A stretch of 64,000 nt of DNA from Thermoproteota archaeon. Its GTDB lineage: Archaea; Korarchaeota; Korarchaeia; Korarchaeales; Korarchaeaceae. The notes under the pieces were generated by a model, which was not told the DNA's origin, ran no database searches, and worked only from the letters and a program-made list of their open reading frames with translations. The position numbers and the translations under genes were made by a program. The stretch covers positions 124,001 through 188,000 of the forward strand of contig JAOZFN010000011.1 in the NCBI GenBank assembly GCA_027492205.1, in the 5' to 3' direction. This document shows, one piece after another, positions 1 to 64,000 of this stretch (within the stretch, counting starts at the first letter, position 1; every line of letters starts with the position of its first letter).

Positions 1-283
1 TCTCCTCTTCGGAGAGCCTCGAGTTCTCCTCCAGCCTCCTCCCCCTGAGGCTCATCACGATGAAGTGAACGTTTCCCTCCCTTGCGGCCGTCCGAAGGGC
101 CTCCCTGAGCCAGGTCAGCCTTCCCTCCCTGGCGGCATCCTCCAGGTCTATGCCGAGCGTGAGGGTGGCGTACCCACGCGACTTGAGTTCGTTGCTGATC
201 ATCTTGACCAGCACGCCCTTCCCGGACCGCGGCTCGCCGACGACGAGCACCACCTCAGCATGTCCGGCGCGGCTCGCGCTCAT
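1..283 (-). CDS. P-loop ATPase, N-terminal part only (runs off left edge)
   Basis: An open frame reads leftward from an ATG at 281-283 and has no stop before the window edge, so about 94 N-terminal residues are visible. Residues 11-26 form a Walker A loop (LVVGEPRSGKG) after a beta strand. A second strand (YATLTLGID) and the strand VHFIVMSLRG follow, as in a P-loop NTPase fold. The protein probably binds and hydrolyses ATP. The rest of the domain is outside the window, so family and role cannot be named. Codon use is GC3-rich like the neighbouring genes, which supports a real gene. Confidence 0.65.
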   Translation of the reverse strand, partial: MSASRAGHAEVVLVVGEPRSGKGVLVKMISNELKSRGYATLTLGIDLEDAAREGRLTWLREALRTAAREGNVHFIVMSLRGRRLEENSRLSEEE

Positions 284-615
284 CTAACCGAATCACCACC
301 CATTGCCTCCGACTGGCGGTCGCGGAAGCGCCCAACCTGCCGGGCCACCTCCACACGCCGTGCGATCCTGGCCCCGGCCATGCGCCCCTCCGGCCAGCAT
401 TTAAGCAGTTCGAGTTTGCTGACGTCAGGGGCTGACCTCGTAGGACGTCGCACATTCCACTGGAATCTCCGCCAGTTGTAGAGGGGTTATGCACCTCTCG
501 TTCAGACAGGCCCGATCTTGGCCTGGGACGCAGACTCCGGGGGCGTATCAGGCGCCCTCGCCGGTCGCACCTCGGAGTGGTAAAGAATTTTAGCAGGTCG
601 CCCCGGCGGTGTCAT
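284..615. other. Intergenic stretch
   Basis: This 332-bp gap lies between the leftward P-loop gene and the rightward ferredoxin gene, so it should hold two divergent promoters. The only clear AT-rich core is the one just upstream of the ferredoxin gene. Short open frames here lack the G/C-ended codons of real genes in this window. I see no RNA gene or repeat in it. Confidence 0.5.
583..592 (+). promoter_or_regulatory. TATA-like box of the ferredoxin gene
   Basis: The AT-rich run AAGAATTTTA sits in otherwise GC-rich DNA. Its centre is about 28 bp upstream of the ferredoxin ATG at 616, the spacing expected for a leaderless archaeal transcript. Confidence 0.5.
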
Positions 616-855
616 ATGCCCAAGTTCAAGGTGACCATCGACAGGGACCAGTGCATCAGCGACGGCGTGTGCTGGGCCCTCTGCCCCCAGGTCTTTGAGA
701 TGAACCCCGACGACGGGAAGTCCCAGATCGTCGAGGAGTACAGGACCGACGACATAGGGACCGGCGTGGTGCCGGAGGACCTCGGCGACTGCGTGAAGCA
801 GGCCGCCGACGCCTGCCCGGTCCAGATCATACACGTCGAGGAGGTGGAGGGCTGA
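616..855 (+). CDS. Single-cluster 4Fe-4S ferredoxin with Asp ligand
   Basis: This 79-residue soluble electron carrier matches the Pyrococcus furiosus ferredoxin pattern. The cluster ligands are C13, D16, C19 and C67. C23 and C59 match the extra disulfide pair of the Pyrococcus protein, with the same spacings (3, 3, 4 and 8). The Asp in place of the second Cys is visible in CISDGVC and is known to allow 3Fe/4Fe cluster conversion and a shifted potential. An upstream in-frame GTG at 577 is possible, but the TATA box and homology favour the ATG at 616. It is monocistronic, ends in a hairpin, and is a likely acceptor for the two AOR-type enzymes in this window (inference). Confidence 0.93.
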   Translation: MPKFKVTIDRDQCISDGVCWALCPQVFEMNPDDGKSQIVEEYRTDDIGTGVVPEDLGDCVKQAADACPVQIIHVEEVEG

Positions 856-885
856 GCCCCCGACCGGGGCTCACCCCCTTTCTTG
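854..885 (+). terminator. Hairpin plus pyrimidine run between convergent genes
   Basis: GAGCCCC (854-860) pairs perfectly with GGGGCTC (866-872) across a 5-nt loop. A C/T-rich run with CTTTCTTGCTTTCT follows. It overlaps the ferredoxin stop codon and lies before the end of the convergent proC gene, so it may stop transcripts from the ferredoxin side. Confidence 0.6.
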
Positions 886-903
886 CTTTCTCACCAAAAA
901 AGC

Positions 904-1716
904 TCAGGGCTTTGACTGGCCGTTTATCAATCTGCTCAGGGTCTTTGCCCTCTCTGTGGCCGCCTCCACGGCCTTCATCACCGAGGACCTGACCCCGCCC
1001 TCCTCAATGTAGAATATCCCCTCTATCGTCGTGCCCCCCGGGGTCACTACCATCTCCTTGAGCTGGGCCGGGTGGACCCCCTGCTCCAGCACCATCTTGG
1101 CTGCCCCCAGCAGCGTCTGGGCCGCGGACTTCAGGGCGACGTCCCTCGGCAGGCCGACCTTCAGCCCGGCGTACATCAGGGCCTCTATGAAGAGGGCGGC
1201 GTAGGCGGGCCCGCTCCCGCTCAGCCCGGTCACGGCGTCCATCAGCTCCTCGTGGACCTCCTCGCAGGTTCCGAGGCAGCCGAACAGCTCCTTGACGAGC
1301 TTTACGTCCTCGTCCGTGACTCTGGGCCCCCTGCAAAAGGCCGTGAAGGACTCCCTGACCGACACGGCTATGTTGGGCATGGCCCTTATGACCCTGGCCC
1401 CCGGCGCAGCCTTCCCCAGGGTCTCGGTGCTGACGGCCGCTGCCAGGGATATCAGGAGCTTCCCTTCGATCTCCTCAGAAATCTCTGCCGCCACTCCCGC
1501 GGCCTTGTGCGGCTTGACCGCGAGTATGATCACGTCCGCCTCCCTGGCAGCCCGCCTGTTGTCGGATGTGAGTTCCACACCCTTCTCCGCCAGGTGCCTC
1601 GCCCTCTCGATCCTCCTCCTGGTTGCGACAACCCTCCAGCCCGACTCCGCTAGGGCGGCGGCGACGGCTCCCCCTATGGCGCCGGCGCCTATCACCGCAA
1701 CGACCTGCCTGCTCAC
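904..1716 (-). CDS. proC: Pyrroline-5-carboxylate reductase
   Basis: The enzyme reduces 1-pyrroline-5-carboxylate to proline with NAD(P)H, the last step of proline synthesis, in the cytoplasm. Its 270 residues are full length for the family. An N-terminal Rossmann motif (AVIGAGAIGGAVAAALAES) is followed by the family motif ILAVKP near residue 66. The C-terminal signature GLSGSGPAYAALFIEAL lies near residues 164-180, and VTPGGTTIEGI follows. The start is a GTG at 1714-1716, chosen because a TATA box lies 23-32 bp upstream. No other proline genes are adjacent, so it appears to stand alone. Confidence 0.95.
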   Translation of the reverse strand: MSRQVVAVIGAGAIGGAVAAALAESGWRVVATRRRIERARHLAEKGVELTSDNRRAAREADVIILAVKPHKAAGVAAEISEEIEGKLLISLAAAVSTETLGKAAPGARVIRAMPNIAVSVRESFTAFCRGPRVTDEDVKLVKELFGCLGTCEEVHEELMDAVTGLSGSGPAYAALFIEALMYAGLKVGLPRDVALKSAAQTLLGAAKMVLEQGVHPAQLKEMVVTPGGTTIEGIFYIEEGGVRSSVMKAVEAATERAKTLSRLINGQSKP

Positions 1717-1738
1717 AGGGCCTCACACCCCAGCACGC

Positions 1739-1748
1739 GATATAATAA
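1739..1748 (-). promoter_or_regulatory. TATA box of proC
   Basis: On the minus strand the sequence reads TTATTATATC, ending about 23 bp before the GTG start of proC. This fits a leaderless transcript. Confidence 0.6.
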
Positions 1749-1802
1749 GTTGTGCCCAGCCTCCTAGAGGTTCGAACTGTCCGCGGCACTTCCACGGGGA
1801 AC

Positions 1803-2120
1803 TCATCCTGATCTGCAGGCGCCAGATCTGGTCGCAGGCTCTACCCGAGGCCGTCCCCTCTTGACCCCTGCGACCCCGAACTCCCAAACGCTTACCTTGC
1901 CGTACCATCTTTTAACGCGGGGGCATTGCCAGGATCTCCCAAATCTCCTGCGCGCTCTGGCGAGCATGGCAACCCAGACTGCTCTCCTGACTCCCCTAGA
2001 TCCAGATATCATAGCATAGGCGTACCACGGGGCGGGAGTCAGCGCGGCCCACGCCACGGCCCTGCGCGCCCAGGGCTCTAGGATGGGCAGGGCCTTCTCG
2101 AGGCCAGACCCTAACCCCAC
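1803..2120 (-). CDS. Doubtful small hypothetical protein
   Basis: The 560-bp stretch between proC and the MNT gene (1717-2274) holds only this weak candidate of 105 codons, starting at a GTG. In favour: an AT-rich element lies about 25 bp upstream (2141-2150), and the first 50 residues use GC-rich codons and form a plausible hydrophobic, Trp-rich segment (AVAWAALTPAPWYAYAM). Against: the second half is Arg-rich, with mixed third positions like a chance frame, and I recognise no family. It may be a decayed gene. The remainder of the stretch shows only the proC promoter. Confidence 0.25.
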   Translation of the reverse strand: MGLGSGLEKALPILEPWARRAVAWAALTPAPWYAYAMISGSRGVRRAVWVAMLARARRRFGRSWQCPRVKRWYGKVSVWEFGVAGVKRGRPRVEPATRSGACRSG

Positions 2121-2274
2121 CGACCCTCCACTAACTCGACTTCATAAAAACGATATCTAGGGATCAATTAGGTGCTGGCGCTGGCGCGATCCCCGGCGAG
2201 CGCGTGTAATTCTTCTTCAGGCAGGCCTCGCGAATTCTCGGGTCCCAGGAGTCCTAAGAAGGTCAAGGGCCTGG

Positions 2275-2625
2275 CTAGCCAACCCTCACGTAGGAGACCC
2301 TCAGCCTCTTCAAGTAGTGACTCGCCTGCCTCCTGGTCACCAGGTGCAGCTCAAAGGGGTGCCTCGGCGGCAGGCCAGCCAGTCTCTCTATGCGGCTCTT
2401 CAGCTCTTCAGCCTCTAGGAAGTCATCTGGAACATTGTTCGACGCCACCAAGACATCTACGTCGCTTGCCGCCGTTAGCCTCCCCTCAACGACGCTCCCG
2501 AAGATGAACACCTCTGCATCCTCGCCCAAGGTCTCCTTGACCGACCTCACGATGAGCGGTATCCACTCTCTCCACTCCTTCAGGATCTCAACCCTCTCTA
2601 GCCTTGCTCTTACACCTCTTCGCAA
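2275..2625 (-). CDS. MNT-type nucleotidyltransferase (antitoxin partner)
   Basis: This 116-residue protein has the minimal nucleotidyltransferase motif GS-x10-D-x-D (G43, S44, D55, D57 in FIFGSVVEGR...SDVDVLV). In HepT/MntA systems the MNT partner adds AMP to the HEPN toxin and so neutralises it. The gene starts at a TTG inside the 3' end of the HEPN gene with a 38-bp overlap, so the two are co-translated. The overlap and order support a toxin-antitoxin or stress module. The start is uncertain because no ATG is available upstream in frame. Confidence 0.85.
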   Translation of the reverse strand: MRRGVRARLERVEILKEWREWIPLIVRSVKETLGEDAEVFIFGSVVEGRLTAASDVDVLVASNNVPDDFLEAEELKSRIERLAGLPPRHPFELHLVTRRQASHYLKRLRVSYVRVG

Positions 2626-2995
2626 GGCCTATCACCTCTTCGGCCACCCCGATGAACTTCAGAGCGTGGGACTGTTTGAACCTCCTGACCCCATACCTCG
2701 AGCTGAAGTAGGCGTCCGTCAGGTGATCCAGCCTGTCTCTGAACCTAGCCATGAATTCGGCCACCGGCTCCCCACAGGCCTCCATGAGCCAGTCCTCGAC
2801 GAGCTCAACTAGGTCGTGGGTTCGAGGGTAGGTCCCAACGACCTCCAAGAGCGTCCCCTTCAGGTACAGCTCAGCCGCCTGGTGGGCGCTGAAGACCGCC
2901 AGATCGTACGCACCCACCGAGAGATTGTACTTCGCACTCCTGAGGAAGTCTTCTCCCCGCCTGCATAGGAGTTGAGCCTCGTCCGAGCTGCCCAA
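2588..2995 (-). CDS. HEPN domain protein (toxin partner of MNT)
   Basis: This 135-residue all-helical protein has the HEPN pattern: SAHQAAELYLKGTLL near residues 36-50 is typical of archaeal HEPN proteins encoded beside MNT. A possible R-x4-H RNase motif is R86-DRLD-H91. It lacks the Tyr two residues after His that is AMPylated in HepT, so it may be a divergent member. The TTG start follows a strong Shine-Dalgarno (GAGGAGGG, spacing about 2) and a TATA element at 3029-3039. It forms a two-gene operon with the MNT gene. Confidence 0.85.
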   Translation of the reverse strand: MGSSDEAQLLCRRGEDFLRSAKYNLSVGAYDLAVFSAHQAAELYLKGTLLEVVGTYPRTHDLVELVEDWLMEACGEPVAEFMARFRDRLDHLTDAYFSSRYGVRRFKQSHALKFIGVAEEVIGLAKRCKSKAREG

Positions 2996-3027
2996 CGCCC
3001 TCCTCTACCCGTTCTTTTGGTGAGGGG

Positions 3028-3396
3028 TTATAAATAAAGGGAGAAGTGGACCGCCGGAGGGGACACGGGGCCGCCCTTAAGAGATGATGATAATGTACCT
3101 CGGCCTCTCAGCCTCTCCCACCTCAGGTAGAGCTGAGCGATCTCGTCAAAGGTCATCCACACGACCCTACCCTCCCTCCCCAGTGGGTCGACGATCTCGT
3201 CAGCCAACGGTCGTAGGACTTGAGGACCCCCTCCACCTCCTCCTCGCTCGCCCCAGTCTGGTACAGGTGGGAGCTGACCCACCAGACGTTCACGAACCTC
3301 TCACGGACACTCCAGCAGCCTCTCGAGCCTGAAATCCTCAATCTCACACGAACATGCCCCTAGGCGAGCCTTCAGGTCAGGCTCCAACCCTCCCAT
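3028..3396 (-). pseudogene. Decayed gene of about 115 codons in three frames
   Basis: From the ATG at 3396 one frame reads an acidic segment with EIEDFRLERLLECP and then stops at TGA. A second frame takes over with RERFVNVWWVSSHLYQTG and EEEVEGVLKSYDRWL (to about 3200). A third frame continues DEIVDPLGREGRVVWMTF and DEIAQLYLRWE. Each segment is GC3-rich only within its own frame, as expected for one gene broken by two indels. The end (VVWMTFDEIAQLY) faintly resembles polysaccharide deacetylase C-termini, but this is not secure. The HEPN promoter overlaps the tail. Confidence 0.6.
3029..3039 (-). promoter_or_regulatory. TATA box of the HEPN-MNT operon
   Basis: The minus strand reads TTTATTTATAA, about 35 bp upstream of the TTG start. 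Transcription would begin some 10 nt before the start codon, leaving room for the Shine-Dalgarno GAGGAGGG at 2998-3005. Confidence 0.6.
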
Positions 3397-3479
3397 GGGG
3401 TGGAAAAGTAGAGGAGGGGTGAGGGGGACCCGGATCGCCGGTGGCCTTGAACTCGACATTTCTCATCGGGCGCAGAGAT

Positions 3480-5351
3480 CTACTCGCTCAGACTCACTCC
3501 GGCCCTCTCTAACCCCTCAATCACATAGTCGAGGCCGAAGTCCCTCAGTGTTGACTTTCTGGGTATCCCGCGCTCGTCCCAACCCCTGATCTCGTAGTAG
3601 TAGCTGAGGAGCCGGTCGTAGATCCCCCTGTCGAGCTTCTGCCCCGCGTACGGCCCCACGGTAAGGGGGTGCTCGAACCACCTGTCGGGCGGGTAGTCCA
3701 TACTCCTGTCCCAGCTCGGGTTCTCCCTAACCCAGAGGCCCCTGACCAGGTTGTAGATCCTGTCCGCGATCCTCTTCAGGTCGTCCCACTTGAACTCAAG
3801 CCCGGTGGCCGCGTGGAGGTACTTCTCGTACCACTCCAGGTCGAAGCCCAGCTCGATCCAGGGCAGCCTGCAGGTCACGGCCGCCTCGAAGAAACCTCCC
3901 CTTATCCTCTGCATCTCTATGAGGCTCTCCACCTTCTCCCTGCTGACCACCTCCCTGCCCATCTTCAGCTCCCAGGCGATGAACCAGGCGTCCTTGTGGT
4001 GGGCCCCTATCGGGCTGGTCCCGTACGCGAGGGCCATGCCCGGCAGGGTGTGGCAGTCGTAGGCGGAGATCTCCAGGCCCTTCACGTGCATTGCGAACTT
4101 CTCCGCCTCTGGCCCGAGCCCCTTGGCCAGCTTGGCGGTGCCCTCGGCCATGGCGTCACCGAAGCCCCTCCTCTCGGCCAGCATCTCGGCCAGCCTGAGC
4201 ATGGCCTCGCCGTCGCCCCACCTTGGCCGAATTCCCTCGAGCTTGGCGTCAGAGATCATGCCAAGCTCGTAGGCCTCGGTGACGAACGCCAGCACGCTCC
4301 CCATGGATATCGTGTCTATCCCCTGCTCGTCCGCGAAAAGGTTGAGCGTCAGCACCCAGTTCATGTCGTCGATCCCCAGGTTCGAGCCGAGCATGGCGGC
4401 GTTCTCGTAGTCCAGCTCGGTCCTCCTTCCGACGTAGGGGCCGCCCTTGATCTCGTTGACCATTCCGCAGACCATGTTGCAGTTGGGGCAGCCCTTCTGA
4501 GCAACCTTGAACTCCCTCTCCATCGTGGCGCCGCTGATTCCCTCCCAGCCGTCGAACACGCCCTCCCTGAAGTTGAACGTAGGGAGGGTGCCGTTCTTCT
4601 GGCACCACTCCACCGTCATCATGGTGCCCTGCCTCATCCAGAAGGCGTAGGCGTCGGCGTCCCTCACGGCCAAGTACCCCTGCCTGCCCAGCTCCAGGAG
4701 CTCGTCCCTCCTGGCCGCCGGGATCTCCTTGGTACCCCTTATCACGACGGCCTTCAGGTTCTTGGAGCCCATCACGGCCCCGATGCCCGGCCTGCCGCCG
4801 GCCCTGCCGTGCTCGGAGGTGATCACGGCGAACTTGATCAGCCTCTCTCCGCCTTGCCCTATGGTGAGGATCCCGGCCCCGGGGTACTTCTCCTCCAAGA
4901 CGTCCTGGACCTCCTCGGCGCTCTTGCCCCAGAGGTCTCCCGCCCCCTCGAGCCTCACGTCCTCGTCCTCTATCACCAGCACGCTGGGCTGCGGGGCCCT
5001 TCCCTGGACCACCACCAGGTCGTAGCCGGCCTTCTTCAACTGGACGGCCGCCTTCGTGCCGATGTTCCCGTCCCCGTACCCGCCCGTCAGCGGGGACTTG
5101 GCGGCCACCACGAGCTTCCCGCTGCTCGGGAGTAGGAGGCCCGTCAGGGGGCCGGTGGCGAAGATGAGCCGGTTCTCCGGAGAGAGCGGGTCGGTGCCCT
5201 TCTCGAGCTCGTCCCAAAGTATCTTGGCGGCAAAACCCCTTCCCCCCAAGAGCTCGACGGCCACCTTTGGGCTGAGGTCCTGAACGGAGTGCTTACCCCT
5301 CTCCAGGTCCACCCTGAGTATGCGACCGGTCCAGCCTCCGGAGATCCTCAT
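3480..5351 (-). CDS. aor: Aldehyde ferredoxin oxidoreductase (tungsten enzyme)
   Basis: The enzyme oxidises aldehydes to carboxylic acids and passes electrons to ferredoxin. It carries a tungstopterin and one 4Fe-4S cluster. At 623 residues it is nearly collinear with the P. furiosus enzyme: cluster ligands fall at C288, C291 and C295 (GCPNCNMVCG) and C494 (AAVTCRLPW), the same numbers known for Pyrococcus AOR. The N-terminal domain has the usual ATGPLTGLLLPSSGK region, and the middle has ELDYENAAMLGSN. Its own TATA box lies at 5381-5390. No pterin-synthesis gene is adjacent. Likely substrates are aldehydes from amino-acid fermentation (inference). The assignment to AOR rather than FOR rests on overall similarity. 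Confidence 0.95.
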   Translation of the reverse strand: MRISGGWTGRILRVDLERGKHSVQDLSPKVAVELLGGRGFAAKILWDELEKGTDPLSPENRLIFATGPLTGLLLPSSGKLVVAAKSPLTGGYGDGNIGTKAAVQLKKAGYDLVVVQGRAPQPSVLVIEDEDVRLEGAGDLWGKSAEEVQDVLEEKYPGAGILTIGQGGERLIKFAVITSEHGRAGGRPGIGAVMGSKNLKAVVIRGTKEIPAARRDELLELGRQGYLAVRDADAYAFWMRQGTMMTVEWCQKNGTLPTFNFREGVFDGWEGISGATMEREFKVAQKGCPNCNMVCGMVNEIKGGPYVGRRTELDYENAAMLGSNLGIDDMNWVLTLNLFADEQGIDTISMGSVLAFVTEAYELGMISDAKLEGIRPRWGDGEAMLRLAEMLAERRGFGDAMAEGTAKLAKGLGPEAEKFAMHVKGLEISAYDCHTLPGMALAYGTSPIGAHHKDAWFIAWELKMGREVVSREKVESLIEMQRIRGGFFEAAVTCRLPWIELGFDLEWYEKYLHAATGLEFKWDDLKRIADRIYNLVRGLWVRENPSWDRSMDYPPDRWFEHPLTVGPYAGQKLDRGIYDRLLSYYYEIRGWDERGIPRKSTLRDFGLDYVIEGLERAGVSLSE

Positions 5352-5380
5352 GGGAACCGACCGATCTCTGTTGAATGTAA

Positions 5381-5390
5381 AAGATATAAA
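5381..5390 (-). promoter_or_regulatory. TATA box of the AOR gene
   Basis: The minus strand reads TTTATATCTT, about 30-39 bp upstream of the ATG at 5351. This is the clearest core promoter element in the region. Confidence 0.7.
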
Positions 5391-5638
5391 CCTCCATTAC
5401 CTGGCCTGCGAGAGGAACAAAGCCCCAGTTCCAGGGCCGAGACCCAGATGACCGACCGCCTCAGGCCTTCTCGCCCGACCCAGCCCTCGGGGGTGCTGAG
5501 TATCCTGGAGACCGAGGTCCTGGGCCAGCAACACCCCCCTCGGAGAGGGGCTCCACGCCCGGGGGTGACCACAGGCCATCAGTCAGCCTGGCGAGCACCC
5601 TGATCCCCCTGCACCTTCGCCCTGGGTACGCCGGCCCT

Positions 5639-6125
5639 CTACAGGGCCTGGCCCGTCGTGGCGTCTCCGAAGACCACCCTCACGCCGATCCCCCCGAGCT
5701 CCTCCACTGCCTCGTTCCTGTCCCTGTCGGAGGGCAGGAAGAGCGCCACCACCTCCATCCCGGCCCGTCTGAGGTCCCTGGCCACCCTCCTCCCCAGGTG
5801 GCCCAGGCCTACCACAACCGCGTGCCCCTCCATCGCCCTCACCCTTATCTCCGTTCTCGTCTCGCGGTCGAGGCTCTCGACCTCCACGAAGCCGAGGACG
5901 GGCACAATCCTGAGAGAGAAGAAGGACACCCAGATGAGCCACTCGTGCGGGTCCCTGGGGGTCCTTATCTCCTCCCGAGCTCGAAGACCCCCCTGAGGGT
6001 CTCACCCCCCTGGCGTACGCGGAGATCGCCGCTATGAGCGCCATGAGGCCCACAAAGGCCAGGGTCGTCCTCAGGGCCCGAGAGTAGGCGAGGACGACCC
6101 TGATCGCCAGGCGGAGCCAGCCCAT
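5639..6125 (-). pseudogene. Frameshifted RCK/TrkA-N membrane protein
   Basis: From an ATG at 6125 the frame encodes MGWLRLAIRVVLAYSRALR and one hydrophobic helix (LAFVGLMALIAAISAYA). The reading then breaks near 5980. The correct continuation (EEIRTPRDPHEWLIWVSFF, a second hydrophobic stretch, then VVVGLGHLGRRVARDLRRAG) is in another frame and runs to a stop at 5639. The last part is a Rossmann-type TrkA-N domain (GLGHLG), which binds nucleotides in K+ channels and transporters. It is too short for a complete channel. I infer a dead or badly truncated channel gene. The gap between it and the AOR gene holds nothing recognisable. Confidence 0.65.
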
Positions 6126-6258
6126 GCGGGTGATCACACCCGGCCGAGGCGCCGGCGGTTGAAGTTAACCGTTTTTCCAACGCGGCGCGACCCCGACCAC
6201 CCGCCCGGGCCTCGGAGAAAGGGGTGGGAAGCCGGTTGACGCGGCCTTCGCCGCTCCA

Positions 6259-6266
6259 CTTATATT
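6259..6266 (+). promoter_or_regulatory. TATA box of the secreted-protein gene
   Basis: CTTATATT lies 26-33 bp upstream of the ATG at 6292, standard spacing for a leaderless archaeal mRNA. Confidence 0.65.
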
Positions 6267-6291
6267 CGCGTGGGAACCCCCGAGCCGTCGG

Positions 6292-7248
6292 ATGCCGCGC
6301 CCACTCCTGATCTCGGTCTTCCTGGCCCTCTCCCTGGTGGTAGGCGCCGCGGCTGCCTGGGCCGACGGGGTCGACTTCTCCCTGACCTGGGCCTTCGACA
6401 GCTGGGCGAACGACCAGGCAGGGGAGGTCGTTTGGGTATACGAGCCCGGGGAGACCGCGATCTTGGACATCAACCTGACAAATCAGTGCGACCTGACCTT
6501 TGAGGTCGAGCGTGTCAGACTGATCGCGGAGTGGATGGCTGAGGGCGAGCACGCCGAGCTGGCAGTCAATCCGCCGGTGAAGGTCACCCCCCAGGGGGAG
6601 GCTACGCTGGGGAGGTTGGCCGTGAGAATCCCTGGGGACCTCAGGCCGGGCGCGTACTACTACGAGTTCGAGGTGGACGTCCGAGTACTGTACGGTGACG
6701 AGTGGAGGGTCGAGACTTACACGGCCCCCGGGTTCAGGGACCTCTTGGTGGCCCCCGGCAGGGCTCGGTTGGACGTCGACTACGACACCGAGGAGGGCTT
6801 CACCTCCAGGAGCGGCGGAGAGGTGAGGTTCAGGGTTCACGTGGCGAACGAGGGAACCGCGGCCACTACGGTGGAGTACGTCAGGATCTACCCTGGTTGG
6901 CCGGGAGGAGAGTACGGGGGAGAGTTCTTCAACTGCCTAGAACCCGGCAGCGAGCCTCTGCTTGGTCCGGGCGAGGAACTGAACCTGGAGTGCAGGATCC
7001 CGATACCCTCCGACGTCCCGGAGGGCAGGTACGTCTCGTCCTTGGAGGTGGGGACCGTCACCGAGATTCTGGGCGGTCTGTACAGGGAGCTCTGGTCGCC
7101 CGGGTATGGCGTAGACTACGAGGTCTTGAAGCCGGAGCCCTTCATCGAGAAATACAAGGAGGCCCTGGGCATCCTCACAGCAACCGCGTCCGCGGTCTCC
7201 GTGGTGATAGGGGTCTACAAGAAGTGGAAGGGCGGGTCGAAGGGCTGA
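6292..7248 (+). CDS. Secreted, C-terminally membrane-anchored protein with beta-sandwich repeats
   Basis: This 318-residue protein starts with a signal peptide (PRPLLISVFLALSLVVGAAA, cut near AWADG). Two beta-rich modules follow, with patterns such as VVWVYEPGETAILDINLTN and GGEVRFRVHVANEGTAATTV, which resemble the CARDB or COG1361-type domains of archaeal surface proteins. Near the C-terminus, residues 289-308 (ALGILTATASAVSVVIGVYK) form a membrane helix followed by a short basic tail. It is therefore likely displayed outside the cell. Function is unknown. It converges on the winged-helix regulator gene. Confidence 0.8.
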   Translation: MPRPLLISVFLALSLVVGAAAAWADGVDFSLTWAFDSWANDQAGEVVWVYEPGETAILDINLTNQCDLTFEVERVRLIAEWMAEGEHAELAVNPPVKVTPQGEATLGRLAVRIPGDLRPGAYYYEFEVDVRVLYGDEWRVETYTAPGFRDLLVAPGRARLDVDYDTEEGFTSRSGGEVRFRVHVANEGTAATTVEYVRIYPGWPGGEYGGEFFNCLEPGSEPLLGPGEELNLECRIPIPSDVPEGRYVSSLEVGTVTEILGGLYRELWSPGYGVDYEVLKPEPFIEKYKEALGILTATASAVSVVIGVYKKWKGGSKG

Positions 7249-7270
7249 CCCAGGCGGGTCGCCCGGCTCC

Positions 7271-7618
7271 TCATTTCGCCCCGTCCGGCCTCTCGAGCCT
7301 CTGCCAGAGTTCAGACGCCGACCTGAGGACCCTCCCCACCGACTCCGCTCCCTTGGCGGTGGGCCTGTAGCAGGTGACGTACCTGAGCCCCCTGAGGCAC
7401 CTGAACCTCTTGATGTAGCCCTCCCTCTCTAGTCTGTCCAGGTGCGCCCCCAGGTTTCCGGGGGTCAGCCCGAGGACTTCGCGGATCTCTGAGAACGTCG
7501 CCTGTCCCCTGAGCAGGAGGATCAGCATTATAGCCAGCCTGGCCGGGGAGGACAGCGGCCCCTGAGAGAGGGTGGAGAGGAACTCCCTGACGGCTCCGCC
7601 CGGGCCCTCAGCGTCCAC
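7271..7618 (-). CDS. Winged-helix transcription regulator (MarR/ArsR-like)
   Basis: This 115-residue protein contains one winged helix-turn-helix: helices in PARLAIMLILLLRG and ATFSEIREVLGLTPG, recognition helix NLGAHLDRLEREG, and wing YIKRFRCLRGLRYVTCYRPT. This is the HTH_34/COG1846-like layout. It overlaps the 3' end of the upstream membrane protein gene by 11 bp, so the two form one unit. That unit diverges from an ABC exporter operon at 8377, so the regulator may control the exporter (inference from position only). Confidence 0.85.
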   Translation of the reverse strand: MDAEGPGGAVREFLSTLSQGPLSSPARLAIMLILLLRGQATFSEIREVLGLTPGNLGAHLDRLEREGYIKRFRCLRGLRYVTCYRPTAKGAESVGRVLRSASELWQRLERPDGAK

Positions 7619-8279
7619 CTGAGAGCACCCTCCTGGCCTTCGCCGCGTAGGAGAGCCCGGCCCAGGCGTAGCTCAGGGAGATGGTCAGGATCATCGCCAC
7701 GTACTGGGTCACGTCGCTGTCCAGGGGCAGAAGCAGGGGCACCGAGGCCAGGTTGACCGCCCCGACTATCGCGGGCTCCCTGCCCGGGTCCCTCCCCCTC
7801 AACCTCTCGACTGCCCAGTTGGATAGGTTCCCCAGGCCGAGCGCCGGGCAGAGGCTGATGGTGAGCTTGTCGGCCCACGTGAGGTGGTAGAACCTGCCGA
7901 CGGCGAGGGGGAGGCCGGCCCCGACGGCGAAGGCCAGGACCCACGCCGCCGCGACCCGCGACCTCGCCCTCAGCCACGGCGTCTCACGATCCGAGAGCGC
8001 CCTCGACAGCTCCTCCACCCTCGACATGTTCTCGGCGAAGGCCCGCGTTATCAGGGCGGCTATGGTCAGCCATATGGCGGCCTGCAGGGCGCCGACGGTC
8101 CCGGGCGAAGCTGGCAGGGCGCTCACCGCCAGGGAGAGGCCTCCCCCCAGAAGCCCCGCCGCCGCCCACCAGGCGTAGAGCTTCGATACGGCGGCCAATC
8201 GCTCGTACTCCAGGTATCTCCTCAGGCGGTCGAGGGTCCTGGTGAACTCCCTGAGGTTCTCGATGTCCGCATCCGGCAC
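7608..8279 (-). CDS. Six-helix membrane protein paired with the winged-helix regulator
   Basis: This 223-residue protein has a short cytoplasmic N-terminus with a coiled-coil-like helix (NLREFTRTLDRLRRYLEYER) and six predicted membrane helices in three pairs. The ATG at 8279 gives a full-length product. The pairing with a winged-helix protein resembles archaeal units in which a membrane protein tunes a regulator, but no catalytic motif is visible. The next gene, an ABC exporter, diverges about 100 bp away. I recognise no named family. Confidence 0.75.
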   Translation of the reverse strand: MPDADIENLREFTRTLDRLRRYLEYERLAAVSKLYAWWAAAGLLGGGLSLAVSALPASPGTVGALQAAIWLTIAALITRAFAENMSRVEELSRALSDRETPWLRARSRVAAAWVLAFAVGAGLPLAVGRFYHLTWADKLTISLCPALGLGNLSNWAVERLRGRDPGREPAIVGAVNLASVPLLLPLDSDVTQYVAMILTISLSYAWAGLSYAAKARRVLSGGR

Positions 8280-8376
8280 GCGCCCCCCTCCGGCGCTCTA
8301 AATTAACCTCCCACCTTTGTCTGCGGCGCAGAGGACCGCACCACCTTATAATCAGGGGCGTGGGCTTTAGGGCGGC

Positions 8377-9312
8377 ATGCCGGCGGTAGAGGTGAACGAG
8401 GTTCGGAAGTCCTACGGGGACGTGGTGGCGCTGGACGGGGTCTCCCTGGCCGTCGACGACGGTGAGATCTACGGCCTGCTGGGACCAAACGGGGCCGGAA
8501 AGACGACGCTCATGGAGATCATAGCTGGCCTGAGGGCCCCGGACTCGGGGGAGGTGAGGGTGCTAGGGGTCGACGTCGTCGAGCATCCCAGGAGGGTCAG
8601 GGAGCTCGTCGGCTTCAACCCCCAGGAGACCCTCCTGTACGACTCCCTCACCGCCAGGGAGAACCTCGAGTTCGTCGCGGCGCTGTACTCCATGCCCCGC
8701 GACGAGTTTCAGAGGAGGCTCGAGGAGCTCACCGATCTGCTGGGAATGGCTGAGTTCCTGGACAGACGGACGGGGAAGCTCTCCGGAGGACAGCGGAGGA
8801 GGGTGAGCCTAGCAGCCTCGCTCCTCCACCGGCCGCCGGTCATAATTCTGGACGAGCCCACCGTTGGCCTGGACCCGGACGCAAGGAGGGACTTCTGGGA
8901 CCTCATAGAGGGGCTGAGGTCGGAGGGCCGCACGCTGCTCATCAGCACTCACTACATGGAGGAGGCGGACGAGCTGTGCGACAGGGTGGCGATAATCGAC
9001 CGGGGGAGGATAGTCGCGGTCGGGCGACCGGAGGAGCTGAAGGCCAGGCGCGGGGGGAGGTCCAAGGTGATCGTGAGGGTCAGGAGGAGGCACGTGGACA
9101 GGGCGCTGGAGATCTTGGGGGGTCACTCGCCCTCGCTGACCGCCGATGGCATCGTGATCGAGGCCGAGGACCCGAGGACCCTCGTCCCCGACTTGGTCTC
9201 TCTCCTCCAGTCGAAGGGGGTCGACCCGGAGAGCGTCGAGATCAGGTCTCCGACTCTGGAGGACGTGTTCCTGAACCTCACCGGGAGGAGACTCGCGGAG
9301 GTGGTCGAATGA
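8377..9312 (+). CDS. ABC-2 type exporter, ATP-binding subunit
   Basis: This 311-residue ATPase powers the membrane subunit encoded next. It has Walker A GPNGAGKTTLME (near residues 35-46), signature LSGGQRRRVSLAAS, Walker B VIILDEPTVGLD and the switch His (LISTHYMEEADE). The C-terminal 80 residues form the extra domain usual in drug and antibiotic exporter ATPases (DrrA/CcmA type). A TATA element (CTTATAATC, 8344-8352) precedes the ATG by about 26 bp. Its TGA overlaps the ATG of the permease (ATGA), so the two are translationally coupled. The substrate is unknown. Confidence 0.93.
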   Translation: MPAVEVNEVRKSYGDVVALDGVSLAVDDGEIYGLLGPNGAGKTTLMEIIAGLRAPDSGEVRVLGVDVVEHPRRVRELVGFNPQETLLYDSLTARENLEFVAALYSMPRDEFQRRLEELTDLLGMAEFLDRRTGKLSGGQRRRVSLAASLLHRPPVIILDEPTVGLDPDARRDFWDLIEGLRSEGRTLLISTHYMEEADELCDRVAIIDRGRIVAVGRPEELKARRGGRSKVIVRVRRRHVDRALEILGGHSPSLTADGIVIEAEDPRTLVPDLVSLLQSKGVDPESVEIRSPTLEDVFLNLTGRRLAEVVE

Positions 9313-10538
9313 GGCCCTGGGCGGCGATCGCGAAGAAGGACGCGCTCCTCTTCTTCAGGAGCAGGTCCACCCTCTTCTGGACCCTCGCGTTCCCCCTGGT
9401 CATGATGCTGCTCTTCTCGGCGATATTCGGGGGGCAGGGCGGCTCTATGTACGACGTGGCGCTGGTGGACCGCGACGGCGGTCAGCTGGCCCGCGCCTTC
9501 GCGGGGGCCCTGAACTCCACCGGCCTGTTCAACCTCCACCGATTTGACGACCTCGAGGTCGCGAGGGAGGCCGTGAAGCTGGGGAGGGAGGACCTAGTCG
9601 GCCTCCTGGTGATTCCTCCGGGCTTCACCGAGAACCTGACCTCCGGCAGGGGGGCTAGGATACAGTTCTTCGTCAGGGAGGGGAGCCCACAGACGCAGCA
9701 GGCCGTCGCGTCCATGATCGCCGGGTTCGTCGAGGGGTTCAACGAGGAGTACAGGCGCAGGGCCCTAGAGATGATGTCGGCCTACATCCCCGAGAACCTC
9801 TCGGTCCACGGGCTCGGGGGGGCCATGACCAGGGAGGACCTGATCGAGTACCTCGAGACTTTCGCAAGCCCGGTCGACGTCAGGGTGGCCCTGATCAGCA
9901 GGCCGGAGGTGACCTCCGAGACCGCGGCCTACTGGGAGAACGAGGGGCACTGGGTCTCCATAATGTTCGCCTACTCGTTCATATTCTCAGGGATGGTCGG
10001 GGCTGCGGCCTTGCTGGCCGGGGAGAAGATGGCCAAGACGCTGAAGAGGATCAGGATGTCCCCGGCCTCGATATGGCAGCTGCTGGCGGGAAAGGTCGTC
10101 GGCGAGCTGGTCATCCTCACGCTGTCACAGATCGCGCTCGTCGCCGCCACGGTCCTGATCCTGAGGCCGCAGATAAACTGGAGTCCGGCCCTCGTGCCGC
10201 TGATCTTGGCCGGGGACCTTGCCGGGGCAAGCCTCGGCCTTCTCGTGGCGGAGGCCTCCCCCGACCCTCGGGCAGCGGCCGAGGCGACGACGGCCGTCGG
10301 CGTCTTCCTGCAGTTCTTCATAGGGATGTACTTCCCGGTGCAGTTCCTCCCCGGTCCGCTGAGGGCGTTTGCCAGGGTTCTTCCGTTCACCAAGGCCGTC
10401 CAGGCCCTCGACCTGATCCTCCTTCAGGGGTACGGCCTAGAGCAGGTGGTGGCTCCGGCCGCCTATCTCTCTATATCGGCCGTCATCTTCACGGCTCTGG
10501 CCGTGGCGCTGTTCCCGAAGTGGGCTGGCGAGGAGTAG
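9309..10538 (+). CDS. ABC-2 type exporter, permease subunit
   Basis: This 409-residue protein has an N-terminal membrane helix (LFWTLAFPLVMMLLFSAIFGG) and a large extracytoplasmic domain to about residue 210. Five to six C-terminal helices follow, starting with SIMFAYSFIFSGMVGAAALLA. This is the ABC-2 membrane fold with the motif GEKMAKTLKRIRMSP between helices 2 and 3. The start at 9309 overlaps the stop of the ATPase gene. It forms the export channel with the product of the previous gene. Confidence 0.9.
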   Translation: MRPWAAIAKKDALLFFRSRSTLFWTLAFPLVMMLLFSAIFGGQGGSMYDVALVDRDGGQLARAFAGALNSTGLFNLHRFDDLEVAREAVKLGREDLVGLLVIPPGFTENLTSGRGARIQFFVREGSPQTQQAVASMIAGFVEGFNEEYRRRALEMMSAYIPENLSVHGLGGAMTREDLIEYLETFASPVDVRVALISRPEVTSETAAYWENEGHWVSIMFAYSFIFSGMVGAAALLAGEKMAKTLKRIRMSPASIWQLLAGKVVGELVILTLSQIALVAATVLILRPQINWSPALVPLILAGDLAGASLGLLVAEASPDPRAAAEATTAVGVFLQFFIGMYFPVQFLPGPLRAFARVLPFTKAVQALDLILLQGYGLEQVVAPAAYLSISAVIFTALAVALFPKWAGEE

Positions 10539-10582
10539 CCGGGGTCGCCGAGATCCTGGTGGGGGGAGGGGGCCTCCTGACC

Positions 10583-11857
10583 CTACCCCTCGGCCCTTCG
10601 TCTCCTCCCCCACCTTATCTTTGCGGTGAGTATCTTCTCGGAGGAGAATATCCTGTCGGCCACCGCGGCAACCCCCAGCGTCCAGGCGCAGAGGTAGAGG
10701 ACGCTGGCGGCGTAGGCACCCCAATCCCTCCACACCAGGGCCTGAGACGCGAGGGCCAAGTGAGAGAACGGAATCGCCTGCAGCGCGAGCGCCGCGGCCC
10801 TGGGAAGAGACCGAATGTCGGCGAACATGAGCAGAAACGCCGGCAGGAAGACCAAGACGAACAGGTTACTCACCAGCGCCTGGGCCGATCTCACGTCCTC
10901 GGTGAAGGCCGCCAGGACCGTGGCCAGCGTCAGGGCGAGCATGTTGGCTGCGACCAGCGAAACGCCGAGGGCGACGACCTCTCTGGGCCCCAGCAGGCTC
11001 AGCTCCGCCGTGGGGCCCTCGGCGCCGGCGGGAGTGACCACCCTCATGTAGTAGACGAGCCCCGCGATTACGCCCGCGCTGCCGAGAGTGGCCACGACGG
11101 CTGATCCTGAGAGCTTGGCCAGGAGTATGCTCCTCCGGCTCACGGGGAGCGTCAAAAGCGTCTCAAGCGTCTTCTCCTCCTTCTCAACCGCGATCGAAGT
11201 TGCCGCGATCTGCATCGCGAATATCAGAACAAGGGAGGCCACCATGGGCAGCATGGTCGCCTGCCCCGCGATCGCTCCCGCGACGGCGTCGGGCGGGACG
11301 TCGAGCACCTGCCCCCTGAACACCGAGGAGTAGGAGACCTGGAGCGGGTCGAGCACCGCCTGCGGATCCGAGACACCCAGCTCCTCCACTAGGGCAGACG
11401 CGAGCGCCTGGGAGGCGGCGTCTATGGCCCCGCCGAGCCTGCCCGTGAACATGACGGAGGAGAACCCTCCCCTCTCGAAGAAGACGGTGACCCTCACAGG
11501 GATCCTCTCTCCGGACCTGAGGGACTCTCCAAATCCTTCGGGAATCTCTATCAGGGCCCCGGCCCCTAGGGACAGGGCCTCCCGCATCGCGTCCTCCGGC
11601 GACGTGACCTCGAGCACGGTCCCGGTGGCCTTGAGCGCGGCGACCACGACGGCCGACTCCCTGGAGTGGTCGAGGTCCAGCACCGCGACGGGCGTGGTGA
11701 GGGCGGTCCTCTCGGCCGCGGACATCGAGGCCCGGGTGGCGAGCCCTATCACGGGGTAGAGGATCGTTGGCAGCAGGATCATCCCCACCAGGATCTTCGG
11801 GTCGCGAAGGAGGTCGAGGACCTCCTTCCTGACCAGGCTCCTCAGCGCCCCGCTCAT
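10583..11857 (-). CDS. NatB-like ABC-2 permease
   Basis: This 424-residue protein matches the NatB/ABC-2 layout: cytoplasmic start (VRKEVLDLLRDPKILVGMI), helix 1, a large external domain (residues 45-210), then five or six helices with VEKEEKTLETLLTLPVSRR between helices 2 and 3. NatAB exports Na+ in Bacillus, but relatives carry other substrates. The start overlaps the stop of the ATPase gene by 4 bp. It is a second exporter, convergent with the one at 8377-10538. Confidence 0.88.
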   Translation of the reverse strand: MSGALRSLVRKEVLDLLRDPKILVGMILLPTILYPVIGLATRASMSAAERTALTTPVAVLDLDHSRESAVVVAALKATGTVLEVTSPEDAMREALSLGAGALIEIPEGFGESLRSGERIPVRVTVFFERGGFSSVMFTGRLGGAIDAASQALASALVEELGVSDPQAVLDPLQVSYSSVFRGQVLDVPPDAVAGAIAGQATMLPMVASLVLIFAMQIAATSIAVEKEEKTLETLLTLPVSRRSILLAKLSGSAVVATLGSAGVIAGLVYYMRVVTPAGAEGPTAELSLLGPREVVALGVSLVAANMLALTLATVLAAFTEDVRSAQALVSNLFVLVFLPAFLLMFADIRSLPRAAALALQAIPFSHLALASQALVWRDWGAYAASVLYLCAWTLGVAAVADRIFSSEKILTAKIRWGRRRRAEG

Positions 11858-12582
11858 ACGGCCGCCACCCCCACGAAGACCTCCTCGAGGTCGCCGGCGC
11901 TGTACTTGGCCTTCAGCTCAGAGGGCTCGCCCTCTATCAGCAGCCTGCCCCTGTGCAGGAGCCCGACCCTGTCGCACAGCCTCTCGACCTCCAGCATGTT
12001 GTGGCTCGACAGTATCACGGTCAACCCCTTCTCATCCACGTACTCCCTGATCACCCTCCTGACGTGGTGGGCGTGTATCACGTCCAGCCCGCTGGTGGGC
12101 TCGTCCAGTATCGCGAGCCTGGGCCTGACCATGAGGGCCCTGGCCAGGGTGAGCCTCCTCTTCATGCCCCTGCTGTAGGTCTTGACCCTGTCCCTTATCC
12201 TGTCGCCGAGCGCGGCTATCCGGACGCCCTCCTCCACCATCTCCTCCAGCTCGGACTCGTCCCTGGCGTAGAAGGAGGCCATGAACTTCAGGAACTCCAG
12301 ACCCGAGAGGTTCCGATAGGCGCCGGCCTCCTCAGGGAGGTAGCTCATCACCGCCCTGGCCTCCTCAGGCCTCTCCAGCACGTCTATGCCAAAGACCTCG
12401 ACCGAGCCGGAGTCAGGCCTCAGGAGGGTGGCGATTATTCGCAGGGTCGTGGTCTTTCCGGCGCCGTTGGGTCCAATCAGGCCGTAGATCTCTCCCTGGT
12501 TTACGACGAGGTCCAGTCCCTTGAGGGCCTCCACCTTGCCGTAGCTCTTGTGGAGGCCCCTCACCACCACGCTCGGGGGCAT
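11854..12582 (-). CDS. NatA-like ABC transporter ATP-binding subunit
   Basis: This 242-residue ATPase has Walker A GPNGAGKTTTLR, signature YSRGMKRRLTLARA, Walker B LAILDEPTSGLD and the switch His in VILSSHNMLEVERLC. The signature variant YSRGM is the normal one for NatA-type exporters. It is first in a two-gene operon with the permease at 10583-11857. Upstream, an AT-rich GGTTAAAGC at about 12607-12615 may be its promoter. The substrate is not predictable from sequence. Confidence 0.92.
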   Translation of the reverse strand: MPPSVVVRGLHKSYGKVEALKGLDLVVNQGEIYGLIGPNGAGKTTTLRIIATLLRPDSGSVEVFGIDVLERPEEARAVMSYLPEEAGAYRNLSGLEFLKFMASFYARDESELEEMVEEGVRIAALGDRIRDRVKTYSRGMKRRLTLARALMVRPRLAILDEPTSGLDVIHAHHVRRVIREYVDEKGLTVILSSHNMLEVERLCDRVGLLHRGRLLIEGEPSELKAKYSAGDLEEVFVGVAAV

Positions 12583-12667
12583 CGACGGGCCTAGCCTGAG
12601 CTGGAGCTTTAACCGTTCAGCGGGTGGAGTTTACGACCGCACCCGGAGAAAAACTGGAGAGGGGGTG

Positions 12668-13795
12668 TTACCCCTCGACCTCGGCGGGCATGAACAGCCC
12701 GACTATGGTCTTGATGCCGAAAGTCTGGATGACGTTCAGCATGAACGCCAGAAACCCTAGGGTGAGCAGGGCGCCGAAGAACGCGGCTGACGCCATGTAG
12801 GGCAGGTAGGCGTCGGTGAAGTAGAGGGTCCTCCTGGCATCCCGCCGCTCCAGGCCAGCCCCATCGAGAACGACATCCCTATGCCGCCGATCGTTCACAG
12901 CCAGAAGTGGAGGTTGCCGAAGGTCTTGCTCTTCAGCTCCGTCCCTGTGAGCATGGGCGTCAGCGCGTAGATGGCCGCGAAGAGTATGCTGCTGAGTCCT
13001 GTGAGGAGCATCTAGTGGACGTGGAACCCAGGCCCCACTGGGTGTTGTGCAACACCGTGTTGAGGGCGTAGTTTGCCTGGAGGAGGCCGGCCATGCCGCC
13101 GAGCAGGAATCCCGTGATTCCTCCCACCATGAACTTGACCGGCAGGGTCAGCTTGACGGGTCTGGCGAGCCAGAGCGTCATCAGCGCGGCGAAAAACGTC
13201 AGGCCCAAGGTGAAGCCCTCGCCCCAGGTGATGAACTGACCGACACGAGCCTCAGGATCGTGGGCTGAGGCCTGTCGGAGAGCAGGTGGTGGCTCCAGAC
13301 CCCCATGGATATTATCAGGTCGGCTAGGACGACGTACCTAACGAACTCCTCGCCGTACAGCTTTCTCCCCGCCAGGAGCGGCGCGAGCAGGTAGAGGGTC
13401 CCGGCAGTCCAGATGAGGACGTCGCCGTCGGCTATCATGTCCAGGCCCCCACCAGTAGATGTTCTTGTAGATCAGCGGGTCGATGACGAGTGGGTCGAGC
13501 CCCCCGGCGAACGCCCTGTGGAGGGTGAACCCAGCTATCAGGGCGCCTGCTCCAGCCAAGACGAACGCGTTGATCACGGCGTCGATAGATCCCCTGAACA
13601 CGGGCAGCTTCTGCTCCTGGCCGCCGTCTGGAAGCGTCGGCCTGGATGGCTCGAGGCCGAGGCCCAGCGGGATTCTCCTCCTGGCCCCCCTGAGCGCCCT
13701 GACGAGCCCACCTAGTCCGGAGGAGGCCACGAACAGGCTGACCAGGGTGGCCCTGCCGGTGAGGTCTGGTGGGAAGCGGCCCAGTATCGTGGCGA
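12668..13795 (-). pseudogene. Heme-copper oxidase subunit I, heavily decayed
   Basis: Minus-strand segments in different frames assemble into an oxygen-reductase subunit I. They are: GRFPPDLTGRATLVSLFV and a helix; IYKNIYWWG, then MIADGDVLIWTAGTLYLLAP; VWSHHLLSDRPQP; a break near 13210; ALMTLWLARPVKLTLPVKFM and NTVLHNTQW; an in-frame TAG (13013-13015) beside FHVH; MLLTGLSSILFAAIYALTP and NLHFWL; a TGA where Trp is expected (NLHFWL-stop-TIGGIG); then YFTDAYLPYMASAAFFGALL to a final TAA-type end near 12668. The conserved heme and Cu ligand regions (WSHHLLSDRPQP, HNTQW, FHVH) are still readable. The N-terminus is missing. The gene cannot make a working oxidase, and no subunit II is nearby. Confidence 0.88.
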
Positions 13796-13944
13796 GTCAA
13801 GGTTATAACTTCTGTGGAGACCCTCATGAAGGTCGGGAGCAAGCTGCTCGGGGATCTGGTGCCCTGAAGCCGGGGGGCGGCGCGGATCATTCGTCTATAG
13901 GATTCGTTCCAATCTGTTTAGTTCCTAGCGTCTGACAAACCTCG

Positions 13945-14325
13945 GTGAGAACCGTGCCCTGGGTTTGGCTTCCTAGGAGAAGGAAGAGACCCCCTCGTCG
14001 ACGGAGATCGGCTCCACTTCCTCCGCCTCCCCCTCCGCCTCCCCCCAGGAGGAGGCTACCCCGTCGGCCCACGGTCGAGGGGGACGGCGTGGACCTGGGC
14101 GACGTGGCGAGGTATGGTGGCGCCGCCGCGCTCGGGGCCGGCGCCGCCCTCCTGTTCGCCTATCGCGACAAGATTGCCAAGGCGCTGAAGGGCAAAGATG
14201 AGGTCACGGAAGAGGAGGTCAGGAGGGCGGTCGAAGACGCCGTGGCCGGCTCCGAAGGGGAGCTGTCAGAGGAGGACAAGGAGGAGATAGTGAGGAGGGT
14301 CCTCGAGGAGCTCAGGGGGGAGTGA
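13945..14325 (+). CDS. Small single-helix protein with acidic tail; 5' half possibly frameshifted
   Basis: The 126-codon frame begins at a GTG about 25 bp after a TATA-like TGTTTAGTT. Its second half is convincing: a membrane helix (YGGAAALGAGAALLFAYR), then a charged helix ending in EEIVRRVLEELRGE, all with G/C-ended codons. The first half reads as Arg and Pro runs with many T-ended codons. Over 13977-14065 another frame reads a Ser/Thr/Glu/Pro linker (EETPSSTEIGSTSSASPSA) with G/C-ended codons, so the natural frame there may be different. I recognise no family. Confidence 0.5.
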   Translation: MRTVPWVWLPRRRKRPPRRRRSAPLPPPPPPPPPRRRLPRRPTVEGDGVDLGDVARYGGAAALGAGAALLFAYRDKIAKALKGKDEVTEEEVRRAVEDAVAGSEGELSEEDKEEIVRRVLEELRGE

Positions 14326-14338
14326 CCCCCCACTCCCA

Positions 14339-14374
14339 CTAATTATTTCTCAGCGGGCACGTCCGCGCGTGCCC
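14339..14374 (+). promoter_or_regulatory. Promoter and palindrome on the Lrp start codon (likely autoregulation)
   Basis: A TATA box (TAATTATTT, 14340-14348) lies about 25 bp before the GTG start at 14369. Between them and across the start codon is a perfect inverted repeat: GGGCACG (14355-14361) and CGTGCCC (14368-14374), spacer 6. A regulator bound here would block RNA polymerase at the transcription start, the usual mode of Lrp autoregulation in archaea. Confidence 0.6.
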
Positions 14375-14872
14375 GTGAGGCTGGACGAGCTCGACCTCAA
14401 GATCTTGGCCTTGCTGTCTAGAGACGGCAGGATCCCTCTCTCGAGGCTCGCAGAGAAGTTGAGGGTGCCCAGGACAACCGTGAACTCCAGGCTCCTCAGA
14501 CTCAGGGAGGAGGGGGTGCTTGAGGGTTTTAGGGCCGAGATACCCCCGGACAAGCTGGGATACAAGCTCGTCGCGTTCGTCCTGGTGAAGGTCAGGAGGA
14601 CCAGGCCCGTCGACGGGATGTCCAACCAGGAGGTGTTGGCGAGATCCCTGGTCAGACAGACGGCTCAGGACCCCTCCCTCCCCTGGGTTGAGGAGGCTCA
14701 CATAATCACCGGGGAGTACGACCTCCTCCTCAAAGTCCGAGCCAGGGAGCTAGACCAGCTCACGAGGTTTCTAATAGCCCACATGGCTACACATGACGAC
14801 GTGGTACAGACCCACACCCTCTTGGCCCTGGAGACGGTCCACGAGGATCACACCCCTCCCCTGAGGCCCTAA
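14369..14872 (+). CDS. Lrp/AsnC family transcription regulator
   Basis: This 167-residue protein has an N-terminal helix-turn-helix (LDELDLKILALLSRDGRIPL, recognition helix PRTTVNSRLLRLREEG). A RAM-type ligand-binding domain follows from about residue 65, with an insertion (residues 80-105) and the strand IITGEYDLLLKVRARE. Family members form dimers to octamers and sense amino acids. The next gene is an asparagine synthetase-like enzyme, a plausible target (inference). The GTG start agrees with the TATA spacing, giving a leaderless mRNA whose start lies within the palindrome. Confidence 0.93.
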   Translation: MPVRLDELDLKILALLSRDGRIPLSRLAEKLRVPRTTVNSRLLRLREEGVLEGFRAEIPPDKLGYKLVAFVLVKVRRTRPVDGMSNQEVLARSLVRQTAQDPSLPWVEEAHIITGEYDLLLKVRARELDQLTRFLIAHMATHDDVVQTHTLLALETVHEDHTPPLRP

Positions 14873-15011
14873 CACTTCGACGATCTCTAGACCTTGCCAC
14901 GGGAATATAGACGATTAATTCTCCGTGATACTTCATAAGAGACGCCCATCTCCCGCAATATGGCCTCAAGATGACGACAACGGTTTTATCGGCGTTCGGC
15001 CGGGAGGCTGG

Positions 15012-16073
15012 GTGACCGGAGGGGTGCCTGAGACCTCAGCGATCCACCCGTCCGTCGCCAGGTTTGTCGAGGCCTCCAGACAGGGTTCCCGCTACCTGAG
15101 GGAGCTGGAGAGAAAACTATCCAAGCCGCACGTCGTCGCCAGGAGTGAGCGGGCCAGGGCCGTTCTGAGGGTCCAGGCGATCGCCCTGAGCGCCATCCGG
15201 GAGTTCCTCGACTCTCACGGATTCATAGAACTCCTCCCACCCATATTGGGGCCCGTTACGGATCCGGGGATCAGGGGGGCCGGGCAGGTCGTGGTCGACT
15301 ACTACGGCTGGCCCTACAGGGTGATGAGCAGCGCCATCCTGTACAAGCAGGCCGCCGCCTCGGCCCTCGGGAGGATCTACTTCGTGTCTCCGAACGTGAG
15401 GCTCGAGCCCCCGGAGGCGGCCCTCACCGGCCGGCACCTGGCGGAGTTCGTCCAGGTCGACGTAGAGGGCTCCGGGATGAGCTACGAGGAGGTCATGGAT
15501 CTGGTAGAGGGACTGCTGAAGCACGTCGTGGCCGTCGTGAAGGGGGAGGCGTACAGGGAGCTAGAGATCCTCGGGAGGGATCTGCCGGACTGCTCGGACC
15601 CCTTCCCAAGGCTCACCCACTCGAGGGCCGTGTCGATGCTCCGCTCCCTGGGCGTCGACGCTGACGAGGCGTCGGAGATCCCCTGGGATGGGGAGGTGAT
15701 CCTCTCCGGGCTGTTCAGGTCACCCTTCTTCATCACCGACTACCCGCTGGGATCCAGGGGGTTCTACGACCGGGAGGACCCCGAGCGGCCGGGGGTCCTG
15801 AGGGACTTCGACCTCATCTACCCGGAGGGGTTCGGGGAGGCGGCCAGCGGGGCGGAGAGGGAGTACGAGTATGAGAGAGTCCTCGCCAGGCTGAAGGCCT
15901 CGGGAGAGGACCCGGAGGAGTACGGCTGGTACCTGGGCATGCTCGCGGACGGGATCAAGCCGACGGCCGGCTTCGGAATAGGCGTCGAGAGGCTGACGAG
16001 GTTCCTCTGCGGCCTCGGCTCGGTCTGGGAGGCCAGGCTCTGTCCTAAGGTTCCGGGGGTCTACTCGCCCTGA
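15012..16073 (+). CDS. AsnRS-like asparagine synthetase (archaeal AS-AR type)
   Basis: The 353-residue product is a class II aminoacyl-tRNA synthetase catalytic core without an anticodon-binding domain. Visible class II features are motif 2-like LAEFVQVDVEGSGMSYEEVM and motif 3-like GIKPTAGFGIGVERLTRFLCG. Archaeal paralogues of this kind are known to make asparagine from aspartate, ammonia and ATP. The region FITDYPLGSRGFYDREDPER matches the active-site stretch of AsnRS/AspRS. I place the start at the GTG at 15012, because a TATA box (GTTTTATC, 14983-14990) lies 25 bp upstream and family alignment starts soon after. Confidence 0.85.
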   Translation: MTGGVPETSAIHPSVARFVEASRQGSRYLRELERKLSKPHVVARSERARAVLRVQAIALSAIREFLDSHGFIELLPPILGPVTDPGIRGAGQVVVDYYGWPYRVMSSAILYKQAAASALGRIYFVSPNVRLEPPEAALTGRHLAEFVQVDVEGSGMSYEEVMDLVEGLLKHVVAVVKGEAYRELEILGRDLPDCSDPFPRLTHSRAVSMLRSLGVDADEASEIPWDGEVILSGLFRSPFFITDYPLGSRGFYDREDPERPGVLRDFDLIYPEGFGEAASGAEREYEYERVLARLKASGEDPEEYGWYLGMLADGIKPTAGFGIGVERLTRFLCGLGSVWEARLCPKVPGVYSP

Positions 16074-16132
16074 GGGCCCCCGACCCCAGGCCCGTTTAAA
16101 CGGTTTCCCTGCTGGGGGCAGCGGGTCGCAGG

Positions 16133-17935
16133 ATGCCAGCCGTCGGTAGGAGCAGGCTCGAGGATGTGACCAAGACACTGGTTGACGCGGCCATGGGCCG
16201 CGTCAAGGCAGACCTAGTCGTGAGGGGCGGTAACCTTGTCAACGTCTTCACGGGAGAGATCTTGGAGGGCGTGGACGTCGCGGTGAAGGGCGACAGGATA
16301 GCCCTGGTCGGGAGGGCCGACCACACCATCGGCACGGACACGGAGGTGATCGACGCCTCCGGGAAGTACGTCGTCCCGGGGTTCATGGACGGGCACGTGC
16401 ACATAGAGAGCTCGATGCTGACGGTCACGGGGTTCGCCAGGGCCGTCCTGCCCCACGGCACCACGGCGGTGTTCGCCGACCCCCACGAGATCGCGAACGT
16501 CCTCGGCCTGGACGGCGTGAGGCTGATGCTGGAGGAGTCCAGGGGCGTACCCCTGAAGGTGTTCGTAACCCTCCCGTCCTGCGTGCCCGCCACGAGCCCG
16601 GAGTTCGAGACCGCAGGGGCCGAGATCACCCCAAGCGATGTGGAGGAGGCGATGAGGTGGGAGGGCGTCATCGCCCTTGGCGAGGTGATGAACTACCCCG
16701 GCGTTCTCGCCGGAGACGACAAGATGCACGGTGAGATAGCCGCGACGCTCGGGGCCGGAAAGGTGGTCGAGGGGCACTTCTACGGCAACCTGGAGGAGGA
16801 GCTCAGCGCCTACGCCGCGGCCGGGGTGTCGTCCTGCCACGAGTCCACCACCAAGGAGGCGGGGCTGGCGAAGGCCAGGGTCGGCATCTACACCATGATC
16901 AGGGAGGGCTCAGCCTGGAGGGACCTTGCTGAGGTGATAAGGGCGGTAACCGAGACCAGGATCGACACCCGGAGGTTCTGCCTGGTCAGCGACGACCGGC
17001 ACCCGGAGCACCTGATCTCCGAGGGGCACATGGATCACATAGTCAGGAGGGCCATTGAAGAGGGTCTCGACCCGATCACGGCCATCCAGATGGCCACACT
17101 AAACACGGCGGAGCACTTCCGCGTCGATCAGGATCTCGGGGCCGTCGCGCCCGGGAGGTACGCAGACATACTGCTCCTGAAGTCGCTCAGCAGGGTCGAG
17201 GTGGACACGGTCATAGCGGACGGGAGGGTCGTCGCCAGGGATGGCAGGCTCACGGTGGAGATCCCAACGCCAGGGTACCCAGAATTTGCCAGGAACACGG
17301 TCAGGATCCCCAGGCCGGTCGAGCCCGGGGACTTCGAGGTGTCGGCCCCGGTCCTCGAGGGGACCGCGAGGGCGAGGGTGATCCAGGTCCAAGAGGCCAG
17401 CGTCCTCACCAAGGAGGTCATCGTCGACGTTCCGGTGTCCGCCGGCAGGGCGCGGGCGGACCCGGAGATGGACCTCGCCAAGGTGGCCGTGATCGAGAGG
17501 CACAGGGGGACGGGCGGGAGGTCGGTGGGGTTCGTCACCGGGTTCGGGTTCCGGCGGGGCGCGGTCGCATCGACGGTGGCCCACGACAGCCACAACCTCC
17601 TGGTTGTGGGCGTCAGCGACGAGGACATGGCGAAGGCGGCCAACGTGCTCAGGGAGGTGGGCGGAGGGATGGTGGCCGTGGCCGACGGAGAGGTGCTCGG
17701 CCTCGTGGAGCTGCCCGTAGCCGGCCTGCTCTCGGACGAGCCCGTCGAGAGGGTCGTCGAGAAGGTCCGCGGGCTGGCCGAGGCCTGGAGGGCCCTGGGG
17801 TGCGAGATGGTCTACCCCTTCATGACCATGGCTTTGCTCGCCCTGCCGGTTATTCCAGAGCTCAGGATAACCGACAAGGGTCTGATAGACGTCAGCCGCT
17901 TCGAGAAGGTGGACCTCTTCGTTAGCCCCCCCTAG
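16133..17935 (+). CDS. ade: Adenine deaminase
   Basis: The enzyme hydrolyses adenine to hypoxanthine and ammonia in purine salvage. The 600-residue amidohydrolase has an N-terminal beta domain (VVRGGNLVNVFTGEILEG) and metal-binding HVH (H88, H90 in GFMDGHVHIESSM). FADPHEIANVLGLDG, ALGEVMNYPGV, EGHFYGNLEEELSAYAAAG and CLVSDDRHPEHL are all typical of Ade. The C-terminal adenine deaminase domain includes GFGFRRGAVASTVAHDSHN. A TATA box (GTTTAAAC, 16094-16101) precedes the ATG. It is monocistronic, convergent with nothing and followed by the MacB-type operon with its own promoter. Confidence 0.95.
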   Translation: MPAVGRSRLEDVTKTLVDAAMGRVKADLVVRGGNLVNVFTGEILEGVDVAVKGDRIALVGRADHTIGTDTEVIDASGKYVVPGFMDGHVHIESSMLTVTGFARAVLPHGTTAVFADPHEIANVLGLDGVRLMLEESRGVPLKVFVTLPSCVPATSPEFETAGAEITPSDVEEAMRWEGVIALGEVMNYPGVLAGDDKMHGEIAATLGAGKVVEGHFYGNLEEELSAYAAAGVSSCHESTTKEAGLAKARVGIYTMIREGSAWRDLAEVIRAVTETRIDTRRFCLVSDDRHPEHLISEGHMDHIVRRAIEEGLDPITAIQMATLNTAEHFRVDQDLGAVAPGRYADILLLKSLSRVEVDTVIADGRVVARDGRLTVEIPTPGYPEFARNTVRIPRPVEPGDFEVSAPVLEGTARARVIQVQEASVLTKEVIVDVPVSAGRARADPEMDLAKVAVIERHRGTGGRSVGFVTGFGFRRGAVASTVAHDSHNLLVVGVSDEDMAKAANVLREVGGGMVAVADGEVLGLVELPVAGLLSDEPVERVVEKVRGLAEAWRALGCEMVYPFMTMALLALPVIPELRITDKGLIDVSRFEKVDLFVSPP

Positions 17936-17993
17936 GCTGACCTTCTGCCTATCACTCACCTTTTTACGCGCGGCCGCTCTGACTGTCGAAGAG

Positions 17994-19136
17994 ATGGACA
18001 CGAGGGTTATGAGGCTCGCGATCACCATCGCCGCCAGGAGCCTCAAGAGGAGGAGGTTTCGCTCCGCGCTCACGCTCATAGGCGTCGCCGTCGGGATGAG
18101 CACGGTGGTCGCCCTCACGGCCGTCGCGCTGGGAGCCAGGGAGGCTGCCGTGGGCGTTCTTACCCAGACTACCGACTTCATGGTGATGCCGAGGGGAGGC
18201 TCTGAGTTTCAGGCGGAGCTCCCGGAGAGCCTTGTGAAGCACATAAGGCTGTATCCCGAGGTGGAGATGGCCGGACCCGTCCTCTCCCAGATGCTCTACC
18301 TGGAGAAGGAGCCCGCGTGGGCCATGGGGGTCACCGACGAGTCGGCCGACATAACACGCCTCTCCCTGGTGGAGGGGAGGAGGGTCGAGGAGAGGGGGGA
18401 GATAGTCGTCGGTTACACCCTAGCCCAGGACCTCGGCGTCAAGGTCGGAGACGTCCTGAGGCTAAGCGTCTCCCCGGACGAGCCGGGGACCCCAATGAAG
18501 GTCGTCGGAATACTGGAGCCCACGGGCGGCGTCACGGACATGGCCGTCTACCTTAGCCTGAGCGAGCTCCAGGAGATGGTGGGAAAGAGGGGGAAGATCT
18601 CCATGATCATGATCAGGCTCAAGGATCCCAGGCTCGCCGACCAGTTCAAGGCGAGGGTCGAGGAGAGGTACCCCGACCTGGAGGTCTACGACACGAAGCA
18701 GATAGCGGAGAACGTCGGCAGGGTCCTGGACATGATGAACAGCCTCATACTGGCCATAGGCGGGATATCCCTCCTGGTGGGCGGCCTGGGAGTTATGAAC
18801 ACCACCATGGTGAGCGTGCTGGAGAGGACTAGGGAGATCGGGGTTATGAAGGCCATCGGCGCCAAGAGGTCCCACATCCTGACGATATTCCTCATGGAGT
18901 CCCTCATCCTTGGCGTGATGGGAGGGGTGATCGGCGTCCTGGGAGGGGCCGCGCTGGCGAAGCTCGCCAGCACCCTGATACCCAAGATGGTGGGCTTCCC
19001 CCTGCCGGCGAAGCTCACCTGGTGGCTGATCGTCAGCCCGATCCTCTTCGCCGGACTCCTCGGGGTAGTCGCGGGGTTCTACCCGTCGTGGAGGGGGGCC
19101 AGCGTTAGGCCCATGGAGGCGATTAGGTATGAGTGA
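17994..19136 (+). CDS. MacB/FtsX-type ABC permease
   Basis: This 380-residue protein has the MacB topology: helix 1 near residues 22-44 (SALTLIGVAVGMSTVVALTA), an extracytoplasmic domain to about residue 235, then three helices ending in GFYPSWRGASVRPMEAIRYE, the family's closing motif. NTTMVSVLERTREIGVMKA (coupling region) contacts the ATPase. A TATA-like CTTTTTACG (17959-17967) lies 27-35 bp before the ATG. It overlaps the next gene by 8 bp. Such permeases move substrates outside the membrane or drive mechanical work rather than classic transport. Confidence 0.92.
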   Translation: MDTRVMRLAITIAARSLKRRRFRSALTLIGVAVGMSTVVALTAVALGAREAAVGVLTQTTDFMVMPRGGSEFQAELPESLVKHIRLYPEVEMAGPVLSQMLYLEKEPAWAMGVTDESADITRLSLVEGRRVEERGEIVVGYTLAQDLGVKVGDVLRLSVSPDEPGTPMKVVGILEPTGGVTDMAVYLSLSELQEMVGKRGKISMIMIRLKDPRLADQFKARVEERYPDLEVYDTKQIAENVGRVLDMMNSLILAIGGISLLVGGLGVMNTTMVSVLERTREIGVMKAIGAKRSHILTIFLMESLILGVMGGVIGVLGGAALAKLASTLIPKMVGFPLPAKLTWWLIVSPILFAGLLGVVAGFYPSWRGASVRPMEAIRYE

Positions 19137-20016
19137 GCCTGCGGCCGTCGAGCTGAGGGACGTCAGCAAGGTCTACATGGTGGGGAGCCAGGAGGTCAGG
19201 GCCCTCGACCGCGTGAGCCTGAGGATCGAGAGGGGGGAGTTCATCTCGGTAATGGGGCCCTCGGGGTCGGGCAAGACGACGCTGCTCAGCGTCATGGGGT
19301 GCCTCATCAGGCCCTCCAGCGGCAGGATCTTGATAGGCGGGGAGGACGTCACCGACCTGGACGAGGACAGGCTGGCCGTCTTTAGGGCCAAGAAGATCGG
19401 CTTCGTCTTCCAGTTCTTCAACCTGATATCCACCCTCACGGCCCTGGAGAACGTCATGCTCCCCATGACGTTTGCGGGAGACGTCCCCAGTTGGGAGATG
19501 AAGGCAAAGGCCATGGAACTCCTCGAGGCCGTCGGCTTGTCCGACAGGGCGGACCACAGGCCCATGGAGCTCTCGGGAGGTCAGCAGCAGAGGGTTGCCA
19601 TAGCCAGGGCCCTCGCCAACGACCCGGAGATAATACTGGCCGACGAGCCCACGGGCAACCTTGACAGCCACACGGGCTCCGAGATCATGGACCTTATGGA
19701 GCAGCTGAACAGGGAGCTGGGCAAGACTTTCGTCATAGTCACCCACGACCCGGCGGTGGCCAGGAGGACAAGGAGGATCCTCTACATGAAGGACGGGAGG
19801 GTCTACGGTCGCCCTCCTGAGGAAGCAGAGCGCAGGAGGGTCGTCGGCAGGGAGGAGAGGGTCAAGGTACTGCTCCGCCTGCTCGGTGAGGTCAGGAGGC
19901 TCAGATCAGAGGCTGAGGCAGCCTCCAAATCCATGAGTCTCAGGGAGCTGGAGGACCTGGCGGTGGGCCTGAGGATGGGGATCGCAAGGATCAGGAGGGA
20001 GTTGGGCAGGATATGA
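19129..20016 (+). CDS. MacB/LolD-type ABC ATPase with C-terminal extension
   Basis: This 295-residue ATPase has Walker A GPSGSGKTTLLS, signature LSGGQQQRVAIARA, Walker B IILADEPTGNLDS and switch His in FVIVTHDPAVARRT. LolD-type proteins end near residue 225. Here about 65 further residues form a charged, probably helical tail (RLLGEVRRLRSEAEAASKS and following), which may dock to the partner protein (inference). It overlaps the permease gene upstream and the coiled-coil gene downstream, so the three are made together. Confidence 0.93.
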   Translation: MSEPAAVELRDVSKVYMVGSQEVRALDRVSLRIERGEFISVMGPSGSGKTTLLSVMGCLIRPSSGRILIGGEDVTDLDEDRLAVFRAKKIGFVFQFFNLISTLTALENVMLPMTFAGDVPSWEMKAKAMELLEAVGLSDRADHRPMELSGGQQQRVAIARALANDPEIILADEPTGNLDSHTGSEIMDLMEQLNRELGKTFVIVTHDPAVARRTRRILYMKDGRVYGRPPEEAERRRVVGREERVKVLLRLLGEVRRLRSEAEAASKSMSLRELEDLAVGLRMGIARIRRELGRI

Positions 20017-22262
20017 GGGGTGGAGCGGCGAGGTGCGGCGGCCTCCTCCTTGCCGCGCTGGCTCTGACCCTGCTCACCCGGCCTGCGCTCTCGGCGGCCG
20101 GCCCGGGCGAGGTTGAGGGGTCGAAGTCTCAGACCATCTACTACAAGCTCGACCCGCTCGGCAGGCTCTCGGAGGGGTCCGTGGAGGTCCTCATCAGGCT
20201 GAGCGCGCCTCTGGGATCCGAGAGGGGGGACCTGGTGGACAGGGTCCAGCTTGTGGACCCGGGCACCATCTCCCCGCTGCTGGGCACCCCCAGCCCGTCG
20301 TCGCTTAGGGACTTCTACGGGCACCGGGTCCTGGTGTGGTCTGGCGTGGAGGTGGGGCCGGGCGACCTCGAGTTCAGGTACACCGCCCAGACCTCGGCCC
20401 CCCCGCCCCTCCGGGTCAACGTCACCCTGACCCTGGACGGGACGCCGGCCGCCCCTTCAGAGCTGGAGGGCGGCTGGTATCTCGAGGTGAGTCCTGGGGA
20501 TCAGTTCAACCTGACGTTCGATGTCGAGAACCTCAGGCCAACCGTCAGGACCGACCTAGGGTACGGAAGGCCGCCGCTCATGTACACCCTCCAGGTGAGC
20601 CTGCCGAAGTCCCACTTCACGGAGCCCTCCGGAGATCCCGCCCCCTCTATCGTCTTCCCCACGGCGGACGAGTGGATCCTCTCGTGGGTCGGCGTCGTGT
20701 GGGACGAGCCCGAGAGGGTGACCGTCTCCACCAAGCTGAGGGTGTCGGCCCCGGAGGGGTTCCTCGACCTGCCAGCCGTCACGGTCCAGGCGAGCTACGA
20801 CGCGACCCCGGTCGTTGAGCAGCTCAGCTCCGCCGAGGAGAGCCTGGACGATATCATAGAGTCGCTCGAGCAGATGAACGGGTCCATGACCCAGCTTGTC
20901 CGAGGAATGGAGGAGCTCTCCTACTGGCTGGGAGAATCCAGGATGAGGCTGGCCGAGGCTCAGAAGGGGCTCTACCAGCTGGCGGACGCGCTCGAGCGGG
21001 CAAGTGAGCTCAGCGGGGAGGCCGCTCACCGGGCCACAGCCGCCGCCGATCAGGTAGACTCAGCCCTCCAGGACGCCAGGAAGGCGTTGGCCCTGGTGAG
21101 GGACCTGAGGGAGAGGGTGGAGCGGCTCAGGCAGTGCTACGAGAACCTCACCTCCACCCTGCGTGACCTTCTCGAGGAGCTCAACGTGACTCTCCCCACT
21201 CCGCCGCCTCAGGTGGGCATCGTTGGGGCCGTGGAGGCGGCTGAGTCCCAGATCGAGACAGTCCTCAGGAGGGGAGGCCAGATAACCAACTCCCTGCGGG
21301 CCCTCGCCCTGGCCATGAGAAACGCCACCACCTCCTTTGCAGAGGCGGCCGAGGCGGCCAGGTCCTCCGCGAAGGACGTCGAGGCCCTCTCCCAGGCCCT
21401 GGGCTTCGCGCAGTCTACCGTGGACAGGGGGATGGAGTCGGCCGGGGAGGGGCTCGAGGACCTCGAGGACAGGTTGGAGGACGCCAGGAGTCAGAGGGAC
21501 GAGATCAGGCTGAAGATTTCCCTGGCCGAGTCATCCTGGTCCAGCGGGGGGCTGGCCGAGTTCGCCGCCCACGCCTCCACGGTGGCGGCCGACGCGATCT
21601 CTGCAAGGGAGGGCGACAGGTGGATTACCTGGGCCGTCTCGGTACCCCAAGCGCCCGGCACCCTCGCTGGCCTGGCGATTCACTTCGGGTGCGGGGACCA
21701 GGTGGTTGTGACGATGCTCCTACCTGACGGGTGGAGGGAGCAGGATTGGGGGAACCTCCTCTCCTACGGTGTGGTCTACGAGGAGGAAGACTGCGTTCTG
21801 TACATACCGGGACCGCTGAACCTCTCTGACTCCTCCCCAACCAACCTCTCGGTGCTGGGCGTCCCCATCAGGGTTATCTCAGCCAACCCCCCAACCTCGG
21901 CCGAGGCGGACCTCGCATCCGGCACTCCCATCGAGGCCGAGGAGAGGGTGGTCATGAAGATGAGCCTGCCGACTCTAGCCGTGGGCATACCCCTGACGGG
22001 ACGCGAGGAGTACGCCCCGGAGACCCAGCCGCCGCCCTCCCAGGAGAGATCCAGGGTGTCCATCTGGCCGTTCGCCCTCGCCGCGGCCGCGGTCGCGGCG
22101 GCCGCGACGGCCGTGAGGCTCGTCCACCAGAGGGCGGAGGAGCGCAGGGTCCTGCAGGCCAGGATCAGAGAGATGCTATCTCAGCTGGAGGAGCTCGAGG
22201 AGGACATCGTGGATCGACTGAGGGGACTTGAAGTCAACGAAGGAGAGTTGGGCGCGGCATAG
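20013..22262 (+). CDS. Large membrane-anchored coiled-coil protein, partner of the MacB-type ATPase
   Basis: The 749-residue product has a signal peptide (residues 9-30, GGLLLAALALTLLTRPALS) and a beta-rich domain to about residue 265. A long coiled-coil region of about residues 270-520 follows, including SMTQLVRGMEELSYWLGES and GLEDLEDRLEDARSQRDEI. Next come a second beta domain, one membrane helix (WPFALAAAAVAAAATAVRLV) and a cytoplasmic coiled coil (LQARIREMLSQLEELEED). Its ATGA overlap with the ATPase gene ties it to that complex. By layout it could do the job that MacA or a periplasmic adaptor does in bacteria, but sequence similarity to those is not evident. Confidence 0.8.
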   Translation: MRGGAARCGGLLLAALALTLLTRPALSAAGPGEVEGSKSQTIYYKLDPLGRLSEGSVEVLIRLSAPLGSERGDLVDRVQLVDPGTISPLLGTPSPSSLRDFYGHRVLVWSGVEVGPGDLEFRYTAQTSAPPPLRVNVTLTLDGTPAAPSELEGGWYLEVSPGDQFNLTFDVENLRPTVRTDLGYGRPPLMYTLQVSLPKSHFTEPSGDPAPSIVFPTADEWILSWVGVVWDEPERVTVSTKLRVSAPEGFLDLPAVTVQASYDATPVVEQLSSAEESLDDIIESLEQMNGSMTQLVRGMEELSYWLGESRMRLAEAQKGLYQLADALERASELSGEAAHRATAAADQVDSALQDARKALALVRDLRERVERLRQCYENLTSTLRDLLEELNVTLPTPPPQVGIVGAVEAAESQIETVLRRGGQITNSLRALALAMRNATTSFAEAAEAARSSAKDVEALSQALGFAQSTVDRGMESAGEGLEDLEDRLEDARSQRDEIRLKISLAESSWSSGGLAEFAAHASTVAADAISAREGDRWITWAVSVPQAPGTLAGLAIHFGCGDQVVVTMLLPDGWREQDWGNLLSYGVVYEEEDCVLYIPGPLNLSDSSPTNLSVLGVPIRVISANPPTSAEADLASGTPIEAEERVVMKMSLPTLAVGIPLTGREEYAPETQPPPSQERSRVSIWPFALAAAAVAAAATAVRLVHQRAEERRVLQARIREMLSQLEELEEDIVDRLRGLEVNEGELGAA

Positions 22263-22318
22263 CCCGTTAATTCTTTTAGAGTGGCGGCCCCGCCGAGTGT
22301 CTGGGCCCTGGTGGGAGC

Positions 22319-22672
22319 TTGGAAGACGTCGAGGAAGCGAGGCGCAAGGCGGTGGAACGGCTCCTCGCCTTTGGCTTTGCAAGCAGCGGGTGGGCCACCT
22401 TTGAGATTCTCTCGAGCCTGATGGCCAGGAAGCTGAAGGGGGACTGGAGGGAGCACTTCTACATGAACCCCAAGAAGTTCTTGAGAGCGCTGGTTGACTC
22501 TCTCGGGGGAGAGACCCTGGCCTACACGGTGCTGCGGGTTGCCACCAAGCGCCTGAGGGAGATCGGGGTGGAGGTGAGCGGGTCGGAGATATACGAGGCA
22601 CTCAAGAGGGGGGATTCTGCGCGCCTCATCAAGCTGGTCGACCAGCTCGCCGCTGCCCTAGCCCTGGTCTGA
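22319..22672 (+). CDS. Small helical protein, possibly NitrOD5-like
   Basis: The 117-residue soluble, mostly helical protein starts at a TTG. The region FGFASSGWATFEILSSLMA, NPKKFLRALVDSLGGETLA and LRVATKRLREIG has the spacing of the archaeal NitrOD5 output domain, but I hold this loosely. An AT-rich element (TTAATTCTTTTA, 22267-22278) upstream may be its promoter. It follows the MacB-type operon by 56 bp and converges on the gene at 22687. Codon use is typical for the window. Confidence 0.65.
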   Translation: MEDVEEARRKAVERLLAFGFASSGWATFEILSSLMARKLKGDWREHFYMNPKKFLRALVDSLGGETLAYTVLRVATKRLREIGVEVSGSEIYEALKRGDSARLIKLVDQLAAALALV

Positions 22673-22686
22673 GTGTGGCGGGGGCT

Positions 22687-23355
22687 TCACGCCACGACCA
22701 TGTCTATCTTGACGAGCTCGACCCCCTCCTCCGAGGGCTCGAGCGTCACGGTTATCTGCGGCTTGGCCCTCTTAAAGTACCTCCTCAGGAACCTCTCAAA
22801 GGCCGAGCCCAGCTCCGGATCGCTGGCCCTAACGGTCACGCTCACAACCTCGCTCTTGAGGATCTTCATCTGAGAGAAGAAGTCGTCCAGGGTGTTCTTC
22901 AGGTCGGTCAGCCTCTCCACTATGGTGTTCCCGGCGGGCGTGAGGCCCTCCAGGACGAGGATCCCCCCCTCGGTCCTGACCTCCGCGCCCTTCTCCACCC
23001 TCAGCATCTCGAGGAACACCCTCTCCTGGATCAGCCTCCTCCTCCTCTCCTCGATCCTCTTCTCCATCTCCCTCTCCCCTATCATCCCCCCGATCTTGGA
23101 CATGATCGGGTAGATGGCCACGGTGGCCACGCCCCAAACGGCGAAGCTCTTCCAGAGGAGACCCTTAACCTGTTCGAAGCTGGGGAGGGCCTCCGGCCGA
23201 TTGAACCAGCTGAGCGTGACGTAGATGAGGTAAGCCAGCCATATGCTGGTGGTCAGCACCATTCCGGCCTCGACGAGGATCGCGCGGTACTTCTCCTTGG
23301 TCCTCTCCAGTAGCTCGACCCTGTCCAGCGCGCCCTCAAAGCTGTCGAACGACAT
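22687..23355 (-). CDS. Two-helix membrane protein with cytoplasmic coiled coil
   Basis: The 222-residue protein has two membrane helices (VLTTSIWLAYLIYVTLSWF; WKSFAVWGVATVAIYPIMSK). A strongly charged coiled coil follows (REMEKRIEERRRRLIQERVF), then an alpha/beta C-terminal domain (residues 115-222). I recognise no named family. The ATG at 23355 diverges from the isomerase-like gene, and the AT-rich segment between them (about 23378-23387) may serve the other gene. Likely a membrane protein with a cytoplasmic regulatory domain. Confidence 0.7.
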   Translation of the reverse strand: MSFDSFEGALDRVELLERTKEKYRAILVEAGMVLTTSIWLAYLIYVTLSWFNRPEALPSFEQVKGLLWKSFAVWGVATVAIYPIMSKIGGMIGEREMEKRIEERRRRLIQERVFLEMLRVEKGAEVRTEGGILVLEGLTPAGNTIVERLTDLKNTLDDFFSQMKILKSEVVSVTVRASDPELGSAFERFLRRYFKRAKPQITVTLEPSEEGVELVKIDMVVA

Positions 23356-23406
23356 ACCGGGGAGATAGTGGGACCGGCAGTTAAAACCTTCTTCGGGCCG
23401 CTCGGA

Positions 23407-24654
23407 ATGATGGCGGTCCTAAAGCTCCTCGCGGTCGCCTCTCCCCTCGACCCGGGATTTGCGGCATCCATCCGGGGGGCCACCTTCTCCCTAATCTCCT
23501 CAGCCGAATCCGCCGAAATCCCACTCGACTTCTTGGGACTGGAAGGGGGCGTGGGCAGGGCGCCCACGGGTGGGCAGGGGGACCTGGCGGTGGCCGTCAT
23601 GACGGGTGGGACGGAAGGGACTATCCTCAGGGTGGCCCGCTCGTGGGAGGGGGGCATCGCGCTCCTTGCCACGCCCCACTCAAACTCCCTCGCCGCCTCG
23701 CTGGAGGCCGCCGCGGCGCTCAGGTCCGAGGGCCGATTCGCGAGGGTCGTGAGGGCCGATTCCTGGGCGAGCTTCAGGTGGGAAGACGTTCTCAAGGCAG
23801 TCAGGATGTCTAAGGCCGTTCAAATGCTCTCCAAGGCCAGGTTTGGCCTCCTCGGTCCACCATCCGACTGGCTGGTTGCGAGCCACCCGACGCTGGGCCC
23901 GCTCGAGCGGTTTGGGGCCAGCCTCGAGGAGGTCGACCTGGGAAGGCTTGTGGAAGCATACGAGAGGTGCGATTCAGACCCCAGGGATGTCGAGGCGGTG
24001 ATATCGGGGGCCAAAGAGATCCTAGTCCCCGGGGATGAGGTGAGGAAGGCTCTCAGGATGAAGCGGGCCCTCGAGGAGGCGCTCAGATCCGGCGGCTATC
24101 TCGGCATCACGGTCAGGTGCTTCGACCTGATCGAGATGGGCGTCACCGCGTGCCTGGGGGCGGCGGCGCTCAACGACGCGGACGCGATCGTGGGGTGCGA
24201 AGGGGACGTCCCGTCCATGATATCGATGGCGGTCCTGGCCGCGGTCTCCGGCAGGCCAGCGTGGATGGCGAACACGACCGACGTCGGTCGTGACTCGCTA
24301 CTCCTATCCCACTGCACTTTTCCGCTGAAGCTGGCGGAGGCCTACTCCCTCAAGACCCACTTCGAGTCAGGCCTGAGCGTTGGCGTGGACGCAGAGCTGC
24401 CCCCAGGGGAGAGGGTCACCGTCGCCAGGGTGGACCCCCGGGGAGCGAGGGCGATCGTGGGGGTGGGGTCCGTGAGGGAGTCCTCCCTAGGCAGGGAGGC
24501 GATGTGCAGGACTCAAGTCCTCCTCTCGATGCCGGGGGCGGATCGGCTGATTAGGGCTCCGATTGGCAATCACCTGGCCATGACAAGAGGGGATTTCGGC
24601 GACGAGGTCCAGGAGGTGCTCGAGTTCCTGGGGTTCACCGTCTCACGCCTGTGA
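23407..24654 (+). CDS. L-fucose isomerase-like protein (COG2407 type)
   Basis: The product, about 415 residues, has the two-domain layout of the FucI/AraA-like archaeal family. An N-terminal alpha/beta part contains AVMTGGTEGTILRVARSW. A C-terminal part contains CFDLIEMGVTACLGAAALND, GCEGDVPSMISMAVLAAVSG and WMANTTDVGRDSLLLSHCTF, where the acidic and His residues of the metal site are expected. Family members isomerise sugars, but the substrate here is not predictable. I chose the ATG at 23407 over an upstream in-frame start because a TATA-like AGTTAAAACC lies at 23378-23387. It overlaps the convergent gene by 12 bp. Confidence 0.8.
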   Translation: MMAVLKLLAVASPLDPGFAASIRGATFSLISSAESAEIPLDFLGLEGGVGRAPTGGQGDLAVAVMTGGTEGTILRVARSWEGGIALLATPHSNSLAASLEAAAALRSEGRFARVVRADSWASFRWEDVLKAVRMSKAVQMLSKARFGLLGPPSDWLVASHPTLGPLERFGASLEEVDLGRLVEAYERCDSDPRDVEAVISGAKEILVPGDEVRKALRMKRALEEALRSGGYLGITVRCFDLIEMGVTACLGAAALNDADAIVGCEGDVPSMISMAVLAAVSGRPAWMANTTDVGRDSLLLSHCTFPLKLAEAYSLKTHFESGLSVGVDAELPPGERVTVARVDPRGARAIVGVGSVRESSLGREAMCRTQVLLSMPGADRLIRAPIGNHLAMTRGDFGDEVQEVLEFLGFTVSRL

Positions 24655-25098
24655 TTCGGACCCCCGCCCAGGGGGCCTTCTCTCGGTCGGGCCCCCGGCC
24701 TGGGGCCCACCCCCCCTCTCGCCCCGCAGCAGGCTCTGTACCTCCTCCTCCAGCCTCCTTGTGGCCCTGCTGAGGGCCAGGACCTCGACGGCGAGCCTCT
24801 CCTCCTCCTCTACAAGCGACTCCTCAGCGAGGTCGACCGTGAGTTTGACCAGGGCGCCCATCCCGCCGAGGAGCGCGAAGAGGGCCATGAAGGAGAACAT
24901 GAGAATGGGTCTCAGGAGCCACCTGGCCACCTCCTGAACTGACGGTGGACCCAGCAGGGGGAACGGGATGAACGGTTCGAGCAGATCGGCCAGCGGGTTT
25001 GCCAAGAGGAATCCCATGAGCAGTCCAAGGAGCGCCCAGCTGACTACCAGAAAGGCTATCCTGACGGCAGTCAGGTATGCCTTGTCCCACCCAACCAT
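24643..25098 (-). CDS. Membrane protein with C-terminal coiled coil
   Basis: The 151-residue protein has helices at IAFLVVSWALLGLLMGFLLA and LMFSFMALFALLGGMGALV, then a coiled coil (EESLVEEEERLAVEVLALSR) and a Gly/Pro-rich tail. The ATG at 25098 is preferred over a GTG at 25122 because a strong TATA (CTTTATTAAATTT, 25123-25135) would place the transcript start between the two. I know no function. Its layout resembles the protein at 22687, which also pairs two helices with a coiled coil. Confidence 0.65.
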   Translation of the reverse strand: MVGWDKAYLTAVRIAFLVVSWALLGLLMGFLLANPLADLLEPFIPFPLLGPPSVQEVARWLLRPILMFSFMALFALLGGMGALVKLTVDLAEESLVEEEERLAVEVLALSRATRRLEEEVQSLLRGERGGGPQAGGPTERRPPGRGSESQA

Positions 25099-25180
25099 AT
25101 CAAATCTGAGATGTCTCCTCACAAATTTAATAAAGAGATTCTACGGCGACTTCGCTCTAGAACCCACGTTCTCTCATCCC

Positions 25181-26071
25181 CTAGTGGCTGAGCTTCCACC
25201 TGACTCCCCTCTCGTCGGATACGGGGGTGGCGAGCCCCCGCTCCATCAGATGCGCCACCATGGACCTCAGGGTCACGCACGCCAGTACGACGGAGGAGGG
25301 CGTGATGGGCGCCCCGCCCAGCCTGAGCAGCCTCGCGGCCATCTCCTCTATGCCCATCGGCCTGCCTGAGGTCACCCTGACGGCCAGCCTCGGGAGCTCC
25401 TCCAGGGCGCGGACGTTGGCCTGGATGAGCTGGACGGCCCGCCTCCCGGACACCACCGGTCCATGCGAGGGAACGAGCTTCCTGAAGGAGTCCGCCTGCT
25501 CCTCAAGCGACCTGAGCGTCTCGAGCGCCCGGGCGTAGTCCTGGTGGTAGGGCACCACCACCGACCTCAGCAGCCTCTCTCCGAACACGCAGTCCCCGGC
25601 GTAAAGCAGGTCCGAGGGGGCGAGGAGGCTCACGTGGCCGAAGGAGTGTCCCGGCGTCGGGATGGCCTGGAGCCCGGCCACCTCCGCCGGGGCCTCGAAG
25701 GACCCGTGGACCCTTACCGGGAGGGCCTGGAGGGAGTGGATGAAGTTCTCTGGAGGCCTCCCGCCGAACGTCATAGCTCCCCTGAGTTCTGGGCTCTCGG
25801 CCGCGCAGACCTCAAGCCTGGGAGCCAAAACCTTCGCCCCCACCGCTTCAACGAGACCCGGGGCCGCCGCGACGTGGTCGGAGTGGGAGTGAGTCAGGAC
25901 CACGGTCACGTCCCCTCCGCCCAGGGCCGAGATGGCTGAGACGAGGTCTCTAGCCCTCTCGGCCGGGTAGCCCGGGTCAACTAGGGTCAGCCCCGAGTCG
26001 GTCGGGACAATGAGTGTGGCGGGCGATCCCGGCATCAGGAGCAAGCCGTCTCCCAGCTTTCTAAGCTCCAT
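25181..26071 (-). CDS. Metallo-beta-lactamase fold hydrolase
   Basis: This 296-residue hydrolase has the metal motif HSHSDH (H61, H63, D65, H66), a further His in PGHSFGHVSLL (about 142-146) and the bridging Asp in YAGDCVFGE (D160). About 80 C-terminal residues are helical, like the C-terminal domain of lactonase/LACTB2-type members. These enzymes cleave thioesters, lactones or RNA; the substrate is open. It overlaps the DUF429 gene upstream by 11 bp, so the two form an operon. Confidence 0.9.
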   Translation of the reverse strand: MELRKLGDGLLLMPGSPATLIVPTDSGLTLVDPGYPAERARDLVSAISALGGGDVTVVLTHSHSDHVAAAPGLVEAVGAKVLAPRLEVCAAESPELRGAMTFGGRPPENFIHSLQALPVRVHGSFEAPAEVAGLQAIPTPGHSFGHVSLLAPSDLLYAGDCVFGERLLRSVVVPYHQDYARALETLRSLEEQADSFRKLVPSHGPVVSGRRAVQLIQANVRALEELPRLAVRVTSGRPMGIEEMAARLLRLGGAPITPSSVVLACVTLRSMVAHLMERGLATPVSDERGVRWKLSH

Positions 26072-26675
26072 CCCGGGGCCTATCCTGGCTAGCCTTTACC
26101 CTTATCCCCTCTTCAGCACGCCTCGGGAGTGCTATCCCCCCCGGCCCGCCGACGACCTCCGCCCTGCCCATGAGTAGGAGGGCTCCGGTGAGGGCTGCCA
26201 GAGCCGCGTCAACCTCATGTATCGAGCTCACTCGGCCCAACGAATGCCTGGCTGAGATTCCAACCTTCTTCAGCGCTTCTAAGACCCCGGCCGCGGTCCT
26301 GGGTACCCCGAGCACCTTGGCCGTCGATCCGGGGTGGACCTCCACGACCCTCACGCCGAGCGCTCTCAGGCCCGAGGCGAGTCTTATCCCCCTCTCCGTC
26401 AGCGACCTCATGGGGCCGAGCATGGGCGGCAGGACCCTCAGTCCCCTCCTGATGAGCTCTCTGTCTGACTCTCTGAGCCACCCCGAGCTCGGCTTGCTGA
26501 GAGGCGCGTCTATCGCCACGAGGTCCGGGTCGCTCGAGGCGACGAAACCGAAGACCTCCTCGTCGGTGAGGAGGGTGAGGCAGGCGAGGGAGTTCAGTGT
26601 GAGAACGGCCACGCCCGTCGGCCTCGTCTCCTTTCCGGCCAAGTCGAGGCCCACGACCTTCCAGGACTCGGCCAC
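26061..26675 (-). CDS. DUF429 family protein (RNase H-like fold)
   Basis: The product, about 204 residues, opens with VVGLDLAGKETRPTGVAVL, the Asp-bearing first strand of the RNase H-like fold typical of DUF429. DLVAIDAPLSKPSSG (second acidic site) and VEVHPGSTAKVLG follow, and IHEVDAALAALTGAL lies near the end. Such proteins are predicted nucleases, but none is well characterised. The GTG at 26675 is the best start, because the shared TATA element at 26697-26706 is about 26 bp upstream. A longer frame would run into the divergent nurA gene. Confidence 0.85.
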   Translation of the reverse strand: MAESWKVVGLDLAGKETRPTGVAVLTLNSLACLTLLTDEEVFGFVASSDPDLVAIDAPLSKPSSGWLRESDRELIRRGLRVLPPMLGPMRSLTERGIRLASGLRALGVRVVEVHPGSTAKVLGVPRTAAGVLEALKKVGISARHSLGRVSSIHEVDAALAALTGALLLMGRAEVVGGPGGIALPRRAEEGIRVKASQDRPRDGA

Positions 26676-26696
26676 CGAACCCCCGCGGAGGTCTAA

Positions 26697-26706
26697 GCTA
26701 AATACT
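26697..26706. promoter_or_regulatory. Single TATA-like core serving two divergent genes
   Basis: The only AT-rich element between the divergent starts (GTG 26675 on minus, ATG 26728 on plus) is GCTAAATACT. It is centred about 26 bp from each start codon. Because TATA boxes are nearly symmetrical, one element may direct transcription both ways. Confidence 0.5.
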
Positions 26707-26727
26707 CGCGGCCGCCCCGACTGGGCG

Positions 26728-27843
26728 ATGGGACTCGATATCGAGGAGCCCCTCCCGTCTACCCGGGCGATAGTGGCACTGAGAGACGCCCTGCTCGGGT
26801 ACCTGGAATCCCTGGCGGACAGCATAGACCGGAGGGTCGACTCGGTGGAGACCTCCGAGGCGCGCGCCCTTCTGGGTGATCCGGTCGCTTCCAGGGTGCC
26901 AGGGGACCTGTCTGTGCCGGCCGCGGCCGCGGACGGAGGGAGCGCAGTCTACAGCCTCAGCTCCGCCAGCCTCGGCGTGTGCGTCGCCCTGTCAGTCCAG
27001 CTGAGGGTGGGGGATCGCGTCAGGCGAGGCCGCGCCCTCACTGCCGTCGTCCCTCGGGACCCGGCCCTAGCCGTGGGGATGAATCCCCAGGAGGTGGAGG
27101 CAGTCCTCTCCCCGCTGAGGGAGGCCCTAGTGGCCAAGGCGGCCGAGGCAGCCGTCAGGGGCGAACTCGGTGAGAGGCCAGATATCGTGATCCTGGACGG
27201 CCCGCTCATCCCGCCGGAGTCCGTGGGACTGGCTGTAAGGGTCGGTGGAGATCTGAAGCTGGCAAGAGAGGCGGTGGAGGCGTACCTCGACGCCCACTCG
27301 TCCCTCCTCAGGGCGGCGATGCAGGAGGGGGTCACCCTCATCGGATTCGTGAAGAGGCCCCGCTCCCACTACCTCAGCCTGATATCGGGGGGCAGAGGCG
27401 CGACGCTGAGCGACAGCGCCATAGCCTCCGGCGTGCTGACCGAAGTTGGCCAGCTGGCCCCTTACAAGCCGATAGAGCTCTGGGAAGCCGAGTTGGATTC
27501 GATCATAGGGTACCCTGAGATCCGGGCGGCCCTGGAACCGGGCTCCATATCCTTCGCATTCGTCAGGACCTCGAAGAGGAGGCCGCCCTTCAGGGTGGAC
27601 TTCGGGAGCCTGGCCGAGCCGCTGTCGGATCCCAGGGTGGTGGCGGGCTACCTCGTTGCCACCGCGGACTCGGAGGGCATACCCCTGCCGGTAGTGAAGG
27701 CCGACGAGTCGGTGAAGGTCAGCAGGCGGGTCGCCAGGGACGTGTACCTCGAGTCGCTGAGGAGGCTGATAGCCAGGGCCGCGAGGTCTGGAGCCTCGAC
27801 TCGGAGGGTTATTCAGCTCCTCACGCCCATGTACGGTGAGTGA
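26728..27843 (+). CDS. nurA: NurA 5'-3' nuclease
   Basis: NurA works with the HerA translocase (and Mre11-Rad50) in resecting DNA ends for recombination. The 371-residue protein has the first metal-binding Asp at D69 (AAADGGSAVYSLSS) and the second in VILDGPLIPP (D157). The C-terminal part includes YKPIELWEAELDSIIGYPEI and VRTSKRRPPFRVDF, typical of the family. The ATG at 26728 is set by the upstream TATA element; the longer in-frame extension overlaps the divergent gene and is rejected. The herA start overlaps its stop. Confidence 0.92.
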   Translation: MGLDIEEPLPSTRAIVALRDALLGYLESLADSIDRRVDSVETSEARALLGDPVASRVPGDLSVPAAAADGGSAVYSLSSASLGVCVALSVQLRVGDRVRRGRALTAVVPRDPALAVGMNPQEVEAVLSPLREALVAKAAEAAVRGELGERPDIVILDGPLIPPESVGLAVRVGGDLKLAREAVEAYLDAHSSLLRAAMQEGVTLIGFVKRPRSHYLSLISGGRGATLSDSAIASGVLTEVGQLAPYKPIELWEAELDSIIGYPEIRAALEPGSISFAFVRTSKRRPPFRVDFGSLAEPLSDPRVVAGYLVATADSEGIPLPVVKADESVKVSRRVARDVYLESLRRLIARAARSGASTRRVIQLLTPMYGE

Positions 27844-29320
27844 GATGGAGGTAGTGGGTCACGTCTACGAGGAGTCCGGGTACTACAGGCCAGACTCCTT
27901 CGACGTCGTACTCAGGGAGGGCGAATCCGTCGAGCCCGGGGAGTTCCTCTGGGTCGCGGCAGGGGGCAGGAAGGTCTACTACCAGGTGGTGGAGGTCGTC
28001 GTTCGAAGGCGGCCGGCCGCCTACGACGAGATCATGCTGAAGACCGGGAGGGCGGTGAGGGACGAGGAGTCCGACTTCCCCAGGGCCAGGGTGGAGCAGG
28101 TGGGGTACGTGTCGGGCAGAAGGCTCGACAGCTACACCGGCCTGATCAGACCTCACCAAGAGGTCTACCGGGCCGAGGAGGAGGACCTCAACGTCCTGCT
28201 GTCCTGGAGGCGCGGCGAGGCGTCCGGGCCCACGGTGCTCCTGGGAGAGGTGAGGCCCGGCGGCCTGGAGCTGAGGCTCAGGGCGTGGGACCTCATGAGG
28301 AGGGGGCTCGTGGTCTTCGGAGGGGTCGGCTCTGGTAAGACGACGACCATGCTCAACCTGGTAGTCAGGCTGCTCGACGAGGTGAGGGCGGCCGGGGGGA
28401 CTCCGAGCGCGCTCGTGATCGACAAGGACGGGGAGTACGGCCCGGTCCTGTCGGAGAGGTTCTCCGCCGAGGTCCTAGACGCCAGCTCCCTGATCTCCTC
28501 CGGAGAGGGTGAGGACGTCTACTCCAGGCTCAGGGATCTGCTCGGCCTCTCCGGCTCCTCGAGGGAGGCCAAGGCCCTCAAGAGCGCTGTCATGTCCACC
28601 CTCGGAGGCCTCAAGGGCTCTTTCGACAGGGCGACAGTCTCAGCGATCCTGGAGAAGCTCAAGAGTTCCGGGTCGAACGAGGCAGCCTCCCTGGCGGCCC
28701 TGATCCGCGGCGCCATCGACTCGATCCCCGAGCCCAGAGAGGGGGTTCCCGCGAACTCCCTGGACGGGGTGGTGAGCGGCCGGACGGTGGTGATCGACCT
28801 GACAAGGGTCGACGACTGGGATGCCGCATACCTGGCCATGTCGGAGGCGCTGCAGGCCTGCTACAGGAGGGCACTCTCCGACAGGAGCTTCGGCCTTTTG
28901 GTGGCGATGGACGAGGCCCACCTGTTCGCCCCGGAGAGGGGCGGAGTCTCGTTGGCCGAGGATCAGGCCACCAAGATACTCAGATCGACGCTCAAGATAG
29001 TCGCCACGACCGGGCCGAGGAACGGGATGACCCCGTTCATCGCGACCCAGAGGCCGGCGCTCATCGACAAGACGGTGACCACGCAGCTGGGTCAGAACGT
29101 CGTGAGCCACAGGGTCGAGGACGTGGATCTAGAGAGGGTGGGGGAGATTATAGGAAAGATGGCGGAAGCCGTTCGGCTGTTTCCCGAGGGCAGGGCCGTG
29201 GTGAAGAGCACGGCGGCCCCTCTCCCGAGGCCCGTCGTGGTCGACGTGTCCGCCGAGGTGTTCCCGGCCTCGACCGGGTGGACGGCGCTGGACAGGTGGC
29301 TCGGGGGTTCGGGGGGCTAA
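27836..29320 (+). CDS. herA: HerA bipolar DNA translocase
   Basis: HerA forms a hexameric ATP-driven DNA pump that feeds NurA. The 494-residue protein has an N-terminal HAS-type beta barrel (about 1-110), then Walker A FGGVGSGKTTTML (161-173), Walker B LLVAMDEAHLFAP (354-366) and the C-terminal region NGMTPFIATQRPALIDKTV before the arginine-finger region. The GTG at 27836 overlaps the nurA stop; an ATG three codons on (27845) is an equal choice. The nurA-herA pair forms an operon as in most archaea; no mre11-rad50 is nearby. Confidence 0.94.
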   Translation: MSEMEVVGHVYEESGYYRPDSFDVVLREGESVEPGEFLWVAAGGRKVYYQVVEVVVRRRPAAYDEIMLKTGRAVRDEESDFPRARVEQVGYVSGRRLDSYTGLIRPHQEVYRAEEEDLNVLLSWRRGEASGPTVLLGEVRPGGLELRLRAWDLMRRGLVVFGGVGSGKTTTMLNLVVRLLDEVRAAGGTPSALVIDKDGEYGPVLSERFSAEVLDASSLISSGEGEDVYSRLRDLLGLSGSSREAKALKSAVMSTLGGLKGSFDRATVSAILEKLKSSGSNEAASLAALIRGAIDSIPEPREGVPANSLDGVVSGRTVVIDLTRVDDWDAAYLAMSEALQACYRRALSDRSFGLLVAMDEAHLFAPERGGVSLAEDQATKILRSTLKIVATTGPRNGMTPFIATQRPALIDKTVTTQLGQNVVSHRVEDVDLERVGEIIGKMAEAVRLFPEGRAVVKSTAAPLPRPVVVDVSAEVFPASTGWTALDRWLGGSGG

Positions 29321-29366
29321 GTGAACTCCGGATCGAAGCTGACCCCCGGCCAGCCTGCTCGCCCTC

Positions 29367-30167
29367 TCACCCGCGGGAGAAGGTGAACGGCTTCTTTGTT
29401 ATTATGAACTCGCAGTACTCGTCTCCCTTGGCCCTGCAGGCCACCTCTTGGCCGAAGCAAGGGGCGCCAAACATCTCGGAGAAGAAGCCCGTCAGGACGC
29501 CCTTCAGGAAGTGGCACACCGGCTCGGGGGCTGGCTCTCCAGATTCGAATGTGTTCCACAGGCGAACCCTGGCGACGCTTTTCTTCACGTCGAGTTCCAA
29601 CACCTCCCCCCTCTCAATCCACCCCAGGACCACGATGACGTTCAACGCGGCCTCCGCCAGCGCCTTCCCCTCGAGGCCAAACCTCCTCCTCCACTCCGGA
29701 TAGCTCTTTCGACCGCCGTAGAGCCCGAGGAACTCGACCATCCTCTTGCCGTCGTCGCCCCACCTCTTGTACGCCTCCCTGAACACGTTGCGGAGCCAGC
29801 CCGCCCGCATCTCCACGACCGCGTCGGGCCCGAGGAGCTGGATTCCGTGGTGCACGTCGACGACCATGTCGCCCAGGTTGGCCTCGGAGACGTGGACCTC
29901 CCTTACCCCCCTCACGCCCGAGATCAGCTCCCTGAGCTCGCCCATGTCGACCCCCTCGCCGTCTATGAAGAAGCACCACCAAGCCACGTCTGGCCTGTCC
30001 GAGGCGTGGTGAACTCCCCAGAGGATGTTCACACCCTTATCGGCGAGGGCGCTCGAAACCTCCGCGATCCTGCCTGGAATGTTCTCCGCCAGGATGGATA
30101 TCTCAAGAATCCTTTTTCCCCCTGACTCGAAGAGCCTCGGGAAGAATAGATTATGCCTGTGTTCCAT
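29367..30167 (-). CDS. ACT-V4R sensor protein
   Basis: The 266-residue protein starts with an ACT-like small-molecule domain (ISILAENIPGRIAEVSSAL, residues about 23-100). A helical linker follows. The C-terminal half is a V4R domain (4-vinyl reductase type), with VCHFLKGVLTGFFSEMFGAP and the metal-binding Cys pattern CFGQEVACRAKGDEYCEF. V4R domains bind hydrocarbons or other small ligands in signalling proteins. There is no DNA-binding or catalytic domain, so it may act on a partner. A TATA-like element lies at about 30198-30212. Confidence 0.82.
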   Translation of the reverse strand: MEHRHNLFFPRLFESGGKRILEISILAENIPGRIAEVSSALADKGVNILWGVHHASDRPDVAWWCFFIDGEGVDMGELRELISGVRGVREVHVSEANLGDMVVDVHHGIQLLGPDAVVEMRAGWLRNVFREAYKRWGDDGKRMVEFLGLYGGRKSYPEWRRRFGLEGKALAEAALNVIVVLGWIERGEVLELDVKKSVARVRLWNTFESGEPAPEPVCHFLKGVLTGFFSEMFGAPCFGQEVACRAKGDEYCEFIITKKPFTFSRG

Positions 30168-30248
30168 CCCCTAAACCGATCGTTTTAGCCCCCCACTCGT
30201 TATTAAAGATAAAGGCGATCCTTCGCGCGCGGAGCGCCCGTTGAGGGT

Positions 30249-31010
30249 CTACCCGACCCTTCTCCCCACCAGTATCATCCTGGGGCTCGTAACTGAGTAC
30301 GGCGAAGCGTTGTAGTCACCGTACGCGGCCTGAACCTCCAGCCCAGCCTCCTTCATTAGCGCAGTGAGTTCTCTGAGCGAGTAAAGCCTGAGGCTAATGC
30401 TCCTCTCCCCCTTGAACTCCCTGGATTTGAAGAAGATCCTCCTGTCGGTGATCCGGCCGGCCTCCAGGTCTAGGATCTCCTCCCCCAGGACCAGGAGGTC
30501 TCCCCAGCCCTCCCACCACCTCCACCTCTCGGATCCGTGGGCCGCGGCCAGGGCGACGAGCCTCTCCCTGTTCCTAACGTCGATCAGGAGCCTCCCGCCA
30601 ACCTTGAGGGACGAGGCCGCCTCGCTGAGCACCCTCACGTTGTCCTCATCGTCATAGAACCCGAAGCTCGTGTAGAACATGTAAGCGCCGTCGAACTCGG
30701 ACCTCCACGGCATGTGCCTCATGTCCCCGGGTACGAAGTCAACCGAAACCCCGAGTTCTTCCGCCTTTGCCCTCCCTATCTCTAGGTACGCTGGATTTAT
30801 GTCCAGCCCTACTACCTGGAGCCCCATCTCGGCCAGCACTACCGCGTGCCTGCCGTAGCCGCAGCCTATGTCCAGCACCCTGTCTCCGGGCTTGAGGTCA
30901 AGGGCCTTTACGATGAACTCGGCCTCTCTCCGGGTCTCGTCCTCCGGGTGCTTCCTCTGCTGGTACTCCATGTACAGCTCGTCGAAGTATGACAGGATGC
31001 CCTCGGCCAT
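30249..31010 (-). CDS. SAM-dependent methyltransferase
   Basis: The 253-residue class I methyltransferase has motif I VLDIGCGYGRHAVVLAEMG (about 46-64), the acidic end of strand 2 in VVGLDINPAYLEIG, and the post-motif VDFVPGDMRHMPW. The chosen ATG (31010) lies 26 bp from the shared TATA element at 31033-31040; an open frame further upstream crosses the divergent EamA gene. The methyl acceptor is unknown. The C-terminal part (SISLRLYSLRELTALMKEAG) resembles the small-molecule methyltransferase type. Confidence 0.88.
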   Translation of the reverse strand: MAEGILSYFDELYMEYQQRKHPEDETRREAEFIVKALDLKPGDRVLDIGCGYGRHAVVLAEMGLQVVGLDINPAYLEIGRAKAEELGVSVDFVPGDMRHMPWRSEFDGAYMFYTSFGFYDDEDNVRVLSEAASSLKVGGRLLIDVRNRERLVALAAAHGSERWRWWEGWGDLLVLGEEILDLEAGRITDRRIFFKSREFKGERSISLRLYSLRELTALMKEAGLEVQAAYGDYNASPYSVTSPRMILVGRRVG

Positions 31011-31032
31011 CGCGGCCCCTCCGGTGTGGGAC

Positions 31033-31040
31033 CATATAAG
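31033..31040. promoter_or_regulatory. TATA-like core between divergent genes
   Basis: CATATAAG is the only TATA-like element in the 64 bp between the methyltransferase ATG (31010, minus) and the EamA ATG (31075, plus). It lies 23-26 bp from the first and about 39 bp from the second, so it could serve both. Confidence 0.5.
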
Positions 31041-31074
31041 GAGGGGCGCCGGGGCTGGGGGCCGGGAGTCAAAG

Positions 31075-31926
31075 ATGTTGACCATTCCCCCCGAGGTCAT
31101 GGCCCTGGCCAACGCGGCCCTGACCGGCTTGACCCCCGTCATACTGAAGGGGCCCACGTCGAGGCGCGATCCCGCCGCGCTCAACCTTGTGAGGTTCGCG
31201 ACGGCCACCCTAGTGCTCGTCCCACTGGCTTGGAGCGACCTTCGTAAGGCTGACACAAGGCTCTTCGTGCTGGGAACCGTGGCGGCGATCCTCGGGCCCG
31301 GCCTGGCGTGGTACATCTACCTGAAGGCGCTGAGCCTCACCGACGTGACGGTGGTGTCGCCGCTCACCAACGCCTACCCCCTCTTCTCGGCCCCCATATA
31401 CCTGCTGGTCTCGGGCGTGTCGCCGTCCCCTCAGATCGTCGCCGGGACGATCGCTGTGGTGCTCGGCGTGGGCCTCGTCGCTGGATCGGACAGGCCTCGG
31501 GGCGGCGGAAGGATCTCTCTCGGGGCGGTTCTCTCAATCGCTGTGGCGGCCATCTGGGGGCTCAACACGGTCCTGTTCAAGCTCGCCCTCTCCGGGGGAG
31601 GCGCCCTCGCCCTCGCCGCGCTGAGGGCGTCGGTTGCGACGGCGCTGCTGGCGGCGATCGTACTCCTCAGGGGGAGTCTGGGGCTCTCCCCAGCCGACGC
31701 AGCCGCGGCCTCCGGCGTCGGCCTGCTGGGGGACTCTCTTGCCATGGGCCTGATGTTCTTGGCCCTTGACCTCGGAGATCCCTACATAATAGTACCCCTC
31801 ACGGCTACCACTCCGATCTTCGCATCCGTATTCGCAGGCGGCCTTCTTAGAGAGAAGTTCGGGGCGCGGAGAGTTGCTGGGATACTCCTCACCACACTCG
31901 GGGGCGCGACGCTCGGTTCAGCCTAA
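31075..31926 (+). CDS. EamA-family (drug/metabolite) transporter
   Basis: The 283-residue protein has the ten-helix, two-repeat layout of EamA (DMT superfamily) transporters: MALANAALTGLTPVILKGPT opens repeat 1, and GAVLSIAVAAIWGLNTVLFK opens repeat 2. These proteins export amino acids or other small metabolites in the cytoplasmic membrane. The ATG at 31075 follows the divergent TATA element; an upstream in-frame extension overlaps the methyltransferase. The substrate is unknown. Confidence 0.9.
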   Translation: MLTIPPEVMALANAALTGLTPVILKGPTSRRDPAALNLVRFATATLVLVPLAWSDLRKADTRLFVLGTVAAILGPGLAWYIYLKALSLTDVTVVSPLTNAYPLFSAPIYLLVSGVSPSPQIVAGTIAVVLGVGLVAGSDRPRGGGRISLGAVLSIAVAAIWGLNTVLFKLALSGGGALALAALRASVATALLAAIVLLRGSLGLSPADAAAASGVGLLGDSLAMGLMFLALDLGDPYIIVPLTATTPIFASVFAGGLLREKFGARRVAGILLTTLGGATLGSA

Positions 31927-31975
31927 ACTCCGCCGACCGAAATACGGTTAATTTATCGACCCCATTGGCAGCGGC

Positions 31976-33280
31976 GTGCGAGACCCTGGCCGGATCGCGG
32001 CTGCGACATGCGTCGTCTGGCTCGCAGCCGTGGCCGGGATGTACGTCTACTACAGGTTCTGGGATTGGGCCCCTCTGAAGAGAGTCGACCCGATCGACGT
32101 GATGTTGGAGTCGGGGAGCATCGCGATACTCGCGATGGCCCACATCTCCTCAATCGTTCTCAAGAGACTCGGCGCCGGGGAGGTCTTCCCGGGGTGGGGG
32201 GCCCTCCACCTCATTTCAGGCGTCGTGCTCTCCGGACTCGTCAGCGACCTCCTGGACGAGTTCTACAGGCTCCCCAAAATGCTGATGGGGCCGGCCCAGA
32301 TAATCCCCCCGATCTTAGGGACGTTCCTAGTCGTTCACCTGATGAGGGGATGGTACGAGATGTATCCAGAGACCCGCCGGGTGAGGTGGGACATCAGGCT
32401 TCTCCTAACCTTCTTAACCCTCTACTGCTCATCTCTCGCCATCTCAGCCATCCTCGGTCGAATGGGGAGCACCCGACCGTGGACGTTGGAAGATGCGGGC
32501 GGCGATATACTCTACTTCGCGTTCGGTCTCGCGCTAGTCCTCGCCCTCTACCTGTACACTGGTGAGGCCATCCACTACGTGCCGATTCAGCTGATAGTTG
32601 GGGGATTCTCTCTCTTGGTCTTGGTCCCGCTTAATGAGCTGATGAGATCCGCCATGGGGGGAATTGATCCTCTAGTCGACACAATCGGCCGCGACTTGGC
32701 CCCAGCGGTGTTCTACGCCTCCTTCTACATGGCCTTCGTGGAGGCCTTCAGGCGGGCCGCCTGTCCGCAGGCCCTGAGGGTGCCAAAGGTCTACGAGGCG
32801 GTCAGCCTCATGAAGATCAGGCCGAACTCGGACTCCTGGCCTTCGGCGGTCAGCGCGATCAGAAAGCTCTCGGAGTCGAAGGGCATGCCTGTCGTGCTCC
32901 TCACGAGGCCGGGCTCGCCGCTATTCACGATCGCCCACAAGGAGGACCTGCCGAAGGTTTACGTCCTGCTCAGGCCAGGCGCCTCCTTCAGGAAGATCGA
33001 TGAGTCCACCTATGAGGTACCCCTGGAGCCGGCGTTCCTTGAGGGGGTGCTCAGGGACATTCTGAGGGGTCAGGAGAAGAGGGCTCTGGTGGTCTTCGAC
33101 TCCATCACGGACGCCATCGCCCTGCTGGACAGGAAGCGCGCCTACGAGCTGATACGCCGACTGTCCGACCTGATAAAGGAGAAGGAGTCCTCCGGGGTCT
33201 TCATAGTTGTGCCGGAGGCGCACGACGAGCAGACGCGGGCGCTGATAGAGAAGATGTTCGAGAGATCCTCCGAGGTGTAG
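31976..33280 (+). CDS. Membrane protein with C-terminal DUF835-like domain
   Basis: The 434-residue protein has about seven membrane helices in residues 1-265 (for example DVMLESGSIAILAMAHISSI; LLLTFLTLYCSSLAISAIL). A cytoplasmic domain of 160 residues follows, with VVLLTRPGSPLFTIAHKEDL, KRALVVFDSITDAIALLDRK and LIKEKESSGVFIVVPEAHDE. This order matches DUF835, a domain found in archaeal and bacterial signal proteins. A GTG start at 31976 follows a TATA element (GTTAATTTAT, 31948-31957). It may sense a membrane signal; no partner gene is adjacent. Confidence 0.8.
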   Translation: MRDPGRIAAATCVVWLAAVAGMYVYYRFWDWAPLKRVDPIDVMLESGSIAILAMAHISSIVLKRLGAGEVFPGWGALHLISGVVLSGLVSDLLDEFYRLPKMLMGPAQIIPPILGTFLVVHLMRGWYEMYPETRRVRWDIRLLLTFLTLYCSSLAISAILGRMGSTRPWTLEDAGGDILYFAFGLALVLALYLYTGEAIHYVPIQLIVGGFSLLVLVPLNELMRSAMGGIDPLVDTIGRDLAPAVFYASFYMAFVEAFRRAACPQALRVPKVYEAVSLMKIRPNSDSWPSAVSAIRKLSESKGMPVVLLTRPGSPLFTIAHKEDLPKVYVLLRPGASFRKIDESTYEVPLEPAFLEGVLRDILRGQEKRALVVFDSITDAIALLDRKRAYELIRRLSDLIKEKESSGVFIVVPEAHDEQTRALIEKMFERSSEV

Positions 33281-33347
33281 CCCTCAAGAGATTTTACGGT
33301 CGCCGGAGGGGTTTCGCCGAAGTTGGGCAACTACATCTCGCATCTGG

Positions 33348-33355
33348 ATATATTC
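33348..33355 (+). promoter_or_regulatory. TATA box of the PLP-enzyme gene
   Basis: GATATATT lies 29-36 bp upstream of the ATG at 33384. A Shine-Dalgarno GGAGGGTGA directly abuts the ATG, so the transcript may have a short leader. Confidence 0.55.
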
Positions 33356-33383
33356 TGCCCCCGCGAGGGGACGCGGAGGGTGA

Positions 33384-34418
33384 ATGGACAGCCAGACTGA
33401 GCTCATACCCACAGAGGTGTCGCTTGAGATCGTGAGGTCCAGCAGACTCGAATCTCCGCTTGTGAGGGCTGACAGGCTCTCTAGAGTGATGGGGACCGAG
33501 GTGCACCTCAAGCTCGAGTCCAGGAACCCGAGCGGGTCTCAGAAGGACAGGGCGGCCCTGGCGAACGTCCTCTACGCGGAGAGGGAGGGCAAGCGGGTCG
33601 TGACCGCCGGGACGTGCGGGAACTACGGCGCCGCCCTGGCCTACTACGCCTCCAAATACGGGCTCGAGGCTCACATATTCATTCCCGCCGGCTTCACGGG
33701 CAGGCGAGTGGCGTACATGGAGTCGTTGGGGGCCCGCGTGGTCAGGGTGGAGGGGCACTACGAGGACGCCGTGGAGGCGAGCTCCAGGGTGGCCAGGGAG
33801 CGGGGCTGGCACGACGCCAACCCCGGGGGTCTGGGAGGGAGGCTGGGCATTCTCGGATACATGTCCATCGCCCGCGAGCTAGTAGACCAGCTGGGCGGCG
33901 TCCCGGAGGAGGTCTACGTTCCCGTGGGGAACGGTACCACCCTTGCCGGAATATGGCGGGGGTTCCTGGAACTGAGGAGGGAGGGCGAGATATCGAGGCT
34001 CCCGAGGATGATCGGGGTCACGACGAAAGCGGGGAACCCCGTGCTCACGTCATTTCAGAAGGGCCTCAGCAGGGCGGAGGAGCTCGATCCGTCGAGGATA
34101 GTCGAGACGGAGATAAACGAGCCGCTGATTAACTACAGGGCCTACGACGGGGACGAGGCTCTCCGGGCCATCTTGGATAGCGGGGGCGCCGCGTACGGCT
34201 ACGCGGACAGGGAGCTCGCAGTGGCGGCGCGGCTCTTCGCCGAGTTGTCCGAGGTCAGGCCGATTCCCGCGTCTGCCTCGGTGCTCCTCCCCGGGATCTC
34301 GAGAGAGCCGCAGGGCGAGGGCCCGTGGGTGCTGGTGATCACTCAGGAGGAGGACGTCGCCGTCGGCCCCGGGGCCGGTGCCGACTTTAAGGGCACGACC
34401 CGCCCGTCGCCTCGGTAG
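33384..34418 (+). CDS. Threonine synthase-like PLP enzyme
   Basis: The 344-residue fold-type II PLP enzyme has the lysine Schiff-base site NPSGSQKDR (K54). The substrate loop is GTCGNYGAALAYYASKYG, and the phosphate-binding loop is VPVGNGTTLAGIW. Classical threonine synthase has NPTGSFKDR and SSGNT, so the Gln before Lys and the Cys-Gly-Asn-Tyr loop point to a divergent substrate. It starts a two-gene unit with the next gene (2-bp gap). Cysteate synthase or a 2,3-diaminopropionate-type reaction are alternatives I cannot separate. Confidence 0.8.
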   Translation: MDSQTELIPTEVSLEIVRSSRLESPLVRADRLSRVMGTEVHLKLESRNPSGSQKDRAALANVLYAEREGKRVVTAGTCGNYGAALAYYASKYGLEAHIFIPAGFTGRRVAYMESLGARVVRVEGHYEDAVEASSRVARERGWHDANPGGLGGRLGILGYMSIARELVDQLGGVPEEVYVPVGNGTTLAGIWRGFLELRREGEISRLPRMIGVTTKAGNPVLTSFQKGLSRAEELDPSRIVETEINEPLINYRAYDGDEALRAILDSGGAAYGYADRELAVAARLFAELSEVRPIPASASVLLPGISREPQGEGPWVLVITQEEDVAVGPGAGADFKGTTRPSPR

Positions 34419-34420
34419 AG

Positions 34421-35188
34421 TTGGGCAGGATCAGGTTCATCTTGGCAACCAGGGGAGAGTTCTTCGGGCTGGACGACCTACTGGACGACTCAGACGTGCA
34501 GGAGAGCCTGATCGCTCTCAGGCGAAAGATTATCGGCCTGGATAGCCTCCCCGAGAAGGGAAGGAGGCTCTTGGAGCTGGGTCTGATCACCGACGAGGGA
34601 CTTGCGTTCCCGATGGTGCTGGATGAGGACTACCGGACACTGAGGAGAGACGTCGAGGCGCTCGGTGAGGATATCTCAGGCGAGGTCGAGGACTCCCTTG
34701 CGGACTCGGTTGACTCGAGGGAGGAGAGGTGCGCTGCGGTGCTGGGCGAGCTGGACGCGGCCCTCGACGCAGCGCTCGTTGAGGGGCAGGGGCTCAGGCC
34801 GCTCAGGCTCGCGCGGGGGGAGGTGTTCATATGCGGATTCGAGGGGGCCCGGGGGCCCGCGTTGACGTCGGAGTGCCACGAGATCGAGGGCGGCCTGAGG
34901 TGCATGGTCGAGTACGGGGAGGGCGGGGAGGTCGTGAGGGCGACCCTCGGGAGAGGCTCCGCGGCCTCGGCCGAGTCCCCCCTGATGACGGAGCTGGCCG
35001 ACAGGATCTCCCGCCTGTCCGTCGAGAGGGCCGGCCTCTGGGCCAGAGAGCTGGGGTTCACCGGCGCGAAGGGAAACCTCTTCGCCTACGGGTTCTCGAA
35101 GCTCGTCTACGAGTCGATCGTCTCGATCCTCTCGAGGAGGGGGCTCCTGCCGGGGGCGGTCAGGCTGGTGTATGAGGTCTACTGGTGA
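34421..35188 (+). CDS. Conserved-looking hypothetical protein, cotranscribed with PLP enzyme
   Basis: The 255-residue soluble protein begins at a TTG 2 bp after the PLP enzyme's stop, so the two are translated together. The N-terminal part is acidic and helical (FGLDDLLDDSDVQESLIALR). The middle has EVFICGFEGARGPALTSE and ECHEIEGGLRCMVEYGEG; the end has LGFTGAKGNLFAYGFSKLVY. I recognise no family, but codon use and gene coupling support a real protein. Confidence 0.7.
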   Translation: MGRIRFILATRGEFFGLDDLLDDSDVQESLIALRRKIIGLDSLPEKGRRLLELGLITDEGLAFPMVLDEDYRTLRRDVEALGEDISGEVEDSLADSVDSREERCAAVLGELDAALDAALVEGQGLRPLRLARGEVFICGFEGARGPALTSECHEIEGGLRCMVEYGEGGEVVRATLGRGSAASAESPLMTELADRISRLSVERAGLWARELGFTGAKGNLFAYGFSKLVYESIVSILSRRGLLPGAVRLVYEVYW

Positions 35189-35203
35189 GCGCCGCGCCGG
35201 GGT

Positions 35204-35989
35204 TCAGGTCAGGCGACTGAACACGTTTGCCAGGGCTCTAACCCTCTCCGGGTCAACGGGGTTCTCCGTGACGCCTCCCTCCTTGAGCCAGGTGCCCACT
35301 ATCGCCCCGTCGGCCCACCTCAAGAGCTCGACCGCGTTGTCGGAGGTTACCCCGCTCCCGACTAGCACCGGCCTGTCTCCCGCCGCCTCCTTGGCCCTCC
35401 GCACCTTCTCGGGCTCTGGGGGCCTGCCCGTCTCGCTCCCCGTCACCACCACGCCGTCCGCCCTCCCCCTGACCAGGGCGGCCCTCACAACCTCCTCCAA
35501 GCTCATTCCGTGCAGGGGCGTGGCGTGCTTGCACATCACGTCGGCGAGCACGAGGACGTCGGACCCCAGAAGCCTCTTGAGCTCCTGAACCTCAGCCGCG
35601 GCGGGCCTCAGGATCCCCTGATCTGAGGCGAGGACCTCCACGTAGGCGTTGCACCTGATGAACCTAGCACCCGACGCCTCTGCCACGGCGACGGCGGCCG
35701 GACAGTCGTTCCGAAGGACGTTGACGCCGGCGGGTATGTCGACCTCCCGGGCAACCCTCGAGGCAATCGCGGCCATGGCAGCGACGACGGCGGGGCCGAC
35801 TCTCTCCCTGAACGGGGAGTCGCCGTAGTTCTCAACGATCAGGGCGTCGGACCCGCCGGCCTCCAGGGCCCTAGCGTCTCTGATGGCCCTGGAGATGATT
35901 TCGGCCATGTCCCCCGAGTAGCGGGGGGATCCTGGGAGCGGAAGCAGGTGAACGACGCCTATCAGCGCCTTCTTGGAGCCGAAAAGCAT
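35204..35989 (-). CDS. BtpA/SgcQ family protein
   Basis: The 261-residue TIM-barrel protein has the BtpA pattern: IGVVHLLPLPGSPRYSGD, DALIVENYGDSPF, DIPAGVNVLRND, ARFIRCNAYVEV and DGVVVTGSETGRPP. Relatives are linked to photosystem assembly in cyanobacteria (BtpA) and to sugar clusters in enteric bacteria (SgcQ); in archaea the role is open. It starts 39 bp after the dead PfkB kinase on the same strand, and the two were likely one operon. Confidence 0.9.
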   Translation of the reverse strand: MLFGSKKALIGVVHLLPLPGSPRYSGDMAEIISRAIRDARALEAGGSDALIVENYGDSPFRERVGPAVVAAMAAIASRVAREVDIPAGVNVLRNDCPAAVAVAEASGARFIRCNAYVEVLASDQGILRPAAAEVQELKRLLGSDVLVLADVMCKHATPLHGMSLEEVVRAALVRGRADGVVVTGSETGRPPEPEKVRRAKEAAGDRPVLVGSGVTSDNAVELLRWADGAIVGTWLKEGGVTENPVDPERVRALANVFSRLT

Positions 35990-36028
35990 CCCGCCTACTC
36001 CCTCGGGTAGGTAAAAATCTCGACCCCA

Positions 36029-36700
36029 TCAGCGGAGTTCGTCGAGCCTGGATCTCACGTCGTCCCAGCTGGGCATCGCCACGCTGGATCCCCTCCTCCC
36101 TACCTTGAGCCCCGCGACGACGTTGGCCAGCCTGCACGAATCCCTGAGGGTCATCCCCCGAGCGAGGCCCACGGCCAGCCCGGCGGCGAAAGCGTCCCCC
36201 TCGCCCGCCGAGTCGGCGACCCTCACCCGGATGGCCGGAATGACCTCTCCGGACGGGAGCTGGCATCCAGCGCCTCCGAGAGCGTGGCCTCGGGGATCGC
36301 CCGCACGGCCGGGGAGGGGCCAAAACATAACGACTCCGCCCGCGAAGCCAACCTCTGAGGCCATTCCAAGGATGGCCTCCCTCTGGCCCTCCGGCAGGAG
36401 GGAGTATCCGGCTAAGTGGAAGACCCGCGCCCACCTCGCCAGGCCCCGGTGACGTCGGACCTGGCGACCTCACAGCCCCGGGGGTAGGAAATCACGGTCC
36501 TCTCACCGGAGCCGTCCACCAGAGACGCGACCACCCGGTCGCCCCGCACGAGGTGGAGACCGTCAGCCCGCCGGTACCCATACCCCCCGCCTCAGGAAGT
36601 CGAGGATCGTCAGCCCCGCGGGATCCCCCGTCGGGTGGGGGAAAGCTACTCCAAATAGAAGATCACATCCAGCATCGCGTCGCGGCCCGACACCAGCAGC
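36029..36700 (-). pseudogene. Decayed PfkB-family sugar or nucleoside kinase
   Basis: Minus-strand segments in several frames assemble into a PfkB kinase: DRVVASLVDGSGERTVISYP, then (frame change near 36435) VFHLAGYSLLPEGQREAIL and GFAGGVVMFWPLP, then (frame change near 36310) RVRVADSAGEGDAFAAGLA. The last is the PfkB signature 2 with the anion-hole Gly and catalytic Asp. N-terminal parts near 36560-36700 are badly broken. The gene precedes BtpA, which remains intact. A working enzyme cannot be made from this. Confidence 0.8.
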
Positions 36701-36917
36701 CTACGAACGCGCAACGCGCCGGTACCGCCGGCACACGTTAAGACGGCATCGTCGGCCCCGTCTCAATCCATAAAATGTTGCTGAGATCGGGGATTAATAC
36801 AATTTACACGTGATACCTCAGAGGCCCACCGAGGTCGTGCTTAGTTAACGGTGAATACCCTCAAACGACCTTAAATGCTTATATTCCCGGAGGGCTCCGC
36901 GCGCCCAGGGGGTGAAA

Positions 36918-37592
36918 ATGATAGGCCTCTCGGCCTACTTGGCCCGAATAATCGAGCAGATAGTCGGATGGATACCCAGCATCATAAAGGCCGTGGCTAT
37001 CCTGATAATCGGTTGGGCGGCTGGCAGGGTGTTCGGCAAGGCGGTCTCCTTCGCCCTAGACAAGATAGGGGTAGACGACGCCCTCAGGCAGACCAGCGTG
37101 GGCAAGGCGATAGAGGCGCGGGCGAAGATAAGCCTCGCCTCCGTCTTTGACGTCATAGCCAGGTGGTTCGTCTACCTGCTCGCGCTCACCGCGGCCTCCG
37201 AGGTGCTGGGGGTCGAGAGGCTCAGCGCCTTCCTGCAGCAGGTCGTGGCCTACCTACCCGACCTGGCGGCGGGCATAGTCATCATACTCGTCGGATTCGT
37301 CGTGGGCGACTTCCTGGGCGACCTGGTGATCGAGACGGCGGAGAAGGGAGGCATCGAGTGGGGCGGCCTGTTCGGCAACCTCTTCAAGGTCATGGTGTAC
37401 TTCGTGGTGTTCCTAGTGGGCCTCAGGCAGATGAGGATAGACGTGACGCTTCTCGAGGCGCTGGTCAAGTACCTCGCCATCGGAGTGGCCGTGGGCTCCG
37501 CGGTTGGCCTGGGAGTCGCGCTGGGCTGGGGACTCAAGGACGTCGTCAAGGAGTACGCGGAGAAGAAGATCCTGCCGAGGCTGGAGAAGTGA
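36918..37592 (+). CDS. Small membrane protein, conserved TM-helix (MscS-related) type
   Basis: The 224-residue protein has about five membrane helices. The first part (IIEQIVGWIPSIIKAVAILI, GWAAGRVFGKAVSFALDKIG) is the conserved TM-helix repeat found next to MscS-like channels, and SLASVFDVIARWFVYLLALT and AAGIVIILVGFVVGDFLGDL follow. No MscS beta domain is present. A TATA box (CTTATATT, 36888-36895) and a Shine-Dalgarno GGGGGTGA precede the ATG at 36918. It may be a pore or channel-like protein. Confidence 0.82.
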   Translation: MIGLSAYLARIIEQIVGWIPSIIKAVAILIIGWAAGRVFGKAVSFALDKIGVDDALRQTSVGKAIEARAKISLASVFDVIARWFVYLLALTAASEVLGVERLSAFLQQVVAYLPDLAAGIVIILVGFVVGDFLGDLVIETAEKGGIEWGGLFGNLFKVMVYFVVFLVGLRQMRIDVTLLEALVKYLAIGVAVGSAVGLGVALGWGLKDVVKEYAEKKILPRLEK

Positions 37593-37837
37593 AGGTGATC
37601 CCACCTCCCTACCCTTTTTCCTTCCCTTCCAAACTTCACGCCGAACAAACCTCCGCACCCGCGTGGAGGTCGTCCCTGGCACTCCAACGGTGACTCTTCC
37701 CTTAACGAGCTATTAATCGCCGTGATACCTAAGGATAGATTGAAAATCCCGCAGAATACGTTAATGATTTCTTCAGATATACCCTAATTTAGCAAAACAC
37801 TATAAGAAATATTTATATGCGACAGCACCCCGCTGCC
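37593..37837. other. AT-rich intergenic stretch before the candidate RNA
   Basis: This gap follows the membrane protein gene and becomes distinctly AT-rich from 37700 onward, unlike most of the window. It holds the promoter of the candidate RNA but no convincing gene. Confidence 0.5.
37811..37819 (+). promoter_or_regulatory. Strong TATA box upstream of candidate RNA
   Basis: ATTTATATG, in an AT-rich stretch (37785-37818), predicts a transcription start near 37838-37842. No protein-coding frame begins there; a GC-rich structured segment does. Confidence 0.65.
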
Positions 37838-37966
37838 TAATCGGGGCGAAAGCCCCGGGAGGTGGGAGGGATGAGGGTGGGAGGCCCTGTAAGGGGTTGA
37901 CCGCGCCTCTCCTTTCCACCTCTCCACGATTGCGAGATCAAGTCCCTTCGCGGCGATCCGTTTTTT
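37838..37966 (+). ncRNA. Candidate structured non-coding RNA
   Basis: After the TATA box come a 6-bp hairpin with a GAAA tetraloop (CGGGGC 37842-37847, GCCCCG 37852-37857) and a long purine-rich strand (GGGAGGTGGGAGG). A matching pyrimidine strand (CCTTTCCACCTCTCC, 37911-37925) could pair with it. Inside lies a small CCCTGTAAGGG hairpin. A T6 run (37961-37966) ends the segment. No good coding frame crosses it. It does not match tRNA, RNase P or SRP RNA cores that I know, so it may be a new small RNA or the leader of the gene at 38027, which has its own TATA-like element. Confidence 0.5.
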
Positions 37967-38026
37967 GTTGGGATTGACCTCTGAGTGGCCGACAAAACCC
38001 TTAACGTGGCCAGGCGCGATCTCGTG

Positions 38027-39079
38027 ATGGCGACCGCACCGGTGTTCTCTCCGACGCTGGCCGCCGCGGTCTCCGAGGGGGGTGTGGAGAGGGACTGGGA
38101 CGCGCTGGTGATCGGAGGCGGCCCTGGGGGTCTGACCGCGGCTATCTACCTGGTCAGGTTCGGCGCGAGGGTCTTGGTCGTCGAGAGGGAGGCGCTGGGG
38201 GGCAGGGTGACCCTCAATCCGCTGGTGGAGAACTATCCCCCCTTCGTCGAGATCCCCGGCGGGGATCTGGCGAGGAGGTTCGCCTCCCACGCCGAGTCCG
38301 CCGGGGTTGAGTTCCTCTTCCCTGACGAAGTAATCGACCTGAGGGCGGATTCAGGCCGATTCGTCGCGGCTACCAGGTCGGGAAGGACCCTGACCGCGAG
38401 GGTGGTGATCGTGGGCACCGGGGCCGAGGAGAGGGAGCTTGGAGTCCCCGGCGAGAGGGAACTCTACGGCCGCGGCGTGAGCTACTGCGCGGTGTGCGAC
38501 GGCCCGCTGTTCCGTGGGAAGGTGGTTGCGGTGGTGGGTGGCGGAGAGACCGCCGCCATATCCGGAATTCACCTCGCCGGGCTGGCCTCAAAGGTCTACC
38601 TGATCCACAGGAGGGACAGGATGAGGGCCAACGAAGCTCGCGTGAGGAGGCTACTCTCCCTTCCGAACGTCGAGCCCGTGTGGAACACCGTCGTCGAGCG
38701 CATAGTCGGGGATGAGAGGGTGGAAGGGGTCCTCCTGAGGGACTTGAAGACGGGGGAGACGAGAGAGGTCGCCGTCGACGGCGTCTTCATATTCGTGGGG
38801 GTCCGGCCCGTCTCAGAGCTGGCCAGATCCCTCGGCGTGAGGACAGACGAGAGGGGCTTTATCTTGGTCGATGCGAGGCAGAGAACCAGCATCCCCGGGG
38901 TGTATGCCGTCGGCGACGTGGTCGGCTACCCGATGCAGATAAGCAAGGCGGTCGGCGACGGCACCAGGGCGGCCGTGGACGCGTTTGAAGAGGTCTTGGG
39001 TGGGCCCTACGGCGGGCCGGAGGAGGTAGAGAGGGGGTGGAGGGAGGAGTGGGAGGCTTTCGATCTCCGTCGCCGCTGA
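38027..39079 (+). CDS. Thioredoxin reductase-like flavoprotein
   Basis: The 350-residue protein has an FAD-binding Rossmann motif (LVIGGGPGGLTAAIYLVRFG), the redox pair CAVC (C154, C157 in VSYCAVCDGP), an NAD(P)-binding GGGETA, and a closing FAD motif GVYAVGDVVG. It would reduce thioredoxin- or glutaredoxin-like proteins with NAD(P)H. The NADPH motif is GGGETAAISGIHLAG with HRRDRMRA, which suggests NADPH use. The ATG at 38027 is 25 bp after a TATA-like CCTTAACGT. It overlaps nothing; a small protein gene follows by 2 bp. Confidence 0.92.
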   Translation: MATAPVFSPTLAAAVSEGGVERDWDALVIGGGPGGLTAAIYLVRFGARVLVVEREALGGRVTLNPLVENYPPFVEIPGGDLARRFASHAESAGVEFLFPDEVIDLRADSGRFVAATRSGRTLTARVVIVGTGAEERELGVPGERELYGRGVSYCAVCDGPLFRGKVVAVVGGGETAAISGIHLAGLASKVYLIHRRDRMRANEARVRRLLSLPNVEPVWNTVVERIVGDERVEGVLLRDLKTGETREVAVDGVFIFVGVRPVSELARSLGVRTDERGFILVDARQRTSIPGVYAVGDVVGYPMQISKAVGDGTRAAVDAFEEVLGGPYGGPEEVERGWREEWEAFDLRRR

Positions 39080-39081
39080 TC

Positions 39082-39321
39082 ATGCCGGGCGAGCGGCTGA
39101 GGCTGCTGAGGGAACTCAGGGAGCGGGGCTTCTATGTGAGGATGCACGCTTACGAATACCTAGTCGGAGACGACCGTGGGTTCCTGTCCATAATCCTCCT
39201 GGAGCCTCACAAAGGAGAGGCCACGATTCTCCGACTCCGACGCAAAGCGGTGAATCAGATCGTGGAAGCCGTCACGAGCGTTGATCCAGGCATCCGCATA
39301 GTCGTAGAAGACCTTGAGTGA
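39082..39321 (+). CDS. Small conserved-looking protein after thioredoxin reductase
   Basis: The 79-residue protein starts at an ATG 2 bp after the reductase stop, so the two are coupled. It is charged and appears alpha/beta: LRLLRELRERGFYVRMHAYE, then DRGFLSIILLEPHKGEATI and VNQIVEAVTSVDPGIRIVVE. I recognise no family. Tight coupling suggests a related role, perhaps a redox partner, but no Cys pair is present, so it is not a thioredoxin. Confidence 0.7.
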   Translation: MPGERLRLLRELRERGFYVRMHAYEYLVGDDRGFLSIILLEPHKGEATILRLRRKAVNQIVEAVTSVDPGIRIVVEDLE

Positions 39322-39340
39322 GCTGGGCTTGGGGATTCAC

Positions 39341-39381
39341 GCGCGGGGTCGTAGACCCCGCGCTACCGGCAAGCCGGTAGC
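39341..39381. repeat. Two abutting perfect hairpins (possible IS200/IS605-type end)
   Basis: Hairpin A: GCGCGGGGTC (39341-39350), loop GTA, GACCCCGCGC (39354-39363). Hairpin B: GCTACCGGC (39362-39370), loop AA, GCCGGTAGC (39373-39381). They overlap by 2 nt and are followed by a T run. TTCAC immediately precedes hairpin A; read on the minus strand this is a hairpin pair ending at GTGAA, the layout seen at ends of IS200/IS605 elements with TnpB. A simple strong terminator is the alternative. Confidence 0.5.
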
Positions 39382-39694
39382 GGGAGTTTTACTGACCGCT
39401 CAGCGGCAAACAAGTTGGCCTAACCGGCTGTCCCTCCCTGGGCAAAATCCCACCACAACACGCCAGCGGGGAGGGTCTTTCACGCTTGGTTGGCGGCTAA
39501 GTGGACTCTTCTCGTGACCTCAAGCGCGATTAAGCAACGTCCCTATCCGCCAATTGCCCCCATATCGATTACCCTTAGTGGGCAAAAGGGTGAAATTGTG
39601 GATTAAATTTTTCCAACCTAATCGAGGAAGGGAGCATGTTTATATTGTATTCCTTCGGCAAAACGTTACCACACCATAGGCGAAAGGTGGTCCT
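39382..39694. other. Intergenic stretch upstream of the peptide transporter operon
   Basis: Between the hairpin pair and the substrate-binding protein gene lie about 310 bp. The first half (39390-39530) has no open frame and could be remnant mobile-element sequence. The second half carries the AT-rich promoter of the transporter operon (TATA at 39639-39648) and its leader with Shine-Dalgarno AGGTGG (39685-39690). Confidence 0.5.
39639..39648 (+). promoter_or_regulatory. TATA box of the peptide transporter operon
   Basis: TTTATATTGT lies about 50 bp before the ATG at 39695, predicting a leader of roughly 25-30 nt. In that leader ACCAC (39668-39672) can pair with GTGGT (39687-39691), which would cover the Shine-Dalgarno; the 5-bp stem is weak evidence for control. 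Confidence 0.6.
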
Positions 39695-41311
39695 ATGTCC
39701 GAGACCCCCCGACGTAACTTCTTGAAGGTGGCCGGAGCGGCCGTCGTGGCCGCCGCCTTGGGCATCATAGGGTATAAGGTGGCCAAGAAGCCGTCCCCGA
39801 CCCCCGCCCCCACCACCCAGCCCCCCTCCACGACCGCGGCGCCGACGACCGCCCCGCCGCCGAAGGAGAAGGTCCTCATCTTCGGGCTGAAGGAGGATAT
39901 AGTGACCCTCGACCCGGCGATGCACAGGAAGAGGGTCACTGAGAGCGTCATCCAGCAGTACGCCGAGCCGCTGTTCTGGAGGACCAACGACATGAGGGTC
40001 ATCCCGCACCTGCTGGAGTCCTACGAGTTCGTCGACGACCTGACCTGGAGGCTGAAGCTGAGGAAGGGGATCAAGTTCCACGACGGGACCGAGCTGAAGG
40101 CGGAGGACGTGAAGTTCACGCTGGAGAGGATCCTAGACCCCAACCAGAACTCCCCCAGGGCCAGCATGATAGACGAGATCGACACCATCACGATAATCGA
40201 CGACTACACGCTGGAGATCAAGACCAAGTACCCGAGCGGCCCGCTGATGGTGGACCTCACGTACCAGGAGATGCTGCCCAAGCATGCCGTCGAGGCGCAG
40301 GGGGAGGACTTCTTCAAGAACCCGTTCGGCACCGGCCCGTTCAAGTTCGTGGAGTGGGTGCCCGGCGAGAGGATAGTCTTCGAGAAGAACCCCGACTACT
40401 GGGGCGGTCCAGCTGAGGTGCCGCCGGTCGGCCCGCCGAAGGTCGACAAGCTGATCTTCAAGGTCATTCCGGACTCCGCCACGCGGATGCAGGCCCTGAA
40501 GGCGGGCGAGATCCACATCTCCTATGGGTTCACCGCGGACCAGGCCGAGGAGATGGCGAAAGACCCAAACCTGGTGGTCGAGAAGGTCAGGGCGGCCAGG
40601 TCCGTCTTCGTGTTCCTGAACACCCACAAGGCCCCGTTCAACGACAAGAGGGTCAGGCACGCCCTCAACATGGCGGTGGACGTTGACGCCATCATTAAGA
40701 ACGTGCTGAAGGGCTACGGACGCAGGATAGCCTGCATGTCCTTCCCCGGCGTCCTGGGGCACGACCCGAACCTGGAGCCCTTCCCGTACGACCCTGACAG
40801 GGCGAGGCAGTTGCTCGCCGAGGCCGGCTACCCTGACGGCTTTGACGCCGTCATGATGTACGACGAGGAGTGGAGGAAGGACCAGGCCGAGGCCATCGCC
40901 TACTACCTCGGGCAGGTGGGGGTCAACGTAACGATCCAGCTCATGGACTGGGGCACCATCAAGAACGAGTACCTCCTCAAGGCCAAGGGTGACATGTACT
41001 TCGGCTCCTGGGGATGCGGCGAGCTGGAGCTCTACGGGAACGTGAACTCCACCTTCGCCAGGGAGAAGGACACCTACGCGTTCCAGTACCACAACGACGA
41101 GGTCACCAGGCTTATGAAGGAGGCCCTCGCCACGCTCGACCCGGAGCAGAGGGCCCAGAAGTTCATGGAGCTCGAGAGGATCCTGCAGGAGGACGCTCCC
41201 GCCATCTGGCTGTGGGAGCAGTTCGACCCGTGGGTCTACAGGAAGGAGGTCACGTTCACCCCCAGGACCGACGAGAGGTACAACCTGGTGGATGCCGACA
41301 TAAGCGTCTAA
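39695..41311 (+). CDS. Oligopeptide ABC transporter, substrate-binding protein
   Basis: The 538-residue extracellular binding protein (family 5 type) carries a twin-arginine signal (PRRNFLKVAG) with a hydrophobic stretch to residue 28. A Thr/Pro-rich linker (about 33-55) then tethers the mature domain. Mature features include GTGPFKFVEWVPGERIVFEK (the family signature region) and FHDGTELKAEDVKFTLERIL. No lipobox Cys is present, so the N-terminal helix likely anchors it. It is first in an operon of seven genes (39695-47280), and should bind peptides or related solutes for the two permeases. Confidence 0.93.
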   Translation: MSETPRRNFLKVAGAAVVAAALGIIGYKVAKKPSPTPAPTTQPPSTTAAPTTAPPPKEKVLIFGLKEDIVTLDPAMHRKRVTESVIQQYAEPLFWRTNDMRVIPHLLESYEFVDDLTWRLKLRKGIKFHDGTELKAEDVKFTLERILDPNQNSPRASMIDEIDTITIIDDYTLEIKTKYPSGPLMVDLTYQEMLPKHAVEAQGEDFFKNPFGTGPFKFVEWVPGERIVFEKNPDYWGGPAEVPPVGPPKVDKLIFKVIPDSATRMQALKAGEIHISYGFTADQAEEMAKDPNLVVEKVRAARSVFVFLNTHKAPFNDKRVRHALNMAVDVDAIIKNVLKGYGRRIACMSFPGVLGHDPNLEPFPYDPDRARQLLAEAGYPDGFDAVMMYDEEWRKDQAEAIAYYLGQVGVNVTIQLMDWGTIKNEYLLKAKGDMYFGSWGCGELELYGNVNSTFAREKDTYAFQYHNDEVTRLMKEALATLDPEQRAQKFMELERILQEDAPAIWLWEQFDPWVYRKEVTFTPRTDERYNLVDADISV

Positions 41312-41354
41312 TCCTTCCCCCCTCTCTCTTTTTTAGGCGGGAGCGTGTGCGCCA

Positions 41355-42380
41355 ATGTTAGACAGTGATCTCCTCCGGCTGATCGGACGGCGGATCGTCG
41401 GCCTCATTCCCGTGATGTTTGGAATTGCGATAATCGTCTTCCTGGTGTTCAGCTTCGTCCCGGGGGACCCCGTCACCATGCTGATAGGTAAGCAGAGCGA
41501 CGTCAGCGAGGAGTTCATTCAGCAGCTCAGGCACAAGTACGGACTTGACAGGCCCCTCTACGTCAGGTTCTTCTACTTCCTGAGGCAGCTGATTCACGGG
41601 GACGTCGGCATATCCTACCAGTTCAACAGGCCAGCCTTGGAGGTGGTTCTCGAGAGGCTCCCGGCCACGGTTGAGCTGGCCTTCTTCGCCCTGGCCGTGG
41701 CCATCGTGATAGCCATCCCCGCCGGCATATTCGCCGCCCTGAAGGGAGGGGCGGTGGACAGGGGCATCGTGGGCCTCTCCGTGGTGGGCTTCTCGATGCC
41801 CAACTTCTGGATAGCCATGCTGCTCATCCTAGTGTTCGGGACGACCCTCAAGGTCCTCCCCATCTCGGGGAGGCTGGACGTCACCCTGACCGTCGAGAGG
41901 GTGACGGGCTTCTACATCCTCGACGGGATACTCGCCGGGGACTGGGAGGTGGTCAGGTCAGCCCTCAGCCACATAATCCTCCCGGCCCTGTCGCTGGGCA
42001 TCCCGGCGGCGGCCCTGATAGTGAGGCTCCTCAGGAACAACCTGATCAGCGTCCTTGGGGCCGAGTTCATCAGGGCGGCCAGGGCCAGGGGCCTCAGGGA
42101 GAGCGTCGTGATTTACAAGCACGCCCTCAGGAACGCCCTCATACCGACCATAAACATCGTCGCCCTCCAGCTCGGCTTCTTCCTCACGGGATCCTTCTTC
42201 GTGGAGACCGTGTTCGCGTGGCCCGGCATGGGCAGGCTGGCCGTAGACGCGATTTACGCAAGGGACTACCCGGTCGTCATAGCCGCCGTGATGATATCGG
42301 CTCTCTTCTTCGTTCTCTCCAACCTGCTGGCGGACATCCTGATTCTCGTGACGGACCCGCGCACCAGGGGGGTGAGGTGA
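41355..42380 (+). CDS. Oligopeptide ABC transporter permease (DppB type)
   Basis: The 341-residue permease has six membrane helices, the first at FGIAIIVFLVFSFVPGDPV (a DppB/OppB N-terminal hallmark). The EAA-type coupling loop is near AEFIRAARARGLRESVVIYK, and the C-terminal motif LADILILVTDPRTRG is present. The ATG at 41355 follows the binding-protein gene by 43 bp, and the stop directly abuts the next gene. Confidence 0.93.
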   Translation: MLDSDLLRLIGRRIVGLIPVMFGIAIIVFLVFSFVPGDPVTMLIGKQSDVSEEFIQQLRHKYGLDRPLYVRFFYFLRQLIHGDVGISYQFNRPALEVVLERLPATVELAFFALAVAIVIAIPAGIFAALKGGAVDRGIVGLSVVGFSMPNFWIAMLLILVFGTTLKVLPISGRLDVTLTVERVTGFYILDGILAGDWEVVRSALSHIILPALSLGIPAAALIVRLLRNNLISVLGAEFIRAARARGLRESVVIYKHALRNALIPTINIVALQLGFFLTGSFFVETVFAWPGMGRLAVDAIYARDYPVVIAAVMISALFFVLSNLLADILILVTDPRTRGVR

Positions 42381-43298
42381 GTGAGCAGGACGCTGACGAC
42401 TCTCCGCGAGGACCTCCTCAGGTTTCTGGGGGGCCCCACCGTCAGTTACATGAAGAGAGACCCCGGCGCGATAGTGGGCGGGACGATATTCCTCGTGTTC
42501 GTGATGTCCGCCCTGTTCGCCGGGGTGGTCGCGCCACACGATCCCTACCAGGCCGACCTGGCGAACTCCCTGCAGCCCCCCGTGGGGTTCGGCGGATCCT
42601 GGGAGCACCCGTTGGGGACGGACGCGATCGGGAGGGATCTCCTGAGCAGGCTGATATACGGGGCTCGGATCTCGCTGTCCGTCGCGGCCGTGTCGGTGAC
42701 CCTGGCCGTCCTCGTTGGGGTCTCGCTGGGGGCCCTGTCTGGGTACTTCGGGGGGCTCATAGACGAGGTTCTGATGAGGATAGTCGACTTCTGGCTGAGT
42801 TTCCCGGCGGTGCTCATGGCGATCTCCCTGATGGTCGTCCTGGGACCGGGCTACTGGAACGTGGTCGCCGCCATGACCCTCACGTCCTGGGTCCCGTTCG
42901 CGAGGGTCGTGAGGGGAGAGTTCCTCACGCTGAAGGAGAGGCCCTTCGTCCTGGCGGCGAAGGCCATAGGGGTGGGGAGCGCCCACATAATATTCCGGGA
43001 GGCCCTGCCCAACACCTTCCCGTCGCTGATCGTGCTCTCAACGTTCCAGCTGGCCAGGAACATAATCTACGAGGCCTCGCTCAGCTTCATCGGGATAGGC
43101 GTGAAGCCTCCGAACCCGTCGTGGGGCCTCATGCTGGGCACCGGGAGGCAGCACATCCTGGACGCCTGGTGGATCGCCATGTTCCCCGGGCTCGCGATAA
43201 CCCTGGTCGTGCTGGGGATCAACCTGCTGGGTGACTCGCTCAGGGACGCGCTCGATCCCACCATCAAGAAGAGGCTGGGGGTTGTGGAGGTACAATGA
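42381..43298 (+). CDS. Oligopeptide ABC transporter permease (DppC type)
   Basis: The 305-residue permease has an N-terminal helix (GGTIFLVFVMSALFAGVVAP), the DppC landmark HPLGTDAIGRDLLSRLIYGA and the EAA coupling loop near PFVLAAKAIGVGSAHIIFRE. DSLRDALDPTIKKRLG closes it. The GTG start directly abuts the DppB stop. It forms a heterodimeric channel with the DppB-type protein. Confidence 0.93.
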   Translation: MSRTLTTLREDLLRFLGGPTVSYMKRDPGAIVGGTIFLVFVMSALFAGVVAPHDPYQADLANSLQPPVGFGGSWEHPLGTDAIGRDLLSRLIYGARISLSVAAVSVTLAVLVGVSLGALSGYFGGLIDEVLMRIVDFWLSFPAVLMAISLMVVLGPGYWNVVAAMTLTSWVPFARVVRGEFLTLKERPFVLAAKAIGVGSAHIIFREALPNTFPSLIVLSTFQLARNIIYEASLSFIGIGVKPPNPSWGLMLGTGRQHILDAWWIAMFPGLAITLVVLGINLLGDSLRDALDPTIKKRLGVVEVQ

Positions 43299-44263
43299 CG
43301 GCGCTTCTCTCGCTCCGGGACGTGGCCAAGTACTTCGAGATCAGGAGGGGAGTTTTCGAGAGGAGGGTTGTCAAGGCCGTCGACGGCATCAGCTTCGACG
43401 TCGAGGAGGGGCAGACCGTCGGGCTCGTCGGCGAGAGCGGGTCCGGAAAGTCCACCCTGGCGCTGACGGTGCTGAGGCTCTACGAACCTACCGGGGGGCA
43501 GGCCATATTCGAGGGCGTCAACCTGTTCGAGCTCAAGGGGAGGGAGCTCACCAGGGTCCGCAGGAAGATGGGCATAGTGTTCCAGGATCCCTACCTCTCC
43601 CTCAACCCGGTGAAGAGGGTCAGGGACATAGTCGGCCTGCCGCTGAAGGTGCACATGCCCAAACTGAGCTTCGAGGAGAGGGAGTCAATGATCAGGGAGA
43701 TGCTGGAGCAGGTTGGGCTCAAGGCGGCTGACGTAGAGAAGTTCCCCCACGAGTTCAGCGGCGGGCAGAGGCAGAGGATAGCCATAGCCAGGGCCCTGAT
43801 AGTCAAGCCGAAGTTCCTCATACTGGACGAGCCCACGTCGGCCCTGGACCTCTCGGTTCAGGCGAAGATCCTCAACCTGCTGCTGGACCTCCAGAGGGAG
43901 TTCAGGCTCACCTACCTCTTCATAACCCACGACATGAACGTGATCAAGCACATCTCGGACAGGATCAACGTGATGTACCTCGGGAAGCTGGTGGAGTCCG
44001 CCGAGACGGAGGAACTCTTCGAGAGGCCGCTCCACCCCTACACGAGGGCCCTCCTCTCCTCCGTGCCGACGCTCGACCCGAGGCAGAGGGGGAGGAAGAA
44101 GATGCTCCTCCGCGGGGACCCCCCAGATCCCGCCAACCCCCCGCCGGGGTGCAGGTTCTCGAGCAGGTGCCCGCTGGCCGACGACCTCTGCAGGAGGGAG
44201 GAGCCGCCCCTGGTGCAGGTTGAGCCGGGGCACTGGGTCGCCTGCCACAAGGTCGGGGGGTGA
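43295..44263 (+). CDS. Oligopeptide ABC transporter ATPase (DppF type)
   Basis: The 322-residue ATPase has Walker A GESGSGKSTLA, signature FSGGQRQRIAIARA, Walker B FLILDEPTSALD and the C-terminal Cys-rich oligo-HPY region (CRFSSRCPLADD and LCRREEPPL). The ATG overlaps the DppC stop by 4 bp. DppF-type (second) ATPases pair with DppD; here the DppD partner is separated from it by the C45 hydrolase gene. Confidence 0.93.
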   Translation: MTALLSLRDVAKYFEIRRGVFERRVVKAVDGISFDVEEGQTVGLVGESGSGKSTLALTVLRLYEPTGGQAIFEGVNLFELKGRELTRVRRKMGIVFQDPYLSLNPVKRVRDIVGLPLKVHMPKLSFEERESMIREMLEQVGLKAADVEKFPHEFSGGQRQRIAIARALIVKPKFLILDEPTSALDLSVQAKILNLLLDLQREFRLTYLFITHDMNVIKHISDRINVMYLGKLVESAETEELFERPLHPYTRALLSSVPTLDPRQRGRKKMLLRGDPPDPANPPPGCRFSSRCPLADDLCRREEPPLVQVEPGHWVACHKVGG

Positions 44264-44273
44264 TTGGTGGAAG

Positions 44274-45353
44274 ATGCTCCGGATGGTGGCCCTGGCTGGA
44301 GATCCCCACGAGATGGGGCTTCAGCTGGGGAAGGAGATAAGGGGGCTGACCCCGTACATCCGAGAACTATTCGACGCAGTCAGGAGGGAGATAGGGGAGA
44401 ACCCTTCCCTGGAGAAGCTCGTGGAAGACATGAGAGAGGTAGTCGAGAGGCACTCCCCCGAGTTCATCCAGATGCTGGAGGGGGTGGCGGAGGGGGCCTG
44501 GTTCGCCAGGGACATCCTCTTCGAAACCACCTGCTCCACGTTCCTCCGGCACATGCTCCACTACGGCCTCGAGTGCTCGGTCTGGGCGGTGAAGGCAGAG
44601 CACACATCCCTCGGGGAGCCGATCTTGGCCAAGAACAGGGACAAGAGGGTCAGATACAAGCCGCTGCACCTCTTCGTCTACGCCCGGCCGAAGGGCGGCT
44701 TGGCGTACTTCGCCTCCACCAACGCCGGCGACCCGGGCGTGGCGGGGGGCGGCATAAACGAGAGGGGACTCACGGTGTTCTCCACGTACGTGGCCTCCTC
44801 AGACATCGGCGTGGGCCTGCCAGACAACGTCCTGGCGAAGATGATACTCGAGAGCTGCTCCACGGTGGAGGAGGCCATCGACCTCCTGAAGTCGGTTCCC
44901 AGGCTGGGGCAGTTCACCTTCACGCTGGGGGACGCCAAGGGGGACATTGCGGTGGTCGAGGTGGGATACAGCGAGCTGGACGTGGAGATCCCGGAAGAGG
45001 GGTACGCCTTCCGCACGAACCACTTCAAGTCGGCCCGGATGAGCGAGAAGTACTACGACCCATACCACTACACGGCCTACGAGAAGGAGGACACCCTAGC
45101 CAGGTGGAGGCACCTGGACGAGAGGGTGAGAGGCGCCCTCGGCACCATAGACCTCAACTTCGTGAAGAGGCTCATGAGGTACCACGACCCCGGCGGGCAC
45201 TCCATCTGCAGGCACGTCGGCGAGGGGGACGTGCCGGTGGAGACCGTGGCCTCAATGATAGCGCTTCCAAAGAGGTCTAGGATCCTGTTCGCGGAGGGGC
45301 CCCCCTGCGAGCACCCCTACGTAACCCTCGACCTCGGAGGTGGTATGCCGTGA
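44274..45353 (+). CDS. C45-type (AAT-like) amidohydrolase or acyltransferase
   Basis: The 359-residue protein is of the acyl-CoA:6-aminopenicillanate acyltransferase (peptidase C45, Ntn hydrolase) type. The likely nucleophile is C101 (GLECSVWAV), followed by GEPILAKNRDKRVR and GGINERGLTVFSTY; CRHVG occurs later. C45 proenzymes normally cleave themselves before this Cys. Members hydrolyse or make acyl-amide bonds. Placed inside a peptide transporter operon, it may trim acylated or modified peptides after uptake (inference). The ATG at 44274 follows a Shine-Dalgarno GGTGG, and its stop overlaps the next gene. Confidence 0.82.
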   Translation: MLRMVALAGDPHEMGLQLGKEIRGLTPYIRELFDAVRREIGENPSLEKLVEDMREVVERHSPEFIQMLEGVAEGAWFARDILFETTCSTFLRHMLHYGLECSVWAVKAEHTSLGEPILAKNRDKRVRYKPLHLFVYARPKGGLAYFASTNAGDPGVAGGGINERGLTVFSTYVASSDIGVGLPDNVLAKMILESCSTVEEAIDLLKSVPRLGQFTFTLGDAKGDIAVVEVGYSELDVEIPEEGYAFRTNHFKSARMSEKYYDPYHYTAYEKEDTLARWRHLDERVRGALGTIDLNFVKRLMRYHDPGGHSICRHVGEGDVPVETVASMIALPKRSRILFAEGPPCEHPYVTLDLGGGMP

Positions 45354-46327
45354 CGCTCCTCGAGATACGAGACCTGAAGGTGTACTACTACGCCTTCGAC
45401 GGCGTGGTCAAGGCCGTCGACGGCGTGTCACTAGAGCTCGAGAGCGGGGAGTTCTTCGGCCTCATCGGGGAGTCGGGGTGCGGGAAGTCCACCCTAGGCA
45501 ACGCGATCCTCAGGCTCGTGCCCCCGCCCGGGAGGGTGGTGGGTGGGAGCATCTACTTCCAGGGAGAGGACATCCTTCGGCTCCCCGAAGACAGGATGAG
45601 GGAGATCAGGGGAGACCGAATCTCGATGATATTCCAGGACCCCACGGCCGCCCTCGACCCCGTCTACACGATAGGGGACCAGATAGTCGAGACCATACTC
45701 GCCCACAACCCGGAGGTGAGTAAGAAGGACGCCGAGGCCCGGGCGATAGAGCTGCTTAAGCTCGTGGGCATCCCCGGGGCGGAGGCCAGGGTCCACGAGT
45801 ACCCCCATCAGTTCAGCGGCGGCATGCGGCAGAGGGCGGTCATCGCAATAGCCCTCGCCAACAACCCAGAGCTGCTGATAGCCGACGAGCCCACGACGAA
45901 CCTGGACGTCACTATAGAGGCCCAGATCCTCACGCTGCTCGACGAGCTGAGGAGGAAGCTCAACATGTCCATCCTGCTGATCACCCACAACATTGGCATT
46001 GTGGCCGAGTACACGGATCGAGTGGGCGTTATGTACGCCGGGAAGCTCGTCGAGGTGGGCAGGACCGTCGACGTGCTCACTGACCCGAAACACCCTTATA
46101 CCCAGGGACTGCTGGGCGCGATACCGGGCAGGGGTGGTAGGAAGGGGCGGGTTACCGAGATCCCCGGGACGGTCCCGAACCTGGCGAACCCCCCTCCCGG
46201 GTGCAGGTTCCACCCCAGGTGCCCCAGGAGGTTTGACCCCTGCGACCAGGAGGAGCCGGCCCTCGTGCCGCTCCCCGGCGAGGGGAGGATGGTGGCATGT
46301 CACCTGTACAGGAGGCCCGAAAGCTGA
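45350..46327 (+). CDS. Oligopeptide ABC transporter ATPase (DppD type)
   Basis: The 325-residue ATPase has Walker A GESGCGKSTLG, signature FSGGMRQRAVIAIA, Walker B LLIADEPTTNLD and the C-terminal oligo-HPY Cys region (CRFHPRCPRRFDPC). The GTG start overlaps the C45 gene stop. With the DppF-type ATPase it should energise import. Its 3' end overlaps the NrpR-like gene by 31 bp. Confidence 0.93.
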   Translation: MTLLEIRDLKVYYYAFDGVVKAVDGVSLELESGEFFGLIGESGCGKSTLGNAILRLVPPPGRVVGGSIYFQGEDILRLPEDRMREIRGDRISMIFQDPTAALDPVYTIGDQIVETILAHNPEVSKKDAEARAIELLKLVGIPGAEARVHEYPHQFSGGMRQRAVIAIALANNPELLIADEPTTNLDVTIEAQILTLLDELRRKLNMSILLITHNIGIVAEYTDRVGVMYAGKLVEVGRTVDVLTDPKHPYTQGLLGAIPGRGGRKGRVTEIPGTVPNLANPPPGCRFHPRCPRRFDPCDQEEPALVPLPGEGRMVACHLYRRPES

Positions 46328-47280
46328 ATGAGAACATGCTCGAGATCCTGGCCATCCTCGACGGGATCGAGGGGCCGGCCACGTCGGGCGAGATTCAGCG
46401 GGAACTCAACAGGAGGGGCATCTACCTCAGCCAGAGGACGATCCGTTACTACCTGAAGCTCATGGACGAGCTTGGGCTCACAAGGAAGGTCAGGAAGGCC
46501 AGACAGATAACCAGCGAGGGCCGCAGGAGGATGCGGGCCCTCACCGTCTCCACCAGGATGGAGTGGATGCTGGACAGGATGTACCAGAGGATCGCCGAGA
46601 TGGACTTCGACCTCGCGACCGGCAGCGGGTCGGTGATAGCCAACAAGCTGTTCATCAGGAGGGAGGACTTCACCTGGGTTATGCAGCACGTGATCAGCCT
46701 CGGGAAGGAGGTCCCGAGGCTCCTCTTCTACCCGAGGTATAAGGTCAGGGAGACCGGCCTGAGGAAGGGAGACCTGCTCGAGATCAAGTACGTCTCCTCA
46801 AACACCCTGTACGGCATCCTCCTCCGCAACGGAGTTCCGGTTAGCGTGAAGGGCGTCGGACTACTGGAGCTGAAGGACTACAGGCCCACGACGTTCGCGG
46901 AGGTCATGCACTACTCCGGGACCACCATAAGCCCCTCTCAGCTCCTCATATTCGCCGGCATGACGAGGGTCGCCGAGGCGGCCAAGAGGGGGACGGGCAC
47001 GGTCCTGGCCACCTTCGGTGAGATCCCCTACAACAGCATACCCAAGGCGCAGAAGATCCTGAACAAGATGAAGGAGCTGGGCTTCGAGGGGATAATGGAG
47101 ATCAGGGAGCCCGGCTTCGCCTACGGTCTCCGAACCGGAAAGCTCAGGGGAGTGGTGATCAGCGTCACAGGGGCCAACTTTGCGGCCATGATCAAGGAGG
47201 GCGGATTCGACCTAAGGATGGCCTTTGACACCGCCATGGACGACCTCGGCGCCTTCGACAGGAACGTCATCCCCGTCTGA
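46297..47280 (+). CDS. NrpR-like transcription regulator
   Basis: The 327-residue protein has an N-terminal winged helix (ENMLEILAILDGIEGPATSG, then QRTIRYYLKLMDELGLTRK) followed by one NrpR regulatory (DUF128) domain from about residue 90. NrpR in methanogens represses nitrogen genes and is released by 2-oxoglutarate; those proteins usually have two such domains. Placed last in the peptide operon and facing the mutase operon, it may control both in response to amino-acid carbon/nitrogen status (inference). The first ATG (46297) overlaps dppD; an ATG at 46336 is also possible. Its stop overlaps the convergent MutL gene by 14 bp. Confidence 0.87.
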   Translation: MSPVQEARKLNENMLEILAILDGIEGPATSGEIQRELNRRGIYLSQRTIRYYLKLMDELGLTRKVRKARQITSEGRRRMRALTVSTRMEWMLDRMYQRIAEMDFDLATGSGSVIANKLFIRREDFTWVMQHVISLGKEVPRLLFYPRYKVRETGLRKGDLLEIKYVSSNTLYGILLRNGVPVSVKGVGLLELKDYRPTTFAEVMHYSGTTISPSQLLIFAGMTRVAEAAKRGTGTVLATFGEIPYNSIPKAQKILNKMKELGFEGIMEIREPGFAYGLRTGKLRGVVISVTGANFAAMIKEGGFDLRMAFDTAMDDLGAFDRNVIPV

Positions 47281-48676
47281 CCTGGGACACCGAGTCCAGC
47301 AGGATCTTGAGCGCCTTGTCTGGCTCCTCGCCCGAGAGGAGGCCCATAGCCCAGAAAACGTAGTCCCTGTCCACGTACAGCTCCGGGTTCTTCGGCTTCA
47401 GAACGAAGGGGCGGGACTCGTCGTAGATAGCCTCGCCGAGGACCTTCCACGGCCTCCTGCTGTTGACGATCGGGCCTCCGGTCCCGACCACGGTCTCAAC
47501 CTCGGTGAGATCCTTACCCGTCAGGACGTAGAACCTGCCCATCGGCGTCGGTATCTCCTCGAGCCTCCCAACGTGTCTCTCCACGGCCAGCTCCACCGCC
47601 GACCTTGCCAGCGCCTCGTCCACCAGCCAGTCGAAGTAGGTCCTGGGCAGGTAGCTGGTCTGCCGGCGCAGCATGCGGATGTGCTCCTCAACGGCCTCCG
47701 GCCTTATGTCCGTCACGTACTCCCTCATCTTGGACAAGATCCTCTCCAAGCCCGCGGCCTCCATCAGCGACTCCGCGCTCACCCTGACGCCCAGGTCTCC
47801 CTCCACGGTCCTCTTCACGTAGGGCTCCTCAAGGCCCTTCTCAACGACCCCCGGGAGCTTCGACCTGCCCTCGGCCACGCTGTACACGTTTGTCGTGGCC
47901 CCGCCGATCTCCACCGCGAGGAGCTCGCCCATCCCGCTAAGCGACTTGGTCCCCTTCGCCAGCAGCTCCGCCGCCTCCAAGGAGGCGGAGGGGGTCGGCA
48001 TGAGGATGTGGAGCAGCTTCGTCACCTTATCGAGCCCCTTGGCCTGAATGATCCTCTTCAGGAAGATCTCCCTGATCTTCTCGTTTGCGGGCCTAACGTT
48101 GAGCTTTCCCAGCTCCGGCATGATGTTCTCGGTCCAGTAGACCTCCTTACCCGCCGATGAGAGTATCTCCACCACGTCGTCCCTGGCCTCCTTGTTCCCA
48201 GCCACCAAGATGGGACATTTCAGCCCGGAGGCGGCAAGCATCCTGGCGTTGTGGGTTATTGTCTTCTTGTCTCCCCCGTCCGTCCCGCCCGTTAGGAGGA
48301 CGATGTCAGGTCCCTGGGCCTCTATCGACGCCACCTCGCTCTTGGTGAGTTCGAAGGAGTACACCCCAATGACCTTCGCTCCGGCCGTCAGCGCCGCCCG
48401 CCTGCCAGCCTCGGCGCTGTACTTCGGCACGAGCCCGACCACGACCATCTTCAAGCCGCCGGCCGCGCTGCTGCAGGCCAGCTTGTACTCGAACGGGCCA
48501 TCGGACAGGTCGCTCAGCGAGAGCCCCAGCTTCTCCAGGGCGCTGGCCAGGCCGCGCCTGATGTCCGTGTCAACGGTGCTGGGGGCCTTGGCGGAGGAGA
48601 CCACCCGCTCCTCCGCCAGGTCCACCACCACGGCCTTGGTGAAGGTGCTGCCGAAGTCTATGAGGAGGGCCCTCAA
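47267..48676 (-). CDS. MutL/GlmL-type protein, likely reactivase of a B12 mutase
   Basis: The 469-residue ASKHA-fold protein has the nucleotide-binding start LLIDFGSTFTKAVVVD, a middle VLLTGGTDGGDKK and LVAGNKEARDDVVEILS, and ALLAVEIGGATTNVYSVAEG. GlmL/MutL is encoded beside glutamate mutase genes and is thought to help reactivate the B12 enzyme. Here it ends a three-gene operon (3-bp gap) after the opine dehydrogenase-like gene. This strengthens the case that the upstream B12 protein is a genuine mutase. Confidence 0.9.
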   Translation of the reverse strand: MRALLIDFGSTFTKAVVVDLAEERVVSSAKAPSTVDTDIRRGLASALEKLGLSLSDLSDGPFEYKLACSSAAGGLKMVVVGLVPKYSAEAGRRAALTAGAKVIGVYSFELTKSEVASIEAQGPDIVLLTGGTDGGDKKTITHNARMLAASGLKCPILVAGNKEARDDVVEILSSAGKEVYWTENIMPELGKLNVRPANEKIREIFLKRIIQAKGLDKVTKLLHILMPTPSASLEAAELLAKGTKSLSGMGELLAVEIGGATTNVYSVAEGRSKLPGVVEKGLEEPYVKRTVEGDLGVRVSAESLMEAAGLERILSKMREYVTDIRPEAVEEHIRMLRRQTSYLPRTYFDWLVDEALARSAVELAVERHVGRLEEIPTPMGRFYVLTGKDLTEVETVVGTGGPIVNSRRPWKVLGEAIYDESRPFVLKPKNPELYVDRDYVFWAMGLLSGEEPDKALKILLDSVSQVRRG

Positions 48677-48679
48677 GGG

Positions 48680-49765
48680 CTATTCGCCCCTCACGAATGC
48701 CACTATCTCCTCCGCAGACATACCCTCCAGCCCGAGGTTCTTCGCGCTCCGCCCCTCGGCGTAGAAGTCCCTGTCGAAGACCGCCGACGCTATGGATATG
48801 AGGGACTTGGACACGGGAGTGCTCACGCCGACCTGCTCCCCAACGTCCGCGTATGGGACCAGGCCGGTGGGGACGTCTTCAAGCAGGTACCTGACGGCGA
48901 GCGTGGAGGGCGCCTTGATACCCCTATAGGCCTCGTTGTTCTGCAGGGCCTCGTAGACATCCCTCCCCCTAGCTCCGTACTTCTCCTCGAGCCACTCCAG
49001 CAGGTTCAAGACGTGAGTGTCGAGCGCCCTCGCCAGGGCCACCCTCTCGGCGTCGACCCTCTCTAGCACCTTTGAGACGGAGGGGCTGGCGCCCTCGACG
49101 TAGAACTCGAAGTCTCCACCGCGCTCGATCCAGCCGGCGTTCATGAGCGTTATGGTAGGGTGGAAGACCGCCCCGATATTGGTCAGGCTGGTCTCGAGGA
49201 CATCCCTGGCCCCGTCGAACTGCGGGTACAGCTGGCGGATCGTGTCCAGCAGCTCTCCGGTGTCGGGAGCTGGGAGGGCGGCCAGCTTGACCTCCTTCTT
49301 GACTCCCAGCACCTTCACCCTGGTGGGCGACAGCCCCCTGGCCGCGTAGACCAGGGTCTCGGCCTCCCCGACTATCACGCCCTCGGCCCTCTCACCCAGT
49401 ATCCTCTTGAACTCGATCGCTCCGAAGGTCCTGCCGGGGTTCAACAGGATCTCCTGACCCGGCTGAAGGTGGGGAGCAACCGACCGGGCGATGTACTTGT
49501 GGGCGTGAGCGGGGACGACCACCATGATCAGGTCGGCGCCCCTCACGGCCTCCCCGGCGTCGGTGGTGGCGAGGGCGATGGGGCCGAAGCCCTCCACCGC
49601 CCCCTCCAGCTCTATCCCCCCCTTCCTCCTGACCTCCTCGAGGTCCACCTTGAACTCCGGCTCCTTTTCCTTGTAGTTGTAGAGCCTGACCTCGTGCCCC
49701 ATCAGTCCCAGGTGGGCGGCCATGGCCTTTCCGCCGTGGCCCGCTCCCATCACGGCTATCTTCAT
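48680..49765 (-). CDS. Opine (octopine) dehydrogenase-like enzyme
   Basis: The 361-residue NAD(P)-binding enzyme begins KIAVMGAGHGGKAMAAHLGL, a Rossmann motif. The C-terminal octopine-dehydrogenase domain has SLTNIGAVFHPTITLMNAGW (with the His expected in the active site) and TGLVPYADVGEQVGV. Family members reversibly join amino acids and 2-oxoacids or oxidise 2-amino or 2-hydroxy compounds. The ATG at 49765 follows a Shine-Dalgarno GGAGGCG, and is preferred to one 15 bp upstream. It sits between the mutase and its MutL, so it probably handles the mutase substrate or product. Confidence 0.85.
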   Translation of the reverse strand: MKIAVMGAGHGGKAMAAHLGLMGHEVRLYNYKEKEPEFKVDLEEVRRKGGIELEGAVEGFGPIALATTDAGEAVRGADLIMVVVPAHAHKYIARSVAPHLQPGQEILLNPGRTFGAIEFKRILGERAEGVIVGEAETLVYAARGLSPTRVKVLGVKKEVKLAALPAPDTGELLDTIRQLYPQFDGARDVLETSLTNIGAVFHPTITLMNAGWIERGGDFEFYVEGASPSVSKVLERVDAERVALARALDTHVLNLLEWLEEKYGARGRDVYEALQNNEAYRGIKAPSTLAVRYLLEDVPTGLVPYADVGEQVGVSTPVSKSLISIASAVFDRDFYAEGRSAKNLGLEGMSAEEIVAFVRGE

Positions 49766-49795
49766 CCAATCGCCTCCCACAGATTCACGCTAAGC

Positions 49796-51481
49796 TCAGA
49801 TGAGCCTTCCCTTGAAGTAGTCGTCCAAGATCCTCTGGATGCGCTCGCTCTCGGGGAGGGGCCTCTTGGTCTCCGGGTCGACCGCGTAGGCGGCCCCGTT
49901 GATGATCCTGGTCTCGATCTCTCCTCTGGCGTAGGGGTTGTTCTTCAGGTGAGGCGCGTCCAATATCCCTATCTTCAGGGCCCTGGCGAGCGTCTCGGGG
50001 TCGGTCCACGGGTCCTCGACATCGGGGTCAGCGATCTTCCTGATAGCGTCTAGCGTGATATTGGCCTCCCTCACCAGCTCCTCCCTCCTGGCCTGGATCT
50101 TCGGGTCCTTGGTCACGTCGGGCAGGCCGTGCAGCGTGTCGCTGATCACTTGATGCACGATCTTGCCGCTCTCTATGATCTCCTCAGCCGTGGCGGCGTG
50201 ATCGGGCTCGGTGTACGCCACCATGTGAATTATGTGGGGCTTTAGGTGCATCTGCATCGTCACGGAGTAGGCCATGTGGCCCTTGGCCGCGTCGAGGTCC
50301 GGCGGGTAGCTGGACAGACCGGTCCTGGTTTGAATGAAGATCTTGAAGTTCTCGTCTTCTAGGGGCTTGATTATGTCTATCTTGGCCAGCTGCTTGGCCA
50401 GGTCCATCTCGGCCGAGATCCCTGGCGGGAGGTCGAACATCAGCGTGGCGATGTAGTGCTTTACCCCCGCCTTCTTGGCGTTGTAGGCTGACAGAAATGC
50501 GTCGGCCACCGCGATTACGTCGGGCGCATCCCTCAGCTCGAAGTGGTGGGGCTCGTTCAGCTCGACGGGGATGTTCCTCTCGCCGTGCCAGGCCATCAGC
50601 CTCTGGTGCTCGTCTATGGCCTCGACTAGGTCCAAGGGGCCCCTTCCGTCGAGCCTGCTGAACCAGAAGATCGGGATGGCCGCCCAGGCGTTCTTGATGG
50701 TCCTCACCAGGAGGTCGGCCATCTTGAACAGGTCGCTGGTGCCCTGGTAGCACCTCAGAAGCGGGTAGTTGCCGGTCCTGGTGGCCTCGTAGATCCTGAT
50801 GAGGTCGTCCTCCGACCTTATGGGCACGCCTCCAGCCCCGGCCCTCCCGGGATCCCACTTCTCCGGGTGGAAGAAGTTCTCCTGGAACTCCTGGTCTGGG
50901 GCTATTGAGATCACGTCGATGAGCTTGGACTCGGCCACCTTCCTGGCCGCCTCCACGGTCTCCTCGACGGAGCTCAGCCCAAGGTGCTGCCTGATGATGG
51001 GGTAGGGGTACTTCCAGGCGATCCTCTCGACGGTCGTCTGCGGGTAGTGCTCTTCTCCCCTGCCAGCTTCGCCCCCTCCCTTCAGGTAGGACACGACCTC
51101 GTCCATGGTCTCCCTGCCGCTGAACACCCTGTCGAAGAACCCGAAGCTCTTGGCCACCTCGGCGACGGGCGGAGTGCCCCCGAACACGTACCTCTTGTCC
51201 TCCAGGCCAGCCTCCTTCACCGCGCTGATAAACCGCTCTATCCAGTACCTTCCAGACTCTGGCATCAGCCTGTAGCTTATTCCGACTATGTCGGGGTCTG
51301 TCTCCTTTATCGCCGCCACTATCTCCTCGGGGGTGTTTGCCGGCCCCAGGAATATCGTCTCATATCCGACCTGCTCTGCCAGCCTCAGAAACTTGATTAT
51401 TCCAGCAACGTGGACGTCCTCGCCAAGGGCGGCGGCGAGGATCTTTGGTCGCCTTCCCTCACTCCTCTCGCCGGACGACAT
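49796..51481 (-). CDS. B12-binding, GlmE-like carbon-skeleton mutase (single chain)
   Basis: The 561-residue protein begins with a B12-binding domain: D22-V-H24-V-A-G27 (DxHxxG; His ligates Co), VGISYRLMP and GGTPPVAEVAKSFGFFDRVF. From about residue 145 a TIM-barrel-like catalytic domain resembles glutamate mutase E: DLPPGISAEMDLAKQLAKID, and the C-terminal LARALKIGILDAPHLKNNPY aligns with the GlmE ending. In known glutamate mutase the B12 part (GlmS) is a separate small chain at this position; here both are fused. It is first in a three-gene operon with an opine dehydrogenase and MutL. The substrate is unknown: glutamate, or another 2-amino acid. Confidence 0.82.
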   Translation of the reverse strand: MSSGERSEGRRPKILAAALGEDVHVAGIIKFLRLAEQVGYETIFLGPANTPEEIVAAIKETDPDIVGISYRLMPESGRYWIERFISAVKEAGLEDKRYVFGGTPPVAEVAKSFGFFDRVFSGRETMDEVVSYLKGGGEAGRGEEHYPQTTVERIAWKYPYPIIRQHLGLSSVEETVEAARKVAESKLIDVISIAPDQEFQENFFHPEKWDPGRAGAGGVPIRSEDDLIRIYEATRTGNYPLLRCYQGTSDLFKMADLLVRTIKNAWAAIPIFWFSRLDGRGPLDLVEAIDEHQRLMAWHGERNIPVELNEPHHFELRDAPDVIAVADAFLSAYNAKKAGVKHYIATLMFDLPPGISAEMDLAKQLAKIDIIKPLEDENFKIFIQTRTGLSSYPPDLDAAKGHMAYSVTMQMHLKPHIIHMVAYTEPDHAATAEEIIESGKIVHQVISDTLHGLPDVTKDPKIQARREELVREANITLDAIRKIADPDVEDPWTDPETLARALKIGILDAPHLKNNPYARGEIETRIINGAAYAVDPETKRPLPESERIQRILDDYFKGRLI

Positions 51482-51584
51482 GCGACCACCCAGCGGTAAG
51501 GTGTTGCCGGGTGGACGGTCTTAGGTTCCTTAAAAACACTAGCAAATATACCACATAAATGTTTATCACTTCCCTTCATTTTCT

Positions 51585-51605
51585 TGTTACCGGAAAAGGG
51601 TAACA
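51585..51605. promoter_or_regulatory. Perfect 21-bp palindrome, likely operator
   Basis: TGTTACC (51585-51591), spacer GGAAAAG, GGTAACA (51599-51605): 7-bp arms with no mismatch, in an AT-rich intergenic region about 100 bp upstream of the mutase operon start. Arms and spacing suit a dimeric winged-helix regulator. The nearby NrpR-like protein is a candidate binder, although the site is not the GGAA-N6-TTCC type known from methanogens. Confidence 0.6.
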
Positions 51606-51628
51606 TACATTTGAGGTCCGCGCGAGAA

Positions 51629-51670
51629 CGCCGGACTTGCCGGCAACAACCGTTGGGTGGTTGTCCGGCG
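51629..51670. repeat. GC-rich hairpin in the control region
   Basis: CGCCGGAC (51629-51636) pairs with GTCCGGCG (51663-51670), 8 perfect bp. An inner AACC/GGTT pairing (51648-51651 with 51659-51662) is also possible. It lies between the divergent genes and could be an attenuator, a terminator or a protein site. Confidence 0.5.
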
Positions 51671-51852
51671 GCGTATGAGCGATTTAAGCGCCTGCAGAGA
51701 ATGGAGTTCAGATAGTCCCGGCAACTCTGGAGGGTCGAAAAATGGGCATATGGAGCGGCTATTGAGGCGTTTCCCCGAGTTCGGCAAGGACGCCGGTCAG
51801 GGCCGTGGTACGATGACAATGGTTATGACGAAGGCGCCTGGGAGAGGCTCCC

Positions 51853-52161
51853 GTGGGGGACCAGGAGTTCGAGGCCGTGATCCAGGTTGCTCGACTCATG
51901 CTGGTGGCCGCGAGAACCGCCCCAAAGGCAAAGGGGGTTGACTCGATCGAGGCCACGATCGCCACGGGGGACGACCTGTCGAGGCTGGCGGAGAAGATGC
52001 GGGAGCTCTCTCGGGAGAGGGGCTACTCCTTCTACGAGAGGGATGCCGGGAGCGTTGAGGCCTCCGACTGCGTCGTGGTGATTGGCGCAAGGGCTCAGGA
52101 GGCGCTGGGCATGGACTGCGGGATGTGCGGATACCCGAGCTGTGCTGAGCGGGTAGAGTAG
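51853..52161 (+). CDS. DUF2148 protein, N-terminal half (ends at in-frame UAG)
   Basis: The 102-codon GTG-started frame carries the first half of DUF2148: VAARTAPKAKGVDSIEATIA, SDCVVVIGARAQEALGMDCG and CGMCGYPSC, then stops at TAG (52159-52161). The second half lies in the same frame from 52183, so only the UAG separates them. The family is a ferredoxin-like protein of about 180 residues found in anaerobes. Either the gene is dead or the two halves act as separate chains. Confidence 0.75.
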   Translation: MGDQEFEAVIQVARLMLVAARTAPKAKGVDSIEATIATGDDLSRLAEKMRELSRERGYSFYERDAGSVEASDCVVVIGARAQEALGMDCGMCGYPSCAERVE

Positions 52162-52182
52162 TGGAGATCCCGAGGTGAGCCA

Positions 52183-52398
52183 ATGAGAGGCCCATTCTGT
52201 GAGTTCAAGGTCATGGACTTGGGCATAGCGGTTGGATCGGCTGTCAAACTCGCTTCCCTCCTCAACGTTGACAACAGAGTCATGTACAGCGTGGGAGACG
52301 CCGCCATTTCCCTGGGGCTGCTCCCCGGATCGACCGTGGCCCTTGGGATACCGCTTGCGGCGAGGGGTAAGAGCCCCTACTTCGACAGGAGGGGGTAA
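52183..52398 (+). CDS. DUF2148 protein, C-terminal half
   Basis: The 71-residue frame has the C-terminal DUF2148 region: GPFCEFKVMDLGIAVGSAV, NVDNRVMYSVGDAA and ALGIPLAARGKSPYFDR. It is in the same frame as the preceding half, 21 bp past its UAG. A good Shine-Dalgarno (GAGGTGA, 52172-52178) sits 4 nt before its ATG, so it could be translated on its own. The distance between halves agrees with an uninterrupted family member having one sense codon changed to UAG. Confidence 0.75.
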   Translation: MRGPFCEFKVMDLGIAVGSAVKLASLLNVDNRVMYSVGDAAISLGLLPGSTVALGIPLAARGKSPYFDRRG

Positions 52399-52470
52399 CG
52401 ATCGATATTATGTCTTGGTGAAATATTAAGTTATCTGTTTACCAACACGAGATCCCGGCGGAGACGTCCG

Positions 52471-52875
52471 ATGGTAAGGCGAGTCGCCGTGGTCGACTCG
52501 GACCTGTGCGTCGGATGTGGGAGCTGCATGCTGGCGTGTAACCGGCGGTTCGCTGAGGTCGGTTACGGTAAGACGGCCATACACATCCGGAGCGCGGGCG
52601 GGATCGAGAGGGGTTTCGTCGTCATCGTGTGCAGGGCCTGCAAGAACCCCCCGTGCGCCAAAGTCTGCCCTGAGGATGCCCTACTTCCCAGAGACGGTGG
52701 AGGGGTTCGCCTGCTCCCGAACAAGTGCATCGGCTGCGGCTACTGCGTCGAGGCCTGCCCGTTCGGCGCCATCCTCTGGGACGAGGAGGTGGACAAGCCG
52801 GTCATCTGCACCTACTGCGGCTATTGCGTCGAGTACTGCCCCTACGGTGTGATCGAGATGAGGGAGGTGAGCTGA
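52471..52875 (+). CDS. Polyferredoxin with 16 Cys, AOR partner
   Basis: The 134-residue protein has four Cys groups: C13-16-19-23, C54-57-62-66, C86-89-92-96 and C113-116-119-123, enough for four 4Fe-4S clusters. This layout is that of the electron-transfer subunits encoded beside AOR-family enzymes (WorS, YdhY type). It directly abuts the AOR gene (stop at 52875, start at 52876), so the pair should form a complex. An AT-rich AAATATTAAGTTAT (52421-52434) is the likely promoter. Confidence 0.93.
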   Translation: MVRRVAVVDSDLCVGCGSCMLACNRRFAEVGYGKTAIHIRSAGGIERGFVVIVCRACKNPPCAKVCPEDALLPRDGGGVRLLPNKCIGCGYCVEACPFGAILWDEEVDKPVICTYCGYCVEYCPYGVIEMREVS

Positions 52876-54642
52876 GTGGCCGTCAAGCTTCCGGTAAACC
52901 TGGCGAGGGTCCTGTACGTGGACCTCACCAGGAAGAGGTCCTGGGTGGAGGATCGGAGGGATCTGATCGAGGAGTACCTCGGAGGCGTTGGCCTGGCGGT
53001 GGCCCTCGCCAGAGAGGAGGGAGTGGAGAGGGCCGATCCTCTGGGCCCGGAGAACAGCGTAGTGTTCGCGGTGGGCCCGTTCAATGGGGCCTACCCGATG
53101 GGGTCCAAGACCGTCGCGGTGTTCAGGAGCCCCCTCACCGGCAACCTCGGCGAGAGCTACGCCGGGGGGAGGAGCAGCCTCGCCATCAAGTTCGCCGGCT
53201 ACCAGGCGATAGTGATCAGGGGGGCCAGCGAGTCCCCGGTGTACGTCGCAGTTCACGAGGATGAGGTGAAGTTCAGGGACGCAAGCGCCCTGTGGGGCAT
53301 GTCCAGCAGCGAGACCGTGGGCAGGGTGATAAGGGAGAGGGAGCCGAACCCCGGGTTCAGGACCATAATGAGGATTGGGCTGGCCGGGGAGAGGCTAGTG
53401 AGGTTCGCCTGCGTGGTCACGGAGACCTACCGACACTTTGGGAGGCTCGGGCTCGGAGCCATCTTCGGGGCCAAGAGGCTCAAGGCCCTGGTGGTCTCCG
53501 GAAGGCGATCCCTGGAGGTCCCCGACAGGCGGGGATACAGGGAGGTGTACGACGAGCTCTACGAGCTCTCCACCAAGTCCAACCTGATGAGGAAGTATCA
53601 CGACCTGGGCACGCCGATGAACGTCCTCCCCCTGAACGAGATCGGGGCCCTACCGACGAAGAACCTCAAGTCGGGCAGGTTTGAGCGCGCCGATGGCATC
53701 TCAGGCGAGCACATGGCCGAGAACTACCTGATACGAAGGGCCGCCTGCTCCGGCTGCCCGGTCGCCTGCATACACCTGGCGGGGATCAGGGAGCCCTACC
53801 CCCACGAGAAGTACTTCTACAAGACCACGGTCGTTTCCTACGACTACGAGCCCACCTACTCGCTCGGGAGCATGCTGGGGGTTGGAGACGCCAAGTGGCT
53901 CCTCAGGCTCATCCACGAGGTGGAGAGGGTTGGGCTGGACGCAATGAGCACCGGCGTCGCCCTGGCGTGGGCCACGGAGGCGCTGGAGCGCGGGCTGGTC
54001 AGGGAGGAGGACACGATCGTGAAGCTGAGGTGGGGCGACGCCGAGGCCTATAGGAGGGCAATCTCCCTGCTGGTCGAGCAGCCGAACGATTTCTACTCTG
54101 CGCTGGCACAGGGTGTGGAGAGGGCGTCTCAGATCTACGGAGGATCTGAGTTCGCCATGGCGTTCGGCGGGAATGAGATGCCCGGGTATCACACCGGCCC
54201 GGCCGCCCACATCGGCTTCCTGATAGGCGGGAGGCACAGCCACCTCGACAACGCCGGCTACTCTTACGATCAAAAGAGGGCCGAGCTCCCAGATCCTGAG
54301 CAGGTTGTGGACGACCTCATGGCCGAGGAGGCCTGGAGAATGGTCCTCAACAGCCTAGTCGTGTGCCTCTTTGCGAGGGGGATCTACAGGCCAGAGGTGG
54401 TCTCCAAGGCCCTGGCCCCGCTCGGCATAAGGCGCTCCGTAGAGGACCTCCGGGAACTCAGCTGGAGGATCTACCGCGAGAGGATGAGGCTCAAGGTGGA
54501 CGCGGGCTTTGACCCGTCTAGGCTCAGGGTCCCGGACAGGATCTTCGAGACGCCGAGTCCCCACGGCCTGATATCCCCCGACTACGTTCAGAGGGCGCTG
54601 GAGCACTACCGCCAGAGGCTAAAGGATATCTGCTCTCCGTAG
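52876..54642 (+). CDS. AOR-family tungsten/molybdenum oxidoreductase
   Basis: The 588-residue enzyme is more divergent than the one at 3480. It keeps C291, C294, C298 (CSGCPVACIH) and C497 (VVCLFARGIY) as cluster ligands and GALPTKNLKSG in the middle. Pairing with a polyferredoxin fits the WOR5 or YdhV-like branch, whose substrates include aldehydes and possibly others. GTG start at 52876. No cofactor genes are adjacent. I cannot name its substrate. Confidence 0.92.
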   Translation: MAVKLPVNLARVLYVDLTRKRSWVEDRRDLIEEYLGGVGLAVALAREEGVERADPLGPENSVVFAVGPFNGAYPMGSKTVAVFRSPLTGNLGESYAGGRSSLAIKFAGYQAIVIRGASESPVYVAVHEDEVKFRDASALWGMSSSETVGRVIREREPNPGFRTIMRIGLAGERLVRFACVVTETYRHFGRLGLGAIFGAKRLKALVVSGRRSLEVPDRRGYREVYDELYELSTKSNLMRKYHDLGTPMNVLPLNEIGALPTKNLKSGRFERADGISGEHMAENYLIRRAACSGCPVACIHLAGIREPYPHEKYFYKTTVVSYDYEPTYSLGSMLGVGDAKWLLRLIHEVERVGLDAMSTGVALAWATEALERGLVREEDTIVKLRWGDAEAYRRAISLLVEQPNDFYSALAQGVERASQIYGGSEFAMAFGGNEMPGYHTGPAAHIGFLIGGRHSHLDNAGYSYDQKRAELPDPEQVVDDLMAEEAWRMVLNSLVVCLFARGIYRPEVVSKALAPLGIRRSVEDLRELSWRIYRERMRLKVDAGFDPSRLRVPDRIFETPSPHGLISPDYVQRALEHYRQRLKDICSP

Positions 54643-54736
54643 CCGGGGTGTGGGGTCCCTTTCCCCAAGTCGGCGGGAGCGGCGGACTCGAGCGATATAT
54701 CGATTGTTGAAAGATCGTAAATCTCTAGGGTTCAGA

Positions 54737-54746
54737 ATATTTATAC
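54737..54746 (+). promoter_or_regulatory. TATA box of the SQR-like operon
   Basis: ATATTTATAC lies about 60 bp before the ATG at 54806. The leader would be about 35-40 nt. Confidence 0.65.
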
Positions 54747-54772
54747 ATGATCGGCGGTTGGGGTTTTCGCTC

Positions 54773-54790
54773 CCGTCGCCCAGGCGACGG
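54773..54790 (+). promoter_or_regulatory. Leader hairpin before the SQR-like gene
   Basis: CCGTCGCC (54773-54780) and GGCGACGG (54783-54790) are perfect arms with a 2-nt gap, so about 7 bp can form. It ends 15 nt before the ATG, just ahead of the purine-rich ribosome site AGGGGAAGTGG. It may protect or regulate the transcript. Confidence 0.5.
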
Positions 54791-54805
54791 AGGGGAAGTG
54801 GAAGC

Positions 54806-55999
54806 ATGGGAGAGACGAGAGTGCTGATTCTGGGAGGCGGGGCCGTGGGGACCATGGTGGCCAACAAGCTGGCCAGGGACCTGAGGACCGACATCGCCAG
54901 GGGGAAGGTCAGCGTGACGGTGCTCGACAAGAGCCCCACCGCGGTGAACCAGGCCGGGTTCACGTTCGTCCCCTTCGGGTACTACACCGAGGAGGACCTG
55001 AAGAGGCCGAGGGCCATGCTCCTGAGCCCTCGGATTAGAGCCCTCGTCGGGCCCGAGGGGGAGGTCGTGAGGGTCGACCTGGCGAACAGGGAGGTCACGG
55101 TCAAGAGCGGCAGGAAGTTCACCTACGACTACCTGCTCATCTCCACCGGCTGCACCCTCGACCCAAGCGCCGTTCCAGGCCTGAAGAACGACTTCAGCTC
55201 GTTCTACACCTCCATAGAGGACGCCAAGCGGCTGGGGGAGAAGATAAAGGCCATTTCAGGCGGGAAGATCGTCGTGATGACGCCGAAGATGCCCATAGCC
55301 TGCCCTGGGGCCCCGGGTAAGTTCACCGTGATTTTGGACGACTACCTCAGGGGCGTGAAGCAGAACAGGGAGGACTTCGACATCACCTTCCTCTGGCCGG
55401 TCCCCAACATCGGGCCCCCGGCGTACAACGAGAACATCACGGAGAACTTCAAGGCAAGGGGGATAAGGGACGTGAGGGAGTTCCAGCTCGAGAGGGTGGA
55501 CGAGGAGAGGAAGGAGGTGGTCTCCAAGGACGGCGAGAGGTACAAGTACGACCTCCTCGTCACGATCCCGCCGCACAGGGGGGTCAAGGCCCTCAAGGAC
55601 TCCGGCATAACTGACGAGGACGGGTGGGTCCCCTCGGACAAATACACCCTCCAGTACCGGGGTCCGGCGGGGAACTACGACGAGGTCTTCGTGGCCGGAG
55701 ACGCTGGGCCGAAGGAGATACCGAAGATGGGGGTCACGTCCCACTTCCAGGCGTTCGTGGTGGGGGAGAACATCCTAAGGGACATCAGGGGCGTGGGGGA
55801 CATGGTCCTCTACAGGGGGCACATGGGGTGCCCGTACGTGGGAGGCGCGCCAACTCCAGCCAGCAGGGGCGCGGCGACCCTGGCGGTCTGGAAGTACGGA
55901 GTTCCGCTAGGTCCGTTCAAGCCGGCGAGGCTCGGGTGGAGGGTGTACAGGATGTACTACTACATCTTCTGGGACTCAACGCTTAAGGCCCTGATGTGA
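54806..55999 (+). CDS. Sulfide:quinone reductase-like flavoprotein
   Basis: The 397-residue FAD protein has the Rossmann motif VLILGGGAVGTMVANKLA and the motif AGFTFVPFGYY. Cys residues at C116 (STGCTLDP), C166 (ACPGAPGKF) and C342 (HMGCPYVG) match the redox Cys of sulfide:quinone reductases. AGDA occurs near 300, and MGVTSHFQAFVVGENILRDI and a C-terminal amphipathic segment (YYYIFWDSTLKAL) for membrane contact close it. It would pass electrons from sulfide or a similar donor to quinone. The DUF1641 gene follows. Confidence 0.88.
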   Translation: MGETRVLILGGGAVGTMVANKLARDLRTDIARGKVSVTVLDKSPTAVNQAGFTFVPFGYYTEEDLKRPRAMLLSPRIRALVGPEGEVVRVDLANREVTVKSGRKFTYDYLLISTGCTLDPSAVPGLKNDFSSFYTSIEDAKRLGEKIKAISGGKIVVMTPKMPIACPGAPGKFTVILDDYLRGVKQNREDFDITFLWPVPNIGPPAYNENITENFKARGIRDVREFQLERVDEERKEVVSKDGERYKYDLLVTIPPHRGVKALKDSGITDEDGWVPSDKYTLQYRGPAGNYDEVFVAGDAGPKEIPKMGVTSHFQAFVVGENILRDIRGVGDMVLYRGHMGCPYVGGAPTPASRGAATLAVWKYGVPLGPFKPARLGWRVYRMYYYIFWDSTLKALM

Positions 56000-56015
56000 T
56001 TGGGAGGTGTCCGTG

Positions 56016-56390
56016 ATGGGAGAGCGAGAGTCCGAGGCTCTGGCCCTGAGCAAGGAGGACCTGGAGGCCCTGTCAGACCTGCTGAGCGTCTACCGAATGA
56101 TGACGGACATGATGACGGATCAGCTGGTCAGCGAGTTCAGCAAGGTAGCGTCCGCGCTGTTCAAGCTACTAGACGGGATCGTCAGCACCGACCTCGTGGA
56201 CGTGCTGGAGAGGGCCCTGCAGGACCCTCATCTCGACAAGGCCCTTATGGATCCGCCGAGGGTCGGACTCGGCGGGCTGATGGCCGCGATGAGGGACGAG
56301 GACTTCCAGAGGGGCCTGGGCCTGATGGTCGAGCTGCTTAAGGCGGTGGGAAGGGCGGCGAAGGACGTGTCCTCCTTCACCCGGGAGTAA
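56016..56390 (+). CDS. DUF1641 protein
   Basis: The 124-residue helical protein has the DUF1641 pattern: EALSDLLSVYRMMTDMMTDQ, LERALQDPHLDKALMDPP and GLGGLMAAMRDEDFQRGL. This family is regularly encoded beside SQR-like flavoproteins and formate dehydrogenase-type enzymes; its exact role is unclear. A Shine-Dalgarno GGAGGTG (56003-56009) precedes the ATG at 56016, which I prefer to the GTG at 56007. Confidence 0.85.
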   Translation: MGERESEALALSKEDLEALSDLLSVYRMMTDMMTDQLVSEFSKVASALFKLLDGIVSTDLVDVLERALQDPHLDKALMDPPRVGLGGLMAAMRDEDFQRGLGLMVELLKAVGRAAKDVSSFTRE

Positions 56391-56476
56391 CCCCCTCACC
56401 CTCATTTTTGTGATCCTCCGGGTGGCAGGTGTCCCTCCGGTAAGGTAAATTTTGTCGATCCGATTGAAGCCGCTCG

Positions 56477-57733
56477 ATGGAGCCACTGCTGAGGGCGACG
56501 GTCTCGATAGGGATACTTGTCTTCGCAGGCAAGATGCTAGCTGGCCTGATGAGGTCGCTCAGGCTGCCTTCGATCCTCGGAGACCTGCTGGCCGGCATCG
56601 TCCTTAGCCCATACGCCCTAGGCGGCGGTGTGGTCATATTCGGTGAGCCCCTGGTCGTGGTGAACGAGTACGTCAGGGCGTTCGCGGAGATCGGCGTGAT
56701 AATGCTGCTGTTCGCCGCCGGGATAGAGATGGGGCTTACCAGTCTGAGGAGGACGGGCACCTTCGCCGCGTTGGTCGCCCTCAGCGGCGGCTTAATACCG
56801 TACGCCGCGTCCTTCGCGATCTACCGGTTGATGGGCGAGGCCGCCGAGTCGGCCTTGATCGCCTCTACCGTGTTCATGGCGACGGGCGTGGCCATCACGC
56901 TTGAGACGATGAGGGAGATCGGGCTGCTCGGGAGCGAGGTAGGTGAAATCCTCGTTAACTCGGCGGTGATGAACGATATACTGGTACTCTCGGCCCTTGG
57001 AGTCGTCTTGGGGGCCGTGGAGAGTGGGGTAAGCCTGAGCCTGAGCTACGTGGTCGTGAGGGGCGCCCTGTTCGTGGGCGCGTGGCTTCTCGTGTTGGCC
57101 GCCGCCACGTTCCTCATCCCGCCCATCGTGGACCAGGCGGCTAGGCTGGGCGCGAGAGGGGCGGCTGAGACGGTTGCCGTTTCTCTCTGCTTCATCACGG
57201 CGTCAGGCGCTGGAGCCCTCGGGCTCAGCCCACTCCTCGGCGCCTACTCGGCCGGACTGGCGGTGGGCGAGGCCCGGAGCGAAGAGGACGTAGGAGAGTT
57301 CGTCGAAAGCCTCAGGCTGCTCTTTGGATCCCTCTTCTTCACCTACGTCGGCACGCTGGTCGATCCAAGACTGTTCCTAGATCCGAAGGTCGCCTCAACA
57401 ACAATCCTGCTCTCAACGGTCGCCTTGGCCGTCAAGACACTCGCCTCAGCAGCGCCCGCGGCCCTGAGGTTTCCGGTGAGACAGGCTCTGTCCATCGGAA
57501 TGGGGATGGTCCCCATGGGAGACCTCGGACTGGTCGTTGCGAGCATGGCCATGCAGACGGGCGCGCTGGGCCCCAAGGAGTACGCGGAGCTGGTGGGGGT
57601 GGTCGCGGTCACGACGTTTCTCGCTCCCGCCTTGTTCACCCGAATGTGCTCGTACGCCAGGGCCGAACTCAGTCCTCAACGTGACGATCAGGTGGGAGTT
57701 GAGGCGGGCCCTGCTGGTGAACGGCCTGAGTGA
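56477..57733 (+). CDS. Kef-type cation:proton antiporter (CPA2)
   Basis: The 418-residue protein has about 12 membrane helices of the CPA2 fold: LPSILGDLLAGIVLSPYALG, EIGVIMLLFAAGIEMGLTSL and STVFMATGVAITLETMREIG. The transport-site region is NSAVMNDILVLSALG. CPA2 members exchange Na+ or K+ for H+. No RCK domain is attached. A TATA-like AAATTTTG (56447-56454) precedes the ATG by 26 bp. A broken second copy lies at 59990-60490. Confidence 0.92.
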   Translation: MEPLLRATVSIGILVFAGKMLAGLMRSLRLPSILGDLLAGIVLSPYALGGGVVIFGEPLVVVNEYVRAFAEIGVIMLLFAAGIEMGLTSLRRTGTFAALVALSGGLIPYAASFAIYRLMGEAAESALIASTVFMATGVAITLETMREIGLLGSEVGEILVNSAVMNDILVLSALGVVLGAVESGVSLSLSYVVVRGALFVGAWLLVLAAATFLIPPIVDQAARLGARGAAETVAVSLCFITASGAGALGLSPLLGAYSAGLAVGEARSEEDVGEFVESLRLLFGSLFFTYVGTLVDPRLFLDPKVASTTILLSTVALAVKTLASAAPAALRFPVRQALSIGMGMVPMGDLGLVVASMAMQTGALGPKEYAELVGVVAVTTFLAPALFTRMCSYARAELSPQRDDQVGVEAGPAGERPE

Positions 57734-57761
57734 AGATGTGGGAGAAAAAGAAGGGAGGGGG

Positions 57762-59768
57762 TCAGAGGAAGAGGGGGGCGAAGGTCAGGGCCACTATGGT
57801 GATCAGCTTCACGAATATGTGCAGCGACGGTCCGGCGGTGTCCTTTAGCGGGTCTCCCACAGTGTCTCCAACCACGGCAGCCTTGTGGGCGTCGGAGCCC
57901 TTGCCGCCGTGGAGACCGGACTCGATGAGCTTCTTCGCGTTGTCAAGCGCCCCGCCCGCGTTGATCATGTACACCGCCAGCAGTCCGCCGACTATGGTCC
58001 CCCCGACTATGAAGGCCCCCAGGGGCTTGACGCCGAAGGCCGCGCCTACCAAGATCGGGGCCGCCAGCGTGATCAGGGTCGGCGGGATCATCTCCCTGAG
58101 GGCGTGCCTGGTGGATATGTCAACCGCCTTGGCGTAGTCCGGCTTCGCCTTGCCCTCGAGGAGTCCAGGTATCTCCCTGAACTGCCTCCTGACCTCGGCG
58201 ACCATCTCGCTGGCGGTCCTGCCAACGGCCCTTATTGCCATGGCCGAGAAGAGGAAGGCCAGCGTCCCTCCCAGTATCAGGCCGACGAGGATGTAGGGGT
58301 CGCCGATGTCAATGGCCACGGCTGACCCTCCGGAGCTTATGGACTGCAGGTAGGCGGCGAAGAGGACGAAAGCCGAGAGGACGGCGCAGGCCATCGCGTA
58401 CCCCTTGGTGATGGCCTTGGTGGTGTTACCCACGGCGTCCAGCACATCGAGGCTAGACCTGATCTCGTCGCTCAGGCCGCTCATCTCGGCTATGCCGGCG
58501 GCGTTGTCGCTGATGGGGCCGAAGGTGTCGGAGGCCATGATGATGCCGGTGGTGGAGAGGATCCCCACGGTGGCGGCGGCTATTCCGTAGAGGCCCGCCA
58601 GGAAGTAGGCCGCGGCCACGACGACGGAGATCACTATCAGGGGCAGGAAGGCGCTCTCGAGGCCGACTGAAAGGCCGGTGATGACGTTGAGCGCTGGGCC
58701 GAACCTGCTGGCGTCGGCTATGTCCCTCACAGGCCTGTAGCCGGTCCCCGTGTAGTACTGGACTATGAGGCCCACGAACAGGCTCGCGGCCAGGCCCAGA
58801 ATGGCGGACTCAAAGAGCGCGGGGTCTCCTAGCATCCTGTCCGCCAGGAAGTAGAAGGCCACCGCGTTCAGCACCCCGGCGGTCAGCAGGGCCACGTTGA
58901 TCGTCTTGACCGGGTTGTCGGTCTCCTCCCGGATCAGCAGGATGGCCACTATGGTCGAGAGGACCCCGAGGGACTCGGCCAGGAGCGGGAACAGCACGCC
59001 AGCCTCCCCGTACTTGGTCATGAACGCCAGGCCGAGGATCATCATGCCAATTATGTTGTCCGAGAAGGACTCGAACAGGTCGGCGCCACGTCCCGCGCAG
59101 TCGCCGACGTTGTCGCCCACCTGATCCGCGATGACCGCCGGGTTCCTGGGGTCGTCCTCCGGGATGCCGACCTCGACCTTGCCCACGAGGTCTGCGCCTA
59201 TGTCGGCGGCCTTGGTGTATATGCCACCCCCCAGCTGCGCGAAGAGTGCGGCCAGGCTGGCTCCGAGGCCGAACGGCACTATCGCCTCCAGGGCCGCCTC
59301 CTCTGCCCCGCCCAGGATGGTCTTGAACGCGGCGTAGAGCCCCCCTATGCCCAGCACGCTGAGGCCCACTATGGCGACCCCCATGACGGCCCCGCCCCAG
59401 AAAGCTATCCTGAGCGCCTTGCCCGGAGACTTCATGGCCGCGGCCGCGGTCCTGACGTTGGCCCTCGTGGCGGCGTTCATGCCGATGAACGCGGCGGTCA
59501 GCGAGAGGCCCGAGCCTATCAGGAAGGAGAGGGCCGAGAGGCTCCCCCTAGTCACCCCTATGACGACCGCGAGGGCTAGTATGAAGTAGGCGATGGTCGT
59601 GTACTGCCTCTTCATGTAGGCGTTGGCGCCCTCCTGGATGTAGGAGGCAATCTCCCTCATCTGCTCGGTGCCCGCGTCCTCGCGGGAGACGCTGTAGTAC
59701 AGGAACTGCACGAAGGCCAGGGCGATCACGCCGATTATCACGGGAACCAGCTCCATCATTTTGGGCAC
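57762..59768 (-). CDS. hppA: Membrane-bound pyrophosphatase, K+-independent type
   Basis: The 668-residue pump hydrolyses pyrophosphate and moves H+ (or Na+) outward. It has about 16 membrane helices; the substrate site DIGADLVGKVEVGIPEDDPR and DNVGDCAGRGADLFESF is intact. The K+ specificity motif reads GNTTKAITKG, with Lys and Thr where K+-dependent enzymes have Ala and Gly/Ala, so K+-independent H+ pumping is predicted. The start is a GTG at 59768, since a TATA-like ATGTTAAATT (59793-59802) lies about 26 bp upstream; an ATG at 59759 is also possible. Confidence 0.96.
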   Translation of the reverse strand: MPKMMELVPVIIGVIALAFVQFLYYSVSREDAGTEQMREIASYIQEGANAYMKRQYTTIAYFILALAVVIGVTRGSLSALSFLIGSGLSLTAAFIGMNAATRANVRTAAAAMKSPGKALRIAFWGGAVMGVAIVGLSVLGIGGLYAAFKTILGGAEEAALEAIVPFGLGASLAALFAQLGGGIYTKAADIGADLVGKVEVGIPEDDPRNPAVIADQVGDNVGDCAGRGADLFESFSDNIIGMMILGLAFMTKYGEAGVLFPLLAESLGVLSTIVAILLIREETDNPVKTINVALLTAGVLNAVAFYFLADRMLGDPALFESAILGLAASLFVGLIVQYYTGTGYRPVRDIADASRFGPALNVITGLSVGLESAFLPLIVISVVVAAAYFLAGLYGIAAATVGILSTTGIIMASDTFGPISDNAAGIAEMSGLSDEIRSSLDVLDAVGNTTKAITKGYAMACAVLSAFVLFAAYLQSISSGGSAVAIDIGDPYILVGLILGGTLAFLFSAMAIRAVGRTASEMVAEVRRQFREIPGLLEGKAKPDYAKAVDISTRHALREMIPPTLITLAAPILVGAAFGVKPLGAFIVGGTIVGGLLAVYMINAGGALDNAKKLIESGLHGGKGSDAHKAAVVGDTVGDPLKDTAGPSLHIFVKLITIVALTFAPLFL

Positions 59769-59989
59769 CGCTCCGCCCCCTCAGAGGCCAATTTAACATT
59801 TTGTGAACCGGTGGGGCGTGAGGTTGTGTTTGGCCGCCCCGCTGAACGGACTATGCCTCGGGGGACTGCTGACGCTGATCAGACCTCTCGAGTTTGATCG
59901 GGGACGCTAGACAAGGTACCAACAGCTTGGGCTCCCTGAGCAACCTCAACGACGTACAAGAGGGGAGCTGGGTCCCACCGGCGAGCGGT

Positions 59990-60490
59990 GGCAGCTCCTC
60001 AGGGCGATCAACGGCATAGGCATCTTGGTCTTCCTGGCCAAGCTGCTGGCCGGACGTTCAGGGCGTTCAGGTTGCCGCCGGTGCTGGGCGAACCCGTGGC
60101 GGGGGTATATTCGGCCCATACGCCCTGGGCGCCGGAATACGGATCTTCGGTGAGCCCTTGGTCGTGGTGAACGAGTACGTCAGGGCGTTCGAGGAGATCG
60201 GCGTGATAATGCTGCTGTTCGCCGCGGGGGTGGAGATGGAACTCACCAGCCTGCGAAAGGCCGGACCGCCCTCTCTCTTGACAGCCCCAGGAGGAGTCCT
60301 CCCACTTACCGCGGCGTACTACGGCCACGCGGCCATGGGAGATCACCAGCCGTGTTGAGGCTTCCACCGAGGGAGGCCCCAGCCCTCTGCATTGGAATGA
60401 CCCCGCTCGAGAGCTGGGACCAATAGTAGCCTCGCTGGGTCTCGTGACCGAGGTCCTGAACGAGATCGCCTACGCCGGGCCTGTGGGCAG
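59990..60490 (+). pseudogene. Broken second copy of the Kef-type antiporter
   Basis: Fragments in all three frames match the intact antiporter at 56477: LLRAINGIGILVFLAKLLAG, then LPPVLGEPVAG, then YALGAGIRIFGEPLVVVNEY and FEEIGVIMLLFAAGVEMELT. Degraded remains follow to about 60490 (LGLVTEVLNEIAYAGPV). DNA at 60150-60250 is nearly identical to 56641-56741, so the copy is fairly young or was kept similar by gene conversion. The pyrophosphatase gene separates the two copies. The 59769-59989 stretch before it holds nothing clear. Confidence 0.85.
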
Positions 60491-60587
60491 TCCGCCCCCG
60501 CCGCATTCCTAGCCCGCTCAGGGAGAGAGGGCCAGGCGAGACTCAGGGACTCCCGGTTACGCGACTCAGGCTCTCCCCTCAACCCCC

Positions 60588-61271
60588 TCAGGGTACCTCC
60601 CCGGGCAGGCTAAGCCTCACCACAAGAACCGATAGAACGTCCGTGGCGTCCTCGCACAGATCCGCCGCGTACTCCACCTCATTAATCACGTCGTTGAGCA
60701 GGATGGCGAACCTCATCGAGCCGGACTTGGGCAGCCTGCCCTTCGCCTGGTAGTAGAGGAGGTCTATCTCGTGCTCGATGGATTCAACGCGCTCGATTTG
60801 AGCCCTGGCGTCTTCGAGCGAGGAGTTTACCGACCTTATGGCGGCGGCCACGGCCCCCGTCTCCTCGGCCAGCCTCCCGACCATGTCGGCGAGGGTCCCC
60901 CTGAGATCCTCGGGAACCACCTCTCCGGCCTCCAGGGCCACCCTTATGGCGAGCGCGGTGTTCTTTATCTGATCGATGATGAGATCGGTTCTTCTTGCCA
61001 GTCTGGCCAGCATCTCGGCGTCTCTGGCCGGGACCTCTGACCTGGAGAGCCTGGCCAAGATCTGCCTGCGGAGGGAGTCTCCCTCTTCCTCGATGGAGGA
61101 TATCCTTTCGACCCCCGACTCCACGGCCGAGGAACCGGCTGACTCGAGCGCCTCAACCACCCTGGCGAGTTCCCTCGCGGCGTCTCTCCCCTTGAGAGCC
61201 AGGTCGGCGATCGACTCCAGGATCGAGGAGGAGGCGCTCCTCCTGAAGTAGTCCATGTACCGGTCGGCCAT
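60588..61271 (-). CDS. DUF47/PhoU-like helical protein
   Basis: The 227-residue all-helical protein matches DUF47 (PhoU-like): RMSSASSSILE-like start, then SIEEEGDSLRRQILARLSRS, DLIIDQIKNTALAIRVALEA, SIEHEIDLLYYQAKGRLPKS and NDVINEVEYAADLCEDATDV. Such proteins often accompany low-affinity phosphate (PitA-type) transporters; none is adjacent. An AT-rich GGTTTAATC lies upstream (about 61292-61300). Role here unknown, perhaps phosphate signalling or metal binding. Confidence 0.88.
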   Translation of the reverse strand: MADRYMDYFRRSASSSILESIADLALKGRDAARELARVVEALESAGSSAVESGVERISSIEEEGDSLRRQILARLSRSEVPARDAEMLARLARRTDLIIDQIKNTALAIRVALEAGEVVPEDLRGTLADMVGRLAEETGAVAAAIRSVNSSLEDARAQIERVESIEHEIDLLYYQAKGRLPKSGSMRFAILLNDVINEVEYAADLCEDATDVLSVLVVRLSLPGEVP

Positions 61272-61322
61272 CCCCGCACCACCCTCCCGGTCTGATTAAA
61301 CCTCGGCGGCGCGCGGCCCCGT

Positions 61323-62384
61323 TCACTCTATCGCGAGCGCCCGCGCGAGGCCCTCCCTGGGATAGGGGAAGACCCTGTACCTCCCGATGGAGAGCCTGAC
61401 CCTGTCCCCCTCCTGCACCCCTGGATCTCCTGGTAGAACCACCCGGACCACCTCTCCGCCCCGCAGCACCACCTCCAGCCTGTACATGCCTCCCAGATAG
61501 CTCCTGAGCTTCACCCTCCCCTCGAGGGGTCCACCGTCCAGCGTGACCTCCTCGGGCCTGAACCCGACCACCACGAGGTCTCCCTCCCTGAGGTTGGAGC
61601 CCGGGGGCAGGTCCACGGAGGGCCCGGCGTGGAGCTCCACCTGCCCGCGCCTGACGGACCCCACCAAGAAGTTGGCCTCCCCGACGAAGTTCATCACGAA
61701 AAGGGTCTTGGGTCGCTCGTAGAGCTCCCTGGGAGTTCCGACCTGCTCTATCCTGCCGGCCCTCATCACCGCCACCCTGTCGGAGACGGCCATGGCCTCC
61801 TCCTGGTCGTGGGTGACGTGGAGGGCGGTGAGCCCCCTCGACTTCACCAGCTCCCTGAGTCTCGCCCTGAGTTCCGCGGCCGCCTTCGCGTCCAGCGCGG
61901 ACAGGGGTTCGTCCAGCAGCAGAACCCTGGCGTCTGACGCAAGGGCGCGCGCCAGGGCCACCTCCTGCATCTCGCCCATGCTCATCTCCTCGGGCCTGTC
62001 CTCCGGCCTGGCCCTAGCTCGGACGGCCTTGAGGGCCTGTCTCCCAACCTCCCTAGCCCTGGCCACCGGCAGGCCCCTGACGCGCGGCGAGTAGGCGGCG
62101 TTCCCTAGGGCGGTCATGTGGGGGAACAGGGCTATGTTCTGGAACACCAGGGCGACGCCGCGCTCTTCGGGGGGCAGGCGAAGGATCGACTCCCCGTCGA
62201 AGAGGACGTCCCCCTCGTCGGGGGTCTCGATGCCCGCGACGAGTCGGAAGGTGGTGGACTTCCCGCAGCCGCTAGGCCCAATTATCCCAACGTACTCCCC
62301 GTCCCCAACCAGCAGGTCGACCCCGCCCACAGCCGTGACCCTGCCGTATCGCTTGACAAGCCCCTTCAGCCTTATCTCAGGCAC
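61323..62384 (-). CDS. ABC importer ATPase with degenerate signature
   Basis: The 353-residue ATPase (MalK/PotA type) has Walker A GPSGCGKSTTFR, Walker B VLLLDEPLSALDAK, switch His TALHVTHDQEEAMA and a C-terminal TOBE domain (VVVGFRPEEVTLDGGPLEG). Its signature motif is MSMGEMQEVALARA instead of LSGGQ, so one of the two ATP sites formed with the partner ATPase may be weakened. It overlaps the other ATPase gene by 8 bp. It is third in a permease-ATPase-ATPase unit. Confidence 0.9.
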   Translation of the reverse strand: MPEIRLKGLVKRYGRVTAVGGVDLLVGDGEYVGIIGPSGCGKSTTFRLVAGIETPDEGDVLFDGESILRLPPEERGVALVFQNIALFPHMTALGNAAYSPRVRGLPVARAREVGRQALKAVRARARPEDRPEEMSMGEMQEVALARALASDARVLLLDEPLSALDAKAAAELRARLRELVKSRGLTALHVTHDQEEAMAVSDRVAVMRAGRIEQVGTPRELYERPKTLFVMNFVGEANFLVGSVRRGQVELHAGPSVDLPPGSNLREGDLVVVGFRPEEVTLDGGPLEGRVKLRSYLGGMYRLEVVLRGGEVVRVVLPGDPGVQEGDRVRLSIGRYRVFPYPREGLARALAIE

Positions 62385-63471
62385 CCACCAACACCTCCCT
62401 GACCTCCGGGAACCTCTCGAGCTCGCTAACTTCGAAGAGGAGGACGTGCTCGGGCCTGATGGCTACGGTGACCTCCCTACCCTCGGAGATCCGCGGGACG
62501 AGCGTTGAGGGAACGTCGGCCACGAGCTCTACGCCTCCGGCCATCAGCCTGAGCCTGGTGAACCCGCCCAGGAACCTCGCCTCCAGCACGCGGGCCTTGA
62601 CGGTCCCGGGGCCAGCTCCATCGGGCGAGATCCTCAAGAGCCTGGACCTGACGGCCACCACCACCTCCCCGCTCGCTGGACGGGAGGACCTGAGCTCGAG
62701 CTCGCCTATCCTGACCCTGGTCCACTCGCCGTCAGGCTCGGCCGTACCCAGGGTCAGCGTGCCCTCACCCACGAAGTAGGCCGTGAAGAGGGTCTTCGGC
62801 CTCTCGTACAGGTCCACCGGCGTACCGACCTCCACGAGCTCGCCGGATCTGAGCAGGGCAACCCTGTCCGCCACGCTCAGGGCCTCCTCGTAGTCGTGGG
62901 TGACGTGGACGGTGGTCATCCCGAGGGCCTTCGCCATCTCCCTGATCTCGTACCTCAGCCTGAGCCTTAGGAGGGCGTCCAGCGCGCGGAGGGGCTCGTC
63001 CAGCAGGAGGACGTTTGGGGAGCTCGCCAGGGCCCTGGCGAGGGCGACCCTCTGCTGCATCCCCCCACTAAGTTCCCTGGGGAGCGCGTCGGCCCTCTCG
63101 AGCAGGCCCACCGACTCGAGCATCTGCCTGCCGACCCTCACCACGTCCCCGCGCGGCCAGCCCCTCACCTCCGGGCCGAAGGTCACGTTCTCCCAGGCCG
63201 TCATGTGGGGGAAGAGGGCGTAGCCCTGCGGCATGTATCCCACCCCCCTCTCCTCGGGTGGGAGGGCCGTGACGTCTCGGCCGCCTATCAGGACCCTGCC
63301 CGAGTCGGGCCTCACCACCCCTGCGACCACGTTGAGGAGCGTCGTCTTCCCAGCCCCGGTTGGGCCGAGCAGGCACAGGTACTCCCCGTCCCCCACGGAT
63401 AGCGTCACGTCCCTCAGTGCCTGCACCCGGCCGAAGCGCTTGCTCACCGCAACGAGCTCGAGGTCCGCCAT
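62377..63471 (-). CDS. ABC importer ATPase, canonical partner
   Basis: The 364-residue ATPase has Walker A GPTGAGKTTLLN, signature LSGGMQQRVALARA, Walker B VLLLDEPLRALDAL, switch His TTVHVTHDYEEALS and a TOBE-type C-terminus (VAVRSRLLRISPDGAGPGTV; VAIRPEHVLLFEVS). It lies 1 bp after the permease gene and overlaps the other ATPase gene, so the two ATPases likely form a mixed pair. Substrate class could be sugar, Fe3+, thiamine or tungstate/molybdate; the sequence does not decide. Confidence 0.9.
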   Translation of the reverse strand: MADLELVAVSKRFGRVQALRDVTLSVGDGEYLCLLGPTGAGKTTLLNVVAGVVRPDSGRVLIGGRDVTALPPEERGVGYMPQGYALFPHMTAWENVTFGPEVRGWPRGDVVRVGRQMLESVGLLERADALPRELSGGMQQRVALARALASSPNVLLLDEPLRALDALLRLRLRYEIREMAKALGMTTVHVTHDYEEALSVADRVALLRSGELVEVGTPVDLYERPKTLFTAYFVGEGTLTLGTAEPDGEWTRVRIGELELRSSRPASGEVVVAVRSRLLRISPDGAGPGTVKARVLEARFLGGFTRLRLMAGGVELVADVPSTLVPRISEGREVTVAIRPEHVLLFEVSELERFPEVREVLVGA

Positions 63472-63472
63472 C

Positions 63473-64000
63473 TCACCTCACCCTCGCCGCCTTCCTGAGC
63501 GCGTAGATCACCGCGAACGACACTCCACCAAGCAGGAGCGTGGCCAGGCCCGCGAGGTCCATCCTGCCAGTCTTCACCAGCCCGACTATGTACACGGGAG
63601 CGGTGATGGCCTCTGGGTACACCGCCAGCGTGGCGCCCGTCTCGTTCAGGCTCCTTGCGAACGCCAGGACCGCGCCGGCCGCGACGGAGGGCTTGATGAC
63701 CGGGAGGACCACCCTCCTGAAGGTCACCGACCCGTCGGCGCCGAGGGTCCTGGCGGCGGCCTCCAGGCCCGAGTCCATCGAGTGGAGGGCGGCTATGAGG
63801 TTCCTGGCCACCAGCGAGAACGTGAAGCTGACGTGGGCCAGCCCGACCAGAAGGAGGCCAGGCGCCCCGGGTACGAGGCCGGTCCAGAACAGTCCGAGGC
63901 TGAAGCCCAGGGCCGCTGTCGGCACGAGGAGGGGGACGTCGACGAGGCTGTCCAGGAGCGTGGAGGCGGCGTGCGGGAGCTTTCTGGTCACCAAGATGGC
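63473..64000 (-). CDS. ABC importer permease, C-terminal part (runs off right edge)
   Basis: The frame is open to the window edge, so the protein is partial (about 175 residues visible). It has the C-terminal permease core: SLVDVPLLVPTAALGFSLGL, a helix, the coupling region AARTLGADGSVTFRRVVLPV, VAAGAVLAFARSLNETGATL and a final helix (LLLGGVSFAVIYALRKAARV). The NETGATLAVYPE stretch resembles the permeases of the Fe3+/thiamine/molybdate-type families. An internal GTG at 63994 is not the true start. Confidence 0.88.
   Translation of the reverse strand, partial: AILVTRKLPHAASTLLDSLVDVPLLVPTAALGFSLGLFWTGLVPGAPGLLLVGLAHVSFTFSLVARNLIAALHSMDSGLEAAARTLGADGSVTFRRVVLPVIKPSVAAGAVLAFARSLNETGATLAVYPEAITAPVYIVGLVKTGRMDLAGLATLLLGGVSFAVIYALRKAARVR

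Follow-up and report, generated by a model that had tools for sequence, protein, structure and literature searches.

What did a broken heme-copper gene once do in a korarchaeon, and by what route was it lost? The question is raised by the minus strand of positions 12668-13796 in the 64,000-nucleotide stretch of DNA analysed here (the window), which comes from a member of Korarchaeum cryptofilum's family that belongs to a different genus. An earlier note, made from the letters alone, had read the locus as the wreck of an oxidase with an oxygen site and had suggested that oxygen respiration was recently lost, or else that an acquired oxidase had left a remnant. In the current work, we find that the locus is the remnant of a heme-copper superfamily subunit I gene that was recently inactivated. 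We further propose, at a probability of roughly three in four, that its product was subunit I of a nitric oxide reductase with two subunits and of quinol type, gNOR-like as judged by its residues and by published descriptions, with nNOR as a possible assignment.

The remnant and the extent of its damage

The window genome is a 1.94 Mb draft in 17 contigs, 96% complete. In a profile search of the whole genome, PF00115 (COX1) matched the locus in three pieces (E values of 1.7e-11, 1.6e-9 and 5.9e-7), and no second PF00115 match was obtained elsewhere in it. When five intact relatives (L007-L011) were compared with the window by tblastn, E values of 1e-69 to 1e-100 were returned over 13796-12680, which excludes a chance match. 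A frameshift-aware alignment to one of the intact proteins (L010, 528 residues) shows that the pseudogene (12668..13796, minus strand) corresponds to residues ~153-528, with 363 codons aligned at 74-75% identity to intact genes; the first ~152 codons have no counterpart. Thus, relative to intact orthologues, the frame is disrupted and both the N-terminal part and the partner gene are deleted, subunit II being absent from the 96% complete assembly.

The same alignment places four frame changes in the remnant, near 13448, 13243, 13034 and 12837, together with a 5-codon in-frame deletion. The block at 13244..13448, with a frame change at both ends, holds helix VI (LDMIADGDVLIW) and, in frame 2, helix VII (WSHHLLSDRPQP). 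The next (13035..13241) ends in HNTQW, in frame 1. A third (12838..13032) carries the heme-ligand motif FHVH in frame 0, as well as both in-frame stops, TAG at 13014-13012 and TGA at 12897-12895. The C-terminal block (12668..12835) still ends at the original stop codon (12670-12668). All of these are on the minus strand. The HH pair and FHVH are therefore readable in the remnant; the region of H53 has been deleted.

Much of the earlier description stands on these data. The motifs are indeed scattered, three of them over three frames; at least two in-frame stops had been seen and two were located; the N-terminus is missing; and the neighbouring genes are intact, at 97-99% amino-acid identity and gap-free against the sister species. 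Frame changes had likewise been recognized, although their number is four and not about three. The decay was also rightly called mild. Thus, over 293 aligned codons, 71 of the 72 family-invariant positions are unchanged, which makes the decay recent, and the remnant shows nonsynonymous-type change modestly above that between pairs of intact genes. The constraint on the gene was lost recently.

Deletions and relics across the Korarchaeaceae

The earlier note had proposed a check of related genomes for an intact copy, and such copies exist. Five members of K. cryptofilum's genus (L031-L035), deposited as Thermoproteota or Crenarchaeota MAGs, carry norI-norII as an intact cluster, accompanied by an HTH_10 regulator in divergent orientation; the subunit I gene is absent from the genome of K. 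cryptofilum itself. The intact locus, about 2.87 kb long, has the order subunit I, subunit II, divergent regulator. Its comparison with the window reveals a deletion junction at 13797..13816, where about 1.7 kb has gone: subunit I residues 1-152, subunit II, the divergent promoter region and nearly all of the regulator. What is left of the regulator is its last 16 codons, ETLMKVGSKLLGDLVP, and the stop (13817..13867, plus strand). A single deletion in the window lineage took all of these parts at once, and what it spared carries the frameshifts and stops. Intact synteny anchors surround the site, namely an ABC-2 permease (10583..11857, minus strand) that is 98% identical in the sister species, an ABC transporter ATPase (11854..12582, minus strand) lying outside the system, and an Lrp/AsnC-type regulator (14369..14872, plus strand).

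The sister species (G001) tells of a different deletion. Its nearby flanking DNA is 95-97% identical to the window, and the equivalent of window 12658 to about 13814 is missing, with 48 bp in its place, so that the whole operon is gone. Those 48 bp and the next 52 encode the regulator end GARELAKKLGISKAYLSETLMKVESKLLGDLVP and its stop, ~33 regulator codons; in a family-wide search, the best matches of this relic outside the genus were regulators adjoining intact operons and, in addition, that of G015. Since the window genome keeps subunit I with less of the regulator, whereas G001 has none of subunit I and more of the regulator, neither arrangement can have arisen from the other. The genus ancestor carried the cluster, and the two species lost it through different deletions. 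The idea that the remnant was inserted as a mobile element was discarded, both species keeping NOR-linked regulator tails of different length at the site.

Relics were also found further afield. In G015, which belongs to K. cryptofilum's genus, a regulator from residue 58 is fused to subunit I from residue 479 (L106 3482-4071); this is a third deletion, with the same arrangement and at the locus common to its relatives, and it represents a second stage of decay in that genus. A third genus (G004) retains a heavily eroded subunit I fragment of 49 residues at 69% identity (L119 6447-6596). The earlier note's alternative, a remnant of an acquired oxidase, is conceivable. However, because regulator relics occur in both species of the window's genus and another relic in a third genus, the cluster was resident before the species split.

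Two side observations concern the neighbourhood. Just beyond the site of the remnant, G001 has a second deletion (L098 around 12381-12385; window 14496-15289), through which the AsnC-type regulator lost its end and an AsnRS-like gene its start; the broken remnant has in-frame TGA codons, whereas the window copies are intact. Window 14925-16073 encodes a class II synthetase-core protein whose only match is tRNA-synt_2, and which is conceivably an AsnRS paralogue of the archaeal asparagine synthetase type, not a tRNA synthetase. As to the host, a methane-metabolizing lifestyle was rejected, as no McrA was found in the window genome; another family member (G008) does have McrA.

How the genus came by the cluster is a separate matter. 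The genus ancestor might have gained it horizontally, with a Korarchaeum-genus relative as one conceivable donor, before the loss set in, as opposed to its inheritance from the family ancestor. Such a gain would fit the flanking genes, which differ between the window's genus and the Korarchaeum-genus loci, the patchy presence in the family, and the distribution of distant relatives: a pattern-based scan with one genome per species returned relatives at 43-49% identity from Chloroflexi, Omnitrophica, Nitrospirae, Nitrospinota and one other archaeon (a plasmid search returned ordinary oxidases only, at ~25% identity). It fits less well that, in a tree of the remnant's blocks, the remnant forms the sister branch of the intact Korarchaeum-genus clade (only 75% bootstrap for the monophyly of that clade) and thus branches outside all intact Korarchaeum copies, that relics occur in three genera, and that the GC content of the remnant is like that of its host (63.7% versus 64.4% for the window). 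We consider horizontal gain possible, yet less likely than inheritance. It would bear on the origin alone and would conflict neither with the decay nor with a nitric oxide reductase identity, to which we now turn.

Active site, putative electron donor and probable lost activity

The five intact proteins have about 529 residues, are 81-97% identical to the first of the set, and score 219 bits against PF00115. H53, H325/H326 and H415/H417 are invariant across 14 aligned family sequences, and the HH pair of helix VII is kept in HHLL(S/A/G)D. Helix VI, in contrast to that of oxygen reductases, is changed at its core: with LxYxNxxW of this helix as a gap-free anchor, the oxidase HPEVY aligns to D(M/L)(I/V)AD. 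Thus, D275 occupies the position of the CuB His and D279 that of the active-site Tyr, both being invariant in 14 of 14 members, and the same replacements are seen in helix VI of the remnant. Tyr is also absent from the C-type position after HH, and the A-type K-channel position is not Lys; the controls for these helix VI/VII comparisons were two A-type oxidases only. Neither a CuB His in helix VI nor a Tyr for the cross-link, be it in HPEVY or at the C-type position of helix VII, is therefore available as in an oxygen reductase. In the intact loci, subunit I is preceded by a gene for a cupredoxin-like subunit II with a weak COX2 match. Where the control COX2 has NHAF...QCREYCGLLHYNM, the family has TYGF...RSTEYSGPEHPYM, and the CuA Cys and first His are replaced. 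Quinol oxidases likewise have no CuA.

The gNOR and nNOR families were reportedly defined by Murali et al. in 2024. A published table assigns gNOR an active-site D and a cupredoxin subunit II (PMC8756737), and gNOR has been described as the quinone-oxidizing norGH (PMC8906906). Compared with that table, the family has Asp at the active-site position (D279), along with D275 at the CuB His position. The operon, which is intact in the relatives and absent from the window, consists of two subunits, the second of cupredoxin type, and would be served by a quinol donor. It departs from cNOR and qNOR, with Asp where they require Glu and with a cupredoxin-like subunit II.

Given that Asp replaces both the His and the Tyr of HPEVY, that the C-type Tyr is missing and that subunit II has no CuA, the lost activity is more likely to have been the reduction of nitric oxide than that of O2. 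The intact enzyme would take electrons from quinol and reduce NO at a centre made of heme b and a non-heme metal, the latter coordinated by two His and an Asp. Its main role would be NO detoxification, since nitrite reductase was not found in korarchaeal genomes: no NirS or NirK turned up in those tested. Seven of the eight Nitrospirota/Nitrospinota genomes carrying the family have a NirS- or NirK-family match, six being strong or near the cut-off and that in G070 only partial, and this co-occurrence speaks for NO reduction.

Could the gene nevertheless be what is left of an oxygen reductase, in a lineage that lost heme-copper oxygen respiration? Superfamily membership and the heme ligands are clear, and the nearest solved structures, by profile and by fold, are oxygen reductases (A-type and bo3, some ba3). 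These searches, however, cannot tell NO reductases from O2 reductases, and such an outcome is expected because, to our knowledge, no gNOR structure has been deposited in the PDB. The predicted structure matches oxidases with query TM scores of 0.70-0.76; the AlphaFold model of the intact protein has a mean pLDDT of 73.8, with residues 273-280 around helix VI falling below 50, which leaves the geometry of the metal site uncertain. The substitutions of helix VI, found in every aligned member, together with the missing C-type Tyr, the subunit II without CuA and a set of bd-type oxidase genes that is still intact, make an oxygen reductase improbable. In this respect the earlier reading of an oxidase with an oxygen site does not agree with the family, which is devoid of oxygen-reductase features.

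Two further explanations deny that the gene is broken or that the fragment is idle. Sequencing or assembly error in a gene that is intact in the organism might be suspected of a 17-contig draft, but we give it very little credence: it would have to create a 1.7 kb deletion and to leave subunit II out of an assembly that is 96% complete, the gap-free flanking genes tell of no general indel noise in the assembly, and at this very site the sister species shows a deletion unlike that of the window. Re-use of the fragment in the form of short functional proteins, one or several (a domesticated membrane fragment), is just as hard to credit, for all that 71 of 72 invariant residues persist, in that the stops and frame changes leave pieces of ~80 residues with the metal-site helices split, and nothing of the fragment survives in the sister species.

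Retained putative defence genes and comparison with known systems

Having argued for the loss of a putative nitric oxide reductase, we would note what the host retains. The earlier claim of a lost oxygen respiration is not upheld, as the window genome has adjacent CydA and CydA' genes of bd type, both intact, and a flavodiiron O2/NO reductase whose best solved match (1ycf, E 2e-57) was deposited as a nitric oxide reductase. These genes and one for peroxiredoxin share a 6 kb stretch outside the window (G000:C17 about 67.4-73.6 kb; L107 1408-7562), apparently a defence cluster against O2, NO and peroxide. The flavodiiron protein occurs in 20 of 24 family genomes, and in 14 of the 14 of good quality. 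In G006, another genome of the family, several in-frame stops interrupt a flavodiiron-like gene (C86 1161-2291), which is possibly decaying or the product of a low-quality assembly. Because the flavodiiron protein and CydA/CydA' are retained, removal of O2 and NO is not expected to have been abolished, and the loss would have been tolerated with these two covering NO and O2. On a wider scale, the chances seem about even that the ancestor of the Korarchaeaceae had a membrane NO reductase which is being discarded time and again in independent events, through distinct deletions that extend over operon and divergent regulator alike, while the soluble flavodiiron and the bd enzymes assume its role.

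Korarchaeota figure among the lineages without heme-copper enzymes in a 2025 survey (PMC7618691). Contrary to that listing, the Korarchaeaceae carry, or carried, heme-copper enzymes of NO-reductase type. Such enzymes are known elsewhere, and the remnant and the intact Korarchaeum-genus copies add to a known kind. The case also shows that oxygen respiration need not have been lost where an anaerobe carries a broken 'oxidase'. Moreover, the family offers a graded series for the parallel loss of a respiratory cluster, from intact operon through fresh wreck, fused tails, eroded fragment and regulator stub to nothing. Outside the archaea, NOR-type heme-copper genes were observed in Nitrospinota/Nitrospirota MAGs (L045-L052; L049 2552-4081 is from Nitrospinota). 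A 2024 comparative study reported norBC as absent from all Nitrospinota (PMC10839748), and the NOR-type family may go unrecognized there.

Set against known systems, the CydAA' bd-type oxidase and the flavodiiron protein are alike in function, in that anaerobic archaea use them to remove O2 and/or NO; they belong to unrelated protein families and are intact in the window genome. The A-, B- and C-family oxygen reductases share with the family the fold, the heme ligands (H53, H415 and H417) and the paired histidines (HH) in helix VII, and differ from it in possessing a helix VI CuB His, an active-site Tyr (at the A/B or the C position), the A-type K-channel Lys and CuA in subunit II. The cNOR and qNOR enzymes are NO-reducing members of the superfamily that also have no catalytic Tyr, although their active-site residue is Glu and not Asp, and neither the cytochrome c subunit of cNOR nor the fused quinol domain of qNOR is present here. 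Closest is gNOR (norGH; Hemp & Gennis 2008, Murali et al. 2024), likened here through published features and not reference sequences. The window copy differs from it in being a pseudogene without a partner, in a korarchaeal host; the family resembles it in the heme-copper fold, the active-site Asp, the two-subunit operon, the cupredoxin-type second subunit without CuA and the quinol donor to be expected.
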